From an uncultured Acidimicrobiia bacterium (GTDB taxonomy: Bacteria > Actinomycetota > Acidimicrobiia > Acidimicrobiales > CAIXPF01): 45,512 nt of DNA. The stretch spans positions 1 through 45,512 of the forward strand of contig CAIXPF010000012.1 of assembly GCA_903921205.1 (NCBI GenBank), written 5' to 3'. The translations under genes and the position numbers were made by a program. Positions 1-45,512 of this stretch are shown here, one piece after another (the stretch's first letter is position 1; each line of letters starts with the position of its first letter). The notes under the pieces are model-generated. The model made no database searches and was not told where the DNA came from. It was given only the letters and a program-made list of their open reading frames with translations.

Positions 1-1191
1 GACGGACGGCGCCTGTTCGTCGACGAGTTCCGTCCCGGCGGCCGGCTGGTGGAGCTCGACCCCGCGGGCGAGAAGGCCCCGACGGTGCTCGCCGACGACC
101 TGGCCATGCCGAACGCCTTCGCCATGGGGCCCGACGGGGCGCTGTGGTTCCCGCAGGTCCTCGCCGGGGAGATCTGGCGCTACGACCTCGACACCAAGAC
201 CCTCGAACGGCGCTTCACCGACCTCGCCACCCCCACCGCAGTCAAGTTCGACCGGGCCGGACGCCTGCTCACCAGCGAGGGTGCAGCAGGCCGGCTCACC
301 CGAATCGACCTCGCCTCCGGCGCCCGCGAGACCCTGGCACAGGTGAACCCCGGCATCGACAACTTCGCCATCGCCGCCGACGGGCGCCTGTTCGTCTCCC
401 ACTTCACCGACGGCCGGGTGGCCGAGGTCACCGGTGGGGTCGAGCGGGTGCTGTCGCCGTCGGGCCTGATCGGCCCGTTCGGTCTCGACCGCATGGCGGA
501 CGGTTCGCTGCTCAGCGCCGACGGCCTGGCGGTCAACCGCACCACCCCCGACCGGGTCACCACGGTGACCATGAGCCTGCTGGCCGACCTGCCCGGCATG
601 GCCGTCGACGTGGCCCACCACGGGGCCGACCCGCTGGTCCTGCTCAGCCGGGGCCAGGTGTTGCGCCGCCACGGGGACGGCCGCTTCAGCACCGTCGCCG
701 GCCGCCTCGAGGACGCGACCACCCTCACCAGCTCGACCGGCACCGGCGGCGGGGCGTACGTCGTGGAACGCCGCGCCGGCCGGGTCCGTCATCTCGACGG
801 CGAGGGTGGGTTGCGCGAGGTCGTCGGTGGGCTCGACCGGCCGGTGGCGGTCGCCGAGGACGCCGACGGCACGCTGTGGATCAGCCGTCGCGGCGGCCTG
901 ACCGCCGTCGCCGGCGGCGACGTGGTCGCCACCGTCGACGGCCTCGGCGACCCGCAGGGCATCGCCTGTCTCGACGGCGCGGTCTGGGTGGCCGACACTG
1001 CCCGGCGGGCGGTGGTACGCATCGACCGGCGCGACGGCTCGCGCCAGGACGTCCTCACCGACCTGCCGATCGGCCCGCCGGTCGCCGGTGCCCGCATGCC
1101 GCACGCCTTCTCGCCGCTGCTCGCCGACGGTGACGCCGTGCTCATCGGCTGCGACGGCGACGGCAGCATCCGCCGGCTGACCACCGCCTGA
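1..1191 (+). CDS. SMP-30/NHL-type beta-propeller protein (5' end outside window)
   Basis: The reading frame is open from the first base, so the gene starts upstream of the window; the first GTG inside is at 49. About 396 residues are visible. They form recurring blade-like units (for example GPDGALWFPQ, AADGRLFVSH, DADGTLWISR) typical of six-bladed propellers of the SMP-30/gluconolactonase/NHL group. Members are often sugar lactonases or substrate-binding scaffolds, but I see no signature that fixes a substrate. No signal peptide can be assessed because the N-terminus is missing. The downstream gene begins about 130 bases later, after a hairpin, so the two are probably separate transcripts. 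The fold call is firm; the function is unknown. Confidence 0.8.
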   Translation, partial: DGRRLFVDEFRPGGRLVELDPAGEKAPTVLADDLAMPNAFAMGPDGALWFPQVLAGEIWRYDLDTKTLERRFTDLATPTAVKFDRAGRLLTSEGAAGRLTRIDLASGARETLAQVNPGIDNFAIAADGRLFVSHFTDGRVAEVTGGVERVLSPSGLIGPFGLDRMADGSLLSADGLAVNRTTPDRVTTVTMSLLADLPGMAVDVAHHGADPLVLLSRGQVLRRHGDGRFSTVAGRLEDATTLTSSTGTGGGAYVVERRAGRVRHLDGEGGLREVVGGLDRPVAVAEDADGTLWISRRGGLTAVAGGDVVATVDGLGDPQGIACLDGAVWVADTARRAVVRIDRRDGSRQDVLTDLPIGPPVAGARMPHAFSPLLADGDAVLIGCDGDGSIRRLTTA

Positions 1192-1212
1192 CCGCCGACC
1201 GGACCCGGCCGC

Positions 1213-1233
1213 CCGACCGGCCCACCCGGTCGG
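1213..1233 (+). terminator. Possible hairpin terminator after the beta-propeller gene
   Basis: CCGACCGG and CCGGTCGG form a perfect 8-bp stem with a 5-base loop, 22 bases after the stop codon. No T-run follows, so this is only a candidate GC hairpin of the kind common in high-GC actinobacteria. Confidence 0.35.
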
Positions 1234-1319
1234 CCCGGCGGGCGGGGAACCGGCAGCCTGGGCCATGATGGCGGATGACGGTCCGCACCCGGGCCGGAAC
1301 CGACGATTCAGGGGGTCAG

Positions 1320-1769
1320 GTGGACACATCGCTCGCAGGGCGAACCGGCAAACCGTTCACGATGGTGGTCGAGGCGGGCAAGATCCGCGAGTTCGCCCGG
1401 GCCACCAAGTCGCAGAACCCGGCCTACGACGGCGGCCCGCAGGGCGAGCCGGTCAGCCCCACCACGTTCCTGATGAGCGCCCAGTTCTGGCAGAGCGGCG
1501 AGAACAGCCCGCTTTCGGGGGTCGACCTCAACTGGGAGCGCATCCTGCACGGCGAGCAGGAGTTCGTCTTCCACGGCGCACCGCCGCGGGCCGGCGACGT
1601 GCTCACCGGGCAGGCCCGCATCGACAAGGTGTTCGAGAAGGCCGGCAAGCGCGGCGGCACCATGATCTTCACCGAGCAGGTCACCGAGTTCCGTGACCCG
1701 TCCGGCCGGCTCGTCGCCGAACTGCGTTCCACCATGATCGAAACGTCCAAGGCCACGACGGAGGGCTGA
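1320..1769 (+). CDS. FAS1-like/MaoC N-terminal-type dehydratase subunit
   Basis: A 149-residue hot-dog protein of the MaoC_dehydrat_N (HadA/HadC-like) family. These proteins lack the catalytic Asp-His pair and form heterodimers with a catalytic MaoC subunit to hydrate or dehydrate acyl thioesters. The family segment LHGEQEFVFHGAPPRAGD is present. I chose the GTG at 1320 because a GGGGG ribosome site lies just upstream and the protein then starts DTSLAGRTGK, as family members do; an in-frame ATG at 1275 would add 15 residues. The gene ends 2 bases before the catalytic partner starts, so the two are almost certainly co-translated. The substrate is unknown; an acyl-CoA is most likely. Confidence 0.87.
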   Translation: MDTSLAGRTGKPFTMVVEAGKIREFARATKSQNPAYDGGPQGEPVSPTTFLMSAQFWQSGENSPLSGVDLNWERILHGEQEFVFHGAPPRAGDVLTGQARIDKVFEKAGKRGGTMIFTEQVTEFRDPSGRLVAELRSTMIETSKATTEG

Positions 1770-1771
1770 CC

Positions 1772-2185
1772 ATGACCACCACCGACCTCACCGTGGGCGC
1801 CGGCCGCGAGCCCTTCGTGGACAAGCCCCTCACCATCACCGACTTCGTCCGCTACCAGGGCGCATCGGGAGACATGAACCCGATCCACCACGACAGCAGC
1901 TTCGCCGCCAAGGCCGGCTACCCCACCCCCTTCGCGGTGGGCATGCTTCAGGCCGGGGTGCTCGGCACCTTCGCCACCGACTGGCTCGGCGCCGAGAACG
2001 TGCGCTCGTTCAAGGTGCAGTTCCGTGAGCAGGCCTGGCCCGGCGACGTGCTGACCTACTCCGGCACCATCACCGCGGTGCGCGAGCAGGACGGCGAGCG
2101 CCTCGTCGACATCGAGTTGGCCTGTACCCGCCAGACCGGTGGCACCCACCTCAAGGGCTGGGCGACCTTCGTCGCCCCCAACTGA
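1772..2185 (+). CDS. MaoC-type (R)-hydratase / 3-hydroxyacyl dehydratase catalytic subunit
   Basis: A 137-residue hot-dog protein carrying the hydratase 2 motif YQGASGDMNPIHHD. Asp34 and His39 are the expected catalytic pair that adds or removes water at the enoyl/3-hydroxyacyl thioester. It pairs with the non-catalytic subunit immediately upstream, giving a HadAB-like heterodimer. It is followed after 11 bases by an alcohol dehydrogenase, so the operon probably handles an acyl-CoA or alcohol intermediate rather than housekeeping FAS-II; no acyl carrier protein or ketosynthase gene is nearby. Family assignment is secure; the pathway is inference. Confidence 0.9.
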   Translation: MTTTDLTVGAGREPFVDKPLTITDFVRYQGASGDMNPIHHDSSFAAKAGYPTPFAVGMLQAGVLGTFATDWLGAENVRSFKVQFREQAWPGDVLTYSGTITAVREQDGERLVDIELACTRQTGGTHLKGWATFVAPN

Positions 2186-2196
2186 GAGGCCGGACC

Positions 2197-3297
2197 ATGC
2201 CGACCCCTTCCCGCGTCGTGGTGGTGCCCCAGGAGCTGGGCAAGCCACTCGAGGTCGTCGACTGCCTGCTGCCCGACCCCGGCCCCCACGAGGTGGTCGT
2301 CGAGCAGTACGCATCGGGGATCTGCCACAGCCAGCTCCACACGATCCATAACCCCAGGGCTGCCGCCCAGATCCTCGGCCACGAGTCCACCGGGGTGGTC
2401 ACCGCCGTCGGCAGCAACGTCGACGGGCTGGCGGTCGGGGACACGGTGATGGTCACCTGGGTGCCGAAGGACCAGCAGCAGGCCCGCCGCGAAGGCGAGC
2501 TGATGACCCTCGAGTTGCCCGACGGGCGCCGCGCCGTCAGCCGCAACGTGTTCACCTGGGCCACCCACACCCTCGCCGACGAGATGTTCGTGGTGAAGGT
2601 GCCCGCCGACATCGACCGGGAGGCCACCGCCATCATCGGCTGTGCGGTCATCACCGGTGCCGGTGCGGTGCTGCACACTGCGGCGGTCCAGCCCGGTGAC
2701 AGCGTGGCCATCTTCGGGGTGGGTGGTGTCGGCCTCAGCGCCGTGGCCGCAGCCCGCAAGTGCGGGGCCGATCCCATCATCGTGGTCGACCTCAGCGAGG
2801 AGAAGCTCGCCTTCGCCAAGCGGTTCGGCGCCACCCACGGGGTCAACGCCTCCGAGGTCGACCCGGTGGCGGCCATCCGTGAGCTCACCGTGCGACACGG
2901 TCGCTACGACATCATGCGCGAACCGCTGCGTGGGGTTGACTTCGCCTTCGACTGCATCGGGGCCCCGGCGACGATGCGCCAGATCGCCGAGTGCGTCCGC
3001 TCCGGTGAGTTCGGCCAGAGCCGCGGCGGGGTCGCCGTGCTGGTCGGGGTACCGCAGACCCCGCTGGAGCTCGACAGCCGGTTCCTGTTCATCGGCGAAC
3101 GCAGCTACCGGGCGAGCCTCGGGGGAAGCTGCGTGCCCGGCGAGGACCTGCCCCGCTTCCTGGAGTGGTACGCCCAGGGCGACTTGGACCTCGATGCCCT
3201 CGTCACCCGGCGCTACACCATCGACGAGATCGCCGAGGCCGTCGAGGACCTCGAGCACGGTCGCATCACCGGCCGTTCGATCCTGGTGTTCACCTGA
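2197..3297 (+). CDS. Zinc-dependent alcohol dehydrogenase (NDMA/class III-like, no structural zinc lobe)
   Basis: A 366-residue medium-chain dehydrogenase. The catalytic zinc ligands are visible as Cys43 (GICHS), His62-Glu63 (GHES) and Cys149 (IIGCAVITGAGAV). The NAD-binding Rossmann loop GVGGVG lies at 174-179. Overall it resembles class III / NDMA-dependent actinobacterial enzymes. The four cysteines that normally bind the structural zinc around residues 90-115 are absent: no Cys occurs between 44 and 148. It probably oxidises an alcohol or reduces an aldehyde. It overlaps the next gene by one base (stop and start share the A of TGATG). Substrate unknown. Confidence 0.9.
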   Translation: MPTPSRVVVVPQELGKPLEVVDCLLPDPGPHEVVVEQYASGICHSQLHTIHNPRAAAQILGHESTGVVTAVGSNVDGLAVGDTVMVTWVPKDQQQARREGELMTLELPDGRRAVSRNVFTWATHTLADEMFVVKVPADIDREATAIIGCAVITGAGAVLHTAAVQPGDSVAIFGVGGVGLSAVAAARKCGADPIIVVDLSEEKLAFAKRFGATHGVNASEVDPVAAIRELTVRHGRYDIMREPLRGVDFAFDCIGAPATMRQIAECVRSGEFGQSRGGVAVLVGVPQTPLELDSRFLFIGERSYRASLGGSCVPGEDLPRFLEWYAQGDLDLDALVTRRYTIDEIAEAVEDLEHGRITGRSILVFT

Positions 3298-3584
3298 TGG
3301 CCGCCTACCTGATCGTCGACATCGACGTGCACGACCCCGAGGTCTACAAGGGCTACGCGGCCCAGGTGCCGCCCCTCGTCGAACGCCACGGCGGCACCTA
3401 CCTGGTGCGCGGCGGGGCCCGCGAGACCCTCGAGGGGACCTGGGCCCCGAGCCGGGTCGTCGTCCTGCAGTTCCCCGACGCCGACGCCGCCCGGGCGTTC
3501 ATGAACGACCCCGACTACGCCCCGGTGAAGGCCATCCGTCACCAGGCGTCGACCAGCCACATGGTGCTCGTCGAGGGTGCCTGA
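3297..3584 (+). CDS. DUF1330 family protein
   Basis: A 95-residue ferredoxin-like small protein of the DUF1330 family, with the typical opening AAYLIVDIDVHD and the central segment FPDADAARAF. These are soluble dimeric alpha/beta barrel-type proteins of unproven function. Its ATG at 3297 overlaps the stop of the dehydrogenase, so it is the fourth and last gene of the dehydratase-dehydrogenase operon. A strong hairpin begins 3 bases after its stop. The role in the pathway is not known. Confidence 0.88.
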   Translation: MAAYLIVDIDVHDPEVYKGYAAQVPPLVERHGGTYLVRGGARETLEGTWAPSRVVVLQFPDADAARAFMNDPDYAPVKAIRHQASTSHMVLVEGA

Positions 3585-3586
3585 CC

Positions 3587-3618
3587 CGATCGCCCGGGCG
3601 TGCGCGCCCGGGCGATCG
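3587..3618 (+). terminator. Hairpin terminator of the dehydratase-dehydrogenase operon
   Basis: CGATCGCCCGGGCG, loop TGCG, then the exact complement: a perfect 14-bp stem 3 bases after the last stop codon. There is no U-tract, as is frequent for actinobacterial terminators. Confidence 0.6.
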
Positions 3619-3709
3619 ACCGCATGCCGGGCGGCACGCACCGCGCTCACCCGCCCGACGCAGCTCGCGTTCGCCCGCTGCCGGCGCACGCGCCAGTACC
3701 GTCGCGACC

Positions 3710-5557
3710 ATGACGCCGCGCCTGCCGACACCGCCCGCCGGGGTGCAGATCGTCGAGTTCGCCCACGTCGCCCACCTCGGCCCGCTGCTGGCCCGCTGGC
3801 ACGCGGACGAATGGGCCCACCTGTACGACACCTGGGATCGTGCTGCGGCCGAGGCCGAATTCGCGGCCATGACCCAACCGGGCGTCATCCCCACCACCTG
3901 GGTGGCCTTCGACGGCCCGGGCCGTGACGAAGCGGCGGTGATGGGCTCGGTCACCCTGGCCCTCACCGACGACCTGCCGGGCTACGAGTCGGTCTCGCCG
4001 TGGCTGGTCAGCCTGTTCGTCGCCCCGGCGCACCGCAGCCGCGGGGTCGGTGAGGCCCTCGTCGACCGGTTGCTGGCCGAGGCGCACCGGCTCGGGGTGG
4101 ACACCGTCTGGCTGTTCACCGCCGGCCAGGAGGGGTACTACCTCGATCGCGGCTGGCGCACCGACGAGCGCTTCGAGGTCCATGGGGAGGCCGCAGCGCT
4201 GATGGCCCGCCGTACCGATCCGTATGCGGCCCGGCGATCGGTCTGCAGCCGTTGGAGCACCGATCCGGACTTCGGCGGGGCCTACGCCTACCTGCGCCGT
4301 GGAGCCACGCCAGCGGCTCGCGACGAGCTCGGCGGCGAGGCCCACCCCGGGTTGTTCCTGGCCGGGGAGGCCACCTCGCGACGCTACCCGGGCACGGTGC
4401 ACGGGGCCTGGTTCAGCGGCGAGGAACAGGCCGAGCGCATCGTGGCCGGCGACTTCGCCGAGCACCTCCCGGTGGTGGTGGTCGGCGCCGGGGTGGCCGG
4501 GCTCGCTGCGGCCCGACGCCTGGCCGACAGCGACCGGACGGTGGTGGTGCTCGAGGCTGCACCGGTGCTCGGCGGCCGGGCCCGCACCGACTGGCAGCTC
4601 GGCGGGCCGTGCCATCTGGGCGCAGCCTGGATGCATGGACACCTCGGCCATCCGCTCGCCCGGCTCGGGGCCACCGGCCATCCGATCGACTGGGACGCGG
4701 TGGCGACCTTCGCCGTGGGCCACGGGTTGGTCGAGGACACCGACGCCCGCCGGGCCGAGACCGAGTTGGGCCGTCGGCTCGCCGCCGAGGCCGGCCTGGC
4801 CGCGCATGCGGGTGACGACGCCGCAGCCGATGCCGACGCCGCCTACGGCACCCGCGCCGGTCAACTCCTCGAGCAGCTGACCGCCGAGGGGCTGCTGGCG
4901 GCGGGCGGGCTCGACGAGTTGCTGGTGCGCACCTGGCTACGGGGCGAGATCGAGGGTCTCTACGCAGCCGATCCGGCACAACTGTCGCTGGCCCACGGCA
5001 TCGAGCCGTACCTCCTCGAGGGCGACGACCTGCTCCTCGACCGGCCGATCGAGCCGATGCTGGCCCACGTAGCCGACGGCCTCGACATCCGCTTCGGCAG
5101 GCGTGTCGAGGCAGTGCGTCGACGTACGGACGGCGCCTGGGACGTGGAGATCGAGGCCGCCGTCAACGCCGGGGGAACCACCACCATCACCGCCGCCGCG
5201 GTGGTGCTGACCGTGGCCGTCTCGGTCCTGCAGCGAGGCCGGATCATCATCGACCCAACCTTGCCGCCACGTACCGTGTCGGCGCTCGAGCAGCTGACGA
5301 TGGGCCCGGTCGCCAAGGTGTTCTTCCGGTTCGACACCGCGTTCTGGGCCCCGCATCCGGCGTTCTGGCTGGCCGCTCCCCGCCCGGCGACCTTCGCCCT
5401 GTGGGTCGACGTGTCCAAACTGGCGGGGGCCCCGACGTTGTGCGCCTTCGCCGTCGGCGAGGACGCCCACTGGGCCGAGCAGGCCACCGAGGACGAGCGG
5501 TGCCGGCGCGCGGACGCGTTGCTGCGGGCCGGCGGGGTCGTGCCCGACCCGTCGTGA
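3710..5557 (+). CDS. GNAT acetyltransferase fused to a circularly permuted flavin amine oxidase
   Basis: One uninterrupted 615-residue frame starting at ATG 3710. Residues 1-165 are a complete GNAT domain, with the acetyl-CoA loop FVAPAHRSRGVGEAL at 103-117. Residues 177-246 match the C-terminal FAD-binding end of flavin monoamine oxidases: SRWSTDPDFGGAYAY, then LFLAGEATSRRYPGTVHGAW, then SGEEQAERI. Residues 254-282 are the N-terminal Rossmann segment (VVVVGAGVAGLAAARRL, Glu282), followed by GGRARTD and the substrate domain. The protein stops at PDPS, just where ordinary family members continue into the SRW..DP segment. So all oxidase parts are present but in the order C-terminus then N-terminus. 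It probably oxidises an amine at FAD; the acetyltransferase may act on the same substrate. Function is inferred. Confidence 0.85.
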   Translation: MTPRLPTPPAGVQIVEFAHVAHLGPLLARWHADEWAHLYDTWDRAAAEAEFAAMTQPGVIPTTWVAFDGPGRDEAAVMGSVTLALTDDLPGYESVSPWLVSLFVAPAHRSRGVGEALVDRLLAEAHRLGVDTVWLFTAGQEGYYLDRGWRTDERFEVHGEAAALMARRTDPYAARRSVCSRWSTDPDFGGAYAYLRRGATPAARDELGGEAHPGLFLAGEATSRRYPGTVHGAWFSGEEQAERIVAGDFAEHLPVVVVGAGVAGLAAARRLADSDRTVVVLEAAPVLGGRARTDWQLGGPCHLGAAWMHGHLGHPLARLGATGHPIDWDAVATFAVGHGLVEDTDARRAETELGRRLAAEAGLAAHAGDDAAADADAAYGTRAGQLLEQLTAEGLLAAGGLDELLVRTWLRGEIEGLYAADPAQLSLAHGIEPYLLEGDDLLLDRPIEPMLAHVADGLDIRFGRRVEAVRRRTDGAWDVEIEAAVNAGGTTTITAAAVVLTVAVSVLQRGRIIIDPTLPPRTVSALEQLTMGPVAKVFFRFDTAFWAPHPAFWLAAPRPATFALWVDVSKLAGAPTLCAFAVGEDAHWAEQATEDERCRRADALLRAGGVVPDPS

Positions 5558-5577
5558 CCAAAGACCCTCGGCGGGGA

Positions 5578-5592
5578 TACCCCCAGGGGGTA
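5578..5592 (+). promoter_or_regulatory. CsoR-type copper operator
   Basis: TACCCCCAGGGGGTA is a perfect palindrome around a central A, 10 bases before the csoR start. It matches the GC-tract palindromes bound by CsoR repressors. TAGATT at 5591-5596 could be the -10 box, overlapping the operator's last two bases and placing transcription start at or near the ATG (possibly a leaderless message). Confidence 0.7.
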
Positions 5593-5602
5593 GATTGGGG
5601 CC

Positions 5603-5917
5603 ATGAGCACCGCACCGGGCTACCTCGGCCGCAAGAACGACGTCCTGCGTCGCCTCCGCCGCATCGAGGGACAGGTCCGTGGCCTCGAGCGGATGGTCGA
5701 CGAGGAGACGTACTGCATCGACGTGCTCACCCAGGTCGCAGCCACCACCAAGGCCCTGCAGGCCGTGGCGGTCCTGCTCCTCGAGGAGCACCTGCGCCAC
5801 TGCGTCGCGGCGGCCACCCCGGGCCACGACGACGAGGACGATTCCCCCGACGGGCGCAGCCCCCAGGCACTGCTCGACGAGGCGGTCCGGGCGGTCGAAC
5901 GCCTGCTGCGGACCTGA
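5603..5917 (+). CDS. csoR: Copper-sensing transcriptional repressor CsoR
   Basis: A 104-residue all-helical DUF156/CsoR family repressor. The Cu(I) ligands are Cys38 (YCID), His63 and Cys67 (HLRHC), matching the C-H-C set of mycobacterial CsoR with a shift of two. The C-terminal 30 residues are acidic and variable. The gene begins just after a palindromic operator and heads an operon with copZ, a small membrane protein and copA, so it should repress this set until Cu(I) binds. The downstream gap to copZ contains tandem repeats. High confidence. Confidence 0.94.
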   Translation: MSTAPGYLGRKNDVLRRLRRIEGQVRGLERMVDEETYCIDVLTQVAATTKALQAVAVLLLEEHLRHCVAAATPGHDDEDDSPDGRSPQALLDEAVRAVERLLRT

Positions 5918-5918
5918 G

Positions 5919-5975
5919 CCGGACCGAACCCGGACCGAACCCGGACCGAACCTCCAGACCAGACCAGACCAGACC
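5919..5975 (+). repeat. Two short tandem repeats between csoR and copZ
   Basis: CCGGACCGAAC occurs three times back to back (5919-5951), followed by four copies of AGACC (5956-5975). They fill most of the 72-base csoR-copZ gap. Such short arrays are prone to length change by slippage and could tune expression of the downstream genes; this is inference. Confidence 0.9.
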
Positions 5976-5989
5976 CGGACGGAGCACAC

Positions 5990-6196
5990 ATGGATACCAT
6001 CACCTTCACGGTTCCCGGCATGACCTGCGGCCATTGCGTCGCCGCAGTCTCCGAGGAGCTCGCCAAGGTCAGCGGGGTGGCCGACAGCTCGATCGACCTC
6101 GACACCAAGGCCGTCATCGTCACCGGCGAGCACATCGACCGGTCCGACCTCGATGCCGCCATCGACGAGGCCGGCTTCGAGATCGCCTGGCCATGA
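5990..6196 (+). CDS. copZ: Copper chaperone CopZ (single HMA domain)
   Basis: A 68-residue ferredoxin-like heavy-metal-associated domain with the Cu(I) motif MTCGHC (Cys13 and Cys16). It carries Cu(I) in the cytoplasm and hands it to the CopA ATPase encoded two genes downstream. A GGAG ribosome site precedes the ATG. Its stop overlaps the ATG of the next gene (ATGA), so these genes are translationally coupled. The His between the two cysteines is a variant seen in some chaperones. Confidence 0.93.
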
Positions 6197-6426
6197 GCCG
6201 CCGCTCGGTCGACACCCTCACCGCCCCGGTCCGGGTCGCCCTGTTCGGGTTGGTGCTGGTCGTGGCGTTCGGTGTCGGGGCGGCGCTCGGCGCCGTCGTG
6301 CCCGCCGTTCGCAGCGACGTCGCACCGGGCACGACCACGATCCCGGCCGGACACGACGACGGCCATACCACCGAGCATGCCCTGGCACCGCTGCCCGATC
6401 CCGGACGCACGCAGGCCCCACGATGA
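6193..6426 (+). CDS. Small single-pass membrane protein with His-rich tail in the copper operon
   Basis: A 77-residue protein encoded between copZ and copA and joined to both by ATGA overlaps. Residues 12-38 form one hydrophobic segment ([20 protein letters not shown]...). It is followed by a short tail with four closely spaced His and acidic residues ([14 protein letters not shown]). With few positive charges after the helix the tail is probably outside, where it could bind copper. I do not recognise a named family; membrane proteins at this position occur in other actinobacterial cop operons. The role is inferred from position and composition only. Confidence 0.72.
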
Positions 6427-8780
6427 GCGCCAACTCCCCATCGGCCGACGCCACCGGCACGGGCCGGCACCTCGACCTGCAGATCACCGGCATGACCTGT
6501 GCGGCCTGCGCGATGCGCATCGAGAAGAAGCTGAACCGGCTCGACGGAGTGCGCGCGAGCGTCAACTACGCCACCGAGAAAGCCTCGGTCGACCTCGACG
6601 CCGAGCAGTCCACCGAGGCGGTCATCGCCGCGGTCGAGGCCGCCGGGTACGGCGCCAGCCTCCCGGCTCCCCCACGTTCGATGCAGGCGGACGGCAAGGA
6701 CGCACCCGACCTCGCGGCCGGTTCCATCGGCTCGGACCGCGACGATCCCGCCGATGAGCGGCTGCGCTCGTTGCGCCACCGGGTGATCGGCACCGCTGCG
6801 CTGACCTTGCCGGTCGTGGTGCTGTCGATGGTCCCGGCCATGCAGTTCCGCTTCTGGCAGTGGCTGGCCTTCGCGCTCGCCGCGCCGGTGGTCACCTGGG
6901 GGGCCTGGCCGTTCCACCGGGTGGCGGTCAAGAACCTGCGGGCCGGCACCAGCGGCATGGACACCCTGATCTCGATCGGGGTGATCGCGGCGTTCGGCTG
7001 GAGCACCTGGGCGTTGTTCCTCGGGGGCGCCGGCGAACCGGGCATGACCATGCCGTTCTCGCTCGCGCTACGAAGCGAGGCTGCGGCCGGGCACCACCTG
7101 TACCTCGAGGTGGCGTCCTCGGTGGTGGTGTTCATCCTGCTCGGCCGCTACCTCGAGGCTCGCGCCAAGCGACGTGCCGGCGCCGCCCTGCGGGCGCTGC
7201 TGTCGCTGGGAGCCCGCGAGGCGACCGTGCGACGCGACGGCCAGGAGGTGCGCGTCGCCGCCGACCGGCTCGAGGTCGGCGAGGTGATCGTGGTCCGACC
7301 GGGCGAGCAGATCGCTGCCGACGGGATCGTGCTCGAGGGCGCCTCCGCCGTCGACCAGTCGCTGCTGACCGGCGAACCGGTTCCCGTCGAGGTCGGTGTG
7401 GGCGACCGCGTGGTCGGCGCCACCATCAACGTCGGTGGCCGGCTGGTGGTGCAACTCACCCGGGTCGGTGCCGACACCGCCCTGGCCCAGATGGCCCGGC
7501 TGGTCGAGGCCGCCCAGGCGGGCAAGGCCCCGGTGCAACGCCTCGCCGACCGGGTGTCGGCCGTGTTCGTGCCCGTGGTCATCACGCTGGCCGTCGCCAC
7601 CTTCGGGTTCTGGCTGACCAACAGCGGAAACACCGCCGACGCCTTCACCGCGGCGGTGGCCGTGCTGATCATCGCGTGTCCGTGTGCCCTGGGCCTGGCC
7701 ACCCCCACCGCGCTGCTGGTCGGGACCGGTCGCGGCGCACAGCTCGGCATCGTCATCAAGGGACCCGAGATCCTGGAGTCGACCCGCCAGGTCGACACCA
7801 TCGTGCTGGACAAGACCGGCACCATCACCACCGGGGTGATGGCGCTGAGCGAAACGGTGGCCGCGCCCGGCCACGACGAGGCCGAGGTCCTGCGCCTCGC
7901 CGGTGCGCTCGAAGCCGCCAGCGAGCACCCCATCGGCCGGGCCGTCGCCGACGCCGCCACCCGTCGCAGCGGTTCCTTGCCGCAGGTCACCGACTTCCGC
8001 GCCACCGCGGGGGCGGGTGTCGAGGGCCGGGTCGAGGGCCGGTGGGTCCGTGTGGGCCGCCCGTACGGGCTGCCCCCCGCTCTGGCCGAGGTGGTGTCAC
8101 GCCACGAGGAGCGCGGGGCGACGGTCGTCGCCGCCTGGGCCGACGACGAGCCGCTGGCCCTGTTCGTGGTCACCGACACCGTCAAGCCCACCAGCGCTGC
8201 GGCGATCGCCACCCTGCGCGGCCTCGGGCTGCACCCGGTGCTGCTGACCGGCGACAACGCCCGGACTGCAGCCACCGTCGCGGCCGAGGTCGGGATCGAC
8301 GAGGTGATCGCCGAGGTCCTACCCGCCGACAAGGCGTCGGCCATCGCGGCGATGCAAGCGGCCGGCAAGGTCGTGGCCATGGTCGGTGACGGCGTGAACG
8401 ATGCGGGGGCACTCGCCCAGGCCGATCTCGGCATCGCCATGGGTGCCGGCACCGACGTGGCCATCGAGGCCAGCGACCTGACCCTGGTGCGGTCCGATCT
8501 GACCTCGGTCGCCGACGCCCTCGAGTTGTCCCGGCGCACCCTGCGCACCATCAAGGGCAACCTGTTCTGGGCGTTCGCCTACAACGTGGCCATGATCCCG
8601 TTGGCGGCCTCCGGCCTGCTCAACCCCATGCTGGCCGGTGCGGCCATGGCCTGCTCCAGCCTGTTCGTCGTCAGCAACAGCCTCCGGCTGCGCCGCTTCC
8701 GCCCCGGTGACCGCGCCACCGTACCGAGCGGGGAGACGAGCGCGGACGCGAGCGGCGCCGGTGGCGTGGTCACAGCCTGA
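6423..8780 (+). CDS. copA: Copper-exporting P1B-type ATPase CopA
   Basis: A 785-residue P-type ATPase that pumps Cu(I) out of the cytoplasm. An N-terminal HMA domain carries MTCAAC (24-29). The membrane metal site is CPC at 419-421, the phosphorylated aspartate is Asp463 in DKTGT, the ATP-binding loop has the SEHPIG histidine-proline pair, and the hinge motif is GDGVND (655-660). The TGE of the actuator domain is present in SLLTGEPVP. About eight membrane helices can be placed. It starts with an ATGA overlap and completes the csoR-copZ-small protein-copA operon. The CPC class and C-A-A-C chaperone motif favour Cu(I) over Zn. Confidence 0.95.
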
Positions 8781-8801
8781 GGTCGGGCTACGGTGCCGGT
8801 C

Positions 8802-9290
8802 ATGGCCGGCAAGGGAACCCCCGCCACCGCCGCGGCACAACGGGCCAAGGTGGTGCACACGCTGCACGAGTACACCCACGACCCGGCGAATCGCAGCTAT
8901 GGGCTCGAGGCGGTCGAGGCCCTCGGGCTCGACCCCGCACGCACGTTCAAGACGCTCATCGCCGTACCGTCGGGTGGCGGCAAGCCGGTCTGCGCCGTGG
9001 TGCCGGTCAGCGCGCAGCTCGACCTCAAGGCACTGGCCGCAGCCGCCGGCACGAAACAGATGGCCATGGCCGAGCCGACGCTGGCCGAGCGCACCACCGG
9101 GTTCCTGGTCGGCGGGATCAGCCCGTTGGGCCAGAAGCAGCGTCTGGCGCTGTTCATCGACGCCTCGGCCCGGGAGCTGCCCACCATGTTCGTCAGCGCC
9201 GGCCGACGCGGCCTCGAGATCGAGCTGTCACCGGGGGACCTGGCGGCGTTGACCGGCGGCACCTTCGCCGCCATCGCCCGCACGTCCTGA
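8802..9290 (+). CDS. ybaK: YbaK/EbsC-type Cys-tRNA(Pro) deacylase
   Basis: A 162-residue protein of the YbaK/EbsC subfamily of tRNA-editing domains, which hydrolyse Cys-tRNA(Pro) mischarged by prolyl-tRNA synthetase. The conserved Lys50 (TFKTL) and the GGISPLGQK loop are present. I prefer the ATG at 8802 over an in-frame GTG at 8793. It follows copA by only 21 bases and may be read through from the copper operon. A proS gene is present elsewhere in the window (28051-29460). Confidence 0.9.
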   Translation: MAGKGTPATAAAQRAKVVHTLHEYTHDPANRSYGLEAVEALGLDPARTFKTLIAVPSGGGKPVCAVVPVSAQLDLKALAAAAGTKQMAMAEPTLAERTTGFLVGGISPLGQKQRLALFIDASARELPTMFVSAGRRGLEIELSPGDLAALTGGTFAAIARTS

Positions 9291-9360
9291 TCGCGCCGCC
9301 GGCCTCATCGCCCGTGGAACGTCCTGACCCGCCGATCCGGGGATTCCGGGCCGTTCGGGG

Positions 9361-9786
9361 TCAGCGGCAGGCTGCGCAGCGGCCGGTCATGGCGAAGTGC
9401 CCGAAGGCGATGGCGAAACCGAACTCGGCCTCGACCTGACCACGGACGTCGTCGAAACGGACCCGCGGCACCAACTGGACCGCCCCGCAGCCCTCGCACA
9501 CGAGGCGGTGGGACGGATCGTCGGCCAGCTGCCAGCGCGCCGGACCGTGGCCGAGGTGCACGTGGCGCACCAGCCCGGCCTCCTCCAACGTCTCCAGCGT
9601 GCGGTACACCGTCGAGGGGTGCACCTCGGGATGGTCGCGCTGCACGAACCCGACGATCTCCTCGGCCGACAGGTCGGGGTTCGTCGCCACGACCTCGGCG
9701 ATGGCCCGCCGCCCGGTGGTGACCCGCTGGCCCTGCTCGCGCAGGGTGCGGATGAGGACCTCGGCGTCGTGGTGTTCCGGGCTCAC
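9361..9786 (-). CDS. zur: Fur-family zinc regulator (Zur-like)
   Basis: A 141-residue Fur-family winged-helix repressor (GTG start). Its N-terminal DNA-binding domain includes HPEVHPSTVYRTLETLEEAGLV, and its C-terminal dimerisation domain holds the structural zinc cysteines CEGC and CAAC. It lies 6 bases after znuB in the znuA-znuC-znuB-zur operon, which favours a zinc-sensing role; Mn or Fe sensing cannot be excluded by sequence. It is likely autoregulatory through the operator upstream of znuA. It ends tail to tail with the YbaK gene. Confidence 0.88.
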   Translation of the reverse strand: MSPEHHDAEVLIRTLREQGQRVTTGRRAIAEVVATNPDLSAEEIVGFVQRDHPEVHPSTVYRTLETLEEAGLVRHVHLGHGPARWQLADDPSHRLVCEGCGAVQLVPRVRFDDVRGQVEAEFGFAIAFGHFAMTGRCAACR

Positions 9787-9792
9787 CGCCGT

Positions 9793-10638
9793 CTACCCGA
9801 CATGGCCGAGGTGGTCGACCCGGGAGCGGCCCTGACGCCCCCCGAAGGTCAGCGCCACGCAGAACAGGACCGTCCCGACCAGCACGATGGTCGGTCCCGA
9901 CTTCCAGTTGAGGTGGTAGCTGAGGATCATCCCGACGAAGCCGCACAGGGCACCGATGCCGGTCGCCAGCCACAGCATCTTCGAGAACGAGTTGGTCATC
10001 ATCCGAGCCACCGTTGCCGGGATGACCAGGGTCGCCGCCAGCAACGTCACGCCGACGACCTTGAGCGTGACCAGGATCGAGGTGGCGAGCACCAGCATCA
10101 GCAACGCATCGACCCGGGCGGTGCGCACGCCGCTCACCGACGCCACATCGGGATCGAAGGTGGTGAACAGCAGCCGACGGTAGGCGAAGAACACCACGGC
10201 GACCGCCCCCACGGTGACCGACGCAACCGATGCCACATCCCGGCCGGAAACCCCCAGGATGCTGCCGAAGAGGGCCGCGTCGAAGCTCTCCTGCGGCCCG
10301 CGGAACACGTCGCCGAGCACCAGGCCGATGGCGAAGCTCGCCGTGGTGATCACCCCGATCGCGGCGTCGGACCCGATGGGCCGGCGACGGGTCACCGCGC
10401 CGATGGCCAGGGCCGAGGCCAACCCCCACAGCCCGGCACCGAGCAGATAGTTCACCCCGATCAGCGAGGACGCCACGAACCCGCCGAAGATGGCGTGGGA
10501 CAGTCCGTGCCCGATGAAGCTCATCGAGCGCAGCACGACATAGGTGCCGATCAGGCCGCAGAGCGCGCCGGCCATGGTGGCCACGAGCAGGCCGTTGCGG
10601 AAGAAGGCGAAGGTGAACGGCTCCCACAGAGCATCCAT
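9793..10638 (-). CDS. znuB: Zinc/manganese ABC transporter permease (ZnuB/MntB-like)
   Basis: A 281-residue integral membrane protein of the ABC-3 permease family, with about eight hydrophobic helices and the coupling segment near LLAATLVIPATVARM. It forms the channel for metal delivered by ZnuA and is driven by ZnuC. The ATG at 10638 is supported by an AAGGAG site 9 bases upstream; longer in-frame starts would intrude on znuC. It is 17 bases from znuC and 6 from zur. The metal is inferred to be zinc from the Zur-like neighbour. Confidence 0.92.
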   Translation of the reverse strand: MDALWEPFTFAFFRNGLLVATMAGALCGLIGTYVVLRSMSFIGHGLSHAIFGGFVASSLIGVNYLLGAGLWGLASALAIGAVTRRRPIGSDAAIGVITTASFAIGLVLGDVFRGPQESFDAALFGSILGVSGRDVASVASVTVGAVAVVFFAYRRLLFTTFDPDVASVSGVRTARVDALLMLVLATSILVTLKVVGVTLLAATLVIPATVARMMTNSFSKMLWLATGIGALCGFVGMILSYHLNWKSGPTIVLVGTVLFCVALTFGGRQGRSRVDHLGHVG

Positions 10639-10655
10639 CAGGTCCTGCTCCTTCC

Positions 10656-11420
10656 TCAGCTCACCCTGCGCGGGCGCTGCAGCTCGGCATCGACCACGAC
10701 CGGCATCCCGGCGTGGGACAGCACGTCCATACGGGCGCCGTAGGTGGCCTCGAGCACGGCCGGGGTCAGTACCGCGGCCGGTGGACCCTGGCCGAGGATC
10801 CGGCGGTTCATGCACACCAGGTGCGGCAGGTGGGCGGCGATGCCGTTGAGGTCGTGGGTGGTCAGCAGCATGGCGGTGCCACCGGCATTGAGTTCCTCGA
10901 GCAGGTGCAGGATCTCGTGACGGGTCCGCACATCCACCCCGGAGGTGGGTTCGTCCATCAACAGCAGATCCGGCGAACCGATCAGGGCCCGGGCCAGGAA
11001 CACCCGCTGCTGCTGGCCGCCCGACAGCGCCCGGATGTGCCGCTCCGCCAGCCCGCCGAGGCCGAGCCGTTCGAGCATGGCCTCGATGGCGCGGCGCTCC
11101 TCGGCCGAGCGCCAGGGCAGGCGTCGCTTGCCCAGCTGTGCCATGGCCAGCACCTCACCCACCGTGACCGGGAAGTTCCAGTTCACGGTCTCCACCTGGG
11201 GCACGTAGGCGACCCGCAGACCTGGCCGCAGCTGCACGGTGCCCGACGTGGGGCGCACGGCACCGACCAGCAGTCGCAACAACGTGGTCTTGCCCGACCC
11301 CGACGGTCCGACCACCCCGACGAAGGAACCGACCCCGACCTCGAGGCTCACCCCTTCGAGCACCGGATGGTGCCCGTAGCCGAACGAGACGTCCTCGAAG
11401 CGCACCAGTGCGTCGCTCAT
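10656..11420 (-). CDS. znuC: Zinc/manganese ABC transporter ATP-binding protein (ZnuC-like)
   Basis: A 254-residue ABC ATPase with Walker [10 protein letters not shown], signature LSGGQQQR, Walker [13 protein letters not shown] and the switch histidine in TTHD. It powers the znuAB-encoded uptake system. Its ATG at 11420 overlaps the stop of znuA (ATGA). Its C-terminal tail after the H-loop is typical of metal-uptake ATPases. Confidence 0.94.
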
Positions 11421-12430
11421 TGCGGGTAGCTCGCCCCGTCGACGACCACATCGGATACGTCGAACTGCTGCAGGGCCAAGGGGTCGCCGCCGAGGGCCTC
11501 GGTCATGGTGGCGAAATCGAAACGCATCAGCGCCAAGTAGGAATGCTCGGCGTCGCCGGGCTTGCCGGGCAGGTCGTCGTCGCGCAGGTCGTCGACGTAG
11601 GCCACGCCGGCTTCCTTGCTGAGCTGGTCGAGCACCGGGCTGGGGAAGACCTCCGAGCCGAAGATGGCCTTGACCCCGCTGGCCTTCACCTGCTCGATCA
11701 GTCGGGCGACGTCCTTCGGGGTGGGGTCCTCGAAGTCGGACACCTGAATGGCCCCGATAACGGTCCAGCCGTACTCCTCGGCGAAATAGGCGTAGGCGTC
11801 GTGGTAGGTGAGCAGCTGCCGTTGGCCCTGCGGGATGGTGGCGAACGCCGTGCGCATCGCGGCATCGAGCCCGTCGAGGCGGGCCGAATAGGCCGCGAGG
11901 TTCGCGGCGTAGTCCGCAGCGTGGCCGGGGTCGATCGCGCTCATCTTCTCGGCGACGATCTCGGCGTAGCGCTTGGCCATCACCGGGTTGGTCCACAGGT
12001 GGGGGTTGGGCTTGCCCTCCTCCTTCGGGAAGGAGAAGTCGTAGATGTACTGCTCGGGGGTGATCGTCAGCGCTCCGAGCTCCACCACCTCGGTGGTCTT
12101 CTTCTTGTTCGCCTCGGCGAGCTTCTTGGTCGGCTGCTCGAGCTGCAGGCCGTTCATGAGGATCAGGTCGGCCTTGGCCAGGTCCTTGGCCACCGACGGC
12201 TTCGGTTCGAAGGTGTGGGAGTTCGTCCCCTCGGGCACGACGCCGACCACCCGGGCCCGTTCGCCGACCACGTTGGCCACGATGGAGGTGATCGGGGCCA
12301 CCGTCGTCACCACCAGCGGACGGTCGTCGGCGGTGTCGCCACTGCTGCAAGCCACGAGGCCGCTGCCGGCCAGCAGGACGAAAGCCACCGAGCGGCCCAC
12401 GCGTCGCACCGCCGCTCGTGCGTGCATCAT
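11417..12430 (-). CDS. znuA: Metal-binding lipoprotein of the zinc ABC transporter (ZnuA-like)
   Basis: A 337-residue cluster A-I solute-binding lipoprotein. The signal peptide ends in the lipobox LVAC with Cys28 as the lipidated residue. Candidate metal ligands are the His in GTNSHTFEP, the His in NPHLW, the His in TYHDAY and an acidic residue near VDDLRDDD. The long His-rich loop of many zinc-binding members is missing, so Mn(II) remains possible. Two ATGs (12430 and 12427) follow an AGGAGG site; the second has the better spacing. It leads the znuA-znuC-znuB-zur operon. Confidence 0.92.
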   Translation of the reverse strand: MMHARAAVRRVGRSVAFVLLAGSGLVACSSGDTADDRPLVVTTVAPITSIVANVVGERARVVGVVPEGTNSHTFEPKPSVAKDLAKADLILMNGLQLEQPTKKLAEANKKKTTEVVELGALTITPEQYIYDFSFPKEEGKPNPHLWTNPVMAKRYAEIVAEKMSAIDPGHAADYAANLAAYSARLDGLDAAMRTAFATIPQGQRQLLTYHDAYAYFAEEYGWTVIGAIQVSDFEDPTPKDVARLIEQVKASGVKAIFGSEVFPSPVLDQLSKEAGVAYVDDLRDDDLPGKPGDAEHSYLALMRFDFATMTEALGGDPLALQQFDVSDVVVDGASYPQ

Positions 12431-12460
12431 CCGTTCCTCCTGTCGCGTCGTCGGCCCAGA

Positions 12461-12475
12461 TGCGAGCAGCTCGCA
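12461..12475 (-). promoter_or_regulatory. Candidate Zur box upstream of znuA
   Basis: TGCGAGCAGCTCGCA is a perfect 7-1-7 inverted repeat beginning TG and ending CA, the geometry of Fur/Zur boxes, 31 bases before znuA. It is more GC-rich than classical Zur boxes, so the assignment is tentative. Confidence 0.45.
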
Positions 12476-12526
12476 AGTAACCCCCTCGTTCTACTGGACG
12501 TAGCCGGTCTATCGCGTCGACCCACG

Positions 12527-12564
12527 ACAAAAAGCACGAAGCCGGATCATCAGATCCGGCTTCG
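12527..12564 (-). terminator. Intrinsic terminator of the dnaG-sigA transcript
   Basis: A perfect 12-bp stem (CGAAGCCGGATC), a 4-base loop and, on the - strand, a run of five T after the stem (12529-12533). It lies 22 bases after the sigma gene's stop. It is the clearest classical Rho-independent terminator in the window. Confidence 0.88.
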
Positions 12565-12585
12565 AACACGCAACGTGGTGGGCCA

Positions 12586-13866
12586 CTACGCTCCGTCGAG
12601 ATAATCCCGCAACTTCTGGCTCCGCAAGGGGTGCCGCAGCTTGGCCAGGGTCTTCGACTCGATCTGCCGGATGCGTTCCCGGGTCACCCCGAACTCCTTG
12701 CCGACCTCCTCGAGGGTGCGGGCCTGGCCGTCCTCGAGACCGAAGCGGAGGCGCACCACCTGCTTCTCCCGGTCGGACAGGCCGGCGAGCGCCTCGAGCA
12801 CGGCCTCGCCGAGCATCATCTTGGCGGCGGCGTCGGCAGGTGCCTCGGCCCCACCGTCCGCGATGAAGTCGGCAAGGTTGGAGTCGTCCTCCTCGCCGAC
12901 CGGCGAGTCGAGCGACAGCGGGTCCTGGCTGTAGCGCAGGATGTCCCGCACCCGCTCCGGGGTCATGTCGACCCGGGCAGCCAGCTCCTCGACGGTGGCG
13001 TCGCGCTCGAGCTCCTGCACCATCTGGCGCTGGACCCGGTGGACCTTGTTCATCGACTCGACCATGTGCACCGGGATACGAATGGTCCGGGCCTGGTCGG
13101 CGATGGCCCTGGTGATGGCCTGGCGGATCCACCAGGTGGCATAGGTCGAGAACTTGAAGCCCTTGGTGTGGTCGAACTTCTCGACCGCCCGCATCAGCCC
13201 GAGGTTGCCCTCCTGGATGAGGTCCAGCAGCAGCATGCCCCGGCCTACGTAACGCTTGGCGATGGAGACCACCAGACGCAGGTTGGCCTGGGTGAGTTCC
13301 TGCTTGGCCAGATCCCCGTCGTTGGCCACCCGGCGCAGCCGGCGGCGCTCACGCGGCTCGAGCGAGTCGAGTTCGCCGGACGCGGCGAGGTCAGCAAGTT
13401 GTTCGGCGGCCAGCATGCCGGCCTGGATGCGCTTGGCCAGCGATACCTCGTCCTCGGCGCTGAGCAGCGCCACCTGGCCGATCTCCTTGAGGTACATCCG
13501 GACCGTGTCCGAGGTACCGGCCGATCCCGGCCGTAGGTTCGGGTCGACCCGGGCCGGCGGCCGACGCGTCCGAGGGGCGTCGTCGTCGGCGGCAGCGGAT
13601 CGGGTGGAACGAACCGGCGCCGCATGGGGCGGCTCGACCGGCACGATACGCAGCGGCGGCGCGGGCTCGCCGACCAGCTCGATGCCCTCGGAATCGGCGA
13701 GGGCACGGATCGCCGCATACAGCTCGCTCGTGCGCTTTGCCGCAGGCACGATCTGCTCCACGTCGCCGTACGCGATGCGCCCGTCATCACGAGCTTTGAC
13801 CAGCAGCGCCTGGAGATCGGCGCCGAGGCCCACGGGCTCCGCAGAGAGAGGCGTTGGTTGATTCAT
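12586..13866 (-). CDS. sigA: Primary RNA polymerase sigma factor (RpoD/SigA/HrdB type)
   Basis: A 426-residue sigma-70 group 1 factor that directs housekeeping transcription. Region 1.2 begins at [22 protein letters not shown]. Region 2 has [21 protein letters not shown] and [13 protein letters not shown]. Region 3 has IRIPVHMVE. Region 4.2 has [20 protein letters not shown]. The N-terminal 125 residues are a variable region 1.1-like stretch. I chose the ATG at 13866, which overlaps the stop of dnaG (ATGA); upstream in-frame codons lie inside dnaG. The dnaG-rpoD pairing recalls the macromolecular synthesis operon, here without rpsU. Confidence 0.95.
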
Positions 13867-15884
13867 CGCGTTCCCTCGGGTTGGTCGAGCAACCACGCTA
13901 GCAAGTCGGTGCCCGCTTGAAGCTTGGCCTCGCCGGTGCTGTCATCACTCATCAGCGTCGACTGCAGGCCGACGACGTAGGAGAGCCGCTCGCTCAGCGC
14001 AAGCGGGTTTTCCGCTCCCAGCGCGGTCTGCCTCAGATCCATGATCACGCGGCGAACCGCCTCCTGGCTCAGACGGAGGAAGGCGTCCTCCATGGTGGAA
14101 TCGGTCTGTTCGGCGGCCGCCTGCCGGAGCAGCCCGGCTACCTCGGGGTCATCGTCCTCGGTGGCGGTCAGGGCGTCGGCCAACGACGGCCACGCCAGGA
14201 GCGCCCCGAAGGCCCGTCGGTAGGGGCCCTCGGAGAAGAGCACCGGGTCGAGCCAGGCCAGCGACTCGTCGGGGGCTTCGACCGCCGCACGCAACGCATC
14301 GCGTTCGACCTGGTCGTGAACACCCCGACGCGCATCACGCAGGTCGATCACCGGCGAACGGTCGCGGCTCGGACCGTTTCCACCTCGACGCCCGACCGGG
14401 CCGCCGTCGTCATCGAAGTCAGCGAGGTCACGGTCGTGCCAGTCGCCGGGACCGTCGTGCCGGTCGTGGGGGTACTGCTGGCTCTGCTGGCTCTGGTGGT
14501 TCTGCTGGTTCTGCCGGCCGGCACGGTCGTACCGGTCGTCGCGGCGGGCTCCGGCCCGGCCGTCGGCGCGGTCGCGTCGACGTCCCGACTCGGTGTAGGT
14601 CGCCGATCCGCTCGCCCGGCGAACGAGGAGCTGGCGCAGCTGATCGACCTCGATACGACAGTGCGAAGAGACCTCGAGCAGGTACTGGTCACGTACCAGT
14701 GGGTTGGGGTGCTGGGCGATGGTGTCGAGCGCCCGTTCCGCGGCCCGGGCCCGGCCCTCGGGGCGGTGCAGGTCGGCGGCGGCGAGGATCCGCTGCAGGC
14801 GGAACCCCAGGAACGGCACGGCGCGCTCGACCGCAGCACGCAGGGCAGCCGGGTCCTGACGGGCGAGATCGGCGGGATCGACGCCGTCGGGCAGGTTCGC
14901 CACCACCACGTCGAGCTCGTAGGTCTGCTCCCACTGATGGAACCGCTCGGCCGCAGCCTGGCCGGCACCGTCGGCGTCGAAGGCGAGGACCAGCCGCTTG
15001 GCGAACCGGGTCAGCAGCTTCACGTGGTCCTCGGTGAGCGCCGTGCCGCACGTGGCCACGGCGCGGCCCATCCCAGCTTGGAAGAACCCGATCACGTCGG
15101 TGTATCCCTCGCAGATGATGGCTTCCTGCACCTGAACGATATCGGCCTTCGCCGCCGACAGTCCGTACAGGACCTTCGACTTATCGTAGATGGGCGTCGA
15201 ACCTGGGTTGAGGTACTTGGGACCGTCGGCACCCTGCATCTTGCGGCCCCCGAAACCGATCGGATCGCCCTGCGGGTCGAAGATCGGGAACAGGATCCTG
15301 CTGCGGAAGAAGTCCTGCTGGCGGCCGCGCCGGTTGATCAGTCCCAGGCCGCTGTCCCGCCAGTCGTCGTCGCTGACCCGCAGGGCGCGTGACAGCTCGT
15401 CCCACCCGTCCGGCGCCCAGCCGAGCCGGAAACGCCGGACGTCGTCGCCGGTGATCCCTCGCGAGCGCAGGTAGCCACGGGCCGGGCCGGCGTCGGCGCC
15501 GACGAGCAGCCGCTGGTGGTACCACTCGACCGCCCGCTCGACGAGATCGGACAGCTGCAGCCGACGCTTGCGGTACTGCCCGCCGTCGGCGTCGGTGTAG
15601 CGCAGCGACAGGTTGGCCTTGGCGGCGAGCCGCTCGACCGCGCCGACGAAGTCGAGCCCTTCGAGCTCGCGCAGGAACGTGATGCTGTCGCCGCTCTTCT
15701 GACAGCCGAAGCAGTAGAACAGCCCCTGTTCCTCGTTGACCGAGAAGCTCGGCGACTTCTCCGGATGGAACGGGCACAGCCCCACCCAACGACGACCGAC
15801 CCGCTTGAGCGGCACGAACTGGCTGATGACGCCCACGATGTTGGTGGCGTTGCGGACCGCCAGCACGTCCTCGTCGTTGATCAT
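13863..15884 (-). CDS. dnaG: DNA primase DnaG
   Basis: A 673-residue bacterial primase that makes RNA primers at the replication fork. The N-terminal zinc-binding domain has Cys37-x2-His40 and Cys58-x2-Cys61. The RNA polymerase core contains the TOPRIM motifs EGYTDVI and [10 protein letters not shown] helicase-binding C-terminal domain follows a low-complexity linker rich in Arg, Asp, Gln and His (roughly 14350-14600), an unusually Gln/His-rich stretch. The ATG at 15884 has a GGAG site. It overlaps the sigma gene by 4 bases, coupling replication priming and transcription initiation. Confidence 0.95.
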
Positions 15885-15933
15885 GGTCGCTCCGCCCGCA
15901 CCGGCATCGGAACCAGACAACCACAACCGCAGG

Positions 15934-15958
15934 CCGCGGCGGAGCGGATTCGCCGCGG
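15934..15958 (-). other. Hairpin in the dnaG leader
   Basis: CCGCGGCG and CGCCGCGG pair as a perfect 8-bp stem around a 9-base loop, 49 bases upstream of the dnaG start, in the 196-base gap after ppdK. It could be a leader structure or the ppdK terminator. I see no clear -10/-35 pair in the rest of the gap. Confidence 0.4.
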
Positions 15959-16080
15959 AGCCCCAAGGCGGGTGATGGTTACGCCATCCCAGCGTGGCTG
16001 TGGTCGACGCTCGCCCGGCCACCGCGGACGGCGGCGACACGGGTGATGCCGAGGCGGTGCGTCGGGAACGTGGCCGTCTG

Positions 16081-18768
<2,688 letters not shown>

Positions 18769-18858
18769 GTCCGGCTCCCTGCCCTCTGCCGTGAGGCGGC
18801 CGGTTCAACCTACCCACGGCACCGCAAGGCTGCACCGACGCTTCCGGCACCGTTCGGG

Positions 18859-18911
18859 ACGGTCACCCCGAGCACGGTCACCCGATCACGGTCACCCGAT
18901 CACGGTCACCC
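18859..18911. repeat. Direct repeats (14-bp unit) upstream of ppdK
   Basis: CACGGTCACCCGAT is present at 18873-18886 and 18887-18900. An 11-base partial copy follows at 18901-18911, and a degenerate copy (ACGGTCACCCC) lies just before at 18859. They lie in the 193-base gap between tdk and ppdK, about 90-145 bases before the ppdK start, where a regulator could bind in phase. The remaining bases of the gap show nothing else clear. Confidence 0.85.
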
Positions 18912-18961
18912 GGCCGGGCGTGACGTGTCAGGCGGTCGCAGCGCTCGCGGTACTCGCTGCG

Positions 18962-19552
18962 TCAGCGGCGTTCGGGCTGACGCCAATGGCGACGACAACG
19001 CAGCTCGTAGGTCACCTCATCCCCCGGCCCGAGGTCGCCCGGCACGATGGTGTCACCGTCGCGGACCTGCGCCCCGGCCACCAGCCGCGCATGGTGGGTG
19101 GCAGGCCGCCCGCACCAGCAACGGGCTTCGGAGCGGACCACCTCGAGGTGATCGGCCAGCTCGAGCAGCCGGGCCGTCGCCGGGAACAGCCGGCCGCGGA
19201 AGTCGGTCAACAGACCGAAGGCGTAGACGTCGAGGTCCTCGTCGTCAACCAGCTCGGCGAGCTGTTCGATCTGTTCCACGGCGTAGAACTGCGCCTCGTC
19301 GCAGACCAAGAACTGCAGCGGCGTGCCACCCGAGCGTGCCGACCGGCAGCGTTGCCGGATGTCGTCGTCGGGGGCGAGCTCGACCGCAGGCCGGGAGACG
19401 CCGAGCCTGCTGGCCACCGCCCCGTCACGTCGCTCCTGACGGGTGACGAGCAGCCCGCGCTGTCCGGCCAGGATCAGGTTGTGGTGGATCAGCAGGGCCA
19501 TGGTCGACTTGCCCGAACCCATGGTCCCGTAGAAGAACCGTAGCTCCGCCAT
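18962..19552 (-). CDS. tdk: Thymidine kinase (type II)
   Basis: A 196-residue salvage enzyme phosphorylating thymidine with ATP. It has the P-loop GTMGSGKST, the DEAQF catalytic/Mg segment and a C-terminal zinc-binding lasso with cysteines at CWCG and LRC. Length and order match the type II family. It starts 16 bases after ribF with no obvious ribosome site, so translation may depend on the upstream gene. Confidence 0.92.
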   Translation of the reverse strand: MAELRFFYGTMGSGKSTMALLIHHNLILAGQRGLLVTRQERRDGAVASRLGVSRPAVELAPDDDIRQRCRSARSGGTPLQFLVCDEAQFYAVEQIEQLAELVDDEDLDVYAFGLLTDFRGRLFPATARLLELADHLEVVRSEARCWCGRPATHHARLVAGAQVRDGDTIVPGDLGPGDEVTYELRCRRHWRQPERR

Positions 19553-19568
19553 GGGGATCGGGGATCGA

Positions 19569-20510
19569 TCAGCCGGCGAGGCCGAGCAGGCGGCGGGCCT
19601 CCGCCACGTCGGCGTTCATCTGGGTCACCAGGGCGTCCACCGACTCGAACCTGGCCTCGCCGCGCAGGCGGTTGGTCAGCACCACCGTCGCCGGCTCGCC
19701 GTAGAGGTCGCCGGAGAAGTCGAGCAGGAAGGCCTCGACCAGCGGGGTGGTCCCGTCCTTGTAGAAGGTCGGCCGGCGTCCCACGTTGACCGCGGCGCCG
19801 TGCCGGCTGCCGTCGGGCCGGACGTACCAGCCGGCGTACACGCCGTCGCCGGGCAGCAGGATCTCGTCGGGCACCGCCACGTTCGCAGTCGGGAAGCCGA
19901 GCGTCCGGCCGCGCCGGTCGCCGCCGATGACCATCCCCCGCAGTTCGTGGGGTCGGCCGAGCATCGCGGCCGCCGCCTCGACGTCCCCGGCGGCCACGGC
20001 CTTACGGATGGCGGTCGACGAGATGACGCCGGGTCCGGCGCGGAGCAGGTCGAGCCCGAACACCTCGAACCCGGCCGTCGCGCCCAGCGTGCCGAGCAGG
20101 GCGACGTTGCCGCCACGGTTGCGTCCGAAGTGGAAATCCTCCCCGACGACGACGCAGCAGGCCTGCAGGCAGCCGACGATCACCTCGGCCACGAAGTCCT
20201 CGGCCGACTCCTGCGAACGTTCCTCGTCGAAGCGCACGACGTAGGTGACGTCCACGCCGAGCTCCTCGAGCAACTCGAGCTTCTGGTCGAGGGTGGTCAG
20301 CAGTTTGGGCGCCGACTCCGGCCGCACCACCGAGGCCGGATGACGATCGAAGGTGATCACCGCCAACCCGGCACCGTGGGCATTCGCCTCACGACGGGTC
20401 CGCTCGATCACCGTGCGATGGCCCAGGTGGACGCCGTCATACGCCCCGATGGTCACCGCGAAGCGACGGTCGTCCGCACGCACGCCCCGCTGATCTTCGA
20501 TGACCTTCAC
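19569..20510 (-). CDS. ribF: Bifunctional riboflavin kinase / FAD synthetase
   Basis: A 313-residue enzyme that converts riboflavin to FMN and then to FAD. The N-terminal nucleotidyltransferase domain has GAYDGVHLGHR, FGRNRGGN and ISSTAIR. The C-terminal riboflavin kinase domain has GRTLGFPTAN. The GTG start at 20510 is preceded by GAGGT. It follows truB after 149 bases, as in many bacteria (truB-ribF). Its FAD product is the cofactor presumed for the permuted oxidase at 3710-5557. Confidence 0.94.
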   Translation of the reverse strand: MKVIEDQRGVRADDRRFAVTIGAYDGVHLGHRTVIERTRREANAHGAGLAVITFDRHPASVVRPESAPKLLTTLDQKLELLEELGVDVTYVVRFDEERSQESAEDFVAEVIVGCLQACCVVVGEDFHFGRNRGGNVALLGTLGATAGFEVFGLDLLRAGPGVISSTAIRKAVAAGDVEAAAAMLGRPHELRGMVIGGDRRGRTLGFPTANVAVPDEILLPGDGVYAGWYVRPDGSRHGAAVNVGRRPTFYKDGTTPLVEAFLLDFSGDLYGEPATVVLTNRLRGEARFESVDALVTQMNADVAEARRLLGLAG

Positions 20511-20659
20511 CGGTGTACCTCACCCACAACCCAGGAGCCGACCCGGCCCGCACGCACAACAGCGAGACGCTACTCCCCCACCGGGACGGCACACCTCACC
20601 CGCCGCCCGACCACCCGTGTCCCGCCCGAGCCTCCCACCGGCCGGTCCAGTCCCAGCGC

Positions 20660-21583
20660 TCAGACGGGCTCGGCGGTCGGGCCGGTCCGGGCGACCACGA
20701 CCACCGGCCGGAACGCGTCGCCGACGGCCTCGACCACCGCCACGAGGTCGCCGTCGGGCCCGTACACGGCCGAGACCGACGGGTCCCCGGACGCGAGCGG
20801 AGCGACGCTGCGCATGGCGACCGATCCGGGGCCGAGCAGGCGGCCCTGCACCAACGCCGCAACACCCGCGGCATCGGTGTCCAAGCCCGGATAGTCCCGC
20901 AGGACCTCGCGCATGGGCAGCAGCTCGAGTTCGTCGAGCCCCCGCGCCTCGGTGAGGCCGAAGCCGCCGACCGCGGTCCGGCGCAGGTTGCGGAGATGAG
21001 CGCCGCCACCGAGGGCCGTACCGAGGTCAGCGGCGAGCGAACGGATGTAGGTGCCCGAACCGCACTCGACCGCCAGGCGGAACACCCCCGCTTCGTCCGC
21101 CGATTCGACGTCGATTCGGCGAATCACCACCCTGCGGGCCTTTCGCTCGATCTCGATACCCTCGCGCGCCAGCTCGTGCAGGCGTCGGCCGTCGACCTTG
21201 ATGGCGGACACCATCGGCGGGACCTGGTCGATCTCACCGATAAACGCAGGCAGCACGGCGCGGACGTCGTCGAGGGTGACGCCGTCCATGGCGAAGGTCC
21301 CGGTGACCTCACCGGCGGCATCGAGCGTCGAGGTGGTGGTCCCCAACACCAGCTCACCGACGTACGCCTTGCCCAGATCGGTCAGGAAGCGCAGCAACCG
21401 CGTCGCCCGGCCGACGCCGAGAACCAGGACCCCGGTGGCATCCGGGTCGAGCGTGCCCGAATGGCCCACCTTGCGGGTGCCGAGCAACCCACGCGACTTG
21501 GCGACCACGTCGTGAGAGGTCCAACCGGCCGGTTTGTCGACGACGCACACCCCGTCAATCGGCGGCGCCGGACGACGAGCCAT
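20660..21583 (-). CDS. truB: tRNA pseudouridine55 synthase TruB
   Basis: A 307-residue synthase making pseudouridine 55 in the T-loop of tRNA. It has KPAGWTSHDVV near the start and the catalytic Asp in GHSGTLDPDATGVL; a C-terminal PUA-like region follows. I chose the ATG at 21583, with GGAGG 7 bases upstream; this makes the gene overlap rbfA by 29 bases. The 149 bases between its stop and ribF contain nothing I can name. Confidence 0.93.
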   Translation of the reverse strand: MARRPAPPIDGVCVVDKPAGWTSHDVVAKSRGLLGTRKVGHSGTLDPDATGVLVLGVGRATRLLRFLTDLGKAYVGELVLGTTTSTLDAAGEVTGTFAMDGVTLDDVRAVLPAFIGEIDQVPPMVSAIKVDGRRLHELAREGIEIERKARRVVIRRIDVESADEAGVFRLAVECGSGTYIRSLAADLGTALGGGAHLRNLRRTAVGGFGLTEARGLDELELLPMREVLRDYPGLDTDAAGVAALVQGRLLGPGSVAMRSVAPLASGDPSVSAVYGPDGDLVAVVEAVGDAFRPVVVVARTGPTAEPV

Positions 21584-22061
21584 CCCGGTCCTCCCCGTTC
21601 GGATCGGCCCCACCGTCACGGCCCGACGCTCCCTCGTGCGCGGCGGGATCTGCGCCGGCGACGTCGTCCGCGACATCGTCGTCCGGCAGCGGTCCGAGCT
21701 CACGGAGTAGCGCCTCGACCCGCAGACCCTCCCGGACACCCCGGTCGGGACCGAAATGCAGCTCAGGGGTACGACGCAACCTGGCCTGACGGCCGATCGC
21801 CGACTGCAGCCGGACCCGGCGTTCAGCCAACGCCTCGAGCACCACCGGGTCGGACTCCGCTCCCCCGAGCGACGAGTAGAACACCGTTGCCGTGGTCAGC
21901 TCGGGGTTGGTGTCCACCCCGGTGATGCTGACCCACTCGAGGCGGGGGTCGTCGATTCGCTCGAGCTCGTCGCCGATGATCTCGCGCAGCAGCTCGTTCA
22001 CCCGGGCGGTACGCGGGAAGTCCCGGCTCCCGCCACCATGGCTACGTCGACGTCGGTTCAT
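21555..22061 (-). CDS. rbfA: Ribosome-binding factor A
   Basis: A 168-residue cold-adaptation and 16S maturation factor. The KH-like domain occupies residues 15-115, including VNELLREIIGDELERIDDPR and LRRTPELHFGPD. The last 40 residues are an acidic, Gly/Asp/Ala-rich tail longer than in most homologues. AGGTGA lies 8 bases before the ATG. It is placed between a DUF503 gene and truB, the usual order. Confidence 0.93.
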   Translation of the reverse strand: MNRRRRSHGGGSRDFPRTARVNELLREIIGDELERIDDPRLEWVSITGVDTNPELTTATVFYSSLGGAESDPVVLEALAERRVRLQSAIGRQARLRRTPELHFGPDRGVREGLRVEALLRELGPLPDDDVADDVAGADPAAHEGASGRDGGADPNGEDRDGSSSGAAD

Positions 22062-22172
22062 GGTCGTTCACCTGCCCTGTTCCGGCGCCGCGCGCCGCCG
22101 CCGGCAGCACCGGCACGGTAGTTCGGAATGATCGAGGTTCAGTCATCGCGTCGCGTCACCCGTCACGGTGGA

Positions 22173-22463
22173 TCACGCATCGTCGAGCCAGCTGCGCTCG
22201 GCGAGGAGCACCTCCACCTCGGGGAAGGACCAGACGAACCGTTCGACCTCGTCCATGATCGCCCTGGCCTGATGAGACGCCACCGACACGACGGCGAACC
22301 CGATTTCGGCGCGCTGCCACCGGTCAAGCCCACCCACCTCGGCGGCACTGACCCGAAAACGGTGGCGAGCGCCGTCGATAATCGGCTTCACCACCTGCCG
22401 CCGGTCCTTCAAGGACCGGCAGGCAGGCAAGTGGAGATCCATGCGGAGGGCGAGGACGAACAC
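22173..22463 (-). CDS. ylxP: DUF503 (YlxP-like) protein
   Basis: A 96-residue protein starting at GTG 22463 with the family pattern ALRMDLHLPACRSLKDRR and the later segment GFAVVSVASHQARAIMDEVERF. YlxP-like proteins are found between infB and rbfA and have been linked to ribosome biogenesis, without a defined biochemical role. It lies 23 bases after infB. Confidence 0.92.
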   Translation of the reverse strand: MFVLALRMDLHLPACRSLKDRRQVVKPIIDGARHRFRVSAAEVGGLDRWQRAEIGFAVVSVASHQARAIMDEVERFVWSFPEVEVLLAERSWLDDA

Positions 22464-22486
22464 GACCGACCCTTCACCGTCAGGGC

Positions 22487-25400
22487 TCAGCTACGGGGGA
22501 TCTCCCGATCCTCATAGGTCTCGATGATGTCGCCCTGCTTGAGGTCCTGGAAGTCCGACAGGCCGATACCGCATTCGTAGCCGGTGTTGACCTCTCGGGC
22601 GTCGTCCTTGAAACGCCGCAGCGACGAGACAGTGCCCTTCCAGATGATCGTGCCCTCCCGAAGGAAGCGCACCTTGGAGTTTCGGGTGATCGTGCCGCTG
22701 AGCACGTAGCAACCGGCGATCGAACCGACTTTCGGCACCCGGAAGATCTCCCGGACCTCGGCCTCGCCGGTGACCACTTCCTCGAACTCCGGAGCGAGCA
22801 GGCCGAGCATGGCGTTCTCGATGTCCTCGAGAACGTTGTAGATGATCTCGTAGGTACGGATCTCCACGCCCTCTTGGTCGGCCATCTCCCGCACCTTGCG
22901 GTCCGGTCGGACGTTGAAGCCGATCAGCGTGGCATTCGAGGCCGCCGCGAGCTGGATGTCGCTCTTGGTGATGCCGCCCACACCCCGCAGCACGAAGTTC
23001 AGCTTCACGTCGTCGCGCTCGAGTTTCTTGAGCGACTCCGTCAACGCCTCGAGCGAGCCCGTCACGTCGGCCTTCAGGATGAGGTTGAGCGTTGCCGTCT
23101 CGCCGGCCTGGATCTGCCGGAACACGTCCTCGAGGCGAGCGCCGCCCGCTGCGATGTGCGGCACGCTGCCCAACGACGCCTGACGCTGCCAGTGCTCACG
23201 GGTCTGGGCGACCTCGCGGGACACCTTCTCGCTCGGCGCCACGATGAAGTCGTCGCCGGCCTCGGCAACCTCGGACAGGCCGAGGATCTGCACCGGCGTG
23301 GACGGTCCGACCGACTTGACCTGCTTGCCCTTGTCGTCGATGAGTGCCCGCACCTTGCCCCAAGCGGCACCGGCGACCACCGGGTCACCGACCTTCAGGG
23401 TTCCGCGCTGCACCAGAACCGTCGCCACCGGACCACGTCCGATGTCGAGGTTGGACTCGAGCACCACGCCCGTCGCCCGGCCCGTGGCGTTGGCCCGCAG
23501 GTCCTCGACCTCGGACACCACGAGCAGGTTCTCGAGCAGATCGTCCACGCCGAGGTTCTGCAGTGCAGAGACCTCGACCATGATCGTGTCGCCGCCCCAG
23601 GCCTCGGGGATCAACCCCCGCTCGGACAACTGCTGCATGACCCGGTTGGGGTCGGCCTCGGCGCGGTCGATCTTGTTGATCGCCACGACGATGGGAACCT
23701 CGGCCGCACGAGCGTGCTGGATTGCCTCGAGTGTCTGGGGCATGACCCCGTCGTCGGCCGCAACGACCAGCACGACGATGTCGGTGGCGTCGGCACCGCG
23801 AGCACGCATGGCCGTGAAGGCCTCGTGGCCGGGGGTGTCGATGAAGGTGATCAGCTGACCGCCCTTTTCGACCTGGTAGGCCCCGATGTGCTGGGTGATA
23901 CCGCCGGCCTCGCCCGCCACCACGTTGGTGTTGCGGATCTGGTCGAGCAGCTTCGTCTTGCCGTGGTCGACGTGACCCATCACGGTGATGACCGGGGGAC
24001 GCAGCGGCAGCGAGTCGTAATCCTCGTCGTCGTCGACGAGATCGAGGCCGAGACGCCCGCGGAGTTGAACCTCCTGCTCCTCGCCCGGGTCGACCATCTT
24101 GAGTTGCGCGCCGACCTCTGCGGCGAACAGCTCCATCATGTCGTCGGACAGCGACTGGGTCGCGGTGATCATCTCACCCTGCTGGAGCAGGAACCGCACG
24201 ACGTCGGCGGCCGTACGGTTCAGCTTCGGACCGAACTGCTGCGCAGTCGATCCTCGTTCGACGACCACCTCGCCCTCGGGCACCGGTGCATTGACCGGCG
24301 TGTACGTCGGCATGTCGAGCGGCTGCAGCTCTTCCATGCTGCGACGACGACGGCTCTTTCGACGCTGCTGCGGACCGCGACGACCGCCCGGTCCACCACC
24401 GGGACCACCACGGCCTGGGCCTCCACCACCGGGGCCACCACCGGGACGACCGGCGAAACCACCGCCGGGACCGCCACCCGGACCACCGCCGGGACCGCCG
24501 GGACCGCCACCCGGACGACCACCGAAGCCGCCACCGGGACGACCGGCGAAGCCGCCGCCACCACCGGGACCGCCACCAGGGCGCGACCCGCCCGGTCCAC
24601 CAGGACCACCCGGTCCACCAGGGCCGCCGGGACGACGCGGGCCACCGGGCGGCGGCGGGATCGGCCGACCGGTACGCGAGAGAGGGGGACCGCCTGGGGG
24701 CGGGGGAATCGGACGACCCGACACCGACGTGGGCGGGCCGCCGGGACGCGGGGGCCCGGGCGGCCGCGGGCCGCCAGGGCCAGGACGCATCCCGGGCATC
24801 GGAGGCCTGGTCCCGGGAGGCGGACCTGCCGGACGGGGGGCACCCGGCGCACCTGGTGCACCGGTCGGACCAGCACCCGGTGCCGGAGGACGAGGGGGCT
24901 GACCTGGCGCAGGCGGACGCGGACCGGCCGGCATGCCAGGGCGGGGCGCGCCCGGACCGGCACCCGGCACGGGAGGACGAGGGGGCTGACCCGGCGCAGG
25001 CGGACGCGGACCGGCCGGCGCTCCGGGCCGAGGACCAGCGGGAGCAGCAGCGTCGGGCCGACGAGGAACCTCGCGACCACCTGATGCGATCGGGGCTCGA
25101 CCGGGCGGCGGGCCCTGTGGCCGGCCCATCGGCGGCGGGCCCTGCGGTGCAGGTCGGACCCCGGGGCCAGCTCGCGGCGGCACCGGCGCGCCACCGGTGG
25201 GGGGCGCAGGAGGACGGGGAGCCTGCGGGGGCACGGCCCGGGCCACCGGGGCCGGAGCCTCCGGAGTCGGCGGGGCCGGGGACATCGACGCTGCGGACAC
25301 AGGCTGCGGCGGCTCCACAGGAGCGACCGGAGCGACCTCGGCCAACGGAACACTCGGTGCCGGGGTGGCTGGAGCGGGCACCTCAACCGGAGCAACGGAC

Positions 25401-25687
25401 GCCGGCGTCACCGAGGTAACAGCCGCTGGAGTCTCGACCACGGGCACAGGGGCCGGGGCAGCAGGCTTGGCTGTTCTCGGGGGAAGGGGCTCGTCCTCGG
25501 GCGGTTGGTGATCGCGGACCAAGCCATCGCGCTCGGCGCGGCGACGTACACGGTCTGCCTGGGCTTCCACCACACTCGACGAGTGGCTCTTCACCCCGAT
25601 CCCGAGCGCGTCACAGAGGTCGAGCGTCTCCTTGTTGGTAAGACCGAGCTCTCGTGCGAGCTCGTACAGCCGAATCTTTGCGGGCAA
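22487..25687 (-). CDS. infB: Translation initiation factor IF-2
   Basis: A 1066-residue GTPase that brings initiator tRNA to the 30S subunit. An N-terminal IF2_N domain ([20 protein letters not shown]) is followed by a very long Pro/Gly/Arg-rich linker (about residues 60-460). After that come a second IF2_N-like domain near [15 protein letters not shown], then the G domain with [16 protein letters not shown] and NKID, and domains II to IV. The start is TTG at 25687, chosen because the conserved N-terminus begins right there. No strong ribosome site is close, so initiation may be weak. It is about 180 residues longer than an E. coli-type IF-2 because of the linker. Confidence 0.95.
24885..25019 (-). 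repeat. 48-bp direct repeat inside the infB linker
   Basis: Positions 24885-24932 and 24972-25019 are identical except for one base, with an 87-bp period. They encode two copies of a 29-residue unit containing [15 protein letters not shown]. The array lies in the low-complexity linker of IF-2 and suggests recent expansion. Confidence 0.9.
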
Positions 25688-25779
25688 GTGCTGTCTCAGC
25701 CCCTCAGGTCTGTCAATTGGGCGACACGGGCCGCCAGCCCCCGGAACACTCGCGGGCAGGCCACACGCGACCGATCATG

Positions 25780-26040
25780 CTAGTCGGCACAGGCAGCGTC
25801 TCGGAAACCACTCAGATCGACGATGCCATCGGGCGACGGTGGGAGCACCGGGGTCCGGCGCAGGGCACGGGTCCAGGCACGCCGCTTCGCCGCTTGGTCC
25901 CAACAACTCTGGGCAGGGCACAGCCACGCGCCGCGACCGGGCGCGACACGACTGAGGATCAGTCCGCCACCGTCCCCGACGACGAATCGACGCAACTCCT
26001 CCTGCGGTCGGACAGCACGACAGCCGATGCAGGTACGCAT
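25780..26040 (-). CDS. ylxR: YlxR-family RNA-binding/nucleoid-associated protein (DUF448)
   Basis: An 86-residue protein beginning MRTCIGCR, with the family's [10 protein letters not shown] segment. YlxR proteins bind nucleic acid and have been implicated in RNase P function and transcriptional control in Firmicutes. The gene follows nusA after 16 bases. Its ATG at 26040 has no Shine-Dalgarno sequence and lies inside a 13-bp inverted repeat (26018-26049), so its translation probably depends on ribosomes arriving from nusA. Confidence 0.9.
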
Positions 26041-26049
26041 CGGCTGTCG
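26018..26049 (-). promoter_or_regulatory. 13-bp hairpin burying the ylxR start codon
   Basis: On the - strand CGACAGCCGATGC, a 6-base loop and its exact complement form a perfect 13-bp stem. The ATG of ylxR is in the 5' arm and codons 4-8 are in the 3' arm. The nusA stop codon lies only 8 bases outside the stem. The layout fits translational coupling or attenuation. Confidence 0.7.
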
Positions 26050-26056
26050 GGGTGCA

Positions 26057-27235
<1,179 letters not shown>

Positions 27236-27299
27236 GCCTGCACTCCATTTCGGCGCGACGGGGCGCCGTCTCCGGACCGGACGAGGGTGGATCGCACCC

Positions 27300-27866
27300 T
27301 CATGGTTGGTCTCCGGCCATGGTCATTTCGTTCTTCGACGCTGCGGATCGGGCCTTGGAAGCCTTCGCCGCACCGGGTTTGGATCCCTTTCCCGGCTTGG
27401 GACCGGGACCCCATTCGAACACGGTTCGCGCCTTGTCGATGGCCCGGTAGCCGATCTCCAGCGTCTCGGGTTCGTCGGTGGCTCTGATCGGCTCGGTACG
27501 CACCGTGATCCCGTCGTCGTCGGCCGCCAACAAGATGCCGGTCAGCCTTTCGGTCTTCGGTTCACGGGTCCAGCGGAAGGTGATCTTCTGGCCGAGCACC
27601 GCTGCGAAATGGCGAGGCGTGCGCAAGGGCCGCTCGACACCGGGGCTGGAGACCTCGAGCGTGTAGCGGGCCGAGATCGGATCCGCCTCGTCGAGCGCCC
27701 GGGAGACCTGCTGGGTCACCTCGGACAGACGATCGAGGCTGATGCCACCCGGTTCGTCCACCACCACGCGCACCACGACGCCGCGATGCTCGACGTCCAC
27801 GAGTTCGACGCCGAGCGCATCGACGACCGGCGTGACGACGTTCGACACAGCCTGGGCAATCGTCAT
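27300..27866 (-). CDS. rimP: Ribosome maturation factor RimP
   Basis: A 188-residue factor for 30S maturation, with the conserved stretch VDEPGGISLDRLSEVTQQVS and LEVSSPGVERPL. A basic, Lys/Ala/Ser-rich extension of about 30 residues follows the SH3-like domain. The ATG at 27866 has an AGGAGG site 4 bases upstream. It is the first gene of the rimP-nusA-ylxR-infB unit and has its own candidate promoter and structured leader. Confidence 0.93.
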   Translation of the reverse strand: MTIAQAVSNVVTPVVDALGVELVDVEHRGVVVRVVVDEPGGISLDRLSEVTQQVSRALDEADPISARYTLEVSSPGVERPLRTPRHFAAVLGQKITFRWTREPKTERLTGILLAADDDGITVRTEPIRATDEPETLEIGYRAIDKARTVFEWGPGPKPGKGSKPGAAKASKARSAASKNEMTMAGDQP

Positions 27867-27908
27867 CACACCTCCTGCGGGTTCGGGCGTTCTGCGGCCG
27901 GGATCAGC

Positions 27909-27935
27909 GAAGGCGTGGGCAACGCCCACGCCTTC
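27909..27935 (-). other. Stable hairpin in the rimP-nusA leader
   Basis: GAAGGCGTGGGC, a 3-base loop and its exact complement make a perfect 12-bp stem 43 bases before rimP, with no T-run on either side. It sits downstream of the candidate TATAAT box, so it would be in the 5' leader of the rimP-nusA message. It may instead mark the end of the proS transcript. Confidence 0.6.
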
Positions 27936-27963
27936 AGCGATTCGCTCGAACGTTGGTCTGCCG

Positions 27964-27969
27964 ATTATA
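27964..27969 (-). promoter_or_regulatory. Candidate -10 box (TATAAT) for rimP-nusA-infB
   Basis: A perfect TATAAT on the - strand about 95 bases before rimP, rare in such GC-rich DNA. I find no good -35 hexamer at 16-18 bases. Transcription would begin near 27957. Confidence 0.5.
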
Positions 27970-27998
27970 GCGGCCCGATCCGAATCGGCTGCCCATGC

Positions 27999-28015
27999 GG
28001 GCCGGGCGGGCCGGG
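27999..28015 (+). other. G-quadruplex motif upstream of the rimP promoter
   Basis: Four GGG runs separated by 2, 1 and 2 bases fit the canonical G-quadruplex pattern on the + strand, just upstream of the candidate rimP promoter and downstream of proS. GC-rich genomes contain such motifs by chance. Confidence 0.4.
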
Positions 28016-28050
28016 CCGCCAAGGTCGATCCGGCGTACGCCGCCGCACGG

Positions 28051-29460
28051 TCAGTAGGCCCGGGCCACCACGGCGACGACCTCGTCGCCGAGTTCGGTGG
28101 GAACCGTTCCGTCGGGGTTCTGCAGGCAGCGCACGGTGATGGCCTTCGCCGCCAACGCCTCCTCGCCCTGCTCCCCCAGAACCGACCAGCGAATTCGGGC
28201 GAAGCCGGTCTGAGCCGCCTCGGCCGCCTCCTCGATGGTGTCGACGACGACCGTACGGTTGTCTCGTCGGGCCGTGGCAGCGGCCAGCAGCCCGTCCTGG
28301 ACGCCCTGCAGCGCCGCGGCCACGGCCTCGGGCACTGCGTCGAGACCAACCGCAACCTTCGTCCCGTCGTCGCGTCGCGCCAGGGTGACCTGGCCCTCCT
28401 TGAGATCGCGGGGCCCGACCTCGATCCGAACCGGGACGCCCTTGAGCTCCCAGTCGGTCGCGCGGCGGCCGAAGCTGGCCGAGGTGTGCGCATCAAGCCT
28501 GGCCCGGACCCCGGCGGCAGCGAGGCGATCCACCAACGCCTGTGCAGCCTCTCCCGCACCGTCCTCGTCCCGTACCAGCAGCACCACCACCTGCACGTGG
28601 GCAAGACGAGGCGGCACCCGCATGCCCGCATCGTCCCCGTGACACATGATCAGCCCACCCAACATACGCGTCGAGGTTCCCCATGACGTCGTCCAGCAGA
28701 GCTGCCGTTGACCACCGGCATCGAGGAAATCGATGTCGAAGGCCTTGGCGAAGTTCTGACCCAGCTCATGGCTCGTGCCCATTTGCAAGGCCTTCCCGTC
28801 ACCCATCATCGCCTCGCAGGCCATGGTGTTGATGGCCCCGGCGAACCGCTCCCGGCGGGTCTTGACACCGACCAGGACCGGCATGGCCAACACGTTCACC
28901 ATGAAATCCCGGTAGGCCTCGAGCAGGATACGGGTGGCGTAGGCGGCACCGTCCTCGCGTGAGGCGTGGGCCGTGTGCCCTTCCTGCCACAGGAACTCGG
29001 TGGTCCGCAGGAACACCCGGGGACGAAGTTCCCAACGCACGACGTTGGCCCACTGGTTCAGCAGCAGCGGCAAGTCGCGGTAGGACTGGATCCACTTGGC
29101 CATGAACTCGCCGAACACTGTTTCCGAGGTCGGCCGAACCACCACCGGCTCCTCGAGCTCCTTGCCACCGGCGTGGGTCACCACGGCCAACTCCGGGCTG
29201 AAGCCCTCGACGTGTTCCGCCTCGCGGCGCAGATAGCTCTCGGGTATGAACAGCGGCATGTAGACGTTCTCGGCGCCGCATGCCTTGATCCGGGCGTCCA
29301 TCTCGGCCTGCATGCGTTCCCACAGGCCGTAGCCGTACGGTCGGATCACCATCGTGCCGCGCACCGGACCGTTGTCGGCGAGTTCCGCCTTGGCCAGGAC
29401 ATCCTGGTACCAACGCGGGAAGTCCTCTGCTTGGGGGGTGAGGATGGGAGCCTTGGCCAT
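28051..29460 (-). CDS. proS: Prolyl-tRNA synthetase, archaeal/eukaryote-like (ProS type 3)
   Basis: A 469-residue class II synthetase charging tRNA(Pro). Motif 2 lies in NVVRWELRPRVFLRTTEFLWQ-type sequence with RPTSETV upstream, and motif 3 in GTSTRMLGGLIMCHGDD. The anticodon-binding domain follows. There is no editing insertion between motifs 2 and 3, which with the length identifies the archaeal-type enzyme, not the longer bacterial form. I chose the ATG at 29460, giving the family N-terminus AKAPILTPQAEDFPRWY. It is the last gene of the rpsB-to-proS run, 38 bases after ispG. A YbaK-type editor is encoded at 8802-9290. Confidence 0.93.
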   Translation of the reverse strand: MAKAPILTPQAEDFPRWYQDVLAKAELADNGPVRGTMVIRPYGYGLWERMQAEMDARIKACGAENVYMPLFIPESYLRREAEHVEGFSPELAVVTHAGGKELEEPVVVRPTSETVFGEFMAKWIQSYRDLPLLLNQWANVVRWELRPRVFLRTTEFLWQEGHTAHASREDGAAYATRILLEAYRDFMVNVLAMPVLVGVKTRRERFAGAINTMACEAMMGDGKALQMGTSHELGQNFAKAFDIDFLDAGGQRQLCWTTSWGTSTRMLGGLIMCHGDDAGMRVPPRLAHVQVVVLLVRDEDGAGEAAQALVDRLAAAGVRARLDAHTSASFGRRATDWELKGVPVRIEVGPRDLKEGQVTLARRDDGTKVAVGLDAVPEAVAAALQGVQDGLLAAATARRDNRTVVVDTIEEAAEAAQTGFARIRWSVLGEQGEEALAAKAITVRCLQNPDGTVPTELGDEVVAVVARAY

Positions 29461-29498
29461 AGGCCACGGATGGTACCGGCCATAGGGCCGGCGGACCG

Positions 29499-30728
29499 TC
29501 ACCTGGTGATGGTGGAGCGGATCAGCTCGACCCGGGTCTCGCTGTTGTTGGCATCCTCACCCTGGTCCTCGAGCAGACGCTGCCGGTCCTTGCGGGCCTC
29601 GCGTTCGGCGACCGCGGTGTCGGCACGGGCGAGGGCAGCATCGACCCCGTGCTCGTGAATGAACTCCGCCCACTCCACGAGCGCCTCGACCATGTCACCC
29701 TCGGGGACCACGGCGACGTTGCGACCGCGCACGAAGAGGTGACCGCGCTTGTTGCCGGCAGCGATGCCGATGTCGGCGTCGCGGGCCTCACCCGGGCCGT
29801 TCACCACGCAGCCCATGACGGCGACCTGCAGCGGGATCTGCCGCTCACCGAAGGCCTCCATCGCCCGGGTCGCCACGTCGATCACGTCGATCTCGGCCCG
29901 GCCGCAGGAGGGACAAGCGATGAGATCGACGCTCTTGCGCTCCCGCAGACCCAGCGCCTCGAGCAACTGGCGACCGGCGCGGGCCTCCTCGACGGGGTCG
30001 GCGGTCAACGAGTACCGGATGGTGTCGCCGATGCCCTCGGCGAGGAGGGTGGCGATCCCGGCGGTGGCCTTGACCAGACCAGCAGGCGGCGGACCCGCCT
30101 CGGTCACCCCGAGGTGGAGCGGGAAGTCCGTCGCCTCGGCCAGTTGCCGGTAGGCCTCGATGGTGAGCGGGACGTTGGATGCCTTCACCGAGATCTTCAC
30201 GAGGTCGAAGTCCACGTCGGCGAAATAGGCGAGTTCCATCATCGCCGACTCCACCATCGCCTCGGGGGTGACCTGGCCGCCGTACTTGCGGTAGAGCGAC
30301 TCGTCGAGGGAACCCCCGTTGACCCCGATCCGGATGGAGATGCCGCGATCGCGACAGGCCGTGGCAATGGCCTTGATGTGTTCGGGCCGCCGGATGTTGC
30401 CGGGGTTGAGACGAAGACCGTGCACCCCGGCCTCGAGGGCCGCGAGCGCCATGCGATGGTTGTTGTGGATGTCCGCAATGATCGGGATCGGAGACCGGGG
30501 CACGATGCGGGCGAGGCCCTCGGCGGCCTCCGCCTCGTTGCAGGTGCACCGGACGATGTCGCAGCCGGCGCCGGCCAGGGCGTAGATCTGGGCGAGGGTG
30601 CCCTCGACGTCGGCCGTCTTGGTCGTCGTCATCGATTGCACGCTGATGGGCGCGTCACCGCCGACGGCAACCGATCCGACCTTGATCTGGCGGGTGTTCC
30701 GGCGGGGAAAGCTGGTGTCGAACTGCAA
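29499..30728 (-). CDS. ispG: 4-hydroxy-3-methylbut-2-enyl diphosphate synthase (flavodoxin) IspG
   Basis: A 409-residue enzyme of the methylerythritol phosphate (MEP) isoprenoid pathway that converts MEcPP to HMBPP. The TIM-barrel part includes ADIHNNHRMA and LRLNPGNI. The 4Fe-4S cluster site shows ACPSCGR and MGCVVNGPGEA. A charged tail of about 35 residues is extra. It starts 9 bases after rseP and forms with dxr and rseP the common dxr-rseP-ispG group. Confidence 0.95.
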   Translation of the reverse strand: MQFDTSFPRRNTRQIKVGSVAVGGDAPISVQSMTTTKTADVEGTLAQIYALAGAGCDIVRCTCNEAEAAEGLARIVPRSPIPIIADIHNNHRMALAALEAGVHGLRLNPGNIRRPEHIKAIATACRDRGISIRIGVNGGSLDESLYRKYGGQVTPEAMVESAMMELAYFADVDFDLVKISVKASNVPLTIEAYRQLAEATDFPLHLGVTEAGPPPAGLVKATAGIATLLAEGIGDTIRYSLTADPVEEARAGRQLLEALGLRERKSVDLIACPSCGRAEIDVIDVATRAMEAFGERQIPLQVAVMGCVVNGPGEARDADIGIAAGNKRGHLFVRGRNVAVVPEGDMVEALVEWAEFIHEHGVDAALARADTAVAEREARKDRQRLLEDQGEDANNSETRVELIRSTITR

Positions 30729-30737
30729 CGGGGCCTC

Positions 30738-32024
30738 TCAGGGCAGGTTTACCGGGTTGACGAAGTCGAGGTAGAACGAGGACAGGCCGATCATCATCAG
30801 CAGCGCCACCACCGCATAGGTGAGGGGCAGCAGGCGACCCACATCGGTGAAGTACCGACGACCGTCGCGGCGCAGCAACTCACGCACCCGCTCGTAGGTG
30901 GCGATGGCGATGTGGCCGCCGTCGAAGGGCAGCAACGGGATCAGGTTGAACATCCCGATGAAGATGTTGAGCATGGCCAGGAAGCCGAGGGCGGGGCCGA
31001 TACCTTCACGGGTCAGGTCGACACCGAGCCGGGCCGCTCCGTAGATGGACAGGAAGCGGTTCTCGCCACCACCTGCGCCGCCCGACCCGGTGGCGTCGGC
31101 GCTCGGGTCCTGGCGACCCTGGGCGACCTGCTGAGCGAAGCTGCCGAGCCCTGCGGGGGTGAACAGCTGCACCATGCCCTTGACCGAAGCCACGGCGACG
31201 TCCAGGAACTCCCGGATCGTCTGGCCCACCGCTGCGATCGGCCCGACCCGCTCGGGAGGGAACGACGGCCCGACGCCGAGCTGACCCTCCTCCGGCCGCA
31301 ACGGGTTGGCTCCGATGGTGACCTCGACCGTTTCGGTGGCCCCGTCCCGTTCGAACGCGATGGGCACCGTGCGACCCTGCAACGGGAGGATCACGTCGCG
31401 CATGTCATTCCAGTCGCCGACGGCCGCCCCGTCGATCGTGATCAATCGGTCACCCGGCTGCAGGCCCGCCACCTCGGCGGCACTGCCCGGGGAAACGGCC
31501 CGTACCTCCCAGTTGTCGAGTGCCGGACGTCCGACACCGACGAGCACCGCGTAGATCAACGCCAGGGCGAGCAAGAAATGCATCGTGGAGCCCGCGGCGG
31601 CCATGACCACCCTCTGGCGGTACGTCTTCTGCCGGTAGGTACGAGGCTCATCGTCGGGGTCGACCTCGTCGAGGTTGTACATCCCGATGACCTTGACGTA
31701 AGCGCCCGCCGGGATCGCCTTGATGCCGTACTCGGTCTCCCCTCGCCGAACGCTCCAGATGCGTGGCCCGAAGCCCAGGAAGAACTGGGTCACCTTCATC
31801 CCGGCGCGCTTGGCGGTCAGGAAGTGCCCGAGTTCGTGCAGGAAGATCATCAGCACGATCGAGCCGACGATGAACAACCACGGCAAGCCCCCCTGCACCC
31901 CGATCACCGCCACCACGGCGACGAGTGCGACGATCCTGATCATGCCGGTTCGGGTCGGTTCCACATCGACAGGCACGGACGAACACGAGTCGTCCGGTTC
32001 GGGCGGGGCTTCGCTGATCGCCAT
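30738..32024 (-). CDS. rseP: Site-2 membrane metalloprotease RseP (M50)
   Basis: A 428-residue intramembrane zinc protease. The active site HELGH (His63, Glu64, His67) lies in the first helices, one PDZ domain follows (SPGSAAEVAGLQPGDRL), and the third ligand region NLIPLLPFDGGH is near residue 365. It probably cleaves an anti-sigma factor or signal peptide remnants within the membrane. The ATG at 32024 has GGAGG 5 bases upstream. It lies between dxr and ispG. Confidence 0.93.
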   Translation of the reverse strand: MAISEAPPEPDDSCSSVPVDVEPTRTGMIRIVALVAVVAVIGVQGGLPWLFIVGSIVLMIFLHELGHFLTAKRAGMKVTQFFLGFGPRIWSVRRGETEYGIKAIPAGAYVKVIGMYNLDEVDPDDEPRTYRQKTYRQRVVMAAAGSTMHFLLALALIYAVLVGVGRPALDNWEVRAVSPGSAAEVAGLQPGDRLITIDGAAVGDWNDMRDVILPLQGRTVPIAFERDGATETVEVTIGANPLRPEEGQLGVGPSFPPERVGPIAAVGQTIREFLDVAVASVKGMVQLFTPAGLGSFAQQVAQGRQDPSADATGSGGAGGGENRFLSIYGAARLGVDLTREGIGPALGFLAMLNIFIGMFNLIPLLPFDGGHIAIATYERVRELLRRDGRRYFTDVGRLLPLTYAVVALLMMIGLSSFYLDFVNPVNLP

Positions 32025-32073
32025 GCGGTCCTCCCTCGATGGTTGTGGGCGTCCCCGACGGCCGTCCGGGCCC

Positions 32074-33225
32074 TCAGGATCGGGAAACCAGCACCTCTGC
32101 CGCCACACGGCGAGCGGCGCTGTCCGCATGGACAACGTCCTCGACCGTCAGTGCCTTCCCACCATCATGGCGGCTCATGACCTCCTGCAGGACCTCGGCG
32201 ATCGCAATCCACGGAATCCGTCCGGCCAGGAAGGCCGCCACCACGGCTTCGTTCGCACCGTTGAGCCACGCCGCTGCCGTTCCCCCGGCGCGGCTGGCGT
32301 CGTAGGCGAGATCCAGACACGGAAAGCGGAGGCGATCGGGGGGTTCGAAGGTGAGCGATCCCAGTGTCGCCCAGTCGATGCGGCCGTAGGCATGATCGAA
32401 CCGCTCGGGGTAGGCCAGGGCGTAGGCGACCGGCAGACGCATATCGGGCATCGACAGCTGGGCCACGGTCGACCCATCGGTGAACTCGACCATGGAGTGC
32501 ACGATCGACTGCGGGTGCACGACCACCTCGATGCGGTCCACCTCGATGTCGAACAGCTCCTTGGCCTCGATGACCTCGAGGCCCTTGTTCATCAATGTCG
32601 AGCTGTCGACAGTGATCTTCGGCCCCATCTGCCAGGTCGGATGGGCCAGCGCATCCTCGACGGTCACCGAGGCGAGGGCTTCCGGGGTCGCTGTGCGGAA
32701 CGGCCCGCCGCTAGCGGTCAGCAGGAGCCTCGCCACCTCGCCGTCGCCACGACCCGAACGCAGACACTGATGCAGCGCCGAGTGCTCGCTGTCGACCGGC
32801 ACCATCTCGGCACCGGGGGTGCCGAGCACGGTACGCACCACCGGACCACCCGCCACCAGCGATTCCTTGTTCGCCAGCGCAAGACGTCGGCCTGCGCTCA
32901 ACGCCGCCATGGTCACGCCGAGGCCGGCGAAACCGACCACGGCGTTGAGTACCACCTCACAGCGCCGCGCAGCCTCGGAGAGTGCCTCGGGGCCGACCCA
33001 CAACTCGGTACCGCTCGGCAGACGAGTGGCCACCCCGGAGGCGGCACGTTCATCGACGAGCACGGCGATCTCGGGCCGGAACTCCTCGGCCTGGGCCACC
33101 AGGGCCTCGACGGACGAGTGTGCCCCGATGCAGCGTACGTCGAAGCGACCCGGTCGGGCACGGACCACGTCAAGCGTCTGGGTCCCGACGGAGCCGGTCG
33201 AGCCGAGCACCGCGAGCGTGGTCAC
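32074..33225 (-). CDS. dxr: 1-deoxy-D-xylulose 5-phosphate reductoisomerase
   Basis: A 383-residue NADPH-dependent enzyme making MEP from DXP in the MEP pathway. It has the NADPH loop GSTGSVG (8-14), LANKESLVAGG, the metal/substrate residues in VDSEHSA, and TASGGPFR. It starts at GTG 33225, 22 bases after cdsA. Together with ispG it shows that this organism makes isoprenoids by the MEP route. Confidence 0.95.
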   Translation of the reverse strand: MTTLAVLGSTGSVGTQTLDVVRARPGRFDVRCIGAHSSVEALVAQAEEFRPEIAVLVDERAASGVATRLPSGTELWVGPEALSEAARRCEVVLNAVVGFAGLGVTMAALSAGRRLALANKESLVAGGPVVRTVLGTPGAEMVPVDSEHSALHQCLRSGRGDGEVARLLLTASGGPFRTATPEALASVTVEDALAHPTWQMGPKITVDSSTLMNKGLEVIEAKELFDIEVDRIEVVVHPQSIVHSMVEFTDGSTVAQLSMPDMRLPVAYALAYPERFDHAYGRIDWATLGSLTFEPPDRLRFPCLDLAYDASRAGGTAAAWLNGANEAVVAAFLAGRIPWIAIAEVLQEVMSRHDGGKALTVEDVVHADSAARRVAAEVLVSRS

Positions 33226-33247
33226 GGTCGTCGGGCCTGGCGAGCGG

Positions 33248-34846
33248 TCACTGCGGGATCACGCCGAGCAGAAGTGCCAGGAAGTACACACCGGGCAACA
33301 CGAACAGCAGCGTGTCGAACCGATCGAGCACTCCCCCGTGACCCGGCAGGATCGTTCCCATGTCCTTGATGCCCAGATCGCGCTTGATAAGCGACTCGGC
33401 CAGATCGCCGAGCGGGGCCATGAACGCCACGACCAGACCCAACTCGAGCGCCGGCCCGAAGCCGTGCCACGGGTTGGCGCCGAGGATCTGGTTGAACACC
33501 AGCGACGCCACGACGGCACCGATCACCCCGCCGACGAGACCTTCGACCGTCTTGTTCGGGCTCACGTGGGGCATGAGCGGACTGCGACCGGCATTGCGGC
33601 CCACCGTGTAGGCGAAGACGTCGTGGGCCACCACCGGCACGATCGCACCGAGCAGGATACGCGTGGAGTCGACGCCGGGGGCCCGCAGGATGAGCGCAGC
33701 GATCGACCCGAGACCGCCGACGTACGCCGTGCCGAGCAGCGTCACCCCCAGGTCTGCCGTGACCTGCTCCTGGTCCACCCCGAACAGGAACCACAACAGC
33801 CCGGCCACGACGACCAGGCCACCGACGATCGGATAGGCCGCATCGCCCCGCCAGTACACGGCTGCAGGGAGACCGACGCAGGCGGTGAGCCCCAAGAGGG
33901 TTGCCGGGCGATAACCACCCCGCCGGGCGGCGTCGAAGAACTCGGCGCCACCGACCCCCAGCAGGACCAGCACGAACACCATCGTCGCGCCCGGCCCGAT
34001 ACGGAACAGGACCAGCGCCAAGGCGGCCAAGCCGACCCCGAGGCCGATCGCAGCCGGGATGTTACGTCCACCCCGGGCAGTCGGCGCCCCGGGCCTCGAG
34101 GCAGCGCCTGGCTCCGGCACGATGCGGTGTTCGCCGGTCGGCGCCCGGTCGCGATCGGCGCCGCGACGACCCGTGCGCTGCCGGGAGGGACGCGGGGTCG
34201 GTTCGCTTTCATCGAGATCGTCGAAGGCGAAGAACTCGTCGATCGCCGGCCGTTCACGCTCGGCGAGAGCGCCGATCGGCGGCTCGTCATGGGCCAGGTC
34301 TGCCAACGTCGAACCGCTGTCCTCGTCCCGCCCGCTGGCACCGTCATCGCGCCAGCGCGGCGCCGATGCATACGTAGACCAGGAGTCGTCCTTGCGAGCG
34401 TCGTCGATGAGCACGCTCGGCACCTGGCCGGTGGGCGGCGCGGTCCAGTGGGGCAGCTCCAACTCCTGGGACGCATCGACGAACGATGCGGCGTCGGGCA
34501 CCGAGGCGATCACGCTCGAGCGGCTGACCGGTGCCGGTTCGCTCCGGGCCAGCGACGTGACGTCCTCGTCCGGAACGACGGCGTCCTCGGGGTCGGAGGA
34601 GTCGTCGGCGTCGGTCGGCACCTGCGGCGACAGCATCCAGTCATCCACCTGGGCAGTGGCATCCGGCACCGACTCGAACACCGGCTTGGGCACGGACCGT
34701 ACGGTGGCGCCGGGCGCCCAGGACTCGTCCGTGTCGGGCAGACCCACCAGCGTGCCGGCCTCCTCGGCACCCACGATCCGCAAGGATTCGGATCGGGGTG
34801 GGCCGGAGGGGCCCCTCGGGTTGTCGGAATCGTGTTTGTCGCTCAT
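33248..34846 (-). CDS. cdsA: Phosphatidate cytidylyltransferase CdsA with long acidic N-terminal extension
   Basis: A 532-residue protein. The C-terminal 270 residues are a typical membrane CDP-diacylglycerol synthase (phosphatidic acid + CTP), with about eight helices and the signature SLIKRDLGIKDMGTILPGHG followed by GVLDRFD. The first 250 residues are unlike the family: hydrophilic, rich in Asp, Ser, Pro, Glu and Ala, with no predicted fold that I recognise, ending in a basic patch just before the first helix. The ATG at 34846 is preceded by GGAGG; a much shorter protein from an internal start is possible. It lies between frr and dxr as in many genomes. Confidence 0.92.
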   Translation of the reverse strand: MSDKHDSDNPRGPSGPPRSESLRIVGAEEAGTLVGLPDTDESWAPGATVRSVPKPVFESVPDATAQVDDWMLSPQVPTDADDSSDPEDAVVPDEDVTSLARSEPAPVSRSSVIASVPDAASFVDASQELELPHWTAPPTGQVPSVLIDDARKDDSWSTYASAPRWRDDGASGRDEDSGSTLADLAHDEPPIGALAERERPAIDEFFAFDDLDESEPTPRPSRQRTGRRGADRDRAPTGEHRIVPEPGAASRPGAPTARGGRNIPAAIGLGVGLAALALVLFRIGPGATMVFVLVLLGVGGAEFFDAARRGGYRPATLLGLTACVGLPAAVYWRGDAAYPIVGGLVVVAGLLWFLFGVDQEQVTADLGVTLLGTAYVGGLGSIAALILRAPGVDSTRILLGAIVPVVAHDVFAYTVGRNAGRSPLMPHVSPNKTVEGLVGGVIGAVVASLVFNQILGANPWHGFGPALELGLVVAFMAPLGDLAESLIKRDLGIKDMGTILPGHGGVLDRFDTLLFVLPGVYFLALLLGVIPQ

Positions 34847-34960
34847 GCGGACCCTCCTGTCAGGACATGCCCAACCGGGGATACGACCTACAACCTGCAG
34901 GTCGATCGTGGCAACGGACCACTCCCGGCACCCGGGTTCGGCCCACCTTCACTGCGCTGC

Positions 34961-37070
<2,110 letters not shown>

Positions 37071-37105
37071 GCTCGTTCCTCGCTCGAGATCGTGTCGGAT
37101 GTGAT

Positions 37106-37133
37106 GGGCGCGGCAGCACCCGCTACCGCGCCC
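37106..37133 (-). terminator. Hairpin in the rpsB-tsf gap
   Basis: GGGCGCGG and CCGCGCCC pair in a perfect 8-bp stem with a 12-base loop, between rpsB and tsf. No T-run follows. It may be a partial terminator that keeps S2 and EF-Ts levels different. Confidence 0.4.
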
Positions 37134-37154
37134 GGATACGTGTTGTCGGCTGAC

Positions 37155-38021
37155 TCAGCCCTCGGTCGCCGGGGCCTCGGCCGTAGCGACCTTCTGGGCG
37201 GCGATACGCGCTTCGCGCTCAGCGGCGGCGGCGGCGGCCTGGCGACGGGCATCAGCCTGTGCGGCCTCGCGCGCAGCTTCCTCTTCGAAGCTCATGCGGC
37301 GCGGCGCGGGACCGGCACCGTTGCCTGCCTTGCGGGAGCGGATGAAGTGCCCTTCCTCGACCGCGTCGGCGATGACCCGGCACATGAGGCTGCCCGCACG
37401 GATGGCGTCGTCGTTGCCGGGGATCACGTACTGGATGATGTCGGGATCGCAGTTGGTGTCGACGACCGCCACGACCGGGATGCCGAGCTTGTTGGCCTCG
37501 GTGACACCGATCGCTTCCTTCTTGGTGTCGATCACGAACACCATGTCCGGCAGCTTCTCGAGGTTGCGGATGCCCGACAGGTTGCGCTCGAGCTTCTCGA
37601 GTTCGCGGGAGATGAGCAGCGCTTCCTTCTTGTGCATCATCTCGAACTCGCCGGAGTCCCGCATGCGCTGGTACTCCTTCATCTTGCCGACCCGCTTCAG
37701 CATGGTCTGGTAGTTCGTGAGCATGCCGCCGAGCCAGCGCTCGTTGATGTAGGGCATGCCGCACTTCTCGGCGTACGACCGCACGGCGTCCTGGGCCTGC
37801 TTCTTGGTGCCGATGAACAGGATCGTGCCGCCGTCGGCGACGAGGTCACGCACTGCGGTGTAGGCGACCTCGACGCGACCGAGCGTCTGCTCGAGGTCGA
37901 TGATGTAGATGCCGTTGCGCTCGCCCCAGATGAACCGCTTCATCTTGGGGTTCCAGCGCCGGGTCTGGTGGCCGAAATGGACGCCGGCGTCGAGGAGCTG
38001 CTTCATCGTGACTACGGACAT
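37155..38021 (-). CDS. rpsB: 30S ribosomal protein S2
   Basis: A 288-residue ribosomal protein with [20 protein letters not shown], the family's opening, and [17 protein letters not shown]-like C-terminal sequence. The last 60 residues are an Ala/Arg/Glu-rich tail typical of actinobacterial S2. AGGAG precedes the ATG. It begins the rpsB-tsf-pyrH-frr set. The 153-base upstream gap has a 10-bp direct repeat (CGACCGAAGT at 38069 and 38085) and no clear promoter. Confidence 0.95.
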
Positions 38022-38174
38022 GGTTGGGTCTCCTTCGGTTGCGCTCAGCCGTCGCCGGCGCCTTGAGGCGACCGAAGTGGGCGACGACCGAAGTTGTGGG
38101 GCACTGTCTTGCGGGTCTCAGAACAAAACCCGTGAGAGTTTAGCGGACTCCCCGCTCCACGAGGGGACCGGCGG

Positions 38175-38663
38175 TCAAACCGCGCAACCGGCGCCTGGTG
38201 GGGTGACACCTGCACCGACGAGGCGCGGGCGGAGCGCCACCCCGAGGTAGGGCGCCGGGTCGAGATAGAGGCCGTTACGCCGGAACCCCAGCTGGAACCG
38301 ATCGGTTGTGGCCCCGAGCACCTGTCCGGCGACCACCGTCGCACCGCGGCGGACCGCGACCGTTCTCAGGTAGGAGTACGAGGACACCAGACCATCGACG
38401 TGCGCCACGCTGACTGCCAGTTCGCCAGCCACCGGCCCGGCGAAGAGCACCGTGCCCGGCCCGACCGCCCGCACGGGTTGATCGACGGCCGTTCGGTACT
38501 CCAGCCCGCGGTTTCCCGGGCCGTAGGGCCCGTACGGCATCGAGAAGCCAGCTACGACAGGGGCTTCGACCGGTGGGCGGTAGGGAGCACGGGCGCACAC
38601 GACCGGTGAGACCAACAGGGCGGCTACCAGCAACGACGAACGAACAACCTCGATGACGAGCAC
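38175..38663 (-). CDS. Secreted M23/LytM-like protein lacking the zinc ligands
   Basis: A 162-residue protein starting at GTG 38663, 5 bases after AAGGAG. Residues 4-22 are a Sec signal peptide (VVRSSLLVAALLVSPVVCA). The rest follows the LytM beta-sheet fold: FSMPYGPYGPGNRGLEY, then VRAVGPGTVLFAGPVAG, then HVDGLVSSYSYL and VVAGQVLGATT. The family's zinc ligands are missing: HxxxD is replaced by NRGLE and HxH by FQLGF. It is therefore probably not a peptidase but a regulator or binder of cell-wall enzymes, like the degenerate LytM domain of EnvC. It lies between the sigma gene and rpsB, the usual place for an M23 gene in actinobacteria. Confidence 0.85.
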   Translation of the reverse strand: MLVIEVVRSSLLVAALLVSPVVCARAPYRPPVEAPVVAGFSMPYGPYGPGNRGLEYRTAVDQPVRAVGPGTVLFAGPVAGELAVSVAHVDGLVSSYSYLRTVAVRRGATVVAGQVLGATTDRFQLGFRRNGLYLDPAPYLGVALRPRLVGAGVTPPGAGCAV

Positions 38664-38736
38664 CACATCTCCTTCGTCATGCGAACGCAGACGCGCCCGC
38701 TCGATCGAAGGGCCCGGGGCCCCGAGTCGACGGTCT

Positions 38737-39549
38737 TCAGCGAGTAGCGGAACCCGAACGCTGCGGGTACGGGGGCTCGCTGGACGCACGCTGCAGAAAG
38801 ATCCGCAGTTGCATGACCGCCTTGGTGTGGATCTGGCACACCCGGCTCTCGGTCACGCCGATCACCTTGCCGATCTCGGCGAGCGTGAAGTGCTCGAAGT
38901 AGTAGAGGACCAGAACGAGCTTTTCGCGCTCACCCATGCCGTTGATGCCCGAAGCGAGGAGTTGCTTCATCTCCTTGCTCTCGAACAGGCTCACCGGGCC
39001 ATCGGAGGAATCGGGAATCGTATCGATCAGCGCAACGGACTCGTTGCGATCACCGGCACCGGTCAGCATCTCGTCGAGGGCGATCAGGCCGACCCCCGAG
39101 ATCTGCGACAACATCGTCTGCAGCTGCGGGATCTCGATGCCGAGCTCCTCTGCCAGCTCGGACTCGGTCGGTGTCCGACCGTGCTCGCTCTCCAGCTTGG
39201 TGAGCGCCTTCTCAATCGAACGTGCCTTGGCCCGGACCGACCGGGGCACCCAGTCGTAGCTACGCAGCTCGTCGAGGATCGCTCCCTTGATCCGCTGCAT
39301 GGCGTACGTCTCGAACTTGTTGCCGCGCTCGGGGTCGAAACGATCGATGGCATCGATCAGACCGAAGATCCCGTAGCTCACGAGGTCCGCCTGCTCGACG
39401 TTCTGCGGCAGGCCGGCTGCAAGTCGGCTGGCCACGAACTTCACCAACGGCGAGTAGTGGACGATGAGACGGTCACGGGTCTCCTGGTCTCGCTCCGCGG
39501 CGTATTTCCACCACAACTCCTCGACCCTGTCGTCAAGCTCGAGCGCCAC
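38737..39549 (-). CDS. whiG: FliA/WhiG-family RNA polymerase sigma factor
   Basis: A 270-residue sigma-28-type factor. Region 2 contains ADLVSYGIFGLIDAIDRFD and NKFETYAMQRIKGAI. Region 3 contains RTPTESELAEELGI. Region 4 contains FEHFTLAEIGKVIGVTESRV. GTG 39549 is preceded by GGAGG at 7 bases. The position between dprA and rpsB matches streptomycete whiG. No flagellar or chemotaxis gene is in the window. Whether it controls motility, differentiation or something else cannot be read here, so the symbol is by family and position. Confidence 0.9.
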   Translation of the reverse strand: MALELDDRVEELWWKYAAERDQETRDRLIVHYSPLVKFVASRLAAGLPQNVEQADLVSYGIFGLIDAIDRFDPERGNKFETYAMQRIKGAILDELRSYDWVPRSVRAKARSIEKALTKLESEHGRTPTESELAEELGIEIPQLQTMLSQISGVGLIALDEMLTGAGDRNESVALIDTIPDSSDGPVSLFESKEMKQLLASGINGMGEREKLVLVLYYFEHFTLAEIGKVIGVTESRVCQIHTKAVMQLRIFLQRASSEPPYPQRSGSATR

Positions 39550-39699
39550 GTTCGTTCCTCCGCCGATGAGGATCACCTGGCCGACCTGGCGGCATCACCA
39601 CGCCGCTTCGGAGGCACCGTCATCAGTCGATGTCGTTCCAACCAACCCTTACTCACCACAGGTTACCGACTGACCGCACAAAGTGGGCGAATCTCGCCC

Positions 39700-40953
39700 T
39701 CAGGGCCGCCCTGAATCCCCTCGTTGAGTGAGCCAGAGACCGTCCTGCGTGACCAGATTGCGCCGCCGCAGACGGTCGAGCACCGTGCATACAACCTCGA
39801 TCGACCAGCCGGTACGGGGCACCAGGACATCAAGGGTCGTGGGTTCCCATCCGAGCGCATCGAGCACGACCTGCTCCTGCGCATCAACGGCGCGGTGCCG
39901 GTCGCCGTCCCGGTCGAGCCGGGACTGCCCTGACCTGTTTGTTCCCTCGCGTGGTGGAAGTGGTCGACGACTCCCGAGCGCCGTCAGCACGTCGTCGACA
40001 GCGACGGCGATGCCTGCCCCTTCGGCGATGAGCCGATGCGTACCGACCGACGCCGGCGACCGCACCGAGCCCGGCACTGCCAGCACCACCCGGTCACGGG
40101 CGGCCGCCTCCTCAGCGGTGGACAGGGACCCACCCCGCTCGTGGGACTCGACCACGACGACGACGTCGGCCAGGGCGGCGATGATGCGGTTGCGGGCCGG
40201 AAAGCGCCAAGGTTCGGGTTCGGTTCCCAGGGGCGCCTCGCTGAGCAGCAACCCGGAATCGGCCACACGTCGCCACAACATGCGACTTGAAGCCGGATAG
40301 ACCACATCGAGGCCCGTGCCGACCACCGCGATCGGAGCGACGGCGAACGCCTCGATGCCGACGTCGAGTGCGCCCTGATGCGCCGCCGCATCGACACCGG
40401 CTGCGAGGCCGGACACCACCACCACCCCTGACGAGGCCAGAGCCGCGCCCCACTTCCTCGCGAGGTCCAGCCCGTACGGCGTCGCCCGGCGAGTGCCCAC
40501 CAGGGCGACCGCAGGCCGACCGAGAAGGCTCAGGTTCCCCCGGCCGAACAGCACCTGGGGCGGTTCGGGATCCTCGAGCAGACGGTCTGGATACCGGGCC
40601 TGACCCTTGACCAGTACCTCCACGCCTGCGTCTCGGTGTTCCTGCCACCGGGCCATGGGGTCGACCCCGGCGGCGGCCTGCCTCCACTTCGCCACGAGGT
40701 TGCTGGAGATGCCCGACCGGGCTGCCGCGCCGAGCACGGGAGCGCCGTCCCCCGCCCGGACCACCCGCCACGCCTGCTCCCCCGTGCCGCACCAGGTCAG
40801 CAGGCGATCGAGGCGGGCCGGCCCCATACCCGGCAGCGCCAGCAGCGCCACCACATGGGCGGCGTGCAGATCGGGCTCCGGAACCGCGCTGACGGGCCGC
40901 CCTGGCTGCGGCGCCCGGCGCGATGGCTCGCCGCCGAGGTGCACCCCGCTCAT
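39700..40953 (-). CDS. dprA: DNA-processing protein DprA
   Basis: A 417-residue protein that loads RecA on incoming single-stranded DNA during transformation. It has an N-terminal helix-hairpin-helix-like part (LLALPGMGPARLDRLL), the Rossmann core with VGTRRATPYG, SGLAAGVDAAAH and ESHERGGSLSTAEEA, and a C-terminal winged-helix part. Its ATG overlaps the comM stop (ATGA). The 150-base gap to the sigma gene contains two short hairpins around the dprA stop and no clear promoter. Confidence 0.93.
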   Translation of the reverse strand: MSGVHLGGEPSRRAPQPGRPVSAVPEPDLHAAHVVALLALPGMGPARLDRLLTWCGTGEQAWRVVRAGDGAPVLGAAARSGISSNLVAKWRQAAAGVDPMARWQEHRDAGVEVLVKGQARYPDRLLEDPEPPQVLFGRGNLSLLGRPAVALVGTRRATPYGLDLARKWGAALASSGVVVVSGLAAGVDAAAHQGALDVGIEAFAVAPIAVVGTGLDVVYPASSRMLWRRVADSGLLLSEAPLGTEPEPWRFPARNRIIAALADVVVVVESHERGGSLSTAEEAAARDRVVLAVPGSVRSPASVGTHRLIAEGAGIAVAVDDVLTALGSRRPLPPREGTNRSGQSRLDRDGDRHRAVDAQEQVVLDALGWEPTTLDVLVPRTGWSIEVVCTVLDRLRRRNLVTQDGLWLTQRGDSGRP

Positions 40954-42477
40954 GAGTCAGCCCCCAGCAGGGCTTCGGGCTCGGCTCGTAGGTACAGTGC
41001 AACGCTCAGGTGCTCGTCGCTCAGCACCGAGCCGGCCTCCCCGGCGAGATCGGCAAGGGTGCGGGCGACCCGACGGACGCGGTCGACCCCACGGGCGGTC
41101 AGCCGATGCTGGCGCAACGCGTCGCCGAGCAGCGCCCGACCGGACCGATCGAGCGCGGCATGGCGGTCGAGAAGCGATCCGGCAAGGTCACGGTTGGCTC
41201 CCACCCCGCGTCGGCGGGCGACCTCGCGCGCCACCGTGACCCTGTCGGCAACCGCCTCGGATCCCTCCTCGACAACCTGGCCGGTAAGACGGTCGACGTC
41301 GGGCCGTTGCACCCCGAGCCGCAGGTCGAACCGGTCGAGCAGCGGCGCGGAGAGCCGACGTCGGTACCGGCGCCGGGCCGCCTCGGAGCAGCGACACGGC
41401 TGGGGCGTGCCGGCGTTGCCGCACGGGCAGGGGTTCGAGGCGGCGACGAGGAGGAAGCGAGCTGGGAACGACACCGCGCCATGTGCCCGGGCAAGACGGA
41501 TGCGACCCTCCTCGAGCGGCTGACGGAGGGCATCGAGCACTGCCGGCGCGAACTCGGCGAGTTCGTCGAGGAACAGCACGCCACCACTGGCCAGGCTGAT
41601 CTCCCCCCGGACGCAACCAGGAGGATCCCCCGCCGACCAACGCGGCCATGGATGCACCGTGATGTGGTGCACGGAACGGAGCACGGGAGATCAACCCGCC
41701 GGCAGGTAGCCGCTCGCCTGCAGCGGAGTGGACCTTCGTCGTCTCGAGCGCCACCGATGGATCGAGCGGGGGAAGCAGCCCGACGAGGCGCTGCGCCAAC
41801 ATCGTCTTGCCCGCACCGGGAGGGCCGACCAACAGCAGGTGATGGCCTCCGGCCGCAGCTACCTCGATGGCACGGCGGGCCAGCGGCTGGCCGCGCACCT
41901 CGGCGAGATCGCCCACCACCCATGACGATGGAGTCTCGACGCCACGCTCCGGGGACGGAGAGGGCATCCACTCCGCCGCTCCCTCCAGCGCAGCGACCAC
42001 CGCCGCCAGCGTCGAAGCCGCTCGGACCCGATGGCGACCGAGGATTGCAGCTTCCGCCTGGCAGGTGGGTGCCACCACCACCGTCGAGGGGGCGAGCGCC
42101 TCCACCAGTGGCACCGTTCCTGCAACCGCACGCACGGCGCCGTCGAGACCGAGCTCGCCGAGGAATGCCACGTCATCGACCCGTTCCCGCTCGAGCAGAC
42201 CCGAAGCCACCAGCACCCCGATGGCCATGGGCAGATCGAGACCCGACCCTGCCTTCGGCAGACCCGACGGCGCAAGGTTGACCGTGATCCGCTGTTGGGG
42301 CCAGCGCAATCCACTCGACAGGATCGCTGCACGCACCCGGTCACGAGCCTCTCGGCACGCAGCGTCCGGCAACCCCACCACGGTAAAGGCGGGCAGACCA
42401 CCCGCAACGTGTACCTCGACCGTCACCGGGACACCGTCGACGCCCCGCAACACGGACGAGGAGATACTGGCCAACAT
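40950..42477 (-). pseudogene. comM: ComM/YifB Mg-chelatase-like AAA+ helicase, frameshifted
   Basis: A ComM-family branch-migration ATPase split by a one-base shift. The 5' part (ATG 42477, GGAGG upstream) encodes MLASISSSVLRGVDG, the Lon-protease-like domain, Walker A VGPPGAGKTM and APHHGASMAALVGGGS up to the RPG. The 3' part, in another frame, continues with GEISLASGGVLFLDELAEF (Walker B), the zinc cysteines (NPCPCGNAG..PCRC) and the C-terminus. Removing one base from the run of six C on the + strand (41603-41608) restores a full gene of about 508 residues. It may be a sequencing error, a true pseudogene or a slippery site. The 3' end overlaps dprA by 4 bases. Confidence 0.8.
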
Positions 42478-42611
42478 GGCTGTCCTCCGGAATCCGAACT
42501 GATGCCGAGGAGCCCTGAGGCTGCCGAACTCGACGCAGCCCGTGACGAGCGGCAAGCCGAGATTCTCGAGCCTAGCGAGCGGCCGGAGCACAGCGGACGG
42601 CAGTTTGCGGA

Positions 42612-42634
42612 ACCGGGCCCGGTCCGCGGACCGG
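42612..42634 (+). promoter_or_regulatory. Overlapping palindromes upstream of the three-gene + strand operon
   Basis: ACCGGGCCCGGT (42612-42623) and CCGGTCCGCGGACCGG (42619-42634) are perfect palindromes sharing five bases, in the 171-base gap between divergent comM and the small membrane gene. They end 14 bases before the GTG at 42649 and look like an operator. No other signal is clear in the gap. Confidence 0.4.
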
Positions 42635-42648
42635 CCATACTGGAGCAT

Positions 42649-42759
42649 GTGGGCTTCAACCCTCATCGGATTCACCGACGCAGACCGTCCGACTACGTGT
42701 TCGTGGTCGCGGCCGTCGTCGCCGGATTGCTCCTTCTCACCTGGGCGCTGGCGGGCTGA
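42649..42759 (+). CDS. 36-residue single-pass membrane protein
   Basis: A 36-residue protein from GTG 42649, with TGGAG just before it. A short basic N-terminus (GFNPHRIHRRRPSDY) is followed by one hydrophobic helix (VFVVAAVVAGLLLLTWALAG) that runs to the stop. By charge the N-terminus stays in the cytoplasm. I recall short proteins with this GFNPHR.HRRR.SDY pattern in other actinobacteria, but no function. It is followed after 4 bases by a zinc-ribbon gene. Confidence 0.75.
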   Translation: MGFNPHRIHRRRPSDYVFVVAAVVAGLLLLTWALAG

Positions 42760-42763
42760 CCGG

Positions 42764-43003
42764 GTGTCTGAGATCCCACTCCACTGGCTCGACGACGTCG
42801 AGGTCCGCTTCCTGCAGCCGTACCAGGCCGTCAAGGCCTACCTGTGCCCGCACTGCAACCGCGACATCGCGGCAGGCACCGGCCACGTCGTCGTGGTGCC
42901 GCGGGAAGCACCCGACCTCCGTCGGCACTGGCACCGTGGCTGCTGGCAGCTCGAGGATCGACGCCGTGCCGCACGGTCAGGGAACACCGGACGCCGGCGA
43001 TGA
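42764..43003 (+). CDS. Small actinobacterial zinc-ribbon protein
   Basis: A 79-residue protein from GTG 42764. Metal-binding residues are likely Cys28-x2-Cys31 (LCPHC), His57 and Cys60 (WHRGCW); the C-terminus is basic. The pattern LQPYQAVKAYLCPHC and GTGHVVVVP resembles short proteins that I recall being loosely labelled ATP/GTP-binding in actinobacteria, although I see no P-loop. It overlaps the next gene by ATGA. Function unknown; binding of nucleic acid or protein is a guess. Confidence 0.78.
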   Translation: MSEIPLHWLDDVEVRFLQPYQAVKAYLCPHCNRDIAAGTGHVVVVPREAPDLRRHWHRGCWQLEDRRRAARSGNTGRRR

Positions 43004-43524
43004 GCACCGATCCCACTGCCGGCACCCCCTATCGCCACCGCATCGCCGAATCGGTCGCCGATCAACTCCCCCACGACGAGCAGCTGCTGGGCGCCACCAG
43101 GCTTGTCCTGCCGATCAACTCCGCCCGCTACGACGAGAACCTCGAAGAGCGCAGCAGTTTGAAGGATCTCGCCCTGCTGCAGCATCTCATGGTCCTGGTG
43201 CGTCCGGCGCCGAAGCCGGTGGCAGGATTTCCGCTGCACTGGGACATGGTCCTCGGGCTCACCAGGAACCGCATCCTGGTCTACAAACCTCGACGCGGCA
43301 GCCACCAGCCGGGCGGCTATCTCGGCTCGGTCCCACTGAGCCAGCTCACCAAGGTCGAGCTGGCCACGGTGCCCGACCGGCTCGGCCGAACGCTGGCCGT
43401 CAAGTTCAACCTCGACCACGGTCCGCGCCTCATGCTCGACGTCCTGGCGGGTTACCGGGCCGACACCGAGCACTTCGTCGAGGAGGCCCAACATCACCTC
43501 GAGGTTCGACGCTTCCTCGGCTGA
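43000..43524 (+). CDS. Conserved hypothetical protein, possible bacterial PH-like fold
   Basis: A 174-residue protein whose ATG overlaps the zinc-ribbon gene's stop. I do not recognise the family. The second half, with ILVYKPR, GSVPLSQLTKVEL and LAVKFNLDHGPRLMLDVL, has the strand pattern of a bacterial pleckstrin-homology-like domain (strands with a turn after the YLGSVPLSQL segment). No signal peptide or membrane helix is seen. It ends 28 bases from the convergent yraN gene and completes the small + strand operon. Confidence 0.72.
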   Translation: MSTDPTAGTPYRHRIAESVADQLPHDEQLLGATRLVLPINSARYDENLEERSSLKDLALLQHLMVLVRPAPKPVAGFPLHWDMVLGLTRNRILVYKPRRGSHQPGGYLGSVPLSQLTKVELATVPDRLGRTLAVKFNLDHGPRLMLDVLAGYRADTEHFVEEAQHHLEVRRFLG

Positions 43525-43552
43525 CCGAGGACGGCCGTGATCGCTGAGGTGG

Positions 43553-43918
43553 TCAGAACGCTGCCTCGAACACCTCGAGTCGGCCGCCGGTAACCGCGAC
43601 GACATCGAAGCGGAGCTCGACAGCACGACACCCGCTGTGCTGGAGCCATTGCACGGCCAGCCGCCGTAGCCGCTGCTGCTTCGCCGCGGTCACGGCCTCA
43701 GCCGGATGTCCGAACGCCAACGACGAACGGGACTTCACCTCGACGAAGACGATCTGTGAGCCGCGGCCCACCACCAGATCGAGCTCGCCGGAACGACAAC
43801 GCCAATTCCGGGCCAGCACCTCGTAACCACTCTGCTGGTAGTGACGCATGGCGAGCAGCTCGCCGACCGTGCCGAGACGCTGACGACCGGATCCCATCGG
43901 TACGACCCCCGCGACCAT
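43553..43918 (-). CDS. yraN: UPF0102 (YraN) endonuclease-like protein
   Basis: A 121-residue protein with the nuclease-like core RNWRCRSGELDLVV and FVEVKSRSS (Glu, Asp and E-V-K) shared with Holliday-junction resolvase-like folds. The biochemical role in the cell is not firmly known. An alternative ATG at 43897 follows GGGGG with good spacing and would remove seven residues. It lies in the rplS-yraN-comM-dprA order usual for actinobacteria, though the three-gene + strand operon separates it from comM and no rnhB or lepB is present. Confidence 0.9.
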   Translation of the reverse strand: MVAGVVPMGSGRQRLGTVGELLAMRHYQQSGYEVLARNWRCRSGELDLVVGRGSQIVFVEVKSRSSLAFGHPAEAVTAAKQQRLRRLAVQWLQHSGCRAVELRFDVVAVTGGRLEVFEAAF

Positions 43919-44000
43919 TCAGCGCCCCGAGCATGACGGGAACGACTGACAGTAACGAGAGGTCGGAACCACGCCGGCGACCTCGACCGGCAGGAGCAGT

Positions 44001-44023
44001 GAAGCGGGCATGCAGCCCGCCTC
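44001..44023 (-). terminator. Possible terminator of the rimM-trmD-rplS transcript
   Basis: A 9-bp GC-rich stem with one G-U pair and a 5-base loop, just after the rplS stop. There is no T-run. Confidence 0.4.
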
Positions 44024-44025
44024 GC

Positions 44026-44367
44026 TCAGCGCTTCTCTTTGATCTTCGCGGCCTTGCCGATGCGATCACGCAGGTAGTAGAGCTTGGCGCGACGCACGTC
44101 ACCCCGGGTGACCAGCTCGAGCTTGCCGGTGATCGGCGAGTGCACCGGGAAGGTGCGCTCGACCCCGACACCGAAGCTCACCTTGCGTACGGTGAAGGTT
44201 TCCGCCACGCCTGAACCCTGGCGACGGATGACCACGCCCTGGAACACCTGCAGACGCTCGCGGTTGCCTTCGACGACTCGCACGTGCACCTTGACGGTGT
44301 CACCGGTGCCGAAATCGGGAATATCGTCCCGCATCGTTGCCTTGTCGACGACATCGGTGGGCTTCAT
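44026..44367 (-). CDS. rplS: 50S ribosomal protein L19
   Basis: A 113-residue ribosomal protein with [35 protein letters not shown] and [19 protein letters not shown] chose the ATG at 44367, giving [15 protein letters not shown] as expected for the family, with GAGGAG upstream; an ATG at 44391 would add eight residues. It has a 137-base gap from trmD that may carry its own promoter. Confidence 0.94.
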
Positions 44368-44430
44368 TGCTCGAAACTCCTCGGGGATCGCCATGTCGAC
44401 CGGCGGACGCCAGGCCACAGCGGACCCCTC

Positions 44431-44460
44431 ACTCTAGGAGATCGGAAGCCTATGGACCAA
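44431..44460 (-). promoter_or_regulatory. Possible rplS promoter
   Basis: On the - strand TTGGTC (44460-44455) and TAGAGT (44436-44431) are spaced by 18 bases in the trmD-rplS gap. Matches to consensus are partial. Confidence 0.3.
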
Positions 44461-44504
44461 CCCCATTGCGCCGAACGTCGGGCGATCACGGCGTCGCCGC
44501 CCGA

Positions 44505-45257
44505 TCACCGCCCCGGGTGCGCAGCAGCCCCGGGTACAGCGAGGCCGAACTCGGCAAGGAGTCGCTCCTCACCCGGCAACAACCCGCCACGCGCCTGCCA
44601 CAGATCGGGTCGGTCGCCGGCCGTCCGCACCAGGCTCTGGGCCCGACGCCAGCGGGCGATCCGTCCGTGGTCGCCCGACAGCAACACCTCCGGCACGGCG
44701 AGACCGCGCAGGCTGGCCGGCCGGGTGTACTGGGGGTACTCCAACAGACCGTCGCTGAAGGACTCGTCCTCGGCCGAGTTGACGTTTCCCATCACCCCGG
44801 GAACCAGTCTCCCCACGGCCTCGAGGATGACCATCGCCGCCACCTCTCCCCCGGCGAGCACGTAGTCGCCGATGGAGACCTCGCCGTCGACGAGGTTGGC
44901 ATGCACCCGGTGATCGATGCCCTCGTAGCGACCACAGAGCAACGAGAACCCGCCGGTCGCAGCCAACTCCCGAGCCATGGCCTGATCGAAACGCCTTCCA
45001 CCGGGGCCGAGGGCGAGCAACGGACGAGGTGGGTCGACCGCCTCCACGGTGGCGAAGATCGGCTCGGCCATCAGCACCATGCCGGCACCACCCCCGAAGG
45101 GCGCATCGTCCACCGAGCGGTGCGGATCGGCCGCCACCGAACGCAGGTCGTGGACCCGCACGTCGAGCAGTCCGTTCCGACGTCCCTTCCCCAACAGGCT
45201 GGCCGAGGCGAACCCCTCCACCATCTCGGGAAAGATGGTCAACACGTCGATGCGCAT
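44505..45257 (-). CDS. trmD: tRNA (guanine37-N1)-methyltransferase
   Basis: A 250-residue SPOUT-class enzyme that uses SAM to methylate G37 and prevents frameshifting at proline codons and others. It has MRIDVLTIFPEMVEG, the trefoil-knot segment LLCGRYEGIDHRV, SIGDYVLAGGEVA and the catalytic Asp region with GNVNSAEDESF. It starts 16 bases after rimM and precedes rplS, the conserved order. Confidence 0.95.
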   Translation of the reverse strand: MRIDVLTIFPEMVEGFASASLLGKGRRNGLLDVRVHDLRSVAADPHRSVDDAPFGGGAGMVLMAEPIFATVEAVDPPRPLLALGPGGRRFDQAMARELAATGGFSLLCGRYEGIDHRVHANLVDGEVSIGDYVLAGGEVAAMVILEAVGRLVPGVMGNVNSAEDESFSDGLLEYPQYTRPASLRGLAVPEVLLSGDHGRIARWRRAQSLVRTAGDRPDLWQARGGLLPGEERLLAEFGLAVPGAAAHPGR

Positions 45258-45273
45258 GTGCCTCAGGTCCGGA

Positions 45274-45512
45274 TCAGTCGAACAGCCCGGCGGGCACGTC
45301 GACGAGAATCCGGCCGTCCTGGACGTCGGTCACGAAGTTCATCGGGACCAGTGACTGGTCGTCGAGGACCAGGAGATCAGCCGCAGGATTGGCCTCGACG
45401 GCGATGACTGCGCCGCGGTCGACGCCGTCCTGGTCGACCAGCCGGCAACCGATCAATTGGTGGACGAACACGTCCTCGTCTCGCGCCAACGGCTCGGCCA
45501 GCAGGGCGATGC
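45274..45512 (-). CDS. rimM: 16S rRNA-processing protein RimM (5' end outside window)
   Basis: The 3' end of a rimM gene. About 78 residues are visible, open to the window edge, with the PRC-barrel pattern VFVHQLIGCRLVDQDGVDRG, LLVLDDQSLVPM and VDVPAGLFD. RimM binds S19 and assists 30S assembly. The N-terminal domain lies beyond the window. It is 16 bases from trmD. Confidence 0.9.
   Translation of the reverse strand, partial: IALLAEPLARDEDVFVHQLIGCRLVDQDGVDRGAVIAVEANPAADLLVLDDQSLVPMNFVTDVQDGRILVDVPAGLFD

Follow-up and report, generated by a model that had tools for sequence, protein, structure and literature searches.

The 45,512-nt stretch of DNA analysed here (hereafter the window) comes from an uncultured Acidimicrobiia bacterium and raises the question of how translation of ylxR begins at a junction where the candidate start codon lies within a long perfect stem. 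On the minus strand of the window the gene order is nusA, ylxR and infB. nusA occupies 27235-26057 (an open reading frame with Pfam matches to NusA_N and KH_5), and ylxR, if read from its ATG, occupies 25780-26040, ending with the stop at 25780 (YlxR/DUF448; Pfam PF04296, E 1.1e-17); its start is uncertain.

A stem over the candidate ylxR start codon

The initial annotation had described a perfect 13-bp inverted repeat with a 6-base loop around the ylxR ATG, a nusA stop codon 8 bases away and the lack of a Shine-Dalgarno (SD) sequence, all of which we confirmed on the minus strand. The 5' arm (CGACAGCCGATGC on the coding strand, 26049-26037) contains the candidate ATG (26040-26038), the loop is GTACCT (26031-26036) and the 3' arm (GCATCGGCTGTCG, 26030-26018) carries the C-I-G-C-R codons of the conserved YlxR motif; all 13 of the 13 pairs in 26018-26049 are perfect. 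The last base of the nusA stop (TGA, 26059-26057) lies 8 nt from the stem and 16 bases separate this stop from the ATG, with which it does not overlap, and no GGAG or GAGG is found 4-10 nt 5' of ATG 26040. Computed over the 26 bases around this ATG, opening of the structure costs 25.5 kcal/mol, as compared to 14.2 kcal/mol (sd 3.4) for shuffled sequences and a mean of 15.8 kcal/mol for 240 starts of the same genome, 10 of which reach 25.5 kcal/mol; these 240 starts were picked mechanically by a simple rule and some of them are surely wrong. Folding of 70 nt at the junction gave an unremarkable minimum free energy, which 23% (L009) and 11% (L010) of the controls equalled. What stands out at the junction is thus the opening energy and the long perfect arms, not the 70-nt folding energy.

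To judge how surprising such arms are, we considered sequence composition, coding constraint and the repeat background of the genome. Two sequence models of the window were sampled with 20 sequences each: the order-1 model yielded no arms of at least 12, and the order-3 model gave 0.05 arms of 13 per window. The genome itself, over 372 kb, contains 8 perfect repeats with arms of at least 13 and loops of 3-8, or roughly one per 46 kb, so that one per window is ordinary; a second repeat with arms of at least 13 is indeed present in the window at 3587-3618. Counting arms of 12-14, perfect hairpins other than the stem were seen at this position and at 12537-12564 and 27909-27935. An origin of the stem from a dispersed repeat could be ruled out, since the only exact matches of its 13-mer in the 4.36-Mb genome are its own two arms. 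Elsewhere in this genome, two long perfect hairpins (L188:19490-19533 and L192:127-162) have the arm GTTGCGGCGAATCG in common and are perhaps copies of a dispersed palindromic repeat. With respect to coding, 7 of the 13 pairs (CCGATGC/GCATCGG) are dictated by the P-M-R-T-C-I-G codons, which limits the surprise to the remaining 6 pairs. The earlier idea of a joint constraint on structure and protein is therefore better reversed, as these 7 pairs are a by-product of the protein sequence.

Within the genus we compared four genomes, namely the window's own (G000), G001, G002 and G003. The stem is intact in two of the four, G000 and G003, with identical arms. G002 keeps 11 of the 13 pairs (one of them as G-U), including the 7 dictated by coding, and G001 keeps 8 of 13, with TTG in place of ATG and another strong, imperfect fold. 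Opening of the start costs 25.5 (G000), 25.2 (G003), 17.3 (G002) and 25.6 kcal/mol (G001), the start of G002 not being unusually closed (z 0.92) and the TTG of G001 being closed by its different fold (z 2.14). An alignment of the junctions for compensatory changes, which had been suggested as a check of the stem, gave no significant base-pair covariation over the four sequences, with 241 of 500 shuffles reaching the observed score. All 26 arm bases are the same in G000 and G003, while 31% of the 4-fold sites in nusA and infB differ between these genomes (identity of 69% in nusA, n=155, and 69% in infB, n=513, with 80% in the ylxR frame, n=54). Without selection, the 9 noncoding arm bases would remain unchanged with a probability of about 0.035 (at 69% identity) to about 0.13 (at 80%), which gives weak support for selection on these bases.

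Given this background, the stem might be a functionless accident, in which 7 pairs follow from coding and the other 6 arose by chance or when the sequence was miscopied in the ancestor shared by G000 and G003. Such an origin would fit the genomic frequency of long repeats, the restriction to two species, the lack of covariation and the weak conservation test. We nevertheless consider it rather unlikely, as the stem sits exactly on the likely start, keeps 26 of its 26 arm bases despite the divergence of the flanking genes, and belongs to a kind of hairpin that recurs at this place: perfect arms of at least 12 were found at 4 of 85 nusA-ylxR junctions of the order, in three lineages (G000 with G003, G190 and G070), versus 0 of 504 displaced control windows from the same loci, which consist mostly of coding DNA. 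The hairpins of G190 (L097) and G070 (L058) are unrelated 12-bp perfect hairpins located right before the conserved R-T-C (RTC) of ylxR.

Two regulatory roles of the stem were also weighed. Its place in what looks like an operon, downstream of nusA and upstream of infB, would suit a transcription attenuator or terminator, and the initial annotation had offered attenuation of the nusA-infB message as a possibility. A scan for intrinsic terminators over 25600-27400 showed no GC stem with a T-run at the stem, Rfam gave no known RNA family in 25000-29000, and the 3' arm lies within ylxR; we therefore rejected this reading as very improbable. Alternatively, the stem could be a putative binding site through which YlxR blocks its own start. 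YlxR (RnpM) modulates RNase P and was found associated with RNase P RNA in Bacillus subtilis, as described in PMC11898665, and the stem is located on the likely ylxR start; yet it is not conserved in the order, and a self-binding site of this kind appears highly unlikely.

Probable noncanonical ylxR start triplets in the order

To see how ylxR begins in relatives of the window, we searched 397 genomes of the order, which we infer to be the Acidimicrobiales, and obtained YlxR hits in 233. We examined 130 junctions from the better-scoring part of these hits, skipping a few hits at contig ends, and used 115 of them. A first set of 90 junctions was reduced to 79 by dropping 5 that lacked the ylxR motif, 5 in which a nusA stop was missing and L078, whose stop lies beyond the RTC; a fresh set of 40, for which predictions had been made beforehand, lost 4 junctions and thus comprised 36. 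For many ylxR hits in the relatives, the contig ends about 600-900 bases away in the direction of infB, which looks as though assemblies break in the repetitive stretch that encodes the N-terminus of the infB product.

In 83 of the 115 junctions, the nusA stop overlaps a triplet in the ylxR frame by 4 nt. These triplets are ATA (50), GTA (18), CTG (14) and GTG (1), without any ATG, TTG, CTA or TTA, so that 82 of the 83 are ATA, GTA or CTG. The first set contributed 53 (38 ATA, 8 GTA and 7 CTG, none canonical) and the fresh set 30 (12 ATA, 10 GTA, 7 CTG and 1 GTG). Not all of the 83 may be starts, as some nusA stops are far from the RTC, with canonical codons in between. At the other 32 junctions, the corresponding triplet is in another frame and reads CTG (10), GTG (7), GTA (6), CTA (5), ATA (2), TTG (1) or TTA (1). 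ATA is thus clearly enriched in frame, whereas CTG is not clearly so (first set: 7 in frame, 8 in the other frames).

The ATA triplets arise where an A precedes a TAA or TAG stop of nusA, and such stops place the ATA in the ylxR frame in 38 of 39 cases in the first set and in 12 of 13 in the fresh set. In the first set, A precedes 39 of 58 TAA/TAG nusA stops, versus 9% third-base A in nusA tails (binomial p 2e-27, this and the other order-wide p-values being too small due to the relatedness of the genomes); the corresponding count in the fresh set is 13 of 25. A mere preference of the stop codon for this context could be ruled out, as the TAA/TAG stops of ylxR itself are preceded by A in only 8 of 33 cases (Fisher p 8e-5 versus the nusA stops). 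Moreover, GGAG or GAGG occurs 3-10 nt before the ATA in 31 of the 38 first-set cases, with a peak at 7-8 nt, as compared to 5-12 of 38 at four displaced positions, and in 10 of 12 fresh-set cases (41 of 50 overall). The open ylxR frame lacks any ATG, GTG or TTG in 34 of the 50 ATA cases (26 of 38 and 8 of 12 in the first and fresh set, respectively); a canonical codon within 15 codons of the RTC is present in 4 of 50 (3 and 1), which speaks against a noncanonical start in these cases. The ATA cases of the first set carry 20 family labels, and opening of 36 ATA sites costs 15.0 kcal/mol on average (range 7.7-22.8), well below the 25.5 and 25.2 kcal/mol of the ATG in G000 and G003.

The predictions made for the fresh set held for the triplets (1 of 30 canonical) and for the SD sequence (10 of 12), and barely for the A before TAA/TAG (13 of 25), while the expectation that ATA would far outnumber GTA failed (12 versus 10). 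Taken together, these patterns suggest that ylxR very probably has a noncanonical start of the ATA class in this order, and this is a stronger result than the stem in the window. Among the literature matches listed, mostly open-access papers, we recognised no earlier report of a noncanonical ylxR start.

We also considered whether a -1 frameshift could instead produce a NusA-YlxR fusion, and judged this less likely than initiation at AUA: the ATA also occurs apart from the nusA stop (L038 and the Microbacterium locus L138), the SD sequence is spaced at 7-8 nt, as in initiation, and no slippery heptamer was seen by eye at the junctions. The Microbacterium case comes from a scan of named genomes, whose pattern requires TAA or TAG and whose species overlap the order set; 80 of 85 stretches were read and 63 were confirmed to follow nusA. 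In these 63 rows the base before the stop is A in 56, G in 6 and C in 1, the ATA rows including Candidatus Microthrix and Aciditerrimonas ferrireducens. In two Microbacterium loci (L138 and L123), GAGGTG stands 4 nt upstream of an ATA in frame, and the ylxR frame lacks a canonical start; the nusA frame of L138 terminates 57 nt ahead of the RTC, so that the ATA there is independent of the nusA stop. Outside the actinobacterial cases, the scan returned ATA in two records of Eremiobacterota and CTA in one of Vulcanimicrobiota. Among loci sampled from the rest of the phylum (70 read, of which 10 lacked the ylxR motif and 60 were scored), a canonical start is present somewhere in 55 of 60 ylxR frames and absent from 5. 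The latter (L272, L273, L274, L223 and L270) lack any ATG, GTG or TTG and have GTA, ATC or CTG at likely start places.

The position of the ylxR start in the window

The 4-nt overlap triplet seen in most junctions of the order is absent in the window's genus. Each of the four genus genomes has a canonical codon just before the RTC (ATG, ATG, ATG and TTG), whereas G004, from the same family, has no candidate at this position and has its canonical candidates inside nusA. For the window itself, the principal competitor of ATG 26040 is a CTG in the ylxR frame (26068-26070), 11 nt before the nusA stop and 10 codons upstream of the ATG, which is preceded at 6 nt by a GAGG (26080-26077) in both G000 and G003. 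Further in-frame candidates are a GTG inside nusA (26128-26130) with AGGAG 7 nt upstream, which has no counterpart among the candidates of G003, and ATGs at 26094 and 26103, with GAGG at a distance of 12 or 3 nt, at whose positions G003 has no ATG.

If ylxR started at CUG 26070, it would overlap the end of nusA, the stem would begin at +22 inside the gene and outside the initiating ribosome, and the ATG would encode an internal methionine. The CTG and its GAGG are equally spaced in G000 and G003, where opening of the site costs only 12.6 and 11.4 kcal/mol, respectively, and the segment from the GAGG to the stem is nearly the same in both genomes. CTG accounts for 14 of the 83 overlap triplets of the order, and an in-frame ATA of G070 (L058) likewise has its first base 22 nt ahead of the 12-bp hairpin. 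On the other hand, both GAGG and CTG are also dictated by nusA coding (A-E-V-P-A-A-E-A), G002 has the CTG without the GAGG, the interval from CTG to ATG has two differences between G000 and G003, both of them nonsynonymous when read as ylxR, and the ATG or TTG at position -1 in all four genus members would be left unexplained. Initiation at this CUG seems rather unlikely to us. The canonical codon at -1 in the whole genus favours 26040, while the SD sequence and the open structure favour 26070; we regard 26040 as the likelier start, albeit uncertainly and not by much.

Proposed weak initiation, nusA coupling and a possible role of IF3

We tentatively propose that the junction is built for a weak ylxR start, used mainly by ribosomes arriving from nusA, through a noncanonical overlap in most junctions of the order and through a stem-buried AUG in the window. 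At most junctions, ylxR would start from AUA, or less commonly from GUA or CUG, at a 4-nt overlap with the nusA stop, and this noncanonical codon usually has an SD sequence of its own. The window and its closest relative have, as the sole canonical start just before the conserved motif, an AUG that lacks an SD sequence and lies inside the 13-bp stem; free 30S subunits would seldom open this stem, whereas a ribosome that has just terminated nusA translation would sit at its foot and could melt it. The output of YlxR would thereby be kept low, the stem substituting for the noncanonical start in this lineage.

The stem is best seen as one lineage's way to keep ylxR translation weak and tied to nusA. 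The strict form of this idea in the initial annotation, a lock by which ylxR is read only after ribosomes have finished nusA, agrees with the computed occlusion of the AUG, the lack of an SD sequence and the reach of a ribosome ending nusA; it is not borne out by covariation or by an intact stem beyond two species, and the start at 26040 is insecure. Such a lock mechanism is possible, and rests on these two species and an unproved start codon. Hairpins that occlude a start codon and are opened by a translating ribosome form a class of their own, which the window resembles in having its AUG in a stable stem just past an upstream stop, and from which it differs in that the stem is intact in two species, shows no covariation and is combined with the lack of an SD sequence. 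Termination-reinitiation at overlapping genes (ATGA or TGATG) is another known class, as described in PMC6728339. The order resembles it in the 4-nt overlap of the nusA stop and the likely ylxR start, and deviates from it in using ATA, GTA, CTG and once GTG in these 83 cases; the window differs by its 16-nt gap and its stem. Reinitiation coupling is said to need overlaps or very short distances (PMC10666635), so that an AUG 16 bases past the nusA stop counts against such coupling in the window.

Experimentally characterised noncanonical start codons are very few, and infC is the well-characterised gene in which such a start is under the control of IF3, according to PMC5472188, which also describes the repression by IF3 of Streptomyces sigR with its GTC start; this study makes no mention of ylxR. 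AUA starts were likewise described for infC, ccpN and citZ of Staphylococcus aureus (PMC13009471). In the order, all 25 infC loci that could be parsed (of 29) have ATA (18) or ATC (7) as the likely start, 9-12 codons before the N-terminal IF3 motif, and infC of the window's genome (L302, G000:C180) has ATA with AGGAG 9 nt upstream, followed five codons later by a GTG without SD sequence. The likely ylxR start of the order resembles those of infC and sigR in combining a noncanonical triplet with an SD sequence, often without a canonical alternative, whereas the ylxR of the window differs in having ATG. Besides infC, ylxR is probably a further gene whose noncanonical start is conserved. Given the IF3-controlled precedents and the ATA/ATC of infC in the order, it is reasonable, on sequence alone, that IF3 might limit ylxR. 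It is possible, if doubtful, that across the Acidimicrobiales IF3 controls infC and ylxR through the same kind of noncanonical start, and that the genus of the window swapped the weak codon for a stem over an AUG.

Conservation of AUA, GUA or CUG as the start across much of the order, in genomes with AUA or AUC in infC, would make ylxR a further candidate for IF3 control. As start prediction presumes ATG, GTG or TTG (PMC5472188), annotation of these genomes may overlook ylxR or give it a wrong start if its noncanonical start is conserved. The window offers an example of what may happen in a lineage once it has lost the noncanonical codon. If true, IF3 control of ylxR would tie the control of RNase P to the level of IF3 and to the translation of nusA.
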